Shown here: positions 1 to 64,000 of the stretch, piece after piece
How positions within the stretch are numbered: the stretch's first letter is position 1
How the letters are laid out: each line of letters begins with the position of its first letter
From: Bradyrhizobium sp. CER78
GTDB lineage: Bacteria; Pseudomonadota; Alphaproteobacteria; Rhizobiales; Xanthobacteraceae
Assembly (NCBI RefSeq): GCF_029846235.1
Contig: NZ_JARVWP010000006.1
Coordinates: forward strand, 62,001-126,000
Direction of reading: 5' to 3'
Length of the DNA: 64,000 nucleotides
Position numbers and translations under genes: made by a program
Notes under the pieces: generated by a model
Databases searched by the model: none
The model's input: the letters and a program-made list of their open reading frames with translations, nothing else
Told to the model about the DNA's origin: nothing

Positions 1-2
1 GC

Positions 3-1169
3 GTACGGCTTCTCGACCAGCACATCACGCTTGACCCACGGCAAGGGCGGCACCGGAGGCTGGCCATGGGTGTACACGATCGTGTTGCCGACGGCGTATA
101 GTTCGCATTTGCGCGGCGAGCCCGCATTGTCGGCGCGCTTCTGGCATAGATCCAGCGCCGCCGTCTTCGCCGCGTCCTCACTGGGCTGCGCCACGCTCCA
201 GCCGACGAAGCCATTGATGTTGAGAGCGACCGCCTTGGAATCGCCTGCGGGCAAATACTCGGTCGCGAGCATGTTGCGGGTGCGATCGCTGACGAACGGA
301 ACGATGTCGGCCGCGAGCTTATCACCGAGTTTATCACCTAACGCAGTCGATGCCGTCGCCGCCAATGCCGGCGCGGGCTTCGAAGGCGCAGATGGTGCAG
401 TCGATGCCGGCGGCGACGGCGCAACCAACGGGGCCGGTGAGGCTGATAGCAACGGCGCGGGCGCCGGTGTTGAACTCGCCACGGAAGCGGGCTTCGCCGC
501 CGAGGTTTCCAGCTTGGTGTAGGCGAGGAAGCCGCCGACGCCGATCGCGGCGAGCAGCACCACGGTGATGGCAGCGGGCCACATCCAGGCTGGCGTACCT
601 GAAGGCACGGCCTTGATCGGCTTCTTGACCTGCGGCGTTGCGTAGCTGCCGTCCTCGCGCCGCATCGCCACCATGTAGGCGTGCACCGGGGTCGGAATGT
701 TCTTCACGTCCTGAGCACCGATGTCGGCGAACTGCACCGACAGCTTGTTGACGACCTGCTCGTGCACGGCGCGCGACACGCAGATGCCGCCGACCTCCGC
801 GAGGCCCTCGAGCCGGGCTGCGATATTGACGCCGTCACCGAGCAGATCGCCGTCGCGCTCGACCACATCGCCGATGGTGATACCGATCCGGAACGACATC
901 TGCCGGCTTGGCGGATAGGCCATGTTGCGCGTGCGCAGACTTTCCTGGATGTCGATCGCGCAACGCACGGCCTCGACGGCGCTGGGAAATTCCGCGAGCA
1001 CCGCATCGCCTGCGGTGTTGAAGATGCGGCCACCGCATTTTGCAATGAAGTCGTCGGTGACCTGACGATAGGAGGCGAGCCGCCGCAGCGTCTCTTCCTC
1101 ATCCTCGGCAACCAATCGACTATAGCCTGCAATATCGGCCGCAAAGATCGCCGCGATCTTGCGCTTCAT
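3..1169 (-). CDS. Class III adenylate/guanylate cyclase, membrane-anchored (3' end outside window)
   Basis: Read on the minus strand from the ATG at 1169, the frame stays open to the window edge, giving 389 visible residues. Residues 1-165 form a class III nucleotidyl cyclase domain: the metal-binding aspartates are D12 (AADIAGYS) and D55 (NTAGDAVLAEF), and the GVNIAARLE segment carries the transition-state Asn/Arg region. About residues 194-218 form one membrane segment (MWPAAITVVLLAAIGVGGF). A Pro/Ala/Ser-rich linker follows, then a region with GWS and spaced cysteines that resembles the DUF4189 fold. The predicted layout is a cytoplasmic cyclase and an exported C-terminal domain. It lies downstream of atpC on the same strand, 205 bases away. 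The cyclase call is firm; ATP versus GTP as substrate is unknown. Confidence 0.85.
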   Translation of the reverse strand, partial: MKRKIAAIFAADIAGYSRLVAEDEEETLRRLASYRQVTDDFIAKCGGRIFNTAGDAVLAEFPSAVEAVRCAIDIQESLRTRNMAYPPSRQMSFRIGITIGDVVERDGDLLGDGVNIAARLEGLAEVGGICVSRAVHEQVVNKLSVQFADIGAQDVKNIPTPVHAYMVAMRREDGSYATPQVKKPIKAVPSGTPAWMWPAAITVVLLAAIGVGGFLAYTKLETSAAKPASVASSTPAPAPLLSASPAPLVAPSPPASTAPSAPSKPAPALAATASTALGDKLGDKLAADIVPFVSDRTRNMLATEYLPAGDSKAVALNINGFVGWSVAQPSEDAAKTAALDLCQKRADNAGSPRKCELYAVGNTIVYTHGQPPVPPLPWVKRDVLVEKPY

Positions 1170-1236
1170 GAGCACCAGCCCCGGAATCCAAATATGCCGG
1201 GGAGAATGCCGCCAGACGTTTGCGGGTGCAATAAGC

Positions 1237-1271
1237 ATTCAACGCCCGCCAGGGTGCGGCGAGCGTTGAAT
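1237..1271 (-). terminator. Hairpin downstream of atpC, possible end of atp operon
   Basis: The 9-base arms ATTCAACGC (1237-1245) and GCGTTGAAT (1263-1271) are perfectly complementary. The inner bases (GCCGCACCCTGGC on the minus strand) extend the stem. It sits about 100 bases past the atpC stop and before the cyclase gene. There is no clear T run, so it may be a Rho-assisted or processing hairpin rather than a classic terminator. Confidence 0.4.
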
Positions 1272-1374
1272 CATTCAAGTCCTGACGGACGATGACTGGA
1301 AAACTGTGAGCGATTTCACAAAGGGGGCCGGCTCACTCGACACATCGGCGCGATCGCTGGTCGGCAATCGCGCC

Positions 1375-1782
1375 TTAGTGCATAGCCGTGGTGTTGAGCT
1401 CGTTCTGTATGCTCTTGAAGTGGTCGAGCCGTTCGATCGCGTGATCGAGCTCGGAGCCCTCCTTCTCGGCGAGCTTCTCTTCCATCTCCTTGATGGTCTC
1501 CGCGAACTTCACGCGGTCGAGTTCGGCAATCGTGGTCGCGACGTCGGCGAGCACGGTGAGGCCCTTGTCCGACATCTCGGCGAGGCCACCGAGCACGATC
1601 ACCTTGTCGCGCTTGCCGGCGGCCGTGATCGTCAGGATGCCCGGACGAACCGTGGCGACGACCGGAGCGTGGCCGGCGAGCACGCCGAAATCACCCTCCA
1701 CGCCGGGGACGTCAACCTGATCCACCTCGCCGGAGAAGGCGAGCTTTTCGGGAGAGACGAGATCGAAGTGGAAGGTGGCCAT
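1375..1782 (-). CDS. atpC: F1-ATP synthase epsilon subunit
   Basis: 135 residues from ATG at 1782 ([16 protein letters not shown]); an upstream in-frame extension is possible but lacks family similarity and lies in a repeat. The N-terminal half is the beta-sandwich domain with [17 protein letters not shown]. The C-terminal half is the helical hairpin that inhibits ATP hydrolysis. It belongs to the central stalk of the F1 sector, on the cytoplasmic face of the membrane. It is the last gene of atpHAGDC and is separated from atpD by 116 bases that hold a palindromic repeat. Confidence 0.95.
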
Positions 1783-1801
1783 GGTCTTTCCGTTCTTTGC
1801 G

Positions 1802-1888
1802 CTGTCACCCGCGGGCTCGACCCGCGGGTCCATCAGTCAAGACAGTTTTCGTTCGATGGATCGCCGGATCAGGTCCGGCGATGACGAC
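1802..1888. repeat. Palindromic intergenic repeat between atpD and atpC
   Basis: The segment begins TCACCCGCGGGCTCGACCCG and ends GGATCAGGTCCGGCGATGAC. Each half is a short hairpin (CCCGCGGG..., CGCCGGATCAGGTCCGGCG), and the halves are oriented head to head, as in the mosaic palindromic repeats common in Bradyrhizobium intergenic DNA. It would be transcribed within the atp mRNA. Confidence 0.6.
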
Positions 1889-1898
1889 ATCATGAAGC

Positions 1899-4246
<2,348 letters not shown>

Positions 4247-4300
4247 TCTTCGTTCACCCCGGCGATCCGACCACAATGGTCAGATCGCAAGCCTCTGTTC

Positions 4301-4327
4301 GTCACGCCCGGCGGCGAGCCGGGCGAC
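4301..4327. repeat. Short GC-rich hairpin between atpA and atpG
   Basis: CGCCCGGC (4305-4312) and GCCGGGCG (4318-4325) pair across a 5-base loop in the atpA-atpG spacer, preceded by GTCA. It resembles one arm of the palindromic repeats elsewhere in the window. It may act as an mRNA processing or stability element, but that is inference. Confidence 0.4.
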
Positions 4328-4337
4328 GCCCCATTCG

Positions 4338-6427
<2,090 letters not shown>

Positions 6428-7057
6428 GAGCTCGCTCTTTTTTGCTGTCAAATTCGCAAGGGAAAAACCGTCGCCACCAAAGCAGCGCCTAGCGATCCAA
6501 GCCCTTGGAATTCAAGCGGGACTTCGATTTTCGACCGGCACAGGACATGCCGGGACCGTTAAAATCGCGGCTTTGCTAACATAGCAATCGCGCAGGTGCA
6601 ACATGACGGCATCGTGAGAGCCGCCTTGTCGCATGCGGTTTTTCGCGACCGCGGCCGCTGGTCGAATCAGAAAAATTCGGCGCGCGGAAATCCGATGCAG
6701 CCGGCTCCGAATCGCGTCCCTCGATTTTGTTCCATCGAAATTTGCATGGCCCTATGGGCTCGGCCGCAAGGAACCCGCAGCGGGCTGCCGTTTCATTTCG
6801 CGATTACTTACTGAAAACTTACAACCAGAAAGATAATCAGTATTCGTTAGTATTCGAATCGTTAAAAATTCGTTAACGGCCAAGGTTACGGAACCTCGAT
6901 TGAATACCCCAAAGCGGTAACAAGATATTTCAGCCCGAGACAATTGGGATTTACTGCCTAATTCGTGCCTCATTGCGAAACCAAACGGCCTTGGTCAACG
7001 AAGGGACGGGGGTTCCACTTGCCGTGTTAGCGGCAATACTGTCTGAGGGTCTTATCA
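6428..7057. other. 630-base intergenic region between divergent atpH and rlpA-like genes
   Basis: No convincing gene is seen. The left part (6430-6780) is GC-rich and must hold the atpHAGDC promoter. A short palindrome, GCTAACATAGC, lies near 6575. The right part (about 6785-6975) is strikingly AT-rich for this genome and carries the CtrA box described separately. Confidence 0.6.
6862..6877 (+). promoter_or_regulatory. Canonical CtrA-binding site upstream of the rlpA-like gene
   Basis: TTAA (6862-6865), seven bases, then TTAAC (6873-6877) exactly matches the alphaproteobacterial CtrA consensus TTAA-N7-TTAAC. It lies in an AT-rich block about 180 bases upstream of the rlpA-like start codon. 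CtrA is the master cell-cycle regulator in this class and often controls envelope and division genes, which fits an RlpA-family target. Binding itself is inferred. Confidence 0.6.
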
Positions 7058-7546
7058 ATGCTGAATATCAAGAAGGCGGCGGGCAACGTAACCCGCTCGC
7101 GTACGGCGCTTGCGTTTGTAGCCGCAACTATCCTGGTCGGGGGCAGCGTGACCGAGGCGTCCGCGAAGTCCAGGCACCATCATCACCGCCACCATCATCA
7201 CCAGGCCCGCGCCGAAGGTTCGTCCTGGCGCGATGCCAATGCATCGATCCAGCCGTCCGGCGGCCACTCGTTCTCGGGGATGGCCTCCTTCTACGGCAAT
7301 GAGTCGGGCAGCCGCACCGCTTCCGGTCAGCGCTTCAATCAGAACGCCATGACCGCTGCCCACCGCTCGCTGCCGTTTGGCACCAAGGTCCGCGTCACCC
7401 ATGGCGGCCGCAGCGTCGTCGTCACCATCAACGATCGTGGCCCGTTCGTCCGCGGCCGCGTGCTCGACCTCTCGACCGGCGCAGCCCGCGCCATCGGCCT
7501 GACCGGCGCCGGCGTCGGCCGCGTCACCGCCGAGGTCGTGTCCTAA
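7058..7546 (+). CDS. RlpA-like septal ring lytic transglycosylase (DPBB domain)
   Basis: 162 residues. Residues 1-37 look like a Sec signal peptide ([14 protein letters not shown]...ASA). A histidine-rich run ([10 protein letters not shown]) follows at about 39-48, then the double-psi beta-barrel domain at about 70-160 with [35 protein letters not shown] and GRVLDLS, the diagnostic RlpA set. RlpA proteins cleave peptidoglycan strands lacking stem peptides. No SPOR domain is present, which is common in alphaproteobacterial short forms. The gene stands alone, with its own CtrA box and terminator. The His run is unusual and could bind metal. Confidence 0.88.
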
Positions 7547-7602
7547 GCGTTCAGTAAGCGTTGCGTTGCGTAACGGCCGCGAGGCCTGCTTCGCGCCAAT
7601 AG

Positions 7603-7638
7603 GCCTGCCGTCGCGAATGACGGCAGGCATTTTCTTTT
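7603..7638 (+). terminator. Rho-independent terminator of the rlpA-like gene
   Basis: The stem GCCTGCCGTC (7603-7612) / GACGGCAGGC (7619-7628) is a perfect 10-bp stem with a 6-base loop, followed by ATTTTCTTTT. It lies 56 bases after the stop codon. Confidence 0.85.
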
Positions 7639-7721
7639 CGTCATTCCGGGGCGATGCGCAGCATCGAACCCGGAATCTCGAGATTCCGGGTCTGGTCCTT
7701 CCGGACCATCCCGGAATGACG
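7639..7721. repeat. Palindromic intergenic repeat (GTCATTCCGGGG type)
   Basis: The outer arms CGTCATTCCGGG and CCCGGAATGACG are inverted. Internal nested palindromes (CCCGGAATCTCGAGATTCCGGG; TGGTCCTTCCGGACCA) make a three-hairpin element. It ends four bases before the priA stop codon, in a convergent gene junction. This is a dispersed non-coding repeat type common in Bradyrhizobium. Confidence 0.7.
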
Positions 7722-7725
7722 GCCT

Positions 7726-9936
7726 CTACAAAAAGCTCTGCGGATCGACGTCGACCTCGAGTTTCAGATTGCCCGTGGTCTTCGGGCCCGCCTCGAGCCA
7801 TTCGCGCAGATATTGCGACAGGTCGACATTGCGCAGCGACTTCACCAGCAGGCGGAACCGGTAGCGGCCCTTGATGACCGCCAGCGGCGCCTCGGCGGGA
7901 CCGAGCACCTGGATCCGCTCATCGAGCGGCGCGACCGCGGCGAGCTTGCGGGCAAATCCTTCCGCGGTCGGGCGATCGCCGGCGGAGACGATCAGGCTCG
8001 CCAGCCGGCCGAACGGCGGATAACCGGTGCGCTCGCGGATATCGATCTCGCTGGCATAGAACGCCTCGCGGTCGTTCGCGATCAGGGCCTTAATGACCGG
8101 ATGCTCCGGCTGATGGGTCTGCAGATAGCCGACGCCGCGGCCCTGCTCGCGGCCGGCACGTCCGACCACCTGGTTCAACAGCTGGAACGTCCGCTCGGCG
8201 GCGCGGGGATCGCCGTTGCTGAGGCCGAGATCGGCGTCGATGACCCCGACCAGATTGAGCCGCGGGAAATTGTGCCCCTTGGCCACCAGCTGGGTGCCGA
8301 TGATGATGTCGACGCGGCCCTCGGCGATCTCGTTCAGCTCGCTGCGCATGGTCTCGATCGAGGTGATGAGATCGCTCGACAGCACCATAGTGCGGGATTC
8401 GGGAAAGATGCTCGCGGCCTCCTCCTGCAGGCGCTCGACGCCCGGGCCGACGGCGACCAGCGATTCCTCGGCCGCGCAATGCGGGCAGATGTTCGGGCGC
8501 GGCATCGAGAAACCGCAGTGATGACAGACCAGCCGCTGGCGGAAGCGATGATCGACCAGCCAGGCGTCGCAAATCGTGCAGGCGAAGCGATGGCCGCAGG
8601 CGCGGCACAGCGTCAGCGGCGCATAGCCGCGGCGGTTGAGGAACAGCAGCGCCTGCTCGCGGCGCTCGATCGCATGACGAATTTGCTCGGCCAGCACAGG
8701 CGAAATGAACCGCCCGCGCGGCGGCGGCGCGCGGCGCATGTCGATCGCCTCGATATGCGGCATGTGCTGGCCGCCGAACCGCGACGGCAGCGCGACGCGC
8801 TGGTAGCGTCCCTTGCGCGCATTGACCTCGCTCTCGACCGACGGCGTGGCCGACGCCAGCACGATCGGGATCTTGGCGATATGGGCGCGGACCACCGCCA
8901 TGTCGCGCGCGTGATAATGCGCGCCGTCGTCCTGCTTGTAGGCCTGGTCGTGCTCCTCATCGACGATGATCAGCCCGAGATCGGCATAGGGCAGGAACAG
9001 CGCCGAGCGGGCGCCGACCACGACCGGCGCCTTGCCCTCTGAGATCGCCGCCCAGTTGCGCGCCCGCGTGCGCGGCGTGAGCTCCGAATGCCATTCCAGC
9101 GGACGTACGCCGAAGCGCTGCGCGAAGCGGTCGAGGAACTGGCCGGTCAGCGCGATTTCCGGCATCAGGATCAGCGTCTGCTTACCGCGGCGGATATTCT
9201 CCGCGATCGCCTCGAAATAGACCTCGGTCTTGCCGGAACCGGTGACGCCGTCGAGCAGCGCGACATGAAAACTGCCGCTCGCCGCCAGCGTCCGCAGCAC
9301 GTCGACCGCACTGCGCTGCTCGCGCGAGAAATCCGGCTGGGCGTAGGAGGGGTCCGGAACGGGCGGCGCGGCCGGCGGCGGCATCGCCTCGACCGTCAGC
9401 GTGCCTTCGTCGACCAGGCCGTCGATTACGCCCGAGCTGACCCCGGCCTCCCGTGCCGCCTCCGACTTGCCGTGCAGCAAGCGGTCCGACAGCACCTCGA
9501 TCACCCGCCGGCGCGCCGGCGTCAGGCGCCGCGGCGGCTCGCCGATCAGGCGGACGCCGAGCCGCGTGCGCTCCGGCCCGAGATTCTCGCCCATCCGCAG
9601 CGTCATCCGCAGCACCATGCCGCGCGCCGACAACGTGTAGGTGGAGACCCAGTCGACCAGCTGGCGCAGCTCCGCCCGGAGCGGCGGAACGTCGAGCTTC
9701 TCGCTGACGTCCTTGAGCCGGTTGTGCAGCCGCGGATCCGGCCTGGCATTCTCGGCCCACACCACCGCGACGACTTCGCGCGGCCCGAGCGGAACAGAGA
9801 TCACATCGCCGGGCGCAAGGTCCATGCCGCGCGGCACACGGTAGGAATAAGTCTGGTTCAGCGCCACAGGCACCAGCACGTCGACGACACGTGTCGTCGA
9901 TGCGGCGGCTGGGCTGGGGCGCGTGGTGTGATCCAT
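7726..9936 (-). CDS. priA: Primosomal replication restart helicase PriA
   Basis: 736 residues from ATG 9936 (MDHTTRPSPAAASTTRVVD). It restarts stalled forks by unwinding DNA and loading the replicative helicase. The N-terminal DNA-binding domain (ALNQTYSYRVP) is followed by a superfamily 2 helicase core with Walker A GVTGSGKT near 230-237 and a DEEH box (VDEEHDQAYKQDD). The paired zinc-binding cysteine motifs run CRACGHRFACTICD to CHHCG and CPHC. The C-terminal helicase domain has IIGTQLVAKGHNFP. A frame extension upstream of 9936 runs into a perfect hairpin and is unlikely to be coding. It is divergent from xerC. Confidence 0.97.
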   Translation of the reverse strand: MDHTTRPSPAAASTTRVVDVLVPVALNQTYSYRVPRGMDLAPGDVISVPLGPREVVAVVWAENARPDPRLHNRLKDVSEKLDVPPLRAELRQLVDWVSTYTLSARGMVLRMTLRMGENLGPERTRLGVRLIGEPPRRLTPARRRVIEVLSDRLLHGKSEAAREAGVSSGVIDGLVDEGTLTVEAMPPPAAPPVPDPSYAQPDFSREQRSAVDVLRTLAASGSFHVALLDGVTGSGKTEVYFEAIAENIRRGKQTLILMPEIALTGQFLDRFAQRFGVRPLEWHSELTPRTRARNWAAISEGKAPVVVGARSALFLPYADLGLIIVDEEHDQAYKQDDGAHYHARDMAVVRAHIAKIPIVLASATPSVESEVNARKGRYQRVALPSRFGGQHMPHIEAIDMRRAPPPRGRFISPVLAEQIRHAIERREQALLFLNRRGYAPLTLCRACGHRFACTICDAWLVDHRFRQRLVCHHCGFSMPRPNICPHCAAEESLVAVGPGVERLQEEAASIFPESRTMVLSSDLITSIETMRSELNEIAEGRVDIIIGTQLVAKGHNFPRLNLVGVIDADLGLSNGDPRAAERTFQLLNQVVGRAGREQGRGVGYLQTHQPEHPVIKALIANDREAFYASEIDIRERTGYPPFGRLASLIVSAGDRPTAEGFARKLAAVAPLDERIQVLGPAEAPLAVIKGRYRFRLLVKSLRNVDLSQYLREWLEAGPKTTGNLKLEVDVDPQSFL

Positions 9937-9971
9937 TGAATCAGGGCTTTTGAATCCGAACTTTGCACCGG

Positions 9972-10014
9972 GCTGGAGATTTGGTTCTGAATGAATCAGA
10001 ACCAAATCTCCAGC
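9972..10014. repeat. Perfect 19-bp inverted repeat in the priA-xerC divergent region
   Basis: Arm 9972-9990 (GCTGGAGATTTGGTTCTGA) is exactly complementary to 9996-10014 across a 5-base loop (ATGAA). It lies 36 bases upstream of the priA ATG, in the region between divergent genes. There is no T run on either side, so it is not a simple terminator. It could be a regulatory hairpin in the priA leader or a mobile palindromic repeat copy. Confidence 0.8.
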
Positions 10015-10159
10015 TTCTTGTTTTGACGCGTTTTCTTCACGCGAACCGGCCTCCACTTCGCTCGAAAACGCTCTGTCACCGCTGCGCGGTCTTAGCGATC
10101 GGTAAACGAAGGCAGTGCGATATAATCAGGAGATTAGCAGCGCCAATAGCCCTTTGCAG

Positions 10160-11131
10160 ATGGCCCGGACCGATCAACCCATCCCACCGCTCGAGCTCGA
10201 CTGCGCCGACACATCAGTCACGCAGGAGATGATGCGCTGGCTGTCGCATCTGCGCGCCGAGCGGCGGCTGTCGCCGAAGACGCTCGAGGCCTACGCCCGC
10301 GACGTGCGGCAATGCCTGGCCTTCCTCGCTGAACACTGGGGCGCACGCGTGACGCTTGCGGCCTTCTCCGCGCTCGAGGCGAGTGATGTCAGGGCGTTCA
10401 TGGCGATGCGGCGCGCAGACGAGATCGGCGGACGGTCGCTGATGCGGGCGCTGGCGGGGCTGCGCTCGTTCGGACGCTTCCTGGAACGCGAAGGCAAGGG
10501 CAAGGTCGGCGCACTCTCGGCGATTCGCGCGCCCAAGGTGGCAAAGAGCCTGCCGAAGCCGATCCATATGGAGGCGGCGAAACGCTTTGCCGATGCCGAT
10601 GAGCGTGCCGGCGAGGAGCGCGAGATCTGGATCCTGGTGCGCGACGCCGCCGTGATGGCGCTGCTCTACGGCTCGGGCCTGCGCATCTCCGAGGCACTGG
10701 GGCTGAAGCGCCGCGACGTGCCGAAGCCGGGCGAAGGCGACGTGCTGGTCGTGACCGGCAAAGGCAACAAAACCCGCATGGTGCCGGTGCTGCAGAACGT
10801 ACTGCAATTGATCGAGGACTATGCGGCGATCTGCCCGCACCAGCTCAGCCCCACGGGTCCGATGTTCGTCGGTGCGCGCGGCGGCCCCTTAAGCCCCCGC
10901 ATCATCCAGCTCACCATGGAGCGGCTGCGCGGCGCGCTCGGCCTGCCCGACAGCGCGACGCCGCATGCGTTGCGGCACTCCTTCGCCACCCACCTGCTGA
11001 GCCGCGGCGGCGACCTGCGCGCGATCCAGGAATTGCTCGGCCACGCGTCGCTGTCGACCACGCAGATCTACACCGGCATCGACAGCGAGCGCCTGCTCGA
11101 GGTCTACCGCTCCGCGCACCCGCGCGGCTGA
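10160..11131 (+). CDS. xerC: Tyrosine site-specific recombinase XerC
   Basis: 323 residues from ATG 10160 ([15 protein letters not shown]). It resolves chromosome dimers at dif together with XerD. The N-terminal SAM-like core-binding domain ([19 protein letters not shown]) precedes the catalytic domain with R175 ([10 protein letters not shown]), K201 (GKGNKTR), H269-x-x-R272 ([12 protein letters not shown]), H295 ([12 protein letters not shown]) and nucleophile Y304. The set is complete, so it is probably active. XerC rather than XerD is chosen from the [15 protein letters not shown] ending and the position next to priA, as in other alphaproteobacteria. Confidence 0.9.
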
Positions 11132-11276
11132 ATGGCCGGATCCCGGTCCAGATAGGACGCCGGATCTGGCTCGCCGTCATGCTGCGTTCATCTTCATACG
11201 GCTAACCACAAACTGCCGCCCCTTGCCTTGTGCACCGCATTCGGCAATCGTGGCACAGTCTCATCGGAGGGGAATC

Positions 11277-11867
11277 ATGAGCGCACATGAAAGTATGGAG
11301 CAGGCGGAGCATGCCGAGCATGCGTCGGGCGAGAACAAAAAGATCGCGCTCCTGATCGCCGTGATCGCGCTCTGTCTGGCGCTGTCGGAAACGCTCGGCA
11401 AGGGCGCCCAGACCGAATCGATCAGCAAGAACGTCGAAGCCTCCAACCTCTGGGCCTTCTTCCAGGCCAAGAGCATCCGCCGCACCGCGGTGCAGACCGC
11501 CGCCGAGCAGGGCAAGCTGAACCTCGCGACCACCACCGACGAGGCGGCCAAGGCCGCGCTGCAGAAGCAGATCGACGACTGGCAGAAGACCGCGGCGCGC
11601 TATCGCTCGGAGCCGGAGACCGGCGAGGGCACCGAACAGCTCGCCGAGCGCGCCAAACACGCCGAGCATGAGCGCGACGAGGCCACTGCGAAATATCACC
11701 ACTTCGAGCTTGCCTCCGCCGCCTTCCAGATCGCCATCGTGCTGGCGTCCGCGACCATCATCACCGGTATTGCCGCGCTCGTCTGGGTGTCCGGCCTGGT
11801 GACACTGGCCGGCATCGTGATGACCGTGCTCGGCCTATTCCAGCCGCACTTGCTGCCTCTGCATTGA
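11277..11867 (+). CDS. DUF4337 family membrane protein
   Basis: 196 residues from ATG 11277, placed after GGAGGGGAATC, a good ribosome-binding site. It has an acidic, His/Glu-rich N-terminus (MSAHESMEQAEHAEHA) and a first membrane segment near 24-41 (IALLIAVIALCLALSETL). A charged helical middle follows (WAFFQAKSIRRTAVQTAAEQ, with Glu/Lys/Ala-rich coiled coil), then two C-terminal membrane segments (AFQIAIVLASATIITGIAAL; SGLVTLAGIVMTVLGLF). This matches the DUF4337 pattern, whose function is unknown. It is a single gene, 145 bases after xerC. Confidence 0.75.
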   Translation: MSAHESMEQAEHAEHASGENKKIALLIAVIALCLALSETLGKGAQTESISKNVEASNLWAFFQAKSIRRTAVQTAAEQGKLNLATTTDEAAKAALQKQIDDWQKTAARYRSEPETGEGTEQLAERAKHAEHERDEATAKYHHFELASAAFQIAIVLASATIITGIAALVWVSGLVTLAGIVMTVLGLFQPHLLPLH

Positions 11868-11894
11868 GGCGGCAGGCTGGCGCCTTGCTATCCC

Positions 11895-12026
11895 CGTCAT
11901 CCTGAGGTGCGAGCGGAGCGAGCCTCGAAGGATGCACGGCCACAGTGGTGGCCGTCGACCCTTCGAGACGCGCGCCATGCGCGCTCCTCCAGCGACAAAG
12001 GCATCGCCTTTGCGCGGGGGTGACGG
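11895..12026. repeat. Dispersed palindromic repeat (GTCATCCTGAGGTGC type)
   Basis: The outer ends GTCATCCTGAGG and GCGGGGGTGACGG flank nested inverted repeats: GGTGCGAGCGGAGCGAGCCTCGAAGG against CCTTCGAGACGCGCGCCATG; GGCCACAGTGGTGGCC; and AAAGGCATCGCCTTT. It lies between converging genes and ends 14 bases before the stop of the 12041-12580 gene. It is non-coding. Confidence 0.65.
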
Positions 12027-12040
12027 AGCAGGAGCGCCGC

Positions 12041-12580
12041 CTAGAGAACCTTGCTGGTCTGATGCACGCTTTTGCGGAAGCGAGCGATCAGGCGCAGCGT
12101 GCGCGCGGCCCAGCCCTCGCCGTCGCCGCTGATCATCTCGCGGATGCGCCGCTTGATCGGCTCGACCAGCGCGGTGGCCTTGGCCCGCAGCGCCATCACG
12201 TAATTATAGAGCGCCTCGAACCAGGGCATCTCCAGCAGCTTCGATCGCGTCACGTCGAACAGGAAGGCCGTGACGCCGACGCCGAGGAATTTGGCGAACA
12301 GGATCAGCGAGACTGCGCTGAACCAATATTGGTTCGCCAGCAGCCAGAGCCCGACCAGCTTGAGCGGAAACAGCGGGATCAGCGGCACGACGAAGACGAT
12401 CAGCGTCATCGCCGGCGACAGCGAATCGACCCGGTCGGCAAGCCATTGCTTGAGCGCACGGAGCGGGATCCAGGCGACCACCCGGGCCACGATCGGCTCG
12501 AGGTGGTCCCACAGCCAGGCCTCGATCAGGAAGATGATCGCAAGCAGGACCCAGAACGGCTGAAGCAGGCGGCGCAACAT
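12041..12580 (-). CDS. Hypothetical integral membrane protein
   Basis: 179 residues; no named function recognised. Membrane segments are visible near 7-24 (QPFWVLLAIIFLIEAWLW), 55-80 (SPAMTLIVFVVPLIPLFPLK) and 82-105 (LWLLANQYWFSAVSLILF). The C-terminal third is basic and amphipathic (KRRIREMISGDGEGWAARTL). It lies downstream of lpdA on the same strand, with a repeat in between. It ends at a dispersed repeat, which suggests an independent single-gene unit. Confidence 0.65.
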   Translation of the reverse strand: MLRRLLQPFWVLLAIIFLIEAWLWDHLEPIVARVVAWIPLRALKQWLADRVDSLSPAMTLIVFVVPLIPLFPLKLVGLWLLANQYWFSAVSLILFAKFLGVGVTAFLFDVTRSKLLEMPWFEALYNYVMALRAKATALVEPIKRRIREMISGDGEGWAARTLRLIARFRKSVHQTSKVL

Positions 12581-12591
12581 CGGTATGATCC

Positions 12592-12690
12592 TAAAGCGCG
12601 ATGAGACCGAGTTGAATCATCACGCTTCAGCTCCTTGTTCGAGTATGATCTTCTCGGAAAACCGCTTCACACTTTTCCGGATCATGCTCC
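12592..12690. repeat. Dispersed repeat family A, copy 1 (downstream of lpdA)
   Basis: Two modules are seen. 12592-12630 is an AAAGCGCGATGAGACC... ...CATCACGCTT inverted pair. 12634-12690 runs GTTCGAGTATGATC, TCGGAAAACCGCTTCACACTTTTCCGGATCATGCTCC, giving a hairpin of GGAAAA/TTTTCC and GATC/GATC arms. Related copies lie at 20593-20644, 32798-32877 and 39311-39435. Confidence 0.75.
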
Positions 12691-12718
12691 AGCCCGGCTC
12701 GCGCCGGACGTTCGATCA

Positions 12719-14119
12719 TCACATATGGATGGCGCGCTTGGCTACCGCAAGCGCAGCTTCCTTGATCGCCTCGGAGCGGGTCGGATGTGCGTGGCAGGTG
12801 CGGGCCAGATCCTCGGCCGAGCCGCCGAATTCCATCAGCACGCAGGCTTCGTGGATCATTTCGCCGGCCTCGATGCCGACAATGTGGACGCCGAGCACCC
12901 GGTCCGTCTTCGCATCTGCGAGAACCTTCACGAAGCCGTCAGTGGTCTGATTGACCTTGGAGCGGCCATTCGCGGTGAACGGGAATTTGCCGACGGTATA
13001 CGCGACACCCGCCTGCTTGAGGTCTTCCTCGGTCTTGCCGACCGACGATACTTCCGGCGTGGTATACACAACACCTGGAATGACGTCGTAGTTCACGTGG
13101 CCGGCCTGGCCCGCGATGATCTCCGCGCAGGCAACGCCCTCGTCTTCCGCCTTGTGCGCGAGCATCGGCCCGGCGACGACGTCGCCGATCGCGTAGATGC
13201 CCTTCACATTGGTCGAGAAGTGCGCGTCGATCTCGACGCGGCCGCGATTGTCGAGCGCAACGCCGGCCTCCTTCAGCCCGAGGCCCTCGGTGTAGGGCAC
13301 GCGGCCGATGCACACGAGCACGACGTCGGCCTCGATGGTCTCCGCAGCACCGCCTGCGGCCGGCTCAACCTTGGCCTGCAGCGTCTTGCCCGAGGTGTCA
13401 ACCGCAGTGACCTTGGTGCCGAGCTTGAAGACAAAGCCCTGCTTCTCCAGCATGCGCTGGAATTGTTTTGCCACTTCGCCGTCCATGCCAGGCAGGATGC
13501 GGTCGAGGAATTCCACGACCATGACATCCGCCCCGAGGCGGCGCCAGACCGAGCCGAGTTCGAGCCCGATCACGCCGGCGCCGATGATCAGCAGTTTCTC
13601 CGGCACCTTCTCCAGCGACAGCGCGCCGGTCGACGACACGATACGCTTCTCGTCGATATCGATGCCCTTCAGGCGTGCGATGTCGGAGCCGGTGGCGATC
13701 ACGATGTTCTTGGTCTCGACGGTTTCGGACTTGCCGTCACCGGAGACCTCGACCTTGCCGGCACCGAGGATCTTGCCGGTGCCCTTGAGCACGTCGATCT
13801 TGTTCTTCTTCATCAGGAACTCGACGCCCTTGACGTTGCCGTCGATGCCCTGCTGCTTGAAGTTCATCATCGCGGGCAGATCGAGCTTCGGCGCCGGGAC
13901 GCTGACGCCCATCTTGGCGAAGGAGTGCCCGGCTTCCTCGAACATCTCGGAGGCGTGCAGCAGCGCCTTCGACGGCATGCAGCCGACATTGAGGCAGGTG
14001 CCGCCCAGCGTCGCATTCTTCTCGACGACGGCGACCTTCATGCCGAGTTGCGCCGCGCGGATCGCGCAGACATATCCGCCCGGGCCGGTGCCGATGACGA
14101 CGAGATCGTAAGAAGCCAT
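12719..14119 (-). CDS. lpdA: Dihydrolipoyl dehydrogenase (E3)
   Basis: 466 residues. This FAD enzyme reoxidises dihydrolipoyl groups with NAD+ in 2-oxo acid dehydrogenase complexes. The FAD-binding GTGPGG is at 10-15. The redox disulfide is C42/C47 ([13 protein letters not shown]). The NAD site is [17 protein letters not shown], and the catalytic His-Glu dyad is H445/E450 (HAHPTRSE). It ends the sucA-sucB-SDR-lpdA run, so it most likely serves the 2-oxoglutarate dehydrogenase complex. Confidence 0.97.
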
Positions 14120-14203
14120 GATGGAAGGTCCTGTAGCTAACTCTGTGACAATGAGGCGGGTCCGATCTGACCGGCAGATCGGGATCCGCGTCGGATTTAT
14201 GTT

Positions 14204-14965
14204 TTAGCGACCGCCCGACACGTCGAGGATCGCGCTGGTGACGTAGGACGCCTCGTCCGAGATCAGCCAGACGATGGCGTTGGCGATTTCATCCGCGGTG
14301 CCGACGCGCTTCATCGGCACCATATGGGCGAGCCGATGCGCGCGATCGGGCTCACCGCCCGCGGCATGGATGTCGGTGTCGATCAAGCCGGGCCGGATGC
14401 CGGCGACGCGGATGCCTTCATTCGCGACCTCGTAGCCGAGGCCGACCGTGAAGGAATCGATTGCGCCCTTGGAGGCGGCATAGTCGACATAGGTGTTGGG
14501 CGCGCCGAGCTTCGCCGCGACCGAGGACAGGTTGACGATGACGCCGCCCTTGCCGCCGTGCTTGGTCGACATCCGCTTCACCGCCTCGCGCGCGCACAGG
14601 ATACTGCCAGTGACGTTCACCGCCATCATCTGCTGGATGCGCTCGGCGGACATCTCGTCGACGCGCACACCGCTCTTGCCGACGATGCCGGCATTGTTGA
14701 CGAGCGCACCGAGCGTACCGAAGCCATCCGCAGCCTTGAACAGCGCCAGGATGTCGGCCTCGCTGCCGACGTCGCACTTCACCGCGATCGCCTTGCCGTT
14801 CCTGGCCTCGATCGCGGCGACGACTTCATTGGCCGCACCCTGGTTGGATGCGTAGCCGACGACGACGCGATAGCCGCGCGCGGCAGCTGCAAGCGCGGTG
14901 GCGCGGCCAATGCCGCGGCTGCCGCCGGTGATGACAACGACCTTGTCCGTCACATTGATCCCCAA
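14204..14965 (-). CDS. SDR family NAD(P)-dependent oxidoreductase
   Basis: 253 residues of classical short-chain dehydrogenase. The cofactor motif TGGSRGIG is at 13-20, NNAG at 90-93, the active-site serine at 147-148 (NLSSVA), and Y162/K166 in YAASK. It resembles FabG-type reductases, but the substrate cannot be read from sequence. It sits between sucB and lpdA with short spacers on both sides, so it is probably co-transcribed with the 2-oxoglutarate dehydrogenase genes. Confidence 0.88.
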   Translation of the reverse strand: MGINVTDKVVVITGGSRGIGRATALAAAARGYRVVVGYASNQGAANEVVAAIEARNGKAIAVKCDVGSEADILALFKAADGFGTLGALVNNAGIVGKSGVRVDEMSAERIQQMMAVNVTGSILCAREAVKRMSTKHGGKGGVIVNLSSVAAKLGAPNTYVDYAASKGAIDSFTVGLGYEVANEGIRVAGIRPGLIDTDIHAAGGEPDRAHRLAHMVPMKRVGTADEIANAIVWLISDEASYVTSAILDVSGGR

Positions 14966-15025
14966 AGGTAAGCACCCAACGAATCGCGGCGCCCGATCCG
15001 ATCGGACGCCGCGCGCGATATGACC

Positions 15026-16276
15026 TTAGAGGTCCAGCACCAGGCGGGCCGGATCCTCCAGGCTCTCCTTGACGCGCACCAGGAAGGTGACCGCTTCCTT
15101 GCCGTCGATGACGCGGTGATCGTAGGACAGCGCCAGATACATCATCGGGCGCACCTCGATCTTGCCGCCGACCACCATCGGCCGCTCCTGGATCTTGTGC
15201 ATGCCGAGGATGCCGGACTGCGGCGCGTTGAGGATCGGCGTCGACATCAGCGAGCCGTAGATGCCGCCATTGGTGATTGTGAAGGTGCCGCCCTGCATCT
15301 CGTCGATCTTGAGCTGGCCGTCGCGGGCACGCCGGCCGTAGTCGGCGATCGACTTCTCGATCTCGGCAATCGACTTGTGATCGCAGTCGCGCACGACGGG
15401 CACCACCAGGCCGCGGTCGGTGCCGACCGCGACGCCGATGTGGTAGTAGTTCTTGTAGATCAGGTCAGAGCCGTCGATCTCGGCGTTGACGGCCGGAATG
15501 TCCTTCAGCCCCTGCACCACCGCCTTGGTGAAGAAGCCCATGAAGCCGAGCTTCGAGCCGTGCTTCTTCTCGAACGTGTCCTTGTAGAGGGCGCGCAGCT
15601 TCATCACCTCGGTCATGTCGACCTCGTTGAAGGTCGTCAGCATCGCGGCGGTGTTCTGCACATCCTTGAGGCGGCGCGCGATGGTCTGGCGCAGCCGGGT
15701 CATCTTGACGCGCTCCTCGCGCGCGGCGTCGTCCGCCGGCGACGGCGCACGGACCTGAACGGCGGCGGCCGGCTGGTTGACCGGGGTCGGCGCCGAGGCG
15801 GCCTTCTCGATCGCGGCCAGCATGTCGCCCTTGGTGACGCGGCCGTCCTTGCCCGAGCCCGGAACGGTCGAGGCGTCGACGCCGCTTTCGGCGGAGAGCT
15901 TGCGCACCGACGGCGCGAGCGGCGCATCCGCCGGCGGCACCTTGGGTGCGGCAGGCGCCGCTGCGGGAGCGGCGGCAGGCGCCGGCGCTGCGGCCTTGGC
16001 GGGAGCTGCGGCTGCGGCAGCGGGCTTGGCCGCTGCGACGGCACCGTCATTGATCTGGCCGAGCAGCGCGCCGACGGCAACGGTCTCGCCATCCTTGGCG
16101 ATGATCTCGCCGAGCGTGCCGGCGACCGGCGCGGGCACCTCGATGGTGACCTTGTCGGTTTCCAGCTCCACCAACGGCTCGTCCACCGCAACGGCCTCAC
16201 CGGCCTTCTTGAACCAGCGGCCGATCGTGGCCTCGGTTACGGATTCGCCGAGCGTTGGAACGCGAATTTCAGTCAT
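15026..16276 (-). CDS. sucB: 2-oxoglutarate dehydrogenase E2 (dihydrolipoyl succinyltransferase)
   Basis: 416 residues. It transfers the succinyl group to CoA. The lipoyl domain spans 1-77 with attachment lysine K42 (ETDKVTIEV). An Ala/Pro-rich flexible linker follows at about 80-110, then the peripheral subunit-binding domain ([20 protein letters not shown]) and the catalytic domain with H387 and D391 (SYDHRVIDG). All key residues are present. It is the second gene after sucA, 172 bases downstream. Confidence 0.97.
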
Positions 16277-16448
16277 GGTCTTTTCCTCGATAACCTTGCG
16301 GTCGAAAATTTATCCGGCCACCATCCGCCAAAGCGAACGACCCGGTACTCCGTGACGACAGCGCTTGTGCTGGATGACGCGGGATACCGGATGCCCCGCT
16401 CCAGTGCGCAATTGCGCACAAGGCGGGGCATGGTGTTGGTGAAGATCG

Positions 16449-19409
<2,961 letters not shown>

Positions 19410-19589
19410 GAGGCAGTCCTGGTGATTTTTTTCGGTTCGCGCGTAGGAGACGGCGCAAGTGCCGGTCTGGGAAGAGCGCCGGCTGGATGGATATCCTTTA
19501 CCCTATCTAGGTCGGATATTCCTGCCTAAAAGAACTAAAGAATGAATCAATTTTCATATTTTATTGATCGGCGTTCTGACGGCAAAACG

Positions 19590-19624
19590 CATGAAAAAGG
19601 CGGGTTCTCCAAGGAGAACCCGCC
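19590..19624 (-). terminator. Rho-independent terminator downstream of sucD
   Basis: On the minus strand, GGCGGGTTCTCC and GGAGAACCCGCC form a perfect 12-bp stem (19624-19613 with 19610-19599) around a 2-base spacer, followed directly by TTTTTCAT. It separates the sucCD transcript from sucA, although read-through is possible. Confidence 0.85.
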
Positions 19625-19666
19625 CGAAATCGCGCCAATATCGCAGGGAACCTCGCCGGACGGCGA

Positions 19667-20548
19667 TTACTTCAGCATCTCGGCCAGCGTATGCCCGAGC
19701 CGCGCCGGGGACGGCGAGACCTTGATGCCGGCGGCTTCCATCGCCGCGGTCTTGGAACCGGCGTCGCCCTTGCCGCCGGAGATGATCGCGCCGGCGTGGC
19801 CCATGCGGCGGCCGGGAGGTGCGGTGACACCAGCGATGAAGCCGACCATCGGCTTCTTGCGGCCGCGCTTGGCTTCGTCCTTGAGGAACTGGGCGGCATC
19901 TTCCTCGGCGGAACCGCCGATTTCGCCGATCATGACGATCGACTTGGTCTTCTCGTCGGCCAGGAACATCTCCAGCACGTCGATGAACTCGGTTCCCTTG
20001 ACCGGGTCGCCGCCGATGCCGACCGCGGTGGTCTGCCCGAGGCCTTCCTGGGTGGTCTGGAACACCGCTTCATAGGTCAGGGTGCCGGAGCGGGAGACGA
20101 TGCCGACCGAGCCGGGCTTGAAGATGTTGGCCGGCATGATGCCGATCTTGCACTCGCCGGCGGTCATCACGCCCGGGCAGTTCGGCCCGATCAGCCGCGA
20201 CTTCGAGCCCGACAGCGAACGCTTCACGCGCACCATGTCGAGCACCGGAATGCCTTCGGTGATGCAGACGATCAGCGGGATCTCGGCATCGATCGCCTCG
20301 CAGATCGCGTCCGCCGCGCCCGGCGGCGGGACATAGACCACGCTGGCGTCGGCGCCGGTCTTCTCGCGCGCGTCGGCGACGGTATCGAACACCGGCAGAT
20401 TGAGATGGGTCGAGCCGCCTTTGCCCGGCGCGACGCCGCCGACCATCTTGGTGCCGTAAGCGATCGCCGCTTCCGAATGGAACGTGCCGTTCTTGCCGGT
20501 GAAGCCCTGGCAGATGACCTTGGTGTTCTTGTCGATCAGAATGGACAT
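19667..20548 (-). CDS. sucD: Succinyl-CoA synthetase alpha subunit
   Basis: 293 residues. It binds CoA and carries the phosphohistidine intermediate H251 ([19 protein letters not shown]). The N-terminal CoA-binding Rossmann domain has [16 protein letters not shown] and [11 protein letters not shown]. It forms the heterodimer with SucC, interconverting succinyl-CoA and succinate with ADP phosphorylation. It lies 93 bases after the DUF1579 gene, a gap filled by a family A repeat. Confidence 0.98.
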
Positions 20549-20592
20549 GGTTCGAGATGCTTTCGCGAGACAGCGGTGAAGGACACTATGGT

Positions 20593-20644
20593 TTGAGCAT
20601 GATCATATCGGAAAACCGGGGGCCACTTTTCCGGATCATGCTCA
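20593..20644. repeat. Dispersed repeat family A, copy 2 (between DUF1579 gene and sucD)
   Basis: TTGAGCATGATCATATCGGAAAA followed by GGGGGCCACTTTTCCGGATCATGCTCA makes a long imperfect hairpin inside the sucC-DUF1579-sucD transcript. Its TGAGCATGATC end supplies the TGA stop codon of the DUF1579 gene (20644-20642). Confidence 0.75.
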
Positions 20645-21118
20645 GTGGATACGCCGGTACACGCCGGTGAGCACGTCGGCCCACCCTTCCGCGTCAGGCG
20701 AGAACTGGATCTTCATGTTGTAGGTGTTGTCGTCGACGACCTCGTAGACGTGACGGGCATTGCCGCGCAGCGAGCCGCGCACCAGGATCAGCGACTTGCC
20801 CGCCCAGCCGCCGGAGGCCGGCGACGGCGGGTAGTAGCCGAGCGAATCGTGCCAGAACAATTTGTAGGCCCGATCGTCGCGGTCATAGGTGAAGACGCCG
20901 TGGGTGGCGAAGCTTTCCTTGCCGTCGCGGGTCTGCACGCTGTCCTGGATCAGATAGAAGCCGTTGAGCGCGATGCGCGCAACGACATGCGAGGTGGCCG
21001 GACCGCCGGCGGTCCAGCGCGACGGAAAGACCATCTCTTCGCCGTTCCACTCGCCGGCGAAAACCGCGAGCTTGCGGTGTTCTTCCAGTGGTGTCGGAGC
21101 GTCGAGATGATCGGCCAT
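20642..21118 (-). CDS. DUF1579-type protein, function unknown
   Basis: 158 residues. MADHLDAPTPLEEHRKLAVF, AGEWNGEEMVFPSRW, THGVFTYDRDDRAYKLFWHD and the predicted all-beta pattern match DUF1579-like proteins, which are predicted beta-barrels with no firm function. No signal peptide is seen. It is tightly placed in the succinyl-CoA synthetase operon: its ATG is two bases after the sucC stop codon, and sucD follows. Such placement implies co-expression with SucCD. Its stop codon lies inside a dispersed repeat, so its 3' end may have been reshaped by repeat insertion. Confidence 0.75.
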   Translation of the reverse strand: MADHLDAPTPLEEHRKLAVFAGEWNGEEMVFPSRWTAGGPATSHVVARIALNGFYLIQDSVQTRDGKESFATHGVFTYDRDDRAYKLFWHDSLGYYPPSPASGGWAGKSLILVRGSLRGNARHVYEVVDDNTYNMKIQFSPDAEGWADVLTGVYRRIH

Positions 21119-21120
21119 CG

Positions 21121-22317
<1,197 letters not shown>

Positions 22318-22430
22318 GGAAAGACGCTCCCAAACCCTCGTGCGGCGAACTAAACGTCAGCCCTGACGCTGGCATACCATATACCAAGGCTCGCGCAACT
22401 ACAAAATCCGCCAGAATTTCATCATCTTGC

Positions 22431-22462
22431 ACCCGACAGGCGATCGGAATCGCCTATCGGGT
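22431..22462. terminator. Strong hairpin between mdh and sucC
   Basis: ACCCGACAGGCGA (22431-22443) pairs with TCGCCTATCGGGT (22450-22462), a 13-bp stem with one G-U pair and a 6-base loop. It lies 15 bases after the mdh stop. There is no T run, so it may be a partial terminator or an RNA 3'-end stabiliser setting the mdh:sucC ratio. Confidence 0.5.
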
Positions 22463-22477
22463 CATTGCCGATTGAGA

Positions 22478-23452
<975 letters not shown>

Positions 23453-23668
23453 TCAGTCCTTTGAACTGGATGCAGGAGGGAGGGAAGTCGGTTGCAAGGG
23501 TGGTTATCCCTTTCGAATGATCCATTCAAGTCAGGGCCTGCCCGATTGCGGGCCCTGCCTGCAATTCGGTCAGGCATGCCAGCAACGTCCGCCCGGAGAC
23601 ACGAAAAGTTGCTCCGAACCGGGCCGCGGGCAAGAGCAAATTTCGAGACCAAATTTCAGGGCTGAATG

Positions 23669-24856
23669 TCAGGTCTCGACCAGTCCGGTCGTCGAACCGC
23701 TCGCCGACGAATCCTTCCGGCCGTGCGGCAAAGCCAGGTAGGATTCCGAGCTCATCTCGATCAGGCGCGAAGCCGTGCGCTTGAACTCCATCGCCTCGAT
23801 GCCTTCGTCGGCAAGGTACAGCGACACCGGATCGGCCTCGGCCGAGGCCATCAGCTTCACGGCATTGTCATAGAGCGTGTCGATCAGCGAGATGAAGCGC
23901 TTGGCGGCGTTGCGCTCGGCGTAATCCATCACCGGAATGTGGTCGATCAGGATCGTGTGGTAGTCGTGCGCGAGCCTCAGATAATCGGACGCGGCAAGCG
24001 GCTTCTCGCAGATGTCCATGAAGCTGAAGCGCGCGACGCCGTGCGCCGAGCACGGCACGTTCAGGATGCGCCCCTTGATCGGGATGAGGCGCGCCTTGCA
24101 CGGCGCATTGCCGGTCATCTTGCGCCAGGCCGCGTTGAGCGCGGCATCGGCCGCATCGTCCGCGGGCACCAGCCACATCTTCACGCCGACGAGCTTCTCG
24201 AGCCGGAAGTCGGTGCGCGCATCGAGCCGCAGCACATCCATGTATTCGGTGATCTGCGCGATGAACGGCAGGAACAGCGCGCGATTGAGACCGCCCTTGT
24301 AGAGATCCTCCGGCGCGACGTTCGAGGTCGCGACCACGACGGTGCCGAGATCGAACAATTTTGCGAACAGCCGCCCGAGGATCATCGCGTCCGCGATGTC
24401 GGTGACATGGAATTCGTCGAAGCAGAGCAGCCAGGCTTCGTCGAAGATCGCCTGCGCGGTGAGCGCGATCACGTCGCCGTCTGAGATCTCGCCGCGCGCG
24501 ATCTGCTGGCGGTAGCCGTAGATGCGCTCATGCGCCTCGGCCATGAATTCGTGGAAATGCGCGCGGCGCTTGTGCTCGACCGGGCTCTGCTGGAAGAACA
24601 GATCCATCAGCATGGTCTTGCCGCGGCCGACCTCGCCATGGACGTAGAGCCCGCGCGGCGGCTTGTCGTCCTTGTCGCCGCCGAACAGCCGTCCGAACAG
24701 GCCCTGCTTGCGCTGCGGCTTGTAGCTCGCGAGCCGCTCCTCCAGCGCGCCGAACGCATCGGCGGCGACGGCCTGCGCGGGGTCGGCCTCGATCGCGCCG
24801 GAGGCGACCAGGGATTTGTAGTGTTCGAGGAACGAATTGGGTGAGGCGGACAGCAT
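23669..24856 (-). CDS. zapE: Cell division protein ZapE (AFG1-like ATPase)
   Basis: 395 residues. Walker A is GEVGRGKT at 74-81 and Walker B is LLCFDEFHVTDIADAMIL, followed by the VVVATSNVAP sensor region; this order is diagnostic for the AFG1/ZapE family. ZapE is an inner-face ATPase that acts on the Z ring. KPPRGLYVHG before Walker A is also typical. It is upstream of mdh on the same strand, 222 bases away. Confidence 0.93.
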   Translation of the reverse strand: MLSASPNSFLEHYKSLVASGAIEADPAQAVAADAFGALEERLASYKPQRKQGLFGRLFGGDKDDKPPRGLYVHGEVGRGKTMLMDLFFQQSPVEHKRRAHFHEFMAEAHERIYGYRQQIARGEISDGDVIALTAQAIFDEAWLLCFDEFHVTDIADAMILGRLFAKLFDLGTVVVATSNVAPEDLYKGGLNRALFLPFIAQITEYMDVLRLDARTDFRLEKLVGVKMWLVPADDAADAALNAAWRKMTGNAPCKARLIPIKGRILNVPCSAHGVARFSFMDICEKPLAASDYLRLAHDYHTILIDHIPVMDYAERNAAKRFISLIDTLYDNAVKLMASAEADPVSLYLADEGIEAMEFKRTASRLIEMSSESYLALPHGRKDSSASGSTTGLVET

Positions 24857-25005
24857 GAGCCCACCTTACGGCCCTAGTGCGCGGCAAATTGCAAGCCGTG
24901 AATTGCGCCAAGGAGCATGCAGCAGGTATGCAAGCGCGAACCCTTGCATACCACGGCCGACCGCACGCGCCTCGCCGGCGCCTCAAACCGCGATCTCAGG
25001 AGACC

Positions 25006-25542
25006 TTACGCGCAGAGCTCGTAGGCATCCTCGACCACGTAGGGGCCGCCGCCTGTCGACGCACGCGACGAGAACAGCACGAAGCGGTCCGCCAGGAAGG
25101 TGCGGCTCGGGAAGTAGCCGCGCACGGACAGATAATCCGCGACGTCCTGGCTCGACGCGTCGTGCAGACGCGCGAGCGTGACATGTGGCGTGAATTTCCT
25201 GCCCTCGGGATCAAGCCCCATCCGCTGCATCATCCGCTCGAGCTCGGCCTGCAGTTCGATCAGCGGCCGGCTCGGCTCGACGGCGGCAACCACCGCACGC
25301 GGCTTGCGTCCGCCGAAGCTCGACAGGCCTTGCAGTTTGACCTCGAACGGCTTGCGGTTCACCCGAAACAACATCGTCGCGATCTCGTTGGCCCAGAGAC
25401 CATCGATATCGCCGATGAAGCGCAGAGTGACGTGATAATTTTCGGGATCGATCCAGCGTGCGCCGGGAAGGCCGCCACGCAAATTGGAGAGGGATTGGCC
25501 GATATCGGCCGGAATTTCCAGACCAGTGAACAGACGCGGCAT
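25006..25542 (-). CDS. thpR: RNA 2',3'-cyclic phosphodiesterase
   Basis: 178 residues from ATG 25542 (MPRLFTGLEIPADI). This is the 2H phosphoesterase fold with two HxT motifs, H37-V-T (HVTLRFIG) and H120-V-T (HVTLARL), the catalytic pair of the LigT/ThpR family. It hydrolyses 2',3'-cyclic phosphates to 2'-phosphates in vitro, and its physiological role is unclear. FGGRKPRAVVAAVEP is the conserved middle. It is a single gene. Upstream at 25662-25676 is a near-match to a CtrA site (TTAA-N7-TAAA). Confidence 0.9.
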   Translation of the reverse strand: MPRLFTGLEIPADIGQSLSNLRGGLPGARWIDPENYHVTLRFIGDIDGLWANEIATMLFRVNRKPFEVKLQGLSSFGGRKPRAVVAAVEPSRPLIELQAELERMMQRMGLDPEGRKFTPHVTLARLHDASSQDVADYLSVRGYFPSRTFLADRFVLFSSRASTGGGPYVVEDAYELCA

Positions 25543-25709
25543 CGCTATAATCCTCGATGCTTGGCGCGGGTTTTGGGAGCCCGCACCCTGTAACAAGCCC
25601 GGCGACGAATCACCGATGCCTATTTGTACCCGAGATATGTGACTCTGCGAAGCATGAGGCGTTAACAGCTCGTAAACCTACGGACGCAGCGCGGTGCACT
25701 GCCTGCGTT

Positions 25710-26414
25710 TCAACTGCGTTGCCCTGATAATGCGCCGAGAAATGCCTCCACCGTGGGCAGGATATTCTTCACAAGGATGTCCACACCTTCCGCCGTCGGA
25801 TGCATGCCGTCGGCCTGATTGATCTTCGGATTAGCAGCAACGCCATCGAGGAAGAACGGATAGAGCGGCACGCCGAGCGATTTCGCCAGATCCGGATAGA
25901 TCGCGTTGAACTTCTCTGCATACTCACTTCCATAATTCGGTGGCGCGAGCATGCCGCACAAGAGCACCGCGATCTTGCGCGCCTGCAACTTTGTGATGAT
26001 GTCCGAGAGCGCGGCACGCGTCACCGCGGGATCGATGCCGCGCAAGGCATCGTTGGCGCCGAGCTCGACAATCACGGCATCGGTTCCGTCGGCCACCGAC
26101 CAGTCGAGCCGCTCGCGGCCGCCCGAGGCGGTGTCGCCGGACACCCCGGCATTGGTCATGTCGACCTTTATCCCTTTGGCCTCCAAGGCTTTTTGCAGCC
26201 GGACCGGAAATGCCGCCTCGGCCGGAAGGCCGTAACCGGCGCTCAGGGAATCGCCCAGAACCACCATTTTGATCGGTTTCGCCGGACCTTTCCCCTCAGT
26301 TGGCGTCTGCGCGCTGGCCGCCGTCATCAAGCCCATAAGCAACACGAGTATGTGCACGAAGATTCTCAACCGGGCCTCGACCGCAGCGGCGGAAGTGCCA
26401 TATGACCGAACCAT
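25710..26414 (-). CDS. tesA: TesA-like arylesterase (SGNH/GDSL hydrolase)
   Basis: 234 residues from ATG 26414; another ATG at 26426 is possible. About residues 15-36 form a signal peptide (LRIFVHILVLLMGLMTAASA), so it is probably periplasmic. The SGNH blocks are complete: S56 (VLGDSLSAGYG), the GVSGDT glycine block, N121 (LGANDALRG) and D202/H205 (DGMHPTAEG). TesA-type enzymes hydrolyse acyl thioesters and aryl esters. It is divergent from the ABC exporter genes, the same neighbourhood as E. coli tesA-ybbA-ybbP. Its start overlaps that of the ABC gene. Confidence 0.9.
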   Translation of the reverse strand: MVRSYGTSAAAVEARLRIFVHILVLLMGLMTAASAQTPTEGKGPAKPIKMVVLGDSLSAGYGLPAEAAFPVRLQKALEAKGIKVDMTNAGVSGDTASGGRERLDWSVADGTDAVIVELGANDALRGIDPAVTRAALSDIITKLQARKIAVLLCGMLAPPNYGSEYAEKFNAIYPDLAKSLGVPLYPFFLDGVAANPKINQADGMHPTAEGVDILVKNILPTVEAFLGALSGQRS

Positions 26415-27132
26415 GGACAGTCTCATCGAATCCTCTTCACTGACCGACGTCGAGCCGGACACCATTGCCGTCAGGAACGTCAATCTCTCGCTCGGCACCG
26501 GCGCGGCACGGGTTCATATCCTCAAAGATATCAGCCTTCGTGTGGCAGCGGGTGAGGCCATCGGCCTGATCGGCCCGTCGGGCTCGGGCAAATCGACCTT
26601 GCTGATGGTGATGGCGGGGCTTGAACGTCCTGACAGCGGAGAGGTGGTCGTCGATGGCACCTCGTTCAATGCCCTCGATGAAGATGCGCTGGCGCGCTTC
26701 CGCGGCCGCCAGGTCGGCATCGTCTTCCAGTCGTTCCATCTGATCCCGACCATGACGGCGCTGGAGAACGTCGCGGTGCCGCTCGAGCTCGCCGGCAATC
26801 CCGATGCCGCCGCGCGCGCCGCGCAGGAGCTGCAATCGGTCGGTCTTGGCGAACGGCTGCGTCACTATCCGACGCAACTGTCCGGCGGCGAGCAGCAGCG
26901 CGTCGCGATCGCACGCGCGCTCGCGCCCGATCCGGCGATCCTTGTTGCCGACGAGCCGACCGGAAATCTCGACGAGACGACGGGAAAGCAGATCGTCGAT
27001 TTGCTGTTCACCAAGCACGCCGAGCGCGGCATGACCCTGGTGCTGGTGACGCATGATCTCGCGCTGGCGCAACGCTGCGACCGCGTGGTGCGGCTGCGCT
27101 CCGGCCGCATCGACGGACAATCCGCGACATGA
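26413..27132 (+). CDS. ybbA: ABC transporter ATP-binding protein, YbbA/LolD type
   Basis: 239 residues from ATG 26413 (MDSLIESSSLTDVE); a longer frame exists but would run back over tesA. Walker A is GPSGSGKS at 54-61, and the Q-loop (VFQSFHLIPTMTALENV), signature (LSGGEQQRVAIARAL), Walker B (LVADEPTGNLDE) and H-loop (VTHD) are present. It is in the MacB/LolD group of extraction-type transporters and partners the downstream FtsX-like permease, overlapping it by four bases (ATGA). Confidence 0.9.
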   Translation: MDSLIESSSLTDVEPDTIAVRNVNLSLGTGAARVHILKDISLRVAAGEAIGLIGPSGSGKSTLLMVMAGLERPDSGEVVVDGTSFNALDEDALARFRGRQVGIVFQSFHLIPTMTALENVAVPLELAGNPDAAARAAQELQSVGLGERLRHYPTQLSGGEQQRVAIARALAPDPAILVADEPTGNLDETTGKQIVDLLFTKHAERGMTLVLVTHDLALAQRCDRVVRLRSGRIDGQSAT

Positions 27133-29726
27133 GCATTGCGTCCGAAGTCGCGGTGCAGGTCCGCACCCAGGGCCGCGCGTCGTCGCTTGCCTTCCGCTAC
27201 GCGCTGCGCGAACTGCGCGGCGGCCTGCGCGGATTCTACGTGTTCATCGCCTGCATCGCGCTCGGCGTGATGGCAATCGCGGGCGTCGGCTCGGTCGCCG
27301 CGAGCCTCGGCGACGGGCTGTCGCGCGAGGGCCGCACGCTGCTCGGCGGCGACGTCGCATTCTCGCTGATCTCGCGCGAGGCCAAGCCCGACGAGGTTGC
27401 GTATCTGCGCACCCGCGGCGAGGTTTCGGTTGCGGCCACGCTCCGCGCAATGGCGCGCAGCGGCGACGGCAAGCTGGCGCTGGTCGAGCTCAAGGCGGTC
27501 GACGGCAAATATCCGATGCTCGGCGAGCTGACGCTCGAGCCCAACATGCCGATTTCAGATCTGCTCGCCGAGCGCGACGGCGTCTTTGGGGCGGCCGCCG
27601 ATTCAACGCTGCTGGCGCGGCTCGACCTGAAGCTCGGCGACCGAGTCACTATCGGCAGCTCGACCTACCAGATCCGCAGCGTGGTGGCGGCCGAGCCCGA
27701 CAAGCTCGCGGGCGGCGTCGGCCTCGGGCCGCGCTTCCTGGTCAGCGAAGCGAGCCTCCGCGCCACCGACCTGTTGCAGCCCGGCAGCCTGGTGCGCTGG
27801 ATCTATCGCGTGAAGCTGCCCGACGGCGCCAACGACGATCGCGCCACCATCGCGCTGATCGACGGCGCGCGCGCCGCTGCGCCCGAGGCCGGCTGGGAGG
27901 TCCGCAGCCGCAGCAACGCCTCGCCGCAGCTCGAGCGCACCATCAACCGTTTCACTCAGTTCCTGACCCTCGTCGGTCTTGCAGCGCTGCTGGTCGGCGG
28001 CGTCGGCGTCGCCAATGCGGTGAAGAGCCATATCGACCGGCGCCGCGACGTCATCGCCTCGTTCAAGGCGCTCGGCGCCACCGGCCGCGACGTCTTCACG
28101 ATCTACTGCACGCAAGTCGTGGTGCTGGCCGGGATCGGCTCGGTGATCGGCCTCGTGCTCGGCGCCGCGCTGCCGTTCGTCATCGTCGGCCTGTTCGGCA
28201 AGCTGCTGCCGCTGCCGGTGGTCCCTGCCCTGCATCCCGACGAGCTCGCGCTGTCCTTCATCTACGGCCAGCTCACCGCGCTGGCGTTCGGGCTGTGGCC
28301 GCTCGGCCGGGTCCACGACGTGCCGGTCGCCGCGCTGTTCCGCGAGACCGTCGCCAGCGAGTGGCACCGCCCGCGCTGGAGCTATCTGGCGCTGATGACC
28401 GTGGTGGTCGCGCTGCTGATCGGGGTCGCGATCGGGCTCGCCTATGACAAGCGGGTCGCCACCGTGTTCGTCGTCGCCTCGATCGCGGTGTTCCTGCTGC
28501 TGCGCGGGATCGCCGAGATCCTGATGGCGGTGGCACGGCGGCTGCCGCGCAGCCGCATCACCATGCTGCGGCTCGCCATCGCCAACATCCACCGACCGGG
28601 CGCGCTGACGCCGTCGGTCGTGCTGTCGCTCGGCCTCGGGCTCGCCGTGCTCGTCACCATCACCCAGATCGACGGCAATCTGCGCCGGCAATTCCTGGCC
28701 GCGCTGCCAGAACGGGCGCCGTCGTTCTTCTTCATCGACATTCCGTCCACCGAGGCCGACCGCTTCAATGCCTTCCTGGGGCAGATCGCCGCCGGCTCGA
28801 CCGTCGAGGACGTGCCGATGCTGCGCGGGCGCATCGTCGCCGCGCGCGGCGTCAAGGCCGACCAGCTCAAGCCGTCGGTCGATTCCGAGTGGGTGCTGCA
28901 GAGCGACCGCGGCCTGACCTATACCGGTGAGATTCCCAAGGGCTCGAAGATCGTCGAGGGCGAATGGTGGGGCCCGGACTACAGCGGACCTCCGCTGGTC
29001 TCGATGGAGAAGAAGATCGCCGACGGCCTGTCCCTGAAGATCGGCGACGAGATCGTGGTCAACGTGCTCGGCCGCGACGTGCCGGCCAAGATCGCCAATC
29101 TGCGCAACATCGACTGGCAGGGCCTCGGCATCAATTTCGTGCTGGTGTTCTCGCCGAACGCCTTCAAGGGCGCGCCGCACAGCCACGTCGCGACGCTGAC
29201 GGAACCACATGCCAGCGCGACCCAAGCGAACTCTGACAATGACGCGCGCATCATCAAGCAGGTCGCCGACGCATTTCCGATGGTGACCAGCGTGCGGGTC
29301 CGCGAAGCGCTGGAGACCATCGGCAGCGTCGTCAGCAATCTGGTGCTGGCGATCCGCGGCGCCAGCGCCGTGACGCTGATCTCGGCGATCCTGGTGCTGG
29401 GCGGCGCGCTCGCCGCCGGACACCGCCACCGCGTCTATGACGCCGTGATCCTCAAGACGCTCGGCGCCACGCGGGCGCGATTGCTCGGCGCCTACGCGCT
29501 GGAGTATCTGATGATCGGTTTTGCAACCGCGATTTTCGGCGTGATCGCCGGCTCGGTCGCGGCCTGGCTGATCGTGACGCGGCTGATGACGCTGAGTTTT
29601 ATCTGGCAGGCCGGCAGCGCCGCCCTGGTCGTGGCCGCCGCGCTGGTCGTCACCGTCGGATTGGGGCTGGCCGGAACGCTGCTCGCGCTGAACCAGAAGC
29701 CCGCCTCGGTGTTGCGGAATTTGTGA
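27129..29726 (+). CDS. ybbP: FtsX-like permease, YbbP type
   Basis: 865 residues. There are two FtsX-type membrane modules: the first starts near 24-55 (ELRGGLRGFYVFIACIALG) and continues at about 275-420, and the second lies at the C-terminus (SAVTLISAILVLGGALAAGH...). Large periplasmic regions lie between. Length and order match YbbP, the permease of the YbbAP exporter linked to TesA. The substrate is not established; a lipid or fatty-acyl cargo is inferred from the neighbourhood. The ATG overlaps the upstream stop by four bases. Confidence 0.9.
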   Translation: MSIASEVAVQVRTQGRASSLAFRYALRELRGGLRGFYVFIACIALGVMAIAGVGSVAASLGDGLSREGRTLLGGDVAFSLISREAKPDEVAYLRTRGEVSVAATLRAMARSGDGKLALVELKAVDGKYPMLGELTLEPNMPISDLLAERDGVFGAAADSTLLARLDLKLGDRVTIGSSTYQIRSVVAAEPDKLAGGVGLGPRFLVSEASLRATDLLQPGSLVRWIYRVKLPDGANDDRATIALIDGARAAAPEAGWEVRSRSNASPQLERTINRFTQFLTLVGLAALLVGGVGVANAVKSHIDRRRDVIASFKALGATGRDVFTIYCTQVVVLAGIGSVIGLVLGAALPFVIVGLFGKLLPLPVVPALHPDELALSFIYGQLTALAFGLWPLGRVHDVPVAALFRETVASEWHRPRWSYLALMTVVVALLIGVAIGLAYDKRVATVFVVASIAVFLLLRGIAEILMAVARRLPRSRITMLRLAIANIHRPGALTPSVVLSLGLGLAVLVTITQIDGNLRRQFLAALPERAPSFFFIDIPSTEADRFNAFLGQIAAGSTVEDVPMLRGRIVAARGVKADQLKPSVDSEWVLQSDRGLTYTGEIPKGSKIVEGEWWGPDYSGPPLVSMEKKIADGLSLKIGDEIVVNVLGRDVPAKIANLRNIDWQGLGINFVLVFSPNAFKGAPHSHVATLTEPHASATQANSDNDARIIKQVADAFPMVTSVRVREALETIGSVVSNLVLAIRGASAVTLISAILVLGGALAAGHRHRVYDAVILKTLGATRARLLGAYALEYLMIGFATAIFGVIAGSVAAWLIVTRLMTLSFIWQAGSAALVVAAALVVTVGLGLAGTLLALNQKPASVLRNL

Positions 29727-29960
29727 CAATTTGTAGCGGCGGAAGCGCCGTTTTTTGCCTATCATGCTAGGCCAGAGCGACATTCGGCCGCGCGTGGAAG
29801 CTTGCGCCGGATGTGTTAATTTCCCACATACCAATCGGGTCGGATAGTCGGTTTGAATGACACGGAATTAATGCTCCGCAAACCGAGCCATCTGAGATAG
29901 ATTTACACCGGCGCCGCAAATCCCTTGCGCTCCACCGGGACCAACCACGGGAATTCGACC

Positions 29961-30752
29961 ATGTCGGACCTAGACCGCAACTACGCTTCTCCTTTCGGCC
30001 GGGCCGCCGGGCGCATTGACGCTGCGGCCGTCGACGCCGGTCTGCGCGCCTACATGCTGCGCATCTACAACTACATGAGCATCGGCCTCGCCATCACCGG
30101 CCTGGCCGCGCTCGGCGTCTATATGGGCGCGGTGACGACCGACCAGTCCGCCGCCGTCGCCAAGTTCGGCAATGCCTATCTGACGCAGTTCGGCTACGCG
30201 ATGTTCGTGAGCCCGCTGAAGTGGCTGTTCATCCTCGCGCCCCTTGCGATGGTGTTCGTCATCTCGGCCGGCATCAACCGTCTGCAGCCTGCGACCGCCC
30301 AGCTGTTGTTCTGGGTGTTCTCGGCGCTGATGGGCCTGTCGCTGTCGTCGATCTTCCTGGTGTACACGCACACCTCGATCGTGCGCGTGTTCTTCATCAC
30401 CGCGGCGACGTTTGGTGCGCTGAGCCTCTACGGCTACACCACCAAGCGTGACATGAGCGGCATGGGCTCGTTCCTGTTCATGGGCCTGATCGGCATCATC
30501 ATCGCGAGCCTGGTCAACCTGTTCCTGGCGAGCTCGGCGCTGCAGTTCATCGTCTCGATCGTCGGTGTGCTGGTGTTCGCAGGCCTCACCGCCTGGGACA
30601 CCCAGCGGCTGAAGAACGACTACATCTACGGCTACGCCTCGCAGGGCGGCGTGATGGCAGAGCGTGCGGCAATCACTGGTGCGCTGTCGCTCTACCTGAA
30701 CTTCATCAACCTGTTCACGCTGCTGCTGCAGCTGCTCGGCCAGCGCGACTAA
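29961..30752 (+). CDS. Bax inhibitor-1 / YccA family membrane protein
   Basis: 263 residues from ATG 29961 (MSDLDRNYASPFG). The soluble N-terminus is followed by seven hydrophobic segments, beginning MSIGLAITGLAALGVYMG and including LFILAPLAMVFVISAG and FIVSIVGVLVFAGLTAWDTQ. The AWDTQRLK motif, ASQGG and a C-terminal LYLNFINLFTLLLQLLG match the BI-1/YbhL group. These proteins are proposed calcium-leak or protease-modulating membrane proteins. It is monocistronic with its own terminator. Confidence 0.92.
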   Translation: MSDLDRNYASPFGRAAGRIDAAAVDAGLRAYMLRIYNYMSIGLAITGLAALGVYMGAVTTDQSAAVAKFGNAYLTQFGYAMFVSPLKWLFILAPLAMVFVISAGINRLQPATAQLLFWVFSALMGLSLSSIFLVYTHTSIVRVFFITAATFGALSLYGYTTKRDMSGMGSFLFMGLIGIIIASLVNLFLASSALQFIVSIVGVLVFAGLTAWDTQRLKNDYIYGYASQGGVMAERAAITGALSLYLNFINLFTLLLQLLGQRD

Positions 30753-30778
30753 GGGCCTCGAGCAAGGCAACCGATCCA

Positions 30779-30810
30779 AGCCCCGGCCACACGGCCGGGG
30801 CTTTTTTTTG
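30779..30810 (+). terminator. Rho-independent terminator after the Bax inhibitor-1 gene
   Basis: AGCCCCGGCC (30779-30788) and GGCCGGGGCT (30793-30802) form a perfect 10-bp stem with an ACAC loop, followed by an uninterrupted T run. Confidence 0.93.
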
Positions 30811-30835
30811 CGTGGAAAGGATGAGATCAAACGGC

Positions 30836-30922
30836 GTAGCCCGGATGGAGCGAAGCGCAATCCGGGGGACTGTTCCCGCGGATGATACTGCCCCGGATTA
30901 CGCTTCGCTCCATCCGGGCTAC
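30836..30922. repeat. Dispersed repeat family B, copy 1 (GTAGCCCGGATGGAGCG type)
   Basis: Arms 30836-30866 and 30892-30922 are near-perfect inverted 31-mers, starting GTAGCCCGGATGGAGCGAAG and ending CGCTCCATCCGGGCTAC, around a 25-base centre. A second copy lies at 57089-57210. This is a typical high-copy palindromic element of this lineage. Confidence 0.8.
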
Positions 30923-30939
30923 AAGCCAGCCGGCGCCGC

Positions 30940-31311
30940 CTACACCAGCGACAGCTTGCGGTCGATTACGAACAGCACCCGCTCGAGTTCGTGGCCGCGG
31001 CGCAAGATCAGGCCGGTCGCCGAAATCACGCTGTACATGCCCTGCTTGCGCGCCAGCCGGGGATCCTTCTCGATCCGGTAGATCGGCATTTCGGACGCGC
31101 GCCGGAACACCGAGAACACGGCACGGTCCTTCAGGAAGTCGATCGCATAGTCGCGCCACTCGCCGTCGGCGACCATGCGGCCGTAGAGATTAAGAATGCG
31201 GTTGAGCTCAAGTCGATTGAATGTCACGCGGTTGGGCTGGGGTGTCGCGGCGGCGGGGCGCGCCGCGGCACGGCTCCCGCTCGGATCGGTGTCCTCCGAG
31301 ATCAAACTCAT
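30940..31311 (-). CDS. DUF2794 domain protein
   Basis: 123 residues from ATG 31311 (MSLISEDTDPSGSRAAA). The low-complexity Ala/Pro N-terminus is followed by the DUF2794 core from about 29 (VTFNRLELNRILNLYGRMVA, WRDYAIDFLKDRAVFSVFRR, LARKQGMYSVISATGLILRR). The family is confined to alphaproteobacteria, is predicted cytoplasmic, and has no known function. It is a single gene; its 3' end faces a palindromic repeat, and a candidate ncRNA begins 240 bases upstream on the other strand. Confidence 0.88.
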   Translation of the reverse strand: MSLISEDTDPSGSRAAARPAAATPQPNRVTFNRLELNRILNLYGRMVADGEWRDYAIDFLKDRAVFSVFRRASEMPIYRIEKDPRLARKQGMYSVISATGLILRRGHELERVLFVIDRKLSLV

Positions 31312-31550
31312 CGAGCGCCTCCTGTCATCCCGGTGACGACGGTTCCGAAGGCCGGTGCCCCCTGCTTCGGGATCGTCACGAGAGTGACATGATCGCGCTA
31401 AGCGCGGGGGCCTGCAAGGGGCCATTCGCACCGCAACCAGGCCCTAACCACGGTCAGGCGCGACGGATTGTCCGGAAAACCGAAGAGTCACGGGAACGTT
31501 AGCGGAATCATATTGCTGCCCCACTTCCGCCCATCGCCCGCCCCGCTGCC

Positions 31551-31697
31551 CTGCGAAAAGAAAATCCTGCGTTGGCCCGGTCCTTTCGGTTCCGGATTCC
31601 TCAGCCCCCAGCCCCCCGGGGCCGTCGGGATCGGGCCTGTTCGCAGGGGAGTTAAATCCCAACACTGGGCCAACGAAAGTTGGTCCTTTTTGTTTTT
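31551..31697 (+). ncRNA. Candidate structured small RNA, possibly 6S RNA
   Basis: The segment folds into a long rod: CGTTGGCCCGG (31570-31580) pairs with CTGGGCCAACG (31665-31675). Inside it, CCGGATTCC (31592-31600) pairs with GGGATCGGG (31627-31635) with one mismatch, capped by a GGGG/CCCC stem. A small UUCG-loop hairpin, CCTGTTCGCAGG (31636-31647), lies on the 3' side of an otherwise open bubble. The 3' end has a terminator: CCAAC-GAAA-GTTGG (31670-31683) then TCCTTTTTGTTTTT. A single-bubble rod of about 145 bases matches the general layout of 6S RNA, the sigma70-holoenzyme-binding RNA. The identity is inferred from shape, not from a match; the 5' end is a guess. Confidence 0.5.
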
Positions 31698-31871
31698 GGG
31701 GGTCTGCTCAGCTCCGCGCGACCTAGACGCGAGCGCAAAGCCTCGGCGCCTTCCCTTCAGCACATCACTGGATGCACGCCACCGGATGCAGGCTTGCCGC
31801 GGCACAAGGCGGCACGACGATGCGTGCGGCCCTACGACGCGCCTGACAACAGCAGTTAGCGCAGCAACGCG
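31698..31871. other. Non-coding stretch between the candidate RNA and the DUF1223 gene
   Basis: Short open frames cross it, but none has a ribosome-binding site or recognisable family. No promoter or repeat was identified. The 240 bases between 31312 and 31550 likewise hold only the presumed promoters of the DUF2794 gene and of the candidate RNA. Confidence 0.4.
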
Positions 31872-32633
31872 CTAGTGCAGCGAGGTGAATGCGGCGCCGA
31901 GCATCGGGCCTGGCTTGTCGCGATTGCCGTCCTGGACGTACACCGCGGCGGCATCGACACCATCGCGCGTGATGTTCTCCAGCGGCACGGTCCAGCTGCC
32001 GGACGAGCCGTTCCAGTCACCGACCTTCAGCAGATTGCGCACCACGTTGTGGTAGGTGATCTCGTGGCCACGGTTCTCGCCGCGCGAGATCGAGATCGGC
32101 ACCGACTTCGAGATCGAGCAGATCCAGACTTCGCCGCGCGACACCGCGGGCGACTTCGACGCGGCGACCGACACGTTGATCTGCTTGCCGGTCAGCGTCA
32201 TCGTCACCGGCACCGACATCACGCTGCCGCTCTTCTCGGTGCTCGTGATGGCGTCCTCGATGCTGGCGCGATCGCTGCCGATGACGTGCGCGGAGCCGTT
32301 GATCACGGCCTGCGGCGTGTAGACGTCGCGATCGCCGCGCATGTGGGAATAGGCTTTCTGGCGCGCGCTGAAACGGGAATCGGCCAGCGTGTCCTTCCAG
32401 CCGAGATAATCCCAATAGTCGATCGGCATGCTCAGCGCGATGACGTTGGGGTCCTTGGCGAGATCACCGATGATCTTGTCCGCGGGCGGACAGGACGAGC
32501 ATCCCTGCGAGGTGAACAGTTCGACGACTGCACGCGGATCGGCGTGAGCGGGGCGGATGATCGCGACGATCGCGCAGATACCAAGCGCGCTGGACCATCG
32601 CGAAATCGAATTATAGGCCATCATCGCTGTCAT
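31872..32633 (-). CDS. DUF1223 family secreted thioredoxin-like protein
   Basis: 253 residues. About 1-31 is a signal peptide (ALGICAIVAIIRPAHA). The core begins VVELFTSQGCSSCPPADKI, with a CxxC pair at C45/C48 as in the DUF1223 family, which is thioredoxin-like. MPIDYWDYLGWKDTLA and YTPQAVINGSAHVIGSD are family blocks. It is probably an exported redox-active protein of unknown partner. Alternative in-frame starts at residues 4 and 5 are equally good. Confidence 0.85.
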   Translation of the reverse strand: MTAMMAYNSISRWSSALGICAIVAIIRPAHADPRAVVELFTSQGCSSCPPADKIIGDLAKDPNVIALSMPIDYWDYLGWKDTLADSRFSARQKAYSHMRGDRDVYTPQAVINGSAHVIGSDRASIEDAITSTEKSGSVMSVPVTMTLTGKQINVSVAASKSPAVSRGEVWICSISKSVPISISRGENRGHEITYHNVVRNLLKVGDWNGSSGSWTVPLENITRDGVDAAAVYVQDGNRDKPGPMLGAAFTSLH

Positions 32634-32797
32634 ACTGCGAACCAGTCGTGATGATTTCCATCCGTAATTGTACGGAGCATGAAGTCTGTCCCTGAACTTG
32701 CGTGCCCCAAAACGCGAGAAAGCGGCCTTTTCATAGGCCGCCTTCTTTTTAGCCGCTACTCACTAAGCAGTGAGGCACCGATCACAAATCCGCGTTG

Positions 32798-32877
32798 GAG
32801 CATGGCCCGGAAAAGCGTGAAGCGGCTTTCCCCCGCGACAAACGCCAGGCGTTTGCGCGGAGACCATGCTCAAACAA
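32798..32877. repeat. Dispersed repeat family A, copy 3 (downstream of acnA)
   Basis: GAGCATGGCCCGGAAAAGCG...GAAGCGGCTTTCC, ACAAACGCCAGGCGTTTG, then GGAGACCATGCTCAAACAA. This is the long form of the family, closely matching the copy at 39311-39390. It ends seven bases from the acnA stop codon. Confidence 0.8.
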
Positions 32878-32883
32878 GGGCCC

Positions 32884-35604
<2,721 letters not shown>

Positions 35605-35846
35605 GCGAGGAATCCCAATTATCAGTTATACCCGGCAAGGGTAACTAAACACCGGCGAACGACACTGGCCAAGGGATGGCCCGGGGGGTGGGTTGCGGCC
35701 GCCGATTGTGTGTGCTGCATCAAGTTCCGGGCTTATAGAACCTTTCTAGAAGCACCGCCACACCGACAAGCGTGCGGCGGCATCGCGCGACCCAAAAATT
35801 CTCACGCGGTAGCGAAAGATTTCAGAGGGCTGTGACAAGACGAACC

Positions 35847-36449
35847 ATGCGGCTCTCCGGACAAAATTTGAAATGCGTGCGCGGCGGACGCGAGGTGTTT
35901 TCCGGCCTCGATGTTTCGGCCACCGCGAGTGAGGCGCTCGCCGTCACCGGTCCCAACGGCGCCGGCAAGACCTCGTTGCTGCGGGTGCTCGCCGGACTGC
36001 TGGTTCCAGCCGAAGGCTCGATCGCGCTCGAAGGCGGCGACGCCGAGCTCAGCCTGCCCGAGCAGGCCCACTATCTCGGCCATCGCGATGCCCTGAAGCC
36101 TGCGCTCAGCGTCGCGGAAAATCTTTCCTTCTGGCGGGAATTCCTCGGCGGCAAAACCGAGGATGCCGGCCGGTGCCTGGCCGCCGTGGGGCTCGACCAC
36201 GCCGCGCATCTGCCGGCGGCCTACCTCTCCGCGGGCCAGCGCCGGCGCCTCTCGATCGCGCGCCTGCTCTCGGTGCGGCGGCCGGTCTGGCTCTTGGACG
36301 AGCCGACATCGGCGCTCGATGCGGCCGGACAGGCGCTGTTCGTCGCCCTGATGCGCGACCATCTCGCGAGCGGCGGCCTGATCGTCGCCGCGACCCATCT
36401 GCCGCTCGGCATCGAAGCGCGCGATCTGCGGATGGGAGCGCCGGCATGA
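35847..36449 (+). CDS. ccmA: Heme exporter ATP-binding protein CcmA
   Basis: 200 residues from ATG 35847 ([18 protein letters not shown]). Walker A is GPNGAGKT at 35-42; the signature ([15 protein letters not shown]) and Walker B ([12 protein letters not shown]) are present. CcmA drives release of holo-CcmE in system I cytochrome c maturation, in complex with CcmB and CcmC. It is the first gene of ccmABCDG and overlaps ccmB by four bases (ATGA). Confidence 0.95.
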
Positions 36450-37114
36450 GCGCGCTGGCCGCATTGATCCGGCGCGACATCCGGATCGCGCTGCGCGTCG
36501 GCGGAGGCGCGTTGATCGGGGTGCTGTTCTTCCTCACCGTCACGGTACTGATGCCGTTTGCGGTGGGGCCGGATCTGGCGCTGCTGTCGCGGCTCGGCCC
36601 GGCCATCCTCTGGCTCGGCGCATTGCTGGCGAGCCTATTGACCCTCGATCGCCTGTTCACCGCCGATCACGAGGACGGCTCGCTCGACCTCATCGCGATG
36701 AGCCGGACGCCGCTGGAACTCGCCTGCGCGGCCAAGGCGCTGGCGCACTGGATCGCCGCCGGGCTGCCGCTGATTGTCGCAACCCCGGTGCTTGGCCTGC
36801 TGCTCAATCTCGACGGCACGGCAACGCTCGCGGTTGCAGCGACCCTGCTGGCGGGAACACCGGCACTGACCTTCACCGGCATGATCGGCGCGGCCTTGGC
36901 GGTGACGCTGCATCGCGGCGGGCTCTTGCTCGCGGTGCTGGTGCTGCCGTTGTCGATCCCGGTGCTGATCTTCGGCGTCGCGGCCTCGCAGGCGGCGATC
37001 TCCGGGCCGCTGCCGTTCGGAACGCCGTTCTCGATCCTCTGCGCGCTCTCGCTTGCCAGCCTCGTGATCGGCCCGTTTGCGGCCGCCGCGAGCCTGCGGC
37101 ACGGGCTGGACTGA
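36446..37114 (+). CDS. ccmB: Heme exporter protein CcmB
   Basis: 222 residues from ATG 36446, overlapping the ccmA stop. Six hydrophobic segments are visible (for example [40 protein letters not shown]). [20 protein letters not shown] is the conserved cytoplasmic loop. It is the membrane subunit paired with CcmA in cytochrome c biogenesis. Confidence 0.95.
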
Positions 37115-37178
37115 TCAAATCTCGCCGAGGGGAATTCGGCCAATTGCCTCGCTCACAGCGGACGACTATCAGGGTGCC

Positions 37179-37982
37179 ATGAAGCTGACCGAGACGCTGA
37201 CCGACCTCGCCAACCCGACCAGGTTTCTGGCGCTGACCGCGCGCATCCTGCCCTGGCTCGCGGCCGCGACTGCGATCCTGCTCGCGATCGGACTGTACCA
37301 GTCGGCGGTGGCGCCCGACGACTACCAGCAGGGCGCCACGGTCAAGATCATGTTCGTCCACGTGCCCAATGCGTGGCTGTCGATGTTCGTCTGGAGCGTC
37401 ATGAGCGTGGCTGCGCTCGGCACGCTGGTGTGGCGGCACCCGCTCGCCGATGTCGCCGCGAAAGCCGCAGCTCCGATCGGCGCCGCCTTCACCTTCCTTG
37501 CGCTCGTCACCGGCTCGCTGTGGGGCCGCCCGATGTGGGGCACATATTGGGAATGGGATGCGCGGCTGACCTCGGTCTTGATCCTGTTCCTGATGTATCT
37601 CGGCCTGATCGCGCTGTGGCGCGCGGTGGAGGATCCCTCGCGTGCGGCAAGGGCGGCGGCGGTCCTGACCCTGGTCGGCGCCATCAACATCCCGATCATC
37701 AAATTCTCGGTCGACTGGTGGAACACGCTGCATCAGCCGGCATCCGTGCTCCGGATGGGCGGATCGACGCTCGACAAGGCGTTCCTGTGGCCGTTGCTGG
37801 TGATGGCGATCGCGTTCTCGCTGCTCTTCATCACCCTGCACCTCGCGGCCATGCGCAACGAGATCCTGCGCCGGCGCGTGCGCAGCCTGCAGATGATGCA
37901 GGCGAGCCGCGTCTCGTTCACGACCGAGGCGGGTGCCGGCCCGCGTGAAGCAGGCGCCTCGAAAGAAATTGGAGCGGCGTGA
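37179..37982 (+). CDS. ccmC: Cytochrome c biogenesis protein CcmC (heme lyase subunit)
   Basis: 267 residues from ATG 37179 ([20 protein letters not shown]). Six membrane segments surround the heme-handling tryptophan-rich motif [18 protein letters not shown]. The periplasmic histidines are in VHVPNAW and NTLHQPASV. It loads heme on CcmE. The C-terminus beyond 240 is a short cytoplasmic low-complexity tail. It follows ccmB after 64 bases. Confidence 0.95.
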
Positions 37983-37986
37983 TACG

Positions 37987-38166
37987 ATGTCGCTTGGTCC
38001 CTACGCCTCCTTCATCGTGACATCCTATGCGCTGGTCGCAGCCGTCGTGCTGCTCCTGATCATCTGGATCGTCGCCGACTATCGCCGCCAGCAGACACGC
38101 CTCAAAGAAATCGAGGCCAGCGGCGTCACGCGCCGCTCCGGCCGCAGCGCGGCGGATATCAGATGA
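37987..38166 (+). CDS. ccmD: Heme exporter protein CcmD
   Basis: 59 residues from ATG 37987 ([20 protein letters not shown]). There is one membrane segment (about 8-30) followed by a basic cytoplasmic tail ([15 protein letters not shown]), the standard CcmD layout. It stabilises the CcmABC-CcmE complex. It starts four bases after the ccmC stop and overlaps ccmG by four bases. Confidence 0.9.
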
Positions 38167-38756
38167 GCGAGCAGGCGACCAACAGCCCGCCGCAAGCCCG
38201 CCGCCTGCTGGTGGTGCTGCCGCTGCTGATCTTCCTCGGCCTCGCCGGGCTGTTCCTGCTGCGGCTCTATGGCGGCGATCCCTCGCGCATCCCGTCGGCG
38301 CTGATCGGACGGCCGGCGCCGCAGACCGCCCTGCCCGCCCTCGACGGTCTTGTGAAGGACGGCACGCCTGTCCCCGGTCTCGATCCCACCGCGTTCAAGG
38401 GTAAGGTCTCGATCGTCAATGTATGGGCGTCCTGGTGCGTGCCCTGCCACGACGAAGCGCCGCTGCTGACCGAGCTCGGCAAGGACAAGCGCTTCCAGAT
38501 CATCGGCATCAACTACAAGGACTCGCCCGAGAACGCGCGCCGCTTCCTCGGCCGCTACGGCAATCCGTTCGGCATCGTCGGCGTCGACGGCAACGGCCGC
38601 GCCTCGATCGAGTGGGGCGTCTATGGCGTACCGGAGACCTTCCTGGTCGGACGCGAGGGCACCATCGTCTACAAGCTGGTCGGACCGGTGACGCCTGAGA
38701 ACGTCAACAGCGTGCTCAAGGCCGAGATCGAGAAGGCGCTGCGCGCCGGACAGTAA
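38163..38756 (+). CDS. ccmG: Thiol:disulfide interchange protein CcmG/DsbE
   Basis: 197 residues. A membrane anchor lies near 14-34 ([19 protein letters not shown]). The periplasmic thioredoxin domain has the redox pair C92/C95 ([13 protein letters not shown]) and [13 protein letters not shown] with the cis-proline. It reduces apocytochrome c or CcmH for heme attachment. It is the last gene of ccmABCDG; CcmE, CcmF and CcmH are not in the window. Confidence 0.95.
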
Positions 38757-38926
38757 GCGCATCGTCATTCAGCGGTGCCGTGAACCGCTGCTGAACGGCG
38801 AGCGAAAATGCCTGCGGCAAAATGTTTCGACACGTTTATCTGCGGTTCATTTCGCGGCCACGGCAACGCCACGAACGCAACCCCAACTCAGCAGCGTTGA
38901 CATCAACGTTCCTCTGGAGGGGACAT

Positions 38927-39304
38927 ATGCGCAAGACCACACTCGCTTCACTGCTCGCCACCGCGCTTACGCTCGGCATGCTGACGGCCACGCCGTCGAT
39001 GGCCCAGAGCGTTCAGCCGGCTACGCCCGCCACCAAGTCGGAGACCGGCAAGATGGCGCCGGCGCCGAAGACGGCGGCACCCGATGCGAAGACGACGGGA
39101 ATGGCGAAAGACGACCTGCTCGACATCAACAGCGCCAGCGCAGACCAACTCGACGCGCTGCCCGGTGTCGGCAAGGCCTATTCGGCCGCGATCATCAAGG
39201 GCCGCCCCTACAAGGGCAAGGATGAACTGGTGCAGAAGAACATCCTGCCGCAGGCGACCTACGACAAGATCAAGGACAAGATCGTCGCCAAGCAGAAGAG
39301 CTGA
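38927..39304 (+). CDS. Secreted helix-hairpin-helix (ComEA-like) protein
   Basis: 125 residues from ATG 38927, after CTGGAGGGGACAT, a strong ribosome-binding site. A signal peptide spans 1-27 ([18 protein letters not shown]). An Ala/Pro/Lys linker follows, then a helix-hairpin-helix DNA-binding fold from about 65 ([35 protein letters not shown]). ComEA-type proteins bind incoming DNA in the periplasm. A competence role is not shown here: no com genes are nearby. Confidence 0.85.
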
Positions 39305-39310
39305 GCTCTG

Positions 39311-39435
39311 AAGCATGATCCGGAAAAGTGCGAAGCGGTTTTCCCTCGCGACAAACGCGAAGCGTTTGCGCGGAGATCATGCTCAAACAAGAAACCAAAG
39401 CGCGATGACGATTCAATCCAATCTTATCGCGCTTT
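39311..39435. repeat. Dispersed repeat family A, copy 4 plus second module
   Basis: 39311-39390 runs AGCATGATCCGGAAAAGTGC...GAAGCGGTTTTCC, ACAAACGCGAAGCGTTTG, GGAGATCATGCTCAAACAA. 39397-39435 is the second module, an AAAGCGCGATGACGATT...ATCTTATCGCGCTTT inverted pair. The same two modules occur in opposite order at 12592-12690. Confidence 0.8.
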
Positions 39436-39482
39436 GAGACCTCGAACGCAGCGCGGCGCATTTGCCCGCGCTGCGTTTCGAT

Positions 39483-40082
39483 CTACTTCCGAAGGTCGCC
39501 CGCCTCCGCCTCGCTGGTTTCCAGCGAGACCGGCTCGAGGTGATAGCGCTTGGTCAGCGGCATCTGCGCGATGGCGAAGATCATGGTCAGCGGTGTTACG
39601 CCGAACACCTTGAAGTTCACCCAGAAATCCGTGCTCTGCGTGCGCCAGACGATTTCGTTGAGGATGGCCATGCCGGCGAAGAACAGCGCCCAGCGCATGG
39701 TGAGGATGCGCCAGCCCTGCGGCGTCAGGTTGAACATCTGGTCGAACATCACGGCGATGAAGGAGCGGCCAAACAGCAGCCCGCCGCCGAGCACGGCCGC
39801 GAACAGGCCGTAGATGATGGTCGGCTTGACCTTGATGAAGGTCTCATCGTGCAGCACCAGCGTCAGGGTGCCAAACACCAGGACGATCGCACCGGTCACC
39901 AGCGCCATGATCGGCACGTGCCTGGTCACCACATAGGATGCGATCATCGCCGCGACGATCGCCACCATGAATGCGCCGGTCGCGACGAACAGATGGTACT
40001 TGGCGTTCGCGATGAAGAACACGAGCAGCGGCCCGAGTTCGGTCGCAAGCTTGAACAGCGGATGCGGCTGGGTCTTGTCCAT
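39483..40082 (-). CDS. yciB: Inner membrane septation protein YciB/IspZ
   Basis: 199 residues from ATG 40082 ([20 protein letters not shown]). Five to six membrane segments are seen. The ELGPLLVFF and [17 protein letters not shown] blocks are family signatures. YciB is an inner membrane protein linked to envelope integrity and septation. It lies next to ftsY on the same strand, 37 bases away, as in other alphaproteobacteria. The in-frame extension upstream of 40082 overlaps ftsY and is rejected. Confidence 0.93.
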
Positions 40083-40119
40083 TAATTCTCTGTGTTGGTT
40101 TGAGGCATGATTTTCGAGG

Positions 40120-41067
40120 TCATGCCTCGATCCCGGCAATCGCCTTGGCAAAATCCTTCGCCGTGAAGGGCGCGAGGTCCTCGACGCCTTCGCCGACGCC
40201 GATGAAATGCACCGGCAGCTTGTGCTTCTCCGACAGCGCAACAAGGATGCCGCCGCGCGCGGTGCCGTCAAGCTTGGTCATCACGAGGCCGGTGACACCC
40301 GCCGTACGATGAAACGCCTCGACCTGCGACAGCGCATTTTGTCCCACCGTGGCGTCGAGCACGAGCAGCACCGCGTGCGGCGCCGACGCATCGACCTTCT
40401 TGATGACGCGCACGACCTTCTCGAGCTCGTTCATCAGCTCGGACTTGTTCTGCAGCCGGCCGGCGGTATCGATCAGCAGCACGTCGCGCGCCTGCTCCTT
40501 GGCGGCGGTCAGCGCGCTGAAGGCGAGGCTAGCCGAATCCGAACCCTGGGCGCCCGCGATGACCGGCGATTTGGTGCGCTCGCCCCAGACCTTGAGCTGC
40601 TCGATCGCGGCGGCACGAAAGGTGTCGCCGGCGGCCAGCATCACCTTGCGGCCCTCGGCAGCAAATTTGGCTGACAGTTTGCCGATCGTCGTGGTCTTGC
40701 CGGAGCCGTTGACGCCGACGACCAGGATGACGAAGGGCTTTTTCCCGGCATCGATCTCGAGCGGCTTCGCCACCGGCGCCAGCACCTTCTCGACCTCGGT
40801 CGCAACGACGTCCTTGACCTCGTCGGCCGAGATCGCCTTGTCGTAGCGGCCCTTGCCCACCGCCTCCGCAATGCGGACCGCGACATCGGTCCCGAGATCG
40901 GCGCGCAGCAGCACATCCTCGATATCGTCGAGCATGGCCGAATCGAGCTTGCGCTTGGTGACGAGGTCCGCGACCGCGGTCCCGATCGAACTCGAGGTCC
41001 GCTTCAGGCCGCCCTTCAGGCGCTGCCACCAGCTCTGTTTTGGAGTTCCTGCAGTGGTATCGTTCAT
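40120..41067 (-). CDS. ftsY: Signal recognition particle receptor FtsY
   Basis: 315 residues. This is the NG-domain GTPase that docks SRP-ribosome complexes at the membrane. The short N-terminal amphipathic region ([17 protein letters not shown]) replaces the long acidic A domain, as usual in alphaproteobacteria. G1 is GVNGSGKT at 118-125; [13 protein letters not shown] and [10 protein letters not shown] are the G3 and G4 blocks. It works with Ffh, encoded at 52270-53817. Confidence 0.97.
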
Positions 41068-41116
41068 GGCGCGGACGTGTTAGCCGTTTCGGTCCATAAA
41101 CGAAAGTCTCGACGAA

Positions 41117-41818
41117 TTGATCGATGTTCCCCAATTGACCGCGGAAGAAATCCTGGGCCGGGTGCTCCACCGCGACGGGCTGATGCTGGTCATCGACAAG
41201 CCGGCCGGCCTGCCGGTGCATCGCGGCCCCAAGGGCGGCCCCAACCTGGAGGCCTCCTTCGACGCGTTGCGGTTCGGCCTGCCGCGGCCGCCGGTGCTGG
41301 CGCATCGGCTGGACAAGGACACCTCCGGCTGCCTGGTCCTGGGACGTCACCGCAAGGCGACCGCCTCGCTCGGGCTGCTGTTCAAGCACAGCAAGATCTC
41401 GAAGACCTACTGGACCGTGGTCGAGGGCGGCCCTACCGAAGACGAGGGCACCATCGACATGCCGCTCGGCCGGCTCAACGCCGAGCGCGGCTGGTGGCAG
41501 AAGCCCGACCCGGACGGGCAGAAGGCGATCACCAACTGGAAGGTGCTGGGGCGCGGCGAGGGCCTCGCCTGGCTGGCGATGGAGCCGGTCACCGGCCGCA
41601 CCCATCAGCTCCGGGTGCATGCGTCGGCGATGGGCTGGCCGATCGTCGGCGACAATATCTATGGCAATGGCCCCCGCTTCGGCGAACCGACCCTGCATCT
41701 GCATTCCCGCGAAATCGGCATCCCGATCTCCCGCAACAAGGACCCGGTCCATGTGGTCGCGCCGGCGCCGGGGCATATGTGGGCGCGGCTCAAGGCCTGC
41801 GGCTGGACCGGCCAGTGA
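41117..41818 (+). CDS. RluA-family RNA pseudouridine synthase
   Basis: 233 residues; the TTG at 41117 is the longest reasonable start. Catalytic D66 lies in HRLDKDTSG, the RluA-family signature. VIDKPAGLPVHRG and RTHQLRVHASAMGWPIVGD are other conserved blocks. There is no S4 domain, so it is of the RluA/TruC-like short class. The target uridine in rRNA or tRNA is unknown. It is divergent from ftsY with only 49 bases between. Confidence 0.9.
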   Translation: MIDVPQLTAEEILGRVLHRDGLMLVIDKPAGLPVHRGPKGGPNLEASFDALRFGLPRPPVLAHRLDKDTSGCLVLGRHRKATASLGLLFKHSKISKTYWTVVEGGPTEDEGTIDMPLGRLNAERGWWQKPDPDGQKAITNWKVLGRGEGLAWLAMEPVTGRTHQLRVHASAMGWPIVGDNIYGNGPRFGEPTLHLHSREIGIPISRNKDPVHVVAPAPGHMWARLKACGWTGQ

Positions 41819-41923
41819 TCTCCGGGGTTTTACGCACAATTATCCTTTACGGAACCTTCAGCCTCGTCCGGTAGTCCTGCAGGCGGCTTAGAAAAGCGCA
41901 TCGCGACGGGCTCAGGACGAGCA

Positions 41924-43063
41924 ATGCTGACTGGCGGGCAGGCAATTGTCGACGAAGTCGAGGCGGCGATACGCGCCGGCTCCGCCGAAAAATGCATCGC
42001 CACCGCCAAGCGCGTCACCGACCTGTTCCTCGCCTCCGCCGGCAGTTTCAACAGTGAACAGGTCGAGCTGTTCGACAACGTGCTCGATCGGCTGGTCAAG
42101 ACCATCGAGCTGAGGGCGCTTGCCGACATCAGCGCCCGCATGGCGCTCACCGACATCAGCGAGCAGCTCGCCCCGGTGACCCAGGCTCCGCCCGCGATCA
42201 TTCGCCGGCTCGCCGGCAATGACGAGATCAGGATCGCGCGGCCGGTGCTGCAGGAGTCGTCGCGGCTCAGCGCGGACGACCTGGTCGAGATCGCGCAGAC
42301 CAAGAGCGAGCAGCATCTGCTCGCCGTCGCCGGCCGCTGGTGGTTGAAGGAGGTCGTCACCGATGCGCTTCTGGCGCGTCGCTTTGCCAGTGTGAGCCAC
42401 CGCCTGGTCAACAATCCCGGCGCCAAGGTCTCGCCGGACGGATTTGCCGTCATCCTCGCGCAGGCCGAGTACGATCCGGTTCTCGCGGTCGAGACCGGCA
42501 TCCGCGCCGACCTGCCGTCGGAGCTCCGCCTTCAGCTGCTGCGCCGCGCGACGGAAGAGGTTCGCGGCCGTCTGCTGGAACGCGCCCCGCCCTATTTGTT
42601 CGAGGAGATCCGGCACGCGGTCGCCGCGGTCGCCGCCGGCGTCGACCGCGACATGTCGCAGGTCCGCGATTTCACCACAGCGAGGCGCCACGTCGCAAAG
42701 CTCAGGGATAGCGGCGAGCTCAATGAAGCCGCCCTGCTCGGCTTTGCCAGGCAGCGAAGATATGAAGAGACCGTTGTCGCGCTGGCGGATATTGCACAGT
42801 CGAGCATCGAGGTGATCCGCTCGCTGATGCAAAGCCTGCGCAGCCAGGGCCTGCTGGTGCCGTGCCGCGCGGCAGGCCTCAGCTGGGAGACCACCGCCGC
42901 GGTGATGGAATGCCGCTACACGACCGGCTCCATGGGCCCCGTCGAGCTCGCCCATGCGAAAGGCCAGTTCACGAAAATGACCCGCGAAAACGCCGATCGC
43001 CTGCTGCGATTCTGGCAGGTTCGCGCGTCGCAGCCTGCAAGACCCGGCGGACGCGCCCACTGA
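41924..43063 (+). CDS. DUF2336 domain protein
   Basis: 379 residues, largely alpha-helical with repeated short helices (ADDLVEIAQTKSEQHLLAVA, DALLARRFASVSHRLVNNPG), matching alphaproteobacterial DUF2336 proteins. No signal peptide or membrane segment is seen. Some DUF2336 proteins occur near signalling or chemotaxis genes, but nothing of the kind is here. It is a single gene followed by a gene-poor stretch. Confidence 0.82.
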   Translation: MLTGGQAIVDEVEAAIRAGSAEKCIATAKRVTDLFLASAGSFNSEQVELFDNVLDRLVKTIELRALADISARMALTDISEQLAPVTQAPPAIIRRLAGNDEIRIARPVLQESSRLSADDLVEIAQTKSEQHLLAVAGRWWLKEVVTDALLARRFASVSHRLVNNPGAKVSPDGFAVILAQAEYDPVLAVETGIRADLPSELRLQLLRRATEEVRGRLLERAPPYLFEEIRHAVAAVAAGVDRDMSQVRDFTTARRHVAKLRDSGELNEAALLGFARQRRYEETVVALADIAQSSIEVIRSLMQSLRSQGLLVPCRAAGLSWETTAAVMECRYTTGSMGPVELAHAKGQFTKMTRENADRLLRFWQVRASQPARPGGRAH

Positions 43064-43164
43064 GTGCAGAGGCGCGATGACGGGACCGGTTCTGATTCAA
43101 ACAGCTTGTTCCGCGTCACCACCCGCGTGCGGGTGGTTAGCGTGAGCCCACGACTCTTTCCGTG

Positions 43165-43293
43165 CGTCGTCCTGGCGAAAGCCAGGACGACGGCGGTGGA
43201 TCGTTCTCGATTCAAGCTGTCAAACAGCGCGGTGTCATCACCAGCGCATGGCGCATGCGGGTGATCCAGTATCCCAGAGACAGCAGTGCTTGA
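43165..43293. repeat. Palindromic repeats downstream of the DUF2336 gene
   Basis: GTCGTCCTGGCGAAAGCCAGGACGAC (43166-43191) is a perfect hairpin. It is followed by GTCATCACCAGCGCATGGCG...GGGTGATCCAGTATCCCAGAGACAGCAG (43233-43285), one half of the element whose full form lies at 52122-52225. The second half is missing here. Confidence 0.6.
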
Positions 43294-43378
43294 GCCGCGG
43301 AAGCGCTAGTTTGTCCGTCGGGTTAATTTGCCGCTCCGTTTTATTGCCAGTCCGGGGCTTGTCGCAGACATCGAATTA

Positions 43379-43398
43379 CGATGCGCAATTGCGCATCG
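43379..43398. repeat. Perfect 20-bp palindrome
   Basis: CGATGCGCAATTGCGCATCG is self-complementary over its full length. It lies about 80 bases beyond the 3' end of the small ORF at 43478-43579. It could be a dimeric regulator site or a repeat remnant. Confidence 0.6.
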
Positions 43399-43477
43399 GA
43401 TGGAGACCTTTGAACGCTGCGGCTCGAGTACGGATAGGTGTCTTGCGATGAGCCCCGGCGTCACTCCGATCGGCTAC

Positions 43478-43579
43478 TCAGAACATACCGACCTTAGCGA
43501 GAACGAGTATCTCGATCAGGACAACGACGCTCATAACCGCAACCGTAAGGAACACGTCGCCCGCGGACAGATTGCTCAT
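43478..43579 (-). CDS. Small single-pass membrane peptide, 33 residues
   Basis: The frame from ATG 43579 to TGA 43478 encodes a short soluble start (MSNLSAGDVF) and then one hydrophobic stretch of about 22 residues (LTVAVMSVVVLIEILVLAKV) ending GMF. GAGGTG lies eight bases upstream of the ATG as a ribosome-binding site. No family is recognised. It is below usual annotation length cut-offs. The composition is clearly membrane-like, and codons use the G/C-rich third positions of the genome, which supports coding. It stands alone in a gene-poor stretch. Confidence 0.5.
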   Translation of the reverse strand: MSNLSAGDVFLTVAVMSVVVLIEILVLAKVGMF

Positions 43580-43912
43580 GATGCACCTCGCGTTTGCGAA
43601 GCCCCATGACAATTCACCTATGTTAAAAAGGCTCGGTTCCACCGGATCGAACACGCACGTCGCGCGTTTGCGAGATCAGCAGAGGTTTTCGCAACAACGG
43701 GAACTTGAATATGGTGGATGTTCAAACCCGACCACGCGCTTTCGATGCGCAAGGGTTCCGCGCCGCTGCTCGAAGATGAAACTGTAATTCGAATGATGCT
43801 AGCCGCGACCAGCTAATGCCCTCCACTATGACCCTTCCGCGGCTTGGTTCTGTGACTGCCTTTCGGCTTCGCCCTGGCATGCGTTACGCGCTGGCGGGAC
43901 GATGAGTCAGTT
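43580..43912. other. Gene-poor stretch
   Basis: No supported gene, repeat or RNA was found. The part next to 43580 (TTTTTAACATAGG on the minus strand) is AT-rich and would serve as promoter region for the small membrane peptide. Confidence 0.35.
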
Positions 43913-44169
43913 CTAGATCGTGAGGAAGATTTCCGACGTTGCGATCGCCGCGCTGAGGAATGTGACTTCGTAGAATTCGACGTGCGCCAGAACGCCTTCG
44001 ACAGATCCTTTATGGCCTTGAATCTGAGAACCGACGGTTCGCTCTGCCGAACAATTGTTGCCTTGCTGCGCTCGTTCGGAAGCAACAGCATCGCTCGAGC
44101 TACTGCGCATCGCAGCTTCATCGAGCCATGGTTCGTAAGCTCAACAAATTCGTCCGGATTTGCTCTCAT
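43913..44169 (-). pseudogene. Small hypothetical ORF, apparently frameshifted
   Basis: From ATG 44169 the frame gives plausible protein sequence (MRANPDEFVELTNHGSMKLR ... LRFKAIKDLSKAF) for about 60 residues. It then becomes low-complexity Arg/Ser/Lys. Another frame from the same point reads LAHVEFYEVTFLSAAIATSE and stops at 43913. The switch near 43985-43990 suggests an indel in a gene of about 85 codons. No function is recognised. It could also be an intact 118-residue gene ending at 43813 with an odd C-terminus. Confidence 0.35.
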
Positions 44170-44417
44170 CTTGTTTCCTCAAACAAGCAAAAGCCCCGCT
44201 CATTGACAACGCCGACCTTCTGTCAAGGTTTCTGTCGTCAGCTGCAACATTTTCCGCAGCATGATTGTTGACTGCATGATCTGGACGGTTCTCTACATAC
44301 TGATTGCTGCCGCTGGCGCGCTGACGTTCGAGACACGGCTGCTCGCTTGCCAACGTCACCGCCTAAACATCGCCCAATGGTTCGGTGCGGACACGGCGAT
44401 TTTAGGAGTACAACATT

Positions 44418-45689
44418 CTAGCCAGCGTCGCCGCGCGATCCAACGAGGCGCGCGCCGTCGTGACCGGTCACGGTGAACCGCCGCACCATGCCCGGGACAT
44501 CTCCCGCGATAGCCACCGGCAGGAAATGTTCGGTGCGGCCCTGCCGGTCGCTCTCGATCAGCACCTCGCGGGTTGCGCCGATCTCCGCAGCAAGCCGCCG
44601 CAGCAGCGCGGCGTCGCCGGCCGCACGCAGCCGCCTGGCGCGTTCTCTGATCGCGCCGCCTGCGACCTGCGGCATCCGTGCAGCCGGCGTGCCGGGACGC
44701 TTCGAATAGGGGAACACATGCAGGAAGGTGAGATCGCATTCCTCGACCAGATCGAGCGAGCGCGTGAACATCTCTTCAGACTCGGTCGGGAAGCCTGCGA
44801 TGATGTCGGCGCCGAACGCGATATCCGGCCGCAGCCGGCGCACCTGCGCGCAGAAATCGATCGCGTCCTGGCGTGAGTGACGGCGCTTCATCCGCTTCAG
44901 GATCATGTCGTCGCCGGACTGCAGCGACAGATGCAAATGCGGCATCAGCCGCGCGTCGTCGGCGATGACGTCGAGCAAATCACGATCCGCCTCGATCGAA
45001 TCGATCGACGAGATGCGCAGCCGCTTCAGCTCTGGCACGTGGCGCAGGATCTGCCGGGTCAACTGGCCGAGCTTCGGCGCGCCCGGCAGATCGGCGCCAT
45101 AGCTCGTCAGATCGACGCCGGTCAGCACGATCTCGGCATGACCGCGCTCAACCAGCGCGCGGACCTGGTCGACCACGGCGCCCATCGGCACCGAGCGCGA
45201 ATTGCCGCGGCCATAGGGGATGATGCAGAAGGTGCAGCGATGATCGCAGCCATTCTGCACCTGCACGAACACCCGCGGCAGGCCGCGCTCGAAGCCGTCG
45301 AGCAGATGCGGCGCCATCTCCGTGACCGCCATGATGTCGGCGACCGCGACTTTCTCGCTTGCGCCGATGTTGAATGCCGAACGTGTCGCGCGCCAGGCGT
45401 CGCCGCGCATCTTCTCGTCATTGCCGACGACGCGATCGACCTCGGCCATCTCGGCAAACATCTGGCTTTGCGTCTGCGCCGCGCAGCCGGTGACGACGAT
45501 GCGCGCCGCGGGGCGCTCGCGTTTCAATTTGCGGATCGACTGCCGGGCCTGCGCCACCGCCTCATTGGTGACGGCGCAGCTATTGATGACGATGGTATCG
45601 GAAAGTCCCGCCTGCTCGGCCTCGCGGCGGATCACTTCGGATTCGAATGAATTGAGGCGGCAGCCAAAGGTGACGACATCGACGCCCAT
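44418..45689 (-). CDS. mtaB: tRNA t6A37 methylthiotransferase MtaB
   Basis: 423 residues. This radical-SAM enzyme converts t6A37 to ms2t6A37 in tRNA. The N-terminal UPF0004 domain has three cluster cysteines, C10, C38 and C69. The radical-SAM cluster is C148/C152/C155 (CDHRCTFCIIPYGRG). A TRAM-like C-terminal part is present (REVLIESDRQGRTEHFLPV). GVDLTSYG is typical of MtaB rather than MiaB. It lies five bases after dapF on the same strand and is probably co-transcribed with it. Confidence 0.93.
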   Translation of the reverse strand: MGVDVVTFGCRLNSFESEVIRREAEQAGLSDTIVINSCAVTNEAVAQARQSIRKLKRERPAARIVVTGCAAQTQSQMFAEMAEVDRVVGNDEKMRGDAWRATRSAFNIGASEKVAVADIMAVTEMAPHLLDGFERGLPRVFVQVQNGCDHRCTFCIIPYGRGNSRSVPMGAVVDQVRALVERGHAEIVLTGVDLTSYGADLPGAPKLGQLTRQILRHVPELKRLRISSIDSIEADRDLLDVIADDARLMPHLHLSLQSGDDMILKRMKRRHSRQDAIDFCAQVRRLRPDIAFGADIIAGFPTESEEMFTRSLDLVEECDLTFLHVFPYSKRPGTPAARMPQVAGGAIRERARRLRAAGDAALLRRLAAEIGATREVLIESDRQGRTEHFLPVAIAGDVPGMVRRFTVTGHDGARLVGSRGDAG

Positions 45690-45694
45690 GGCAA

Positions 45695-46579
45695 TTAAGC
45701 GACGCTGGCGAACAGCGCCGGATCGAAGCGGCCCTCATATTCGAAATCGGCGGTGCCGGTCATCAGCACGTGGTCGTCGCGCTCGCGCCACTCGATGCCG
45801 AGCTTGCCGCCGGGCAGCGTGATCTCGACGATGCGGTTGACGCGCTTCAGCCGCGCCGCCGCGACCGCCGTTGCGCAGGCTGCCGAGCCGCACGCCCTGG
45901 TCGGGCCGGCGCCGCGCTCCCAGGTGCGGATCGTGATGTGGTCGCGATCGACGATATGGGCCAGCGTGATGTTGGCGCGCTCCGGGAAGATCGGATGGTT
46001 TTCCAGCAGCGGCCCGAACCGTTCGAGGTCGTAGGCATTGACGTCATCGACCCAGAACACTGCATGCGGATTGCCCATCGAGACCACCGAGGGCGAATGC
46101 AGCACCGGATTGTCGATCGGCCCGACCTGCAGCTCGATGTAGCGGGTGTCGCGGAATTCCTCAGCCAGCGGAATGTCCTGCCAGCCGAACTTCGGCGCGC
46201 CCATGTCGACGGTGTAGAGATCCGGCGCCGGCCCCTGCCAGCAATTGAGCAGGCCGGCGCGGGTCTGGAACGTTGCCGTGGTCTGGCCGGTCTTCTCGAA
46301 GATCCGCCGCACCACGCAGCGCATGCCGTTGCCGCAAGCCCCGGCCTCCGAGCCGTCATTGTTGTAGATCGTGATGTACGCTTCGGTGCCGTCGAGCCGC
46401 GGCGGCTGCAGCACCATCAGCTGGTCATAGGGCGCTCCGGCCGGCGACGCCACGGCGCGCGCCTCTTCGGGCGACACTTGTGCCCGACCTTGCCCTTGGG
46501 AATCGCGCAGGTCGACGACGACGATCTCGTTGCCGATGCCGTTCATCTTGGCGAATGCGTGATTGGCGAGCGCGCTCAT
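45695..46579 (-). CDS. dapF: Diaminopimelate epimerase
   Basis: 294 residues from ATG 46579 ([20 protein letters not shown]). It interconverts LL- and meso-diaminopimelate for lysine and peptidoglycan. Both catalytic cysteines are present: C82 ([11 protein letters not shown]) and C230 ([10 protein letters not shown]). It is upstream of mtaB with a five-base gap, a common alphaproteobacterial pairing. Confidence 0.97.
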
Positions 46580-46764
46580 CGATTTTCCCAAATTCTGCCC
46601 GGTTATATGGCGAGTGGTGGCCGGAAGGCCAGTCTGAATGGCCCTATGACACATCTGTCATGGGACGAATGCAGAACTCGCGTGTTAGGAATATCGCACC
46701 TCGCGGACCGCGCGCGCCGGGACAGATCGAGCGGCCGTCTGAGGAAGGGGATGGAGAAGTATCA

Positions 46765-47475
46765 ATGAACCGTATCAACACGCTCCGCGCGGCCCTGGTC
46801 GCGCTGCTCCCTTTGGCCGCGATCGCATTGGCAAGCCCGGCGCCTGCCCAGTCGCCATCCGCCTCGCCCGCTCCCGCGGCAAGCCCGAGCCCGACCCCCG
46901 CCCCGACCCCGGCGGCAACGCCCGTGCCCCCGCCGGCCGAGACCAAGTCGCCGGCTGACAGCCCCGCCGCGTCGCAGTCTCCGACACCACCGCCGGCCGC
47001 CCCGGTGCAGACCGCCGACCCGTTCGGCGAGCCGTTCACGCTGGAGCCGAAGAAGGTCGTGATGCTGAAGGGCACGGCCAATTGGGATTCCGCCTTCGAC
47101 GCGCTGATCGAGGCGTTCAAGCAGCTCACCGCCCTGCTCGACAAGGACGGCATCAAGGCATCGGGCAACCCGATGATCGTCTACACCTCGACCGACGACA
47201 CCGGCTTCACCTTCATCGCCGAAATCCCGGTCGATCAGGATGCGAAGAACCTCGGCAAGAACATGAGCATGGGCAATTCGCCCGACGGCAAGGCGCTGAA
47301 GTTCGTCCACCGCGGTTCCTACGACAACATGGACAACACCTATGAGGCGATCACCAATCACCTCGACGACAAGAAGCTCGAAGCAAAGGACACCTTCATC
47401 GAGGAATACATCACCGATCCGCTGAAGACCGCCGAAGACAAGCTTGTGATCAACGTCTACGTACCCCTGAAGTGA
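46765..47475 (+). CDS. Secreted protein with GyrI-like domain
   Basis: 236 residues from ATG 46765 (MNRINTLRAALVALLPLAAI), after GGAAGGGGATGGAGAAG. A signal peptide spans 1-28 (ending ASPAPAQ). A long Pro/Ala/Ser linker covers about 29-88. The C-terminal domain, about 95-236, has the GyrI/AraC-effector pattern: VMLKGTANWDSAFDALIEAF, NPMIVYTSTDD, FVHRGSYDNMDNTYEAITNH and EEYITDP. GyrI-like domains bind small ligands and are usually cytoplasmic, so an exported version is unusual. It overlaps the next gene by four bases. Confidence 0.75.
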   Translation: MNRINTLRAALVALLPLAAIALASPAPAQSPSASPAPAASPSPTPAPTPAATPVPPPAETKSPADSPAASQSPTPPPAAPVQTADPFGEPFTLEPKKVVMLKGTANWDSAFDALIEAFKQLTALLDKDGIKASGNPMIVYTSTDDTGFTFIAEIPVDQDAKNLGKNMSMGNSPDGKALKFVHRGSYDNMDNTYEAITNHLDDKKLEAKDTFIEEYITDPLKTAEDKLVINVYVPLK

Positions 47476-48194
47476 GCCAGATGACCCGCCGACTCCCGTT
47501 CGCCGCCGCCCTCCTCACAACCACCCTGCTCGCTGCACCCGCAATGGCCGATTCCGACTTCCCGCCGGCGATCTCGGTCACCGGCGAGGCCACCGTATCG
47601 GCGGCGCCGGACCAGGCGCAGCTCGACGCAGGTGTCACGACCGACGGCAAGACCGCACGCGAGGCCACCGAAGCCAACAATGTGACGATGGGCAAGGTGC
47701 TCGCGGCGCTGAAGGGCGCCGGCATCGCGGAGAAGGATTATCAGACGTCGCGGCTGTCGCTGCAGCCGCAATTCGCCAACCGTCCGCCGTCATCGCCGAG
47801 CGCGCCGCCCAGCATCGTCGGTTACCATGCGAGCAACCGCGTCACGATCAAGCTGCACGACGTGAGCAAGGTCGCCGGCGTCATCGACGTGCTGGTGGGC
47901 GCCGGCGCCAACGATATCGGCGGCCTCAATTTCTCGGTGTCGCAGGCCTCGAAACTGCTCGACGACGCTCGCGAAAAGGCTGTCGCCGACGCACGCCGCA
48001 AGGCGGAGATCTACGCCAAGGCCGCCGGCGTCACGCTCGGCGCGCCGTTGAACATTTCGGAAGTCGGCTCGGCGCCCTTGGCGATCGGGGGCAAGATGGC
48101 AAGGTTCGCCGCGGCCCCAACGCCGATAGCCCAAGGTGAGGAAACGCTGACGGTGAATGTCAGCGTGTCCTGGGCGATCAAGCCGGCGCAATAA
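47472..48194 (+). CDS. SIMPL (DUF541) domain periplasmic protein
   Basis: 240 residues from GTG 47472, or from ATG 47481. A signal peptide covers about 4-27 (LPFAAALLTTTLLAAPAMA). The SIMPL fold spans the rest: ISVTGEATVSAAPDQAQLDA, VTIKLHDVSKVAGVIDVLVG and ARRKAEIYAKAAGVTLG. SIMPL proteins form periplasmic oligomers of mostly unknown role. GTG overlaps the upstream stop (GTGA), so the two exported proteins are probably co-translated and may work together. Confidence 0.88.
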   Translation: MSQMTRRLPFAAALLTTTLLAAPAMADSDFPPAISVTGEATVSAAPDQAQLDAGVTTDGKTAREATEANNVTMGKVLAALKGAGIAEKDYQTSRLSLQPQFANRPPSSPSAPPSIVGYHASNRVTIKLHDVSKVAGVIDVLVGAGANDIGGLNFSVSQASKLLDDAREKAVADARRKAEIYAKAAGVTLGAPLNISEVGSAPLAIGGKMARFAAAPTPIAQGEETLTVNVSVSWAIKPAQ

Positions 48195-48207
48195 GGGCTT
48201 GATTCAA

Positions 48208-48247
48208 CGAAATGTTCATGATATGTTCCAAGCATTTCGAATTTTTG
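48208..48247 (+). terminator. Probable terminator after the SIMPL gene
   Basis: CGAAATGTT (48208-48216) pairs with AGCATTTCG (48231-48239), 9 bp with one G-U, followed by AATTTTT. It marks the boundary between the exported-protein pair and the low-GC cassette. Confidence 0.55.
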
Positions 48248-48323
48248 CACGGTCAAGTCGTTAATGATTTCTGTGCAACCCTTGAAAATTATGATTCGTT
48301 AGGATTCGAGGGAGGTGATTCTT

Positions 48324-48773
48324 ATGAATGATATCGCGACGACTGTCCCCTTCCTTTCCACAACCCAGCTTGGTGAACTCGCGCTCGACGCCGCCTTGGA
48401 GGCTGACGACGTAATCAATCGGCGAGGAACGCAGCTAGACCTAGTTCGAAAGCTCCTCGCGGCACTGCGAAATACGCTAGCGACAGGAGCCGGCGGGGTG
48501 AACCCTGCAAAGATAGATCTCACGTATCTTCCGATTTACGAGTCTGCGTTAGGAATCGCTGCCGACGGAAGACCTGAGCGCGTTGTCGAATTTACAGAGC
48601 AGGTTGCAATGATTCTGTCCCAATTCTTTGATGCGGATGCTGACCAGAATAGTGACCTGCTTCCAAAGATACGAGACTTCTGTCTAGCGGTTCACGATGA
48701 AACGCTATCGCAACGTCTGGATGTAGTTCAGAGCGCGCAACAAACAGCTAAGCATGTCAATCGAGTTAATTAG
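48324..48773 (+). CDS. Cassette gene 1: small protein of unknown function
   Basis: 149 residues from ATG 48324, preceded by a near-perfect GGAGGTGA ribosome-binding site at 48311-48318. It is predicted all-helical and acidic (LGELALDAALEADDVINRRG; VVEFTEQVAMILSQFFDADA). No membrane segment, signal peptide or known domain was recognised. A/T-ending codons are far more common than in flanking genes, pointing to horizontal origin. Its last 20 bases overlap gene 2, so the two are co-translated. It could be an adaptor, sensor or partner of the metalloprotease-like protein, but nothing in the sequence shows which. Confidence 0.7.
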   Translation: MNDIATTVPFLSTTQLGELALDAALEADDVINRRGTQLDLVRKLLAALRNTLATGAGGVNPAKIDLTYLPIYESALGIAADGRPERVVEFTEQVAMILSQFFDADADQNSDLLPKIRDFCLAVHDETLSQRLDVVQSAQQTAKHVNRVN

Positions 48774-49992
48774 TCCGCTTGCGAATACTAGAAGCAAGCT
48801 TGCCGGGATCATTGCCCAGATCGAAGTAGTGTCCGGCTCCGAGTATCCGTATCAGGATAGCCGAACCGCCGTCAACGAACTCCGGTCGCTAATTGATCGT
48901 ATGATGCGACGATTGGATGGCTTCGAACTTTATCCACCCAATGTACAAAAATCGCTTCTTCGACAGGGCAATTACCTCATAGTTATCGTCACAGAGCTTC
49001 TCGGTTTTATTGTAAGATCTACCAGCACCCGCAATCTCTTCGAACTCTATTACCCCTTCAAAGAAATATCGAAGAAGTTCGTTGGCGAGAACGTCAGACT
49101 CATCCTTTCATCAGATTGGCAGTACTCTCCGTTCACATATCCGTACGGATTAGACGAACTCCCGACCTTCATTCTGATTGGCCTTCCTGCTTCCGAATCC
49201 GAAAACGCGCTCGTCTTCCCGACGGCCGGACACGAGTTAGGGCACAATAGATGGCGCGCAAACGAGTACGGGAAGGCACTTGCACCTGATCTAGAGGAGT
49301 CGGTGTATGAAGCCTACGAAGCGAACCGAGCTGAATTTGAACGTGTGTTTACCCTCAAGGGAGCGGACATACGAAACGACATGTTCGTTCAACCGATCAT
49401 TCGACAGAGCGTAAATCTGTCACTGAGGCAATCGGAAGAGCTGTATTGCGACTTCACTGGACTCAGCCTTTTTGGAAAGTCGTACCTGTTCGCTTTCGAT
49501 TATCTAATCGCACCAGGCCTATCTAGCCATCGCGATTCGAAGTATCCGAGCCTAGAAACCCGCGTATCTCTCCTATCTAAGTATGCGGGCGAGCTTGGCT
49601 TTCAGGTGAACGGATTTGCCGAGCGCTTCAACGCCGAGAAGTTGGCCGGTGCAGAAGCATCTAACTTTATGGTGCTGATGGCTGATCGAGCCGTCGAGAG
49701 CATTACTGAGCGCCTCTTTCAAATGGCGCACTCGCACGTGGCATCGACAGTCGGAAATCCGTTTTCATCGGAGAGTGAGGCTCATGCGCTTCAATGCTTC
49801 ACCAATGGTGTTCCTTCGGAAAGGGTACATACCTTAGGCGATCTGATGAATGCCGCTTGGTCTGTATTTAACGGACCAGACCTGAATCAGCTTAACAACA
49901 AAGGTCAAAGCAAGACTCAGTTTCTAACGGACTTGGTTGTGAAGTCTGCCGAGAACCTTGAATACTTGAGTTATCGTGATGCTAAACACTGA
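48754..49992 (+). CDS. Cassette gene 2: HELGH zinc metalloprotease-like protein
   Basis: 412 residues from ATG 48754, which lies inside the end of gene 1. A gluzincin-type motif, HELGH, is at 160-164 (FPTAGHELGHNRW). A likely third zinc ligand is E229 within EELYCDFTG (226-236 region), followed by YPSLETRVSLL near 264-274, which recalls the HPxxxxR segment seen after the third ligand in several metallopeptidases. The N-terminal 150 residues are helical and unique. No signal peptide or membrane anchor is seen, so it is probably cytoplasmic. Low GC and foreign codon use match genes 1 and 3. The protease call rests on motif order alone; the substrate is unknown. Confidence 0.7.
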   Translation: MSIELISPLANTRSKLAGIIAQIEVVSGSEYPYQDSRTAVNELRSLIDRMMRRLDGFELYPPNVQKSLLRQGNYLIVIVTELLGFIVRSTSTRNLFELYYPFKEISKKFVGENVRLILSSDWQYSPFTYPYGLDELPTFILIGLPASESENALVFPTAGHELGHNRWRANEYGKALAPDLEESVYEAYEANRAEFERVFTLKGADIRNDMFVQPIIRQSVNLSLRQSEELYCDFTGLSLFGKSYLFAFDYLIAPGLSSHRDSKYPSLETRVSLLSKYAGELGFQVNGFAERFNAEKLAGAEASNFMVLMADRAVESITERLFQMAHSHVASTVGNPFSSESEAHALQCFTNGVPSERVHTLGDLMNAAWSVFNGPDLNQLNNKGQSKTQFLTDLVVKSAENLEYLSYRDAKH

Positions 49993-50632
49993 CGAAGTTA
50001 AAAGGCGCCTTCATCGCTTTGATGGTACACAAAGCGATGGCATCGTTATCGTTCCCAATCCTTTTGAACACGATGCGACACAAATCGGTCGAACATCTAT
50101 AGATTTGCGCCTCGGTCGCTGGTTCTCGATGCTTCAGCAAACCAAGACAAGCGCCATCGACTTCGGCGTCCCGCGCAACGAGAACGCGTTCAGTGCATCG
50201 GAAGGGCGATCTTCATTCGTGCCGTTCGGCCATCCATTTGTTCTCCATCCTGGGCGGTTTGTCCTCGCATCAACTTTCGAATGGCTATCTCTTCCTAACG
50301 ATGTAGCCGCCTATATTTCAGGGAAATCGGCCCTTGGGCGGATGGGGCTGATAATTGAAACAGCTGCCGGCATACACCCGGGATTCTCCGGCAGCATCAC
50401 GCTTGAGCTTTTCAATTGCGGAGAGGTCCCGATACGCATCTATCCCGGCATGCCTGTATGTCAGCTATTTTTCCACCAAGTGGATGGAGCCGTCTCCAAA
50501 GAGAACTCTGCTAAAGGGACCAAATTCGGCGGACGAAGGAAGCCTGCATTTGGCAGTTACAAGCCAGATGACGCGTTGTCGTCGATGCTAGACGTCGCAG
50601 CCATCGATCAGGATCTGTTTCGCCGATCTTGA
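49979..50632 (+). CDS. Cassette gene 3: dCTP deaminase / dUTPase family protein
   Basis: 217 residues from ATG 49979; a GTG one codon upstream is also possible. The Dcd fold is clear: RTSIDLRLG near 38-46, then S117 and R121 (GKSALGRMGL), the GIHPGFSG turn and E143 (ITLELFN), followed by PIRIYPGMPVCQL. These residues correspond in type and spacing to Ser111, Arg115 and Glu138 of E. coli dCTP deaminase, so deaminase activity is likely. The C-terminus extends past the core. It overlaps gene 2 by 14 bases. This is not the housekeeping dcd context. Stand-alone dCTP deaminases are known anti-phage enzymes that deplete dCTP. Confidence 0.8.
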   Translation: MLNTDEVKRRLHRFDGTQSDGIVIVPNPFEHDATQIGRTSIDLRLGRWFSMLQQTKTSAIDFGVPRNENAFSASEGRSSFVPFGHPFVLHPGRFVLASTFEWLSLPNDVAAYISGKSALGRMGLIIETAAGIHPGFSGSITLELFNCGEVPIRIYPGMPVCQLFFHQVDGAVSKENSAKGTKFGGRRKPAFGSYKPDDALSSMLDVAAIDQDLFRRS

Positions 50633-50719
50633 TACTCGACAATTAGCGAACCCATCGACGACGACCGACGTCGCAAGTTTTGATCTATTTAGTTCGCGAT
50701 GCAACTGCATCTGAAGTTG

Positions 50720-51784
50720 CTAAATCTCGAACACCTGTCCCGGCTTCAACGCGACGAACTTCTCGCGCGGCACTTTTGCCGCGTCGAGCGCTTCGCCGAG
50801 CGCTGTCGCCGGTGCGTCGATCGCTTCGTCGGTCAATTGGAACGTGCCGTGGTGATGCGCCAACGCCTGGGCGGCACCGCAATCAGCCAGCGCCTTCACC
50901 GCATCCTCCGGGTTCATGTGCTGGTCCTGCATGAACCAGCGCGGCTCGTAGGCGCCGATCGGCAGGATCGCGAGCCTTAAGGGTCCATGCGCCTCGGCGA
51001 CCCGGCGGAAATGCCGCCCGTCGCCGTAGCCGGAATCGCAGACGATGTAGAGCTTGCCGGCCGGCGTCTCCAGCACGAAGCTCGCCCATAGCGCCTTGTT
51101 GCGATCGAACAGGCCGCGCGCCGACCAGTGCCGGGTCGGCACCAGGGTCACTGCAAGACTGCCGCCGAGCTCGACACGCTGATGCCAGTCGAACGCCTCG
51201 GCCTTGATCGCGGCATCGGACGCCCGCATCGTCACATCATTGCCGAGCGGCGTTATCACGCGAGGGCCGAACGCGGCGTTCAGCTTCGACAGCGTCGCGA
51301 CGTCGAGATGGTCGTAATGGCCGTGCGACACCAGCACGACATCGATCTTTGGCAGCTTGTCGAACGCAATGCCGGGATCATTGTGCCGCTTCGGCCCAGC
51401 GAAGCTGAACGGCGAGGCGCGCATCGACCAGACCGGATCGACAAGAATATTGAGGCCCGCGGTCTGGATCAGCCAGCTGGCATGGCCGACGAAACAGAAC
51501 CGCACCTTGTCGCCCTCGACGCGCGGCGGCGGCGTATCGGCATGGGGGCTCGGCGCCCATTCCGGCCAGACCGCACGCTTCCGGCCGCCCCCGAACTGCC
51601 AGCGCAGCACCTCGCCGAGCGATTTCGGCGGCGAGCCATCGGGGTCGAAGAAGTGCAGGCCGTCGAAATGATCGGAGGCGGGGCCGTCATAGGTTTTCAT
51701 ATAAGTCATCCAGATCGAGGGCACGCCGATCGCAGCGGCGGCTCCGGTCAAGGTTGCGAGAACGCGGCGGCGGGTGATGGGCAA
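50720..51784 (-). CDS. MBL-fold metallo-hydrolase with Tat signal
   Basis: 354 residues. The N-terminus has a twin-arginine signal (ITRRRVLATLTGAAAAIG). The metallo-beta-lactamase motif is H154-G-H-Y-D-H159-L-D (SHGHYDHLD), and HASWLIQTAGLNILVDPVWS precedes it. The layout and length fit the UlaG/NAPE-PLD-like group of binuclear zinc hydrolases, and the exported substrate is unknown. It is transcribed toward the low-GC cassette and ends 87 bases after it. Confidence 0.88.
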   Translation of the reverse strand: MPITRRRVLATLTGAAAAIGVPSIWMTYMKTYDGPASDHFDGLHFFDPDGSPPKSLGEVLRWQFGGGRKRAVWPEWAPSPHADTPPPRVEGDKVRFCFVGHASWLIQTAGLNILVDPVWSMRASPFSFAGPKRHNDPGIAFDKLPKIDVVLVSHGHYDHLDVATLSKLNAAFGPRVITPLGNDVTMRASDAAIKAEAFDWHQRVELGGSLAVTLVPTRHWSARGLFDRNKALWASFVLETPAGKLYIVCDSGYGDGRHFRRVAEAHGPLRLAILPIGAYEPRWFMQDQHMNPEDAVKALADCGAAQALAHHHGTFQLTDEAIDAPATALGEALDAAKVPREKFVALKPGQVFEI

Positions 51785-52121
51785 GCGGGTTCCCGAATAG
51801 GAGGCAGGCTCCGTTTAATAGGAGGCAGGCTCCGTTTATATGGGTGGCACCGGCGAATTCGACATCAACGGAGCAAAACGACGTAATTTCAACATCTTAA
51901 GGTCAAACCCAGACCGGCTGCGGCGAAACTTTCCTTGACTTTGCCGCCCCGGCAGCGTTTAACGCCGCGGCTTTCTCGGAAAGCTTCGTCTTTTCGACCC
52001 GCCGACTGGTCCTGGAGGCCAGAGGCCAACGCCCGACAGCGCGATGCGCCCTCGGGCGCGAAAGTGTTTGGACCATCGTCTTGGCACACCGTCTTGGCAC
52101 GGTGCCGAGACAAACTATCTG
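51785..52121. other. Intergenic region between MBL gene and ffh, left part
   Basis: It contains a short tandem duplication (AGGAGGCAGGCTCCGTTTA repeated at about 51800-51838), just upstream of the MBL gene start. A 58-codon basic ORF can be read on the minus strand at about 51903-52079, but it has no ribosome-binding site and no recognised family. Otherwise no feature was found. Confidence 0.4.
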
Positions 52122-52225
52122 GTCATCACCCGCGAAAGCGGGTGATCCAGTATTCCAGAGGCAGCGCGGATTGAACCGAGCCGCCGCAGCGTACTGGATA
52201 CCCCGCTTTCGCGGGGTATGACGAG
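52122..52225. repeat. Palindromic repeat upstream of ffh (GTCATCACCCGCG type)
   Basis: GTCATCACCCGCGAAAGCGGGTGATCCAGTA at the left is mirrored by TACTGGATACCCCGCTTTCGCGGGGTATGAC at the right, giving two strong terminal hairpins around a 40-base centre. A half copy is at 43233-43285. It ends 44 bases upstream of the ffh start. Confidence 0.75.
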
Positions 52226-52269
52226 CAACGAGTGACGCGCGCTTACGGGCGCAACGAAGGACAACGGCA

Positions 52270-53817
52270 TTGTTCGACAATCTGTCGGAACGGCTTGGTG
52301 GCATTCTCGATCGTCTGACGGGGCGCGGTGCGCTGACCGAAAAGGACGTCGATGCCGCGATGCGCGAGGTGCGCCGCGCACTGCTCGAGGCCGACGTCGC
52401 GCTCGAAGTGGTCCGCAGCTTCATCGATCGGGTCCGCGAGCAGGCGATCGGTGCCACCGTCGTCAAGTCGGTGACGCCGGGCCAGATGGTGGTGAAGATC
52501 GTCCATGACGAGCTCGTCGCCACGCTCGGCTCCGACGGCCAGACCATCGACATCAACTCCGTGCCGCCGGTGCCGATCATGATGGTCGGTCTGCAAGGCT
52601 CCGGTAAGACCACCACCACCGCGAAACTCGCGCGCCGCATGGTCCAGCGCGACAAGCGCAAGGTGCTGATGGCCTCGCTCGACGTCTACCGTCCGGCGGC
52701 GATGGAGCAGCTCGCGGTGCTCGGCCGCGACCTCGACATTCCGACGTTGCCGATCGTCGCCGGCCAGATGCCGCCGCAGATCGCGAAGCGCGCTCTCGAA
52801 GCCGGCAAGCTCGGCGGCTACGACGTCGTGCTGCTCGACACCGCCGGCCGCACCACGCTCGACGAAGACATGATGAAGGAGGCGGCCGAGATCAAGGCCG
52901 CCGCCAACCCGCACGAAGTGCTGCTGGTCGCGGATAGCCTCACCGGCCAGGACGCGGTCAACCTGGCGCGCTCGTTCGATGAGCGCGTCGGTCTCACCGG
53001 CATCGTGCTGACGCGCGTCGACGGCGACGGCCGCGGCGGCGCCGCGCTGTCGATGCGCGCGGTCACCGGCAAGCCGATCAAGCTGATCGGCACCGGCGAA
53101 AAGACCGACGCGCTGGAAGACTTCCATCCGAGCCGCATCGCCGGCCGCATCCTCGGCATGGGCGACGTCGTCTCGCTGGTCGAGAAAGCCGCCGCCAATA
53201 TCGACGCCGAAAAGGCCGCGCGTACCGCCGAGCGGATGCGCAAGGGTCAGTTCGACCTCAACGACATGCGCGAGCAGCTGCAGCAGATGGCGAACATGGG
53301 CGGCATTGGCGGCCTGATGGGCATGATGCCCGGCATCTCCAAGATGAAGAACCAGATCGCGGCCGCCGGCATCGACGACAAGATCCTGAAGCGCCAGGTC
53401 GCGATCATCGATTCGATGACGCGGCAGGAGCGCAAGAACCCGGACCTGCTGAAAGCGAGCCGCAAGAAGCGCATCGCGGCCGGCGCCGGCCAGAGCGTCG
53501 AGCACGTCAACAAGCTTTTGAAGATGCACCGGAACATGGCCGACATGATGAAGGCCATGGGCAGCGGCAAGCGCGGCCCGCTCGCCGGCATCGCGCAGGC
53601 GATGGGCTTTGGCGGCGGCATGAAGCCGCCCTCGCCCGAGGAGATGAAGGCGCTCGCCGAGAAGATGCAGGGCGGCGCCGGCGGCGGTCTGCCCAACTTG
53701 CCGAAGGATTTGCCCGCAGGACTGCGCGGCGGCCTGCCGAATGTACCGGGCCTGACCGGTCTTTCCGGCAAGCCGATGCTGCCGGGCCTCGGCGGCTTCC
53801 CGGGCAAGAAGAAATGA
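52270..53817 (+). CDS. ffh: Signal recognition particle protein Ffh
   Basis: 515 residues with a TTG start at 52270 (MFDNLSERLGGILDRLTGRG is the canonical N-terminus). The NG GTPase domain has G1 GLQGSGKT at 107-114, DVYRPAA, DTAGR and TRVDGDGRGG. The C-terminal M domain is methionine-rich (MMPGISKMKNQI, MHRNMADMMKAMGSG) and binds 4.5S RNA and signal sequences. A Gly/Pro-rich tail follows. It is the partner of FtsY. It leads the ffh-rpsP-rimM run. Confidence 0.97.
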   Translation: MFDNLSERLGGILDRLTGRGALTEKDVDAAMREVRRALLEADVALEVVRSFIDRVREQAIGATVVKSVTPGQMVVKIVHDELVATLGSDGQTIDINSVPPVPIMMVGLQGSGKTTTTAKLARRMVQRDKRKVLMASLDVYRPAAMEQLAVLGRDLDIPTLPIVAGQMPPQIAKRALEAGKLGGYDVVLLDTAGRTTLDEDMMKEAAEIKAAANPHEVLLVADSLTGQDAVNLARSFDERVGLTGIVLTRVDGDGRGGAALSMRAVTGKPIKLIGTGEKTDALEDFHPSRIAGRILGMGDVVSLVEKAAANIDAEKAARTAERMRKGQFDLNDMREQLQQMANMGGIGGLMGMMPGISKMKNQIAAAGIDDKILKRQVAIIDSMTRQERKNPDLLKASRKKRIAAGAGQSVEHVNKLLKMHRNMADMMKAMGSGKRGPLAGIAQAMGFGGGMKPPSPEEMKALAEKMQGGAGGGLPNLPKDLPAGLRGGLPNVPGLTGLSGKPMLPGLGGFPGKKK

Positions 53818-53899
53818 GGAATTCGTCGCGACGGCCCGGATGCCGGCGCGACGCGGAATGCCAATCAATCGAACACATCGACCTTTGAAGGAGAACTAG

Positions 53900-54232
53900 A
53901 TGTCCGTTGTTATCCGCCTCGCTCGCGCAGGCACCAAGAAGCGTCCGGTCTATCACGTCGTCGTCGCCGACTCGCGCTTCCCGCGCGATGGCCGCTTCAT
54001 CGAGCGTCTCGGCCACTTCAACCCGCTGCTGCCGAAGGACAACGAGGCTCGCCTGAAGCTCGACATGGACAAGGTGAAGGCCTGGCTCGCCAAGGGCGCG
54101 CAGCCATCGGATCGCGTGACCCGCTTCCTCGACGCCGCCGGCGTCAAGAAGCGCGCGCCGCGCAACAACCCGGAGAAGGCCGTGCCGCGCAAGGAGCGCA
54201 AGGCGCAGGCTGAAGCCGCCGCCAAGGCATAA
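53900..54232 (+). CDS. rpsP: 30S ribosomal protein S16
   Basis: 110 residues. The S16 core ([33 protein letters not shown]) is followed by an alphaproteobacterial basic C-terminal extension ([20 protein letters not shown]). GAAGGAGAA precedes the ATG. It is 82 bases after ffh and 17 bases before rimM. Confidence 0.98.
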
Positions 54233-54249
54233 GCTGAACGGCGACCACG

Positions 54250-54771
54250 GTGGCTGCACCGGTCTGTGTCGCCCGTATCGGCGCTGCGCATGGTGTGCGC
54301 GGCGCCGTCCGGCTGTGGACCTTCACCGAAGATCCGCTGGCCGTGAAGGATTACGGCCCGCTGATGACCAAGGACGGCACACGCCAGTTCGAGGTCACGC
54401 ATGCGCGCGAGGCCAAGGACCATCTGGTGGTGACGCTGAAGGGCGTCGCCACCCGCGATGACGCCGAACGGCTCAACGGTCTCGAGCTCTACGTTCCGCG
54501 CGACCGCCTGCCGGACACCGACGACGGCGAATATTACCACGCCGATTTGATCGGGCTCGCCGCGGTGACGACGGCAGAGCAGCCGCTCGGCAAGGTGATC
54601 GCGATCCATAATTTCGGCGCCGGCGATATCATCGAGATCGCCCCGCCGCAGGGCGCGACGATGCTGCTGCCCTTCACCAATGCGGTGGTGCCGACTGTCG
54701 ATCTTGCCGGTGGCCGCGTCGTGATCGACCTGCCGCAGGAGATAGACGGCGACGATCCGTCGGCGGCCTGA
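54250..54771 (+). CDS. rimM: Ribosome maturation factor RimM
   Basis: 173 residues with a GTG start at 54250. The N-terminal RimM domain ([20 protein letters not shown]) is followed by the PRC-barrel-like C-terminal domain ([20 protein letters not shown]). It assists 30S head assembly around S19. trmD normally follows directly; here a three-gene module intervenes. Confidence 0.96.
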
Positions 54772-54784
54772 TCCGAAGTATTCT

Positions 54785-55696
54785 TCAGCCTGTCATTCTG
54801 CCCTGCTGCTCGAGCCAGTCGCAGAACACCGCGCTGTGCGGATCGTTGCTGCGGCCCGCCGGAAAATACGCAAAGTAGCTCCGCGCCGGCAGACTGACGT
54901 CCGGAAACGGCGTCACCAGGCGCCCGGCCGCGAGATCGTCAGCAATCAGCGCCGTCGGTCCCATCGCGACGCCGAGGCCATCGAGCGCGGCCTGGATCGT
55001 CAGATAGAAATGATCGAAGGTCAGCGCCGCCGCCGACTCCAGCGCGGAGTGCCCCGCTTCAGTCAGCCAGTCGCGCCACAGCCGCGGCATCGACGTGACA
55101 TGCAGCAGCGTGTGTCGCGAGAGGTCTGCGATCTCGTGCAGCGGCAATTGTACGAGCAATGACGGGCTGCACACCGGCAATCGCCGCTCCGACACCAGGA
55201 AGCGTGACGAGAAGCCGTGGAAGGTGTCAGGCCCGCCGCGGATCACGACATCGAAGGATTCAGGTAGCGCATCCACCGGATCGTTCGAGGTGCTCAGCCG
55301 CACCTCGATATCCGGATGCTCGGCGCGAAACCTGCTCATCCGCGGCAGCAGCCACCGCAAACTGAATGTCGCGAGCGCGTTGACGCGCAACACCGCGACC
55401 GCGGCATCGCCGCGCCGCTCGCGATGCTGCTGCACGGCGGCGGAGATCCGGTCGAGCGCCGGCGCGAATTCCGCCAGCAACGCCGCGCCGGCCGGCGTCA
55501 GCACCACGCGGCGCACCGAGCGCCGGAACAGCGCCGGCGCGCCGAGCCATTCCTCGAGCAGGCGGATCTGCTGACTGACGGCCCCGTGCGTCACGCTGAG
55601 CTCGGCGGCGGCTTCCTTGAAACTGCCAAGCCGGGCCGCGGCCTCGAAGGCGCGGACCGCGTTAAGCGGCGGCAGGCTGCGGCGTGGAACGAACAT
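54785..55696 (-). CDS. LysR-family transcriptional regulator, GcvA-like
   Basis: 303 residues from ATG 55696 (MFVPRRSLPPLNAVRAFEAA). The N-terminal winged helix-turn-helix is GSFKEAAAELSVTHGAVSQQ, near residues 23-42. The substrate-binding domain follows, with the LRVNALATFSLRWLLPRMSR start typical of the GcvA subgroup. It is divergent from the MFS gene; the 172-base AT-rich space between them holds an ATCAG-N27-CTGAT inverted pair (55708-55744) that could be its operator. It probably regulates the MFS gene and itself. Confidence 0.88.
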   Translation of the reverse strand: MFVPRRSLPPLNAVRAFEAAARLGSFKEAAAELSVTHGAVSQQIRLLEEWLGAPALFRRSVRRVVLTPAGAALLAEFAPALDRISAAVQQHRERRGDAAVAVLRVNALATFSLRWLLPRMSRFRAEHPDIEVRLSTSNDPVDALPESFDVVIRGGPDTFHGFSSRFLVSERRLPVCSPSLLVQLPLHEIADLSRHTLLHVTSMPRLWRDWLTEAGHSALESAAALTFDHFYLTIQAALDGLGVAMGPTALIADDLAAGRLVTPFPDVSLPARSYFAYFPAGRSNDPHSAVFCDWLEQQGRMTG

Positions 55697-55868
55697 GATC
55701 CCTTCAATATCAGATTTTCTAACCCATGATCCAATTATTACTGATTTGTGACAACGGCTTTGGCAACGCATAGTGCCGCACAAGCTACTTGCTTGGCTTT
55801 CATTTTAAGGACCACCGCGAAATGCACCGCCTCCCTATCTTTAGATTTTCTTGCATCGGATGGCGGTA

Positions 55869-57068
55869 ATGAGCGTGTCGACGGAAACCGGCATCTCACG
55901 TCCCGCCGACCAGCGGGCGACCCGCACGCTGACGGTGACCGGGCTCAACCACGCGCTCCACGACGGCTACACCGACCTGATCTACGTGCTGCTGCCGGTC
56001 TGGCAGGCCGAATTCGGGCTGAGTTATGGATTGCTGGCGCTGCTGCGCGGGCTCTATGCCGGCGCGATGGCCGGCCTGCAGATTCCAGTCGGGCGGATTG
56101 CAGAGCGGATCGACGGCAAGATCATCCTGATCGCGGGCACGGCGCTGTCGGCGCTCGGCTGTGTGTTCGCCGGCTTCTCCGGCGGCGTGATCGGACTTGG
56201 CCTGGCGCTGGCGCTCTCCGGCGCCGGCTCGAGCACGCAGCATCCGATCGCATCCGCCGCAGTGTCGCGCGCCTATGGCGCGGGCGCGCGCGGGCCGCTC
56301 GGCATCTATAATTTCTCGGGCGATCTGGGCAAGGCGGCAATTCCCGCTGCGACCTCGATCCTACTCGTGATCATGTCGTGGCGACATACGCTGCTGGTGC
56401 TCGCGCTCGCAGGCGTGCTTGTCGCGATCTGTATCGCGCTCTGGATGCCGTCGGTCGGCAAGGGCGCCGAGCACAAGGCGAGCACAGCTTCGCACCGCGC
56501 GAGCGCAGGCGGCGGCTTTCCCTGGCTGCTCGCGATCGGAATTCTCGACACCGCGGTCAGGATGGGTTTTCTCACCTTCCTGCCGTTCCTGCTGCGCGAT
56601 AAGGGCGCGTCGCTGCCGACCAACGGGCTCGCGCTGGCGCTGGTCTTCATCGGCGGCGCCGCGGGCAAATTCACCTGCGGCTGGCTCGGCGAACGCGTCG
56701 GCACGCTGCGCACCGTGCTGATCACCGAAGGCGGCACGGCAGCGCTGATCGTTGCGGTCCTCGTATTGCCGCTGGCGCCGGCCATCGTGCTGCTGCCGCT
56801 GCTCGGCGTGATGCTCAACGGCACCTCCTCGGTGCTCTATGGCACGGTGCCCGAGCTGACGCCGCCGCATCAGACCGAGCGCGCCTTCGCGCTGTTCTAT
56901 ACCGGGACGATCGGCTCTGGCGCGGTCGCGCCGGTGCTCTATGGCCTGCTTGGCGATGCACTCGGTCCGACGCTCGCGACGGCTGCGACCGCGCTGACGG
57001 CACTGGCGATCTGTCCGCTTGCGGTGGCGCTGGCGCGGCATCTCGCGGACGAGCCAAAGGCGGCGTGA
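55869..57068 (+). CDS. MFS transporter, fosmidomycin-resistance (Fsr)-like
   Basis: 399 residues from ATG 55869 (MSVSTETGISRPADQR); an ATG at 55860 is also possible. Twelve hydrophobic segments fit the major facilitator fold. GLNHALHDGYTDLIYVLLPV resembles the HxxxDxxxxxLPxL signature of the Fsr group, as do GSSTQHPIASAAVSRAYG and GIYNFSGDLGKAAIPA. It is probably an efflux pump, substrate unknown. It is controlled in all likelihood by the divergent LysR protein. Confidence 0.85.
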   Translation: MSVSTETGISRPADQRATRTLTVTGLNHALHDGYTDLIYVLLPVWQAEFGLSYGLLALLRGLYAGAMAGLQIPVGRIAERIDGKIILIAGTALSALGCVFAGFSGGVIGLGLALALSGAGSSTQHPIASAAVSRAYGAGARGPLGIYNFSGDLGKAAIPAATSILLVIMSWRHTLLVLALAGVLVAICIALWMPSVGKGAEHKASTASHRASAGGGFPWLLAIGILDTAVRMGFLTFLPFLLRDKGASLPTNGLALALVFIGGAAGKFTCGWLGERVGTLRTVLITEGGTAALIVAVLVLPLAPAIVLLPLLGVMLNGTSSVLYGTVPELTPPHQTERAFALFYTGTIGSGAVAPVLYGLLGDALGPTLATAATALTALAICPLAVALARHLADEPKAA

Positions 57069-57088
57069 CGCGCGACTAGCCTAAGCTC

Positions 57089-57210
57089 GTAGCCCGGATG
57101 GAGCCAACGGGTCGCGCGAATGCGCGCCCGATGACAGGCTCCGCGAAATCCGGGGCCGCTCCTCGTTACCAGCATGATTCCCGGATTGCGCTTCGCTGCA
57201 TCCGGGCTAC
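57089..57210. repeat. Dispersed repeat family B, copy 2
   Basis: The outer arms GTAGCCCGGATGGAGC (57089-57104) and GCATCCGGGCTAC (57198-57210) match copy 1 at 30836-30922. The centre carries about 35 extra bases including GCGCGAATGCGCGC. It lies between the MFS and oxidoreductase genes. Confidence 0.75.
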
Positions 57211-57240
57211 TACTTAATCGGGATGTCGAGGAGCATCCCA

Positions 57241-58323
57241 ATGACAAGCACGCACAAGGCCTGGCGGCTGCACGCCCACAACGATCTTCGCTTCGAGGAT
57301 GTCGCAACGCCCCAGCCCGCGCCCGATGGCGTCGTAGTGCGGGTCGAAGCCGGCATGGTGCTGTCCTACACCAACAAGCTGCTCTCAGGCGCGCTGCCCT
57401 ACAGCCTGCCGCCGATGCCGTTCGTGCCGGGCACCAACGCGATCGCGCGCGTCGTCGCCGCCGGCGAGAACGTCACGCATGTGCGGACCGGCGACCGCGT
57501 ATTCCTGAGCCCGCATCTGCGCGGCGACGTGCCGGATCGCGATCCGCCGCAGATCCTGATCGGCCTCACGGCGACCGTGACGACGCCGGAGGCGCTGGCG
57601 TTGCAGATGCGCTGGCGCGACGGCGTGTTTGCCGAGATCGCGCACTGGCCGGCCGCCTGCGCCACGCCGCTTGCCAATCTCGACGACAAGCCGGCGACCG
57701 AGCTGATCGGATTGGCCAAACTGATCGTGCCGTTCGGCGGCTTGCAGCGCTCCGGCCTGCGCGGCGGGCAGACCATCATCGTCAATGGTGCGACCGGCTA
57801 TTTCGGTTCGGGCGGCGTGATGCTCGCGGTCGCGATGGGCGCAGGCCGCGTCGTCGCGGTCGGCCGCAAGCAGGCCGCGCTCGAGCAATTGCGCGACGCA
57901 TTCGGCCCGCGCGTCGTTCCCGCCGTCGTCACCGGCGATGCATCGGCCGATCTTCAGACGATCCGCCGCGCCGCCGGCGGCAGCGCCGATGTCGCGCTCG
58001 ATCTGCTTGGCGCCGCGAAGAGCACCTCGACCACGCTGTCCTGCCTGCGCGCGCTCAGGCGCGGCGGGCGGATGGTGCTGATGGGCAGCGCCGAGGTGCC
58101 GCTCGAACTTTCGTTCCGCGAGATGCTGGCCAATGATTGGGAAGTGGTCGGGCAGTTCATGTACGACCGCACGGCACCTAGCCAACTCGCCGGCCTCGCT
58201 GCCGAGGGCCTGCTTGACCTGCGCAAGATCAACGTCGCGAGCTTCTCGCTCGCCGATTTCCGCCGTGCGGTGGACGCGGCCGCGATGATGCAGAGCCTCG
58301 ACCTCACGGCCGTGGTGCCGTAA
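57241..58323 (+). CDS. MDR-type alcohol dehydrogenase-like oxidoreductase (quinone reductase group)
   Basis: 360 residues from ATG 57241 (MTSTHKAWRLHAHNDLRFED). The GroES-like N-terminal domain (PFVPGTNAIARVVAAGENVT) is followed by an NADP-binding Rossmann domain (IIVNGATGYFGSGGVMLAVA). The zinc-binding cysteines and histidines of classical alcohol dehydrogenases are absent, as in zinc-independent medium-chain reductases. The substrate is unknown. It sits ten bases before trmD and after a repeat, and may be cotranscribed with trmD. Confidence 0.82.
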   Translation: MTSTHKAWRLHAHNDLRFEDVATPQPAPDGVVVRVEAGMVLSYTNKLLSGALPYSLPPMPFVPGTNAIARVVAAGENVTHVRTGDRVFLSPHLRGDVPDRDPPQILIGLTATVTTPEALALQMRWRDGVFAEIAHWPAACATPLANLDDKPATELIGLAKLIVPFGGLQRSGLRGGQTIIVNGATGYFGSGGVMLAVAMGAGRVVAVGRKQAALEQLRDAFGPRVVPAVVTGDASADLQTIRRAAGGSADVALDLLGAAKSTSTTLSCLRALRRGGRMVLMGSAEVPLELSFREMLANDWEVVGQFMYDRTAPSQLAGLAAEGLLDLRKINVASFSLADFRRAVDAAAMMQSLDLTAVVP

Positions 58324-58332
58324 CGAGAGGCC

Positions 58333-59079
58333 ATGACAACGCAGCAGCCCGCATGGCGCGCCACCGTGCTGACCCTGTTCCCGGACATGTTTCCGGGTCC
58401 GCTCGGCGTCAGCCTGGCCGGCAGGGCATTGGCCGGCGGCCTCTGGGCGCTGGAGGCGCGCGACATCAGGGCGTCAGCGACCGACAAGCATCGCAGTGTC
58501 GACGACACGCCGGCCGGCGGCGGCCCGGGCATGGTGCTGCGGGCGGATGTGCTGGCGGCGGCAATCGATGCCGCCGCGGTCGCGCCTGACCGTCCACGCC
58601 TTTTGATGAGCCCGCGGGGTCGGCCATTGACCCAGACCCACGTCGCCGAGCTGGCGGCCGGGCCCGGCCCCCTGATCGTCTGCGGCCGCTTCGAGGGCAT
58701 CGACCAGCGGGTGATCGAGGCTAGAAGCCTCGAGGAGGTCTCGATCGGCGATTATGTGCTGTCCGGCGGCGAAATCGCCGCGATGGCGCTGATCGACGCC
58801 TGCGTCCGCCTGTTGCCGGGGGTGATGGGGAAGCTGGCCTCGGGAACCGAGGAGAGCTTCTCCGAAGGACTACTGGAATACCCCCAATACACCCGTCCGC
58901 AGGAGTTCGAGGGCCGCCAGATCCCGGAAATCCTGATTTCCGGCGATCACGCCAAGGTCGCGGCCTGGCGGCTGGCCCAATCCGAGGCCCTGACGGCGGT
59001 CCGGCGGCCCGATCTCTGGGCTAGGCGTGCCGGCCAAAAAGCCGCTCCGCGAAGGACAAAAAACACGACAGACGGGTGA
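58333..59079 (+). CDS. trmD: tRNA (guanine37-N1)-methyltransferase TrmD
   Basis: 248 residues. The SPOUT knot is clear: [51 protein letters not shown] and [19 protein letters not shown], then the YPQYTRP C-terminal block. It methylates G37 of tRNAs reading CNN and some other codons, preventing frameshifts. rplS follows after 110 bases. Confidence 0.97.
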
Positions 59080-59189
59080 CAAACCCTGCGCTTTGCCTTA
59101 TAGGCACGGCCTAATCCGCACACGCGCAGGATAGATGGACGTTTGCGCAGCCCCCATACAGGCTGGGCGCGCCGCCGATGGAGATTTCG

Positions 59190-59570
59190 ATGAACCTTAT
59201 TCAGCAGCTCGAAAAAGAGCAGTTCGACAAGCTTGCCGCCACCAAGGACATCCCGGAGTTCGGCCCCGGCGATACCGTCATCGTCAACGTGAAGGTGGTC
59301 GAAGGCGAGCGCACCCGCGTGCAGGCCTATGAAGGCGTTTGCATCGGCCGTTCCGGCCAGGGCCTCAACGAGAGCTTCACCGTGCGCAAGATTTCGTACG
59401 GCGAGGGCGTCGAGCGCGTCTTCCCGGTGATGTCGCCGATGATCGACTCGATCAAGGTCGTGCGTCGCGGCAAGGTGCGTCGCGCCAAGCTCTATTACCT
59501 GCGCAACCTGCGCGGCAAGTCGGCCCGCATCGTCGAGAAGCAGGACCGCCAGACCGCCGTCGGCGAGTAA
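59190..59570 (+). CDS. rplS: 50S ribosomal protein L19
   Basis: 126 residues from ATG 59190 ([15 protein letters not shown]); the ATG four codons upstream is less likely because GGAGATTTC is the ribosome-binding site for 59190. [40 protein letters not shown] and [14 protein letters not shown] define L19, which sits at the 30S-50S interface. A terminator follows. Confidence 0.98.
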
Positions 59571-59596
59571 TCCATCCCGCAGAGGGACGTGACGAA

Positions 59597-59625
59597 AAGC
59601 GCGGGGCCTGCCCCGCGCTTTTTTG
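59597..59625 (+). terminator. Rho-independent terminator after rplS
   Basis: AAGCGCGGGG (59597-59606) and CCCCGCGCTT (59611-59620) form a perfect 10-bp stem with a CCTG loop, followed by TTTT. Confidence 0.93.
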
Positions 59626-59944
59626 TTGCGGCATACTTATCTGACTTGCAGGCCCGCGCATCGATCGATTGTCGCGGGCGCGAGCCCTGTGTTAGAAATT
59701 TAGAATGGTTCCGGATCAAGCAAGCCAGCGCTGCCCAAGTCAGAGCTGTCCAAGTCAGACCTGCAAGCGCGTCGTGATCGACGATCGCTCGCGGCTGCCC
59801 GGCCGCTTCTTCGGGCGCTTTGCGACGTCGGCAACGTCTGAGCTTAGACGCGCAGCGTAACGCTGCCTGGACGCCTTCGCCTGCTCGCGCGCTTAAGTCG
59901 CGCTCACGCCATTCACCACTGAATTTCTTCTGGAGCTGAAGCTC
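59626..59944. other. Upstream region of leuC
   Basis: It holds the leuC promoter and 5' leader. A tandem 15-base direct repeat with one mismatch lies at 59730-59759 (GCTGCCCAAGTCAGA / GCTGTCCAAGTCAGA). Several GC-rich inverted pairs follow (CGGCTGCCCGGCCG near 59792). No leader peptide with leucine codons was found, so classic leucine attenuation is not evident. Confidence 0.45.
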
Positions 59945-61351
59945 ATGTCCAAACCGACCACGTTGTACGACAAGATCTGGAACGACCATCTGGTCCATGA
60001 GGCCGAGGACGGCACCTGCCTGCTCTATATCGATCGCCACCTGGTGCACGAGGTGACCTCGCCGCAGGCGTTCGAAGGCCTGCGCGCTGCCGGCCGCAAG
60101 GTGCACGCGCCGGACAAGACGCTCGCGGTCGTCGACCACAACATCCCGACCACCGATCGCTCGAAGCCGAACCCCGACCCCGAGAGCATCGAGCAGATGC
60201 GGGTGATGGCGGAGAACGCCAAGGAATTCGGCATTGAGTATTACAACGAGTTCGACAAGCGCCAGGGCATCGTCCACGTCATCGGCCCGGAGCAAGGCTT
60301 CACGCTGCCCGGCACCACCATCGTCTGCGGTGACAGCCACACTTCGACGCATGGCGCGTTCGGCGCGCTCGCGCACGGCATCGGCACGTCGGAGGTCGAG
60401 CACGTGCTGGCGACGCAGACGCTGATCCAGAAGAAGGCCAAGAACATGCGCGCGATCGTCGACGGCAAATTGCCTGAAGGCGTGACCGGCAAGGACATCA
60501 TCCTGGCGATCATCGGCGAGATCGGCACCGCCGGCGGCACCGGCTATGTGCTGGAATATGCCGGCGAGGCGATCCGTGCGCTGTCGATGGAAGGCCGCAT
60601 GACGGTCTGCAACATGTCGATCGAAGGCGGCGCGCGCGCCGGCCTGGTGGCGCCCGACCAGAAGGCGTTCGACTTCCTGCGCGATCGCCCGAAGGCCCCG
60701 AAGGGCGCGGCCTGGGATGCCGCGATGCGCTACTGGGAGACGCTGCGCTCCGACGAGGGCGCGCATTTCGACCACGAGCTGCGGCTCGATGCCGCCAAGC
60801 TGCCGCCGATCGTCACCTGGGGCACGAGCCCTGAGGACGTCATCTCGATCACCGGCTTCGTGCCGGATCCGGACAAGATCGAGGACGAGGCCAAGCGGCT
60901 CTCCAAGCATCGCGCGCTGAAATATATGGGCCTGACCGCCGGCACCAAGATCACCGACATCAAGCTCGACCGCGTCTTCATCGGCTCCTGCACCAACGGC
61001 CGCATCGAGGATTTGCGCGCCGCGGCGAAGATCGCCGAGGGCAAGACCGTCAACGCCAACGTCAATGCGATGATCGTGCCGGGCTCGGGCATCGTGAAGG
61101 AGCAGGCGGAAGCCGAAGGCCTCGACAAGATCTTCATCAAGGCCGGCTTCGAATGGCGCGAGCCGGGCTGCTCGATGTGCCTTGCGATGAACCCGGACAA
61201 GCTGAAGCCGGAGGAGCGCTGCGCCTCGACCTCGAACCGCAACTTCGAAGGCCGCCAGGGCTTCAAGGGCCGCACCCATCTGGTGTCGCCCGCGATGGCC
61301 GCGGCAGCCGCGATCGCCGGCCACTTCGTCGACGTCCGCGACTGGCGGTAA
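59945..61351 (+). CDS. leuC: 3-isopropylmalate dehydratase large subunit
   Basis: 468 residues, full length. It isomerises 2- and 3-isopropylmalate in leucine synthesis as a heterodimer with LeuD, which is not in the window. The [4Fe-4S] ligands are C349 ([12 protein letters not shown]) and C409/C412 ([10 protein letters not shown]). DHNIPTTDR and [14 protein letters not shown] are substrate and cluster loops. GAGCTGAAG lies before the ATG. Confidence 0.98.
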
Positions 61352-61455
61352 GGTAAGGTTTCGCCTCAACGTCGAGCCGTTGTGGAAACGGCTCGTTAAC
61401 GGGGTGCTCGCACACTGGCTCCTTGCGAAGACCAGCTTCGCAAGGAGCGCGTGCC

Positions 61456-61668
61456 GTGGCCGATAAACCCGAATTCGTCGATATGATCAGCGATGCGACG
61501 CGCCAGAAGCGCCGTCGTCACGCAGCGCCGCGCATCATCGATCCGCTTCCCGAGGTGAAGGAGACCTCGCGCCTCAGCCACTGGCCGCCGGACCGCTGGA
61601 CGCAATGGCGGATGGAGAACCTGACGCCCTGGAAGATCAAGCCCTGGAAGCTGAAGAACTGGGACTGA
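61456..61668 (+). CDS. Small protein of unknown function
   Basis: 70 residues from GTG 61456 (VADKPEFVDMISDATRQKRR), after AAGGAGC. A longer frame upstream exists but lacks a ribosome-binding site. It is basic in the first half and has a tryptophan-rich end (WPPDRWTQWRMENLTPWKIK). There is no membrane segment or known domain. Its placement after leuC with strong coding character suggests a real gene, perhaps lineage-specific. Confidence 0.6.
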   Translation: MADKPEFVDMISDATRQKRRRHAAPRIIDPLPEVKETSRLSHWPPDRWTQWRMENLTPWKIKPWKLKNWD

Positions 61669-61763
61669 GCCCGAGGCTTCGCAATCGGGCGCCAGTCGGC
61701 GCCCGTTTGTCATTTGGGCGGTGTCCCCTGCGGGATCGGTGCTGCTAGTCACACATCTCGTGG

Positions 61764-62690
61764 TTAAACGTCCAGCGCCCAGCCAGAAAAGTGCGTGGCA
61801 TGGTGATGCACGTCGCCGTCCGGAACGGCGAGAAGGCCATTGGTATTGCCTGCTGCGTCCGTATAGAACCCGACGATGTCTCCCTTGTCATTGATCCCAT
61901 TGAACACTGTCGATCCGGCCGCGTTCGGATCGTCCAGCGTGATGAATGTCCCGGTGTGGCTATCATAGATGATGCCGTGCGTGACGCCGTTGACGACGTC
62001 TTCCCCGACCGCGATGCCGTGATCGTTCACTCCAAGGAGCTCGGTCATGGTTGCGCCGGGCGCGTCCACGGTCTTGAAGACGAAATGGTCCTCCAGGAAA
62101 CCGTGAGTGGCGCCCGCGCTATCCGTGTAGAAACCGGCGACCGTGTCCTTGTTGTTGATCGCCGCCGCAACGGTGCTGACCGCAAACGGATCATTGATGT
62201 CGGCTGAAAACTTGCCGCTGTTGATGTTGTAAGTGTAGCCGTGGCTGTTCCCGGACGCGTCGTTGTAGAATCCGACCGCAATATTGTGGTCGTTTACCCC
62301 CAGAAGCTGGTTTTCGATCAGGACCCCGGGATTCGGTTGGGTTGGCGTATGCGGGTTGTTCACCTCTGTAAAAACGCCGTGCCTTTCATAGAAGCCAAAC
62401 TGATTGTCAACCGCCGTCCCATTGTTCGTCGGGTAGAAGTATCCGACCGCGGTGCCGTTGTCATTGAGCCCGGTCAGCTGAGTTTGAGGCACACCAGGAA
62501 AGTCCACGGAGTGAAACGTGCCAACCGTGCCGGATGTCGTGAGCAGGTATCCCTGGTTGGGATGCCCGGCGGCTCCACTGCCGTAAAATCCGGCGATCAA
62601 GCCCTGATTGTTGATCCCTAGCAATTGATTGAAGGTGAGGTCGGCCGGATTGTCGAACGTGTGGAAGTCGTACATCGTATGCTCGCGCAT
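61764..62690 (-). CDS. HAF-type repeat protein, predicted beta-propeller
   Basis: 308 residues from ATG 62690 (MREHTMYDFHTFDNPADLTF), preceded by GGGAGCAGAGC. Six repeats of about 45 residues share a GxNDxGxxVGFY core (LLGINNQGLIAGFY, LTGLNDNGTAVGYF, LLGVNDHNIAVGFY, AINNKDTVAGFY, LLGVNDHGIAVGE, FNGINDKGDIVGFY), the pattern of extracellular HAF-type proteins. No signal peptide is visible, so secretion by another route or a cytoplasmic place is open. Codon use is somewhat less GC-rich than its neighbours. Function unknown. Confidence 0.75.
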   Translation of the reverse strand: MREHTMYDFHTFDNPADLTFNQLLGINNQGLIAGFYGSGAAGHPNQGYLLTTSGTVGTFHSVDFPGVPQTQLTGLNDNGTAVGYFYPTNNGTAVDNQFGFYERHGVFTEVNNPHTPTQPNPGVLIENQLLGVNDHNIAVGFYNDASGNSHGYTYNINSGKFSADINDPFAVSTVAAAINNKDTVAGFYTDSAGATHGFLEDHFVFKTVDAPGATMTELLGVNDHGIAVGEDVVNGVTHGIIYDSHTGTFITLDDPNAAGSTVFNGINDKGDIVGFYTDAAGNTNGLLAVPDGDVHHHATHFSGWALDV

Positions 62691-63058
62691 GCTCTGCTCC
62701 CTTGGTGAGATGACGTGCCGAAACGACAAATCCACGCAGTGAGAAGGCGCTCGTGCATTTTCGTGTTGTTCGGGAACACCCATTCGATGCGACCGTCACG
62801 GCACGCCGCTTCTTCTGTGCGGAACGCCAGCATGCTGTCTGTGTCTCAACACCGGATGAGACGATGAGAAAGCCGCACGGCTCTCGCGATTAGACGCGGG
62901 AATTCGCAGCCGCTCAAATGACAAGCATTTTAATTTCTAAAAGGAACTGGAACACGACCTACTCAAACTGGGACATGATCCCGGACGCTTTCGTGACGGG
63001 ATGACAATAAGATGAAGGCAATGAGATCAAGCTGCCGCGAGTACTCGCCCGGGAAGGA
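62691..63058. other. Intergenic region between HAF-type and DUF1330 genes
   Basis: 368 bases between divergent genes. An AT-rich block (ACAAGCATTTTAATTTCTAA) lies near 62930. No convincing gene, repeat or operator was found beyond the presumed promoters. Confidence 0.45.
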
Positions 63059-63358
63059 ATGACAGTGACCGTCTATGTGATCGTACAACTCAAGATGACC
63101 GATCGGGCCGCCTATGACCGGTATCAGGCGCGCTTCTTCGACGTGTTCAGGAAGTTCAACGGGCGGCTGCTGTCGGCCGACGAACATCCCGCGGTCCTCG
63201 AAGGCAGCTGGGATCGCGACAAGCTGGTGCTGATGTCGTTTCCTGACGAAGCCGCCTTCCGCGCCTGGGCGGAATCGCCCGAATACGTCGAGATCTCCAG
63301 GGATCGCAAAGCGGGTGCGCAAGGCATCGTGCTGCTGGCGAAGGGCTTTGCGCCATGA
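63059..63358 (+). CDS. DUF1330 domain protein
   Basis: 99 residues from ATG 63059; a GTG at 63065 fits the GGAAGGA ribosome-binding site slightly better. It is a ferredoxin-like dimeric alpha-beta barrel: VYVIVQLKMTDRAAYDRYQA, LEGSWDRDKLVLMSFPDEAA and FRAWAESPEYVEISRDR. DUF1330 members are small cytoplasmic proteins of unknown role. It is a single gene. Confidence 0.88.
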   Translation: MTVTVYVIVQLKMTDRAAYDRYQARFFDVFRKFNGRLLSADEHPAVLEGSWDRDKLVLMSFPDEAAFRAWAESPEYVEISRDRKAGAQGIVLLAKGFAP

Positions 63359-63422
63359 CGTCAGCTGGCGCAGCTCCGGTCGCGCGGAGCTGCACGTGTG
63401 TCGGTCTGCTACGCCGCGCGCA

Positions 63423-63767
63423 TCACCAGAACGGGCCGAACCCGAAGCCGAACGTAAACGGCGCCGGCGAAGCGTAAGGATACGGCCGATAGTAGTACGG
63501 CCGCCCGTAATAATAGGAGCCGTACGGCCGATAATAGGAATAGGGCTGATAGTACGGCCGGTAATAGGGCCGGTAGCCGCGGTGATAATGGTGACGATGG
63601 TAATGGCGATGATGGCGCTGCGCGCTGAAGTCGGTCGCCTTGCCCGCGTGCCGCCCTTGTGCCGCAGCCTGCGGCTCGGCTGATGTCGCGGCAGTCGCCG
63701 ATGCCGGCGCCGTCAGCGCGAATGCACAAGCGAAAGCGGCGACACCGATCCATCTCGTCATGATCAA
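63423..63767 (-). CDS. Secreted Tyr/His/Pro-rich low-complexity protein
   Basis: 114 residues, or 112 from the ATG at 63761 (MTRWIGVAAFACAFALTAPA). A signal peptide spans about 1-27 (ending SATA). The mature part is dominated by His/Tyr/Arg/Pro repeats (HRHYHRHHYHRGYRPYYRPY, RPYYYRPYPY) and ends FTFGFGFGPFW. This composition is common in exported alphaproteobacterial proteins of unknown function; metal or cell-wall binding is a guess. Confidence 0.7.
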   Translation of the reverse strand: MIMTRWIGVAAFACAFALTAPASATAATSAEPQAAAQGRHAGKATDFSAQRHHRHYHRHHYHRGYRPYYRPYYQPYSYYRPYGSYYYGRPYYYRPYPYASPAPFTFGFGFGPFW

Positions 63768-63835
63768 CTCCTGCAGATTTCGATTGATATCATCTCGCGC
63801 GCGCGAATCTGCCGGTTTGATGGCTGAGAACGACG

Positions 63836-63860
63836 ACAGGCCCGCTGCTCACGGGCCTGT
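63836..63860. terminator. Hairpin between two low-complexity secreted genes
   Basis: ACAGGCCCG (63836-63844) pairs perfectly with CGGGCCTGT (63852-63860), with a 7-base loop. It lies 29 bases past the stop of the gene running off the right edge. It has no long T run; it is a probable transcript end for that gene. Confidence 0.45.
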
Positions 63861-63888
63861 GTCTCAACTGCGCTGATACGCCGCGAGA

Positions 63889-63999
63889 TCAGCGGCGCCA
63901 GTGGCGGCGATGGCCCCAGCCACGGTGATGTCCGCGATGCCAACCACGATGCCAGCCGCGATGATGTCCACGGCCCCAGCGTACCTGCGTGGTGGCCTG
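63889..63999 (-). CDS. His/Trp/Gly-rich protein, C-terminal fragment (5' end outside window)
   Basis: The minus-strand frame ending at TGA 63889 encodes 36 visible residues with a regular RG-H/W pattern (VRWGRGHHRGWHRGWHRG, GHRRHWRR). The start lies beyond the window. It resembles other small exported His/Gly-rich proteins and sits next to the Tyr/His-rich gene on the same strand, so the two may be related in role. The call is based on composition only. Confidence 0.55.
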   Translation of the reverse strand, partial: QATTQVRWGRGHHRGWHRGWHRGHHRGWGHRRHWRR

Positions 64000-64000
64000 G

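Follow-up and report, generated by a model that had tools for sequence, protein, structure and literature searches.

Within the 64-kb window analysed here (the whole stretch of DNA, from Bradyrhizobium sp. CER78), three overlapping genes encode a small helical protein, a predicted metallopeptidase of the zincin kind and a predicted dCTP deaminase of the Dcd family. That the trio constitutes a mobile, conserved three-gene unit is well supported by comparison with related loci. We hold belief and doubt in about equal measure over the reading that this cassette is a mobile module for immunity or stress, with the zincin and the small protein gating a Dcd effector that would convert dCTP to dUTP. 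Loci of the window's own kind are referred to as type A, and two more divergent subtypes as types B and C.

Gene 1 (48324–48773, plus strand) encodes a fast-evolving small helical protein of 149 amino acids in which F119–C120 is nearly invariant. It is followed on the same strand by gene 2 (48754–49992), which encodes a predicted gluzincin-type metallopeptidase of 412 amino acids with the residues H160ELGH164, E229xxxD233, P265-x4-R270 and W369, and by gene 3 (49979–50632 from an ATG, 217 amino acids; 218 amino acids from a GTG at 49976), a predicted Dcd-family dCTP deaminase. The ORF coordinates agree with the gene overlaps of 20 and 14 bases reported in the first-pass annotation, and the ribosome-binding site that it described upstream of gene 1 can be read in the sequence as GGGAGGTGAT (48310–48319, plus strand). 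The terminator that it placed before gene 1 was not recovered; a terminator scan returned none on the plus strand upstream, where inspection by eye found only an A/T-rich inverted repeat (CGAAATG at 48208–48214 and CATTTCG at 48233–48239) and then a run of T. Its claim of A/T-ending codon usage is borne out by GC3 values of 0.50–0.54 in the cassette versus 0.83–0.90 in six nearby genes. The cassette genes have GC contents of 49–52%, and a scan in 100-base steps places the start of the 2.3-kb segment with the lowest GC in the window at 48201.

The trio occupies an inserted segment of approximately 2.54 kb (48183–50719, no strand assigned) that was delimited by blastn against relatives without the segment, and its three genes are the only plus-strand ORFs of at least 100 amino acids inside the insertion. 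The right-hand neighbour gene was found in 60 of 60 genomes of the genus (the window's own genome included), and 29 of the 59 relatives were compared with window positions 46901–51900. In 28 of these 29, the left match ends at 48182–48196 and the right match starts at 50719–50727, and the relatives hold 15 to around 780 bases between the two flank matches; the remaining relative (L052) has a right flank match only. The cassette is a clean insertion that is absent at this site from the compared relatives. A GC-rich palindrome is present at the empty site in the four relatives with intergenic DNA that were inspected (L044, L045, L050 and L051).

Gene 3 matches TIGR02274 of NCBIfam with 139.8 bits (E = 7.4e-41), above the curated cut-off of 92.8, and in a search of PDB sequences it matches 2qxx (E = 3.7e-28). 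Its Pfam matches are PF22769, PF00692 and PF06559 only, with PF00383 not among them, and it has no match to any PADLOC family at E values up to 1. The proposed deaminase residues, S117, R121 and E143 when counted from the ATG, are S118, R122 and E144 in the 218-residue count and are kept in 29 of 29 aligned rows; we take their counterparts in the Dcd of Escherichia coli to be S111, R115 and E138. The family match and the PDB match make the original claim of dCTP-deaminase membership a strong one, and the case for gene 3 as a member of the Dcd/dUTPase superfamily and a predicted dCTP deaminase is likewise strong. The window's own genome holds other Dcd/Dut-family matches (on contig C29 and at C36:437319), which fall below the family cut-off, and the cassette Dcd is therefore probably an extra copy. 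The residue preceding the PGF motif (His or Gln in all 29 rows of gene 3) was considered as evidence and dropped, since other Dcds of carrier genomes also have His at that position.

The HELGH motif at 160–164 of gene 2 and the suggested third ligand, E229, withstood alignment with relatives: H160, E161, H164 and E229 are kept in 30 of 30 rows, and D233 and R270 are also invariant in these 30 rows, which include the window. HExxH together with ExxxD occurs in all 30 type A rows, in all 6 type B rows and in the type C row; in eight aligned rows drawn from the three subtypes, HELGH, ExxxD and P-x4-R are all kept, except that one type A row has HEIGH. In the AlphaFold2 model (pLDDT 91.4), HELGH lies in a helix spanning residues 152–169 and ExxxD in a helix spanning residues 213–240. 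Gene 2 has the gluzincin pattern, HExxH with a downstream ExxxD, and is a predicted metallopeptidase. Gluzincins of the M48 kind have HExxH, ExxxD and a C-terminal HPxxxxR, which the P-x4-R of gene 2 presumably resembles.

Gene 2 has no family match in Pfam, PADLOC, PHROGs or NCBIfam, and no Pfam peptidase family, M48 included, was matched by 30 type A zincins at E values up to 0.1. Searches of PDB sequences with the A4, A5, A7 and A12 profiles returned no useful match. Foldseek found no match to the zincin fold at E ≤ 0.001, and the rows obtained with VIA-align span mainly residues 3–143. Gene 1 is predicted by AlphaFold2 to form five helices (mean pLDDT 85.8), its relatives are 13–24% identical to it, and it has no family above cut-off in Pfam, NCBIfam, PHROGs or PADLOC and no significant fold match. 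Across Foldseek, VIA-align and BFVD, no clear known fold emerged for the zincin or the small protein, a result that does not imply a new fold.

A search with the zincin alignment yielded 31 loci in genome contigs and 4 in viral contigs, to which ten Rhizobium plasmids and loci from genome searches were added. Once duplicates and the spurious L005 (a partial match in genome G283, E = 8e-4) had been set aside, the distinct loci of type A numbered 35. Among the duplicates, L001 corresponds to the window, L003, L008, L009 and L013 repeat L002, L006 is the same as L012 and L007 the same as L016. L125/L126 were likewise rejected as spurious, their ORFs being read by eye as polysaccharide deacetylases. 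The small protein was recognised by profile in 33 of the 35 loci; of the other two, L037 has an ORF in its place and the contig of L040 starts too late. Dcd is present in 31 of 35 (in L026 as a partial gene at the contig end), and the loci that lack it either run off the contig (L010, L028 and L029) or have a truncated zincin (L042). The order of small protein, zincin and Dcd is constant throughout, as is the strand. Of the 26 loci in which the spacing was measured, 22 have overlapping zincin and Dcd genes, and in the remaining four the two genes are no more than 6 bases apart. The conserved association of the three genes is, as judged from these sequences, stronger than was first claimed.

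Carriers of type A come from around nine phyla and include Alpha- and Gammaproteobacteria, Myxococcota, Desulfobacterales, Planctomycetota, Verrucomicrobiota, Kiritimatiellota, Armatimonadota, Hydrogenedentota and Parcubacteria; these assignments are from record titles and tree labels, and single ones may be wrong as many of the genomes are metagenome-assembled. Surveys of genus, class and phylum genomes, each counting the window's own genome, show that the trio is patchily distributed and not core. The 265 genus genomes gave 6 raw matches, of which 4 were kept (two type A, one type C and one relic) and two were spurious; the 289 class genomes gave 3, one of them spurious; and 3 of 149 relatives gave a match. 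Among 398 phylum genomes, with few candidates scored per genome, the single match was the window's own genome. A single-sequence genome scan gave no useful result, and neither did a search of phage records for type A and type B zincins.

Pairwise distances are correlated between zincin and Dcd (r = 0.77, n = 26), zincin and small protein (0.70, n = 29) and small protein and Dcd (0.70, n = 28), with 0 of 2,000 permutations reaching the observed value in each case; this fits joint movement of the three genes, in a statistic that ignores host kinship. In a tree of Dcds, type A rows are set off by one branch (support 90/86) and type B rows by another (100/100), both apart from the eight canonical Dcds included from carrier genomes, and branches are long. 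The row nearest to the window Dcd is a copy on a viral contig (L039), and the copy from another genome of the same genus (L016 in G323, an 80%-complete assembly) groups with Caulobacterales; these placements suggest more than one acquisition of the trio by the genus.

Type B was encountered in a Rhizobium genome (G436) that also holds a type A trio, as a second Dcd preceded by a distant zincin. Homology between the two types is detectable for the zincins (hhalign E = 2e-14) and the Dcds (5.6e-30). The small proteins of the two types have no detectable similarity, so a common role for them would rest on position and size. Deaminase residues are kept in 5 of 5 type B rows. In E. coli, type B occurs in 8 of 5,426 genomes, on plasmids only; near-identical zincins are found on Salmonella plasmids, two of which were inspected and found to be fragmented, and further type B copies lie on a Bradyrhizobium plasmid and on a viral contig (L120). 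A search of 337 class genomes for the type B zincin, run without a positive control, returned none. Type C was found in one 89%-complete assembly (G304), and the relic, in G1026, consists of a zincin N-terminus fused to Dcd, with the metal site lost.

The genomic surroundings of type B strongly support a defence context, as far as gene content can indicate one. In four Rhizobiaceae loci (L101, L112, L117 and L118, the last three of which are plasmids), type B ends a bacterial ubiquitin-like (Bub) operon, following genes for multiubiquitin, E1/JAB or ThiF, and DUF6527, and is accompanied by divergent HTH and ImmA/IrrE (CapH/CapP-like) genes; the Bub genes were identified by Pfam in L101 and by annotation in the other three. 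In Emticicia, a type B trio lies between the HsdR gene and the HsdS and methylase genes of a type I restriction locus. A P1-like phage-plasmid of E. coli (L109), with flanks that match phage D6 at 94–96%, carries the trio and two further small genes at the place that orf80 and a simB-like superimmunity gene occupy in phage D6.

For type A, a defence context is moderately supported by the same kind of evidence. In three loci (L025, L032 and L033), the genes directly upstream are an HTH gene, one resembling M78/capP (capP model E = 5.3e-15 in L025) and a 110-amino-acid gene, with a Bub operon in divergent orientation, and the 110-amino-acid gene is common to six type A loci. Restriction genes of types I and III, S8 peptidases and TIR proteins also occur among the neighbours, together with many housekeeping genes. 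The 112 nearest type A neighbours matched 99 PADLOC families, and among the 25 listed are capP and type III methylase, with 2 members each, and the R and S subunits of type I systems, with 1 each; 106 control neighbours of dut/dcd genes matched 27 families, and among the 25 listed, 20 were ThiF-like E1–E2 and the rest IetA, mad2 and PDC-M51B. These tallies are not counts of distinct members, and the control covered three genes on each side versus two for type A. The association is moderate because many neighbours are housekeeping genes and the control set also matches PADLOC families, and defence genes are modestly enriched beside type A. No PADLOC model matches the three cassette genes or the type B genes that were checked.

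Around the window's own cassette, where flanking genes were named by eye, no defence gene was recognised beside the trio and no Ubl, E2 or E1 (Bub) genes were recognised nearby; a PF14452 profile search of the genome, run without a positive control, was empty. Defence neighbours, which the first-pass annotation proposed to look for, are found in relatives (restriction–modification, Bub and CapH/CapP-like genes and the P1-like superimmunity locus) and were not recognised beside the window copy. A defence interpretation is plausible on this evidence, and the relatives speak for it better than the window itself does. Its other supports (the three-gene association, the patchy distribution and the Dcd family of gene 3) stood up, and the analogy to stand-alone dCTP deaminases that had been part of it did not.

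A gated nucleotide effector is the simplest suggestion for an extra, catalytically intact Dcd that is packed together with a metallopeptidase, itself intact, and a helical protein that evolves fast. We infer deaminase activity, gating and phage protection as follows. The three proteins would form a complex, and in the resting cell the small protein would keep the deaminase inactive. The sensor of infection or DNA damage might be either the zincin or the small protein, which evolves fast; the zincin would then cut a partner, most likely the small protein, and free the Dcd trimer. The freed deaminase would convert dCTP to dUTP, and phage or plasmid replication could be halted through the combination of dCTP starvation of DNA synthesis and uracil loading of replicating DNA. 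The conserved trio, its defence contexts in relatives and the example of CapP, described below, speak for this reading. The relic in G1026, which retains Dcd with a zincin N-terminus and no metal site, counts against it.

The wiring could also run in reverse, with a Dcd trimer that senses the nucleotide pool (dCTP, dTTP or dCTP that has been hypermodified or depleted by phage) and frees the zincin, which would cleave a host or phage protein and so kill or arrest the cell. Since the catalytic residues of both enzymes are invariant, either could be the output; cooperative regulation of dCTP deaminases by dTTP is described in PMC4827122; and a peptidase in immune loci has a precedent in CapP, which the excerpted text of PMC13373217 describes as a protease activated by single-stranded DNA that cleaves CapH, a repressor of immune operons. 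However, the invariance of S118, R122 and E144 exceeds the obvious need of nucleotide binding alone, and the relic keeps Dcd and not the zincin core, and we consider this wiring improbable. We assign a similarly low probability to a toxin–antitoxin or addiction module in which the toxin would be Dcd, acting by dCTP depletion, with the small protein as a labile antitoxin; the zincin would govern antitoxin turnover, and any phage protection would be a secondary effect. The compact operon, its presence on plasmids and phage-plasmids, the single insertion at the window site and the Fic, HigA–RelE or VapC genes near the trio in some relatives would all suit such a module; a fixed-order set of three genes with a 412-amino-acid peptidase is nevertheless unlike the common pairs, and the loci with which type B is linked (Bub, CapH/CapP-like and restriction) favour immunity, across what is a thin boundary between the two.

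Dcd is an enzyme of the normal dTTP pathway, and the CapH/CapP-like regulators of some loci respond to DNA damage, both of which would be expected if the trio served nucleotide-pool housekeeping or aided the repair of DNA damage, with an accessory dCTP deaminase feeding dUMP and dTTP synthesis under stress, a small protein that acts like a chaperone and a protease with a regulatory role. Such a role is quite unlikely given that the host has its other Dcd/Dut-family matches (below cut-off) and that the distribution is so patchy (4 kept among 265 genus genomes and 1 of 398 phylum genomes). A core nucleotide-metabolism operon was dropped from consideration on the same two grounds. Low-GC insertions can carry unrelated genes, but a chance pairing of an accessory Dcd with an unrelated protease, as mere genomic baggage, is scarcely credible, as it is contradicted by the same gene order in 31 of 35 loci from around nine phyla and by the two further divergent subtypes.

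Returning to the gated effector, we tentatively extend it to a wider proposal, which we think less likely than not: that the trio represents an undescribed immune module, widespread and comprising at least three subtypes, whose gluzincin gates a Dcd-fold enzyme, and that it is also the terminal output of some Bub operons, coupling protein conjugation or DNA-damage signalling to dCTP collapse, or else is wired in reverse, with Dcd as the sensor and the protease unleashed. If true, this would be a protease-gated form of immunity by nucleotide depletion, based on the fold of a housekeeping enzyme and distributed from Alphaproteobacteria to Planctomycetota, and the E. coli phage-plasmid version makes the module readily testable in a laboratory host.

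In the portions of the open PMC literature that we consulted, the gene set of the trio was not found described, and a prior mention in work on Bub operons (Gong 2025, Ye 2026) is possible. The main text of the Prok-Ub paper (PMC1779556) does not contain the word ‘deaminase’, and in the excerpts of PMC9674854 and PMC12724379, dCTP deaminase and ThiF appear in separate, unrelated passages.

Compared with known systems, the cassette zincin shares HELGH, ExxxD and P-x4-R with gluzincins of the M48 kind and differs from them in that its 30 type A members have no Pfam peptidase match and its model no significant fold match. Gene 3 shares profile membership (TIGR02274 and PF22769) and catalytic residues with the Dcd/dUTPase superfamily, whereas the type A Dcds lie across a branch from canonical Dcds and accompany a zincin. 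With respect to Bub operons that have CapH/CapP, the type B trio follows the Bub genes in the four Rhizobiaceae loci and the type A trio faces the Bub operon in three others, whereas none was recognised by eye near the window's cassette.

The predicted reaction and its outcome, loss of dCTP, would be shared with anti-phage dCTP deaminases, and the proposed outcome resembles the anti-phage nucleotide depletion treated in the excerpted part of a review (PMC11084316). In Rhizobium sp. CIAT894 (L118), a gene annotated as an ‘anti-phage dCTP deaminase’ adjoins the Bub-linked type B trio and, in the form available (cut at the locus edge), matches the zinc-type family PF00383. The analogy to stand-alone dCTP deaminases, as drawn in the first-pass annotation, is not supported by this comparison: the annotated anti-phage enzyme belongs to PF00383, whereas gene 3 belongs to PF22769, has no PADLOC match and combines a Dcd fold with two partner genes. 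Because the annotated anti-phage deaminase has a different, zinc-type fold, the trio would represent a new arrangement of nucleotide depletion.

The cassette in the window stands in place of a GC-rich REP-like palindrome, which lies at the same intergenic site in the four genus relatives without the cassette in which the site sequence was inspected (L044, 1320–1530; L045, 1230–1450; L050, 1260–1470; L051, 1330–1530). A natural relic in another genome of the genus, G1026, has Dcd joined in frame to the zincin N terminus (L128, 7639–8499); neither the zincin metal site nor the small gene was found in this relic.

In six Alphaproteobacterial loci, the trio is immediately preceded by a gene for an uncharacterised protein of around 110 amino acids (L016, 7980–8312; L024, 8166–8507; L025, 8110–8460; L032, 8138–8476; L033, 8112–8459; L019, 8012–8503), and a Pfam search of two of the six returned no family. 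On a Rhizobium plasmid, the trio is followed by consecutive genes for two peptidases, one S8 and one trypsin-like, and for a large AAA ATPase (L002, 12028–20284), perhaps a separate protease-based system.

On a plasmid of Rhizobium sp. CIAT894, one continuous gene run (L118, 1–10961) holds a protein annotated as an anti-phage dCTP deaminase, ImmA/IrrE and HTH genes, the ubiquitin-like conjugation (Bub) operon, the trio and an AbiEii-like AAA ATPase. The single locus L101 combines HTH and ImmA/IrrE genes (CapH/CapP-like regulators), a Bub operon and a type B trio (9037–13693 and 14697–16104), and is adjoined by one open reading frame with caspase, nSTAND and WD40 domains (2717–7645).
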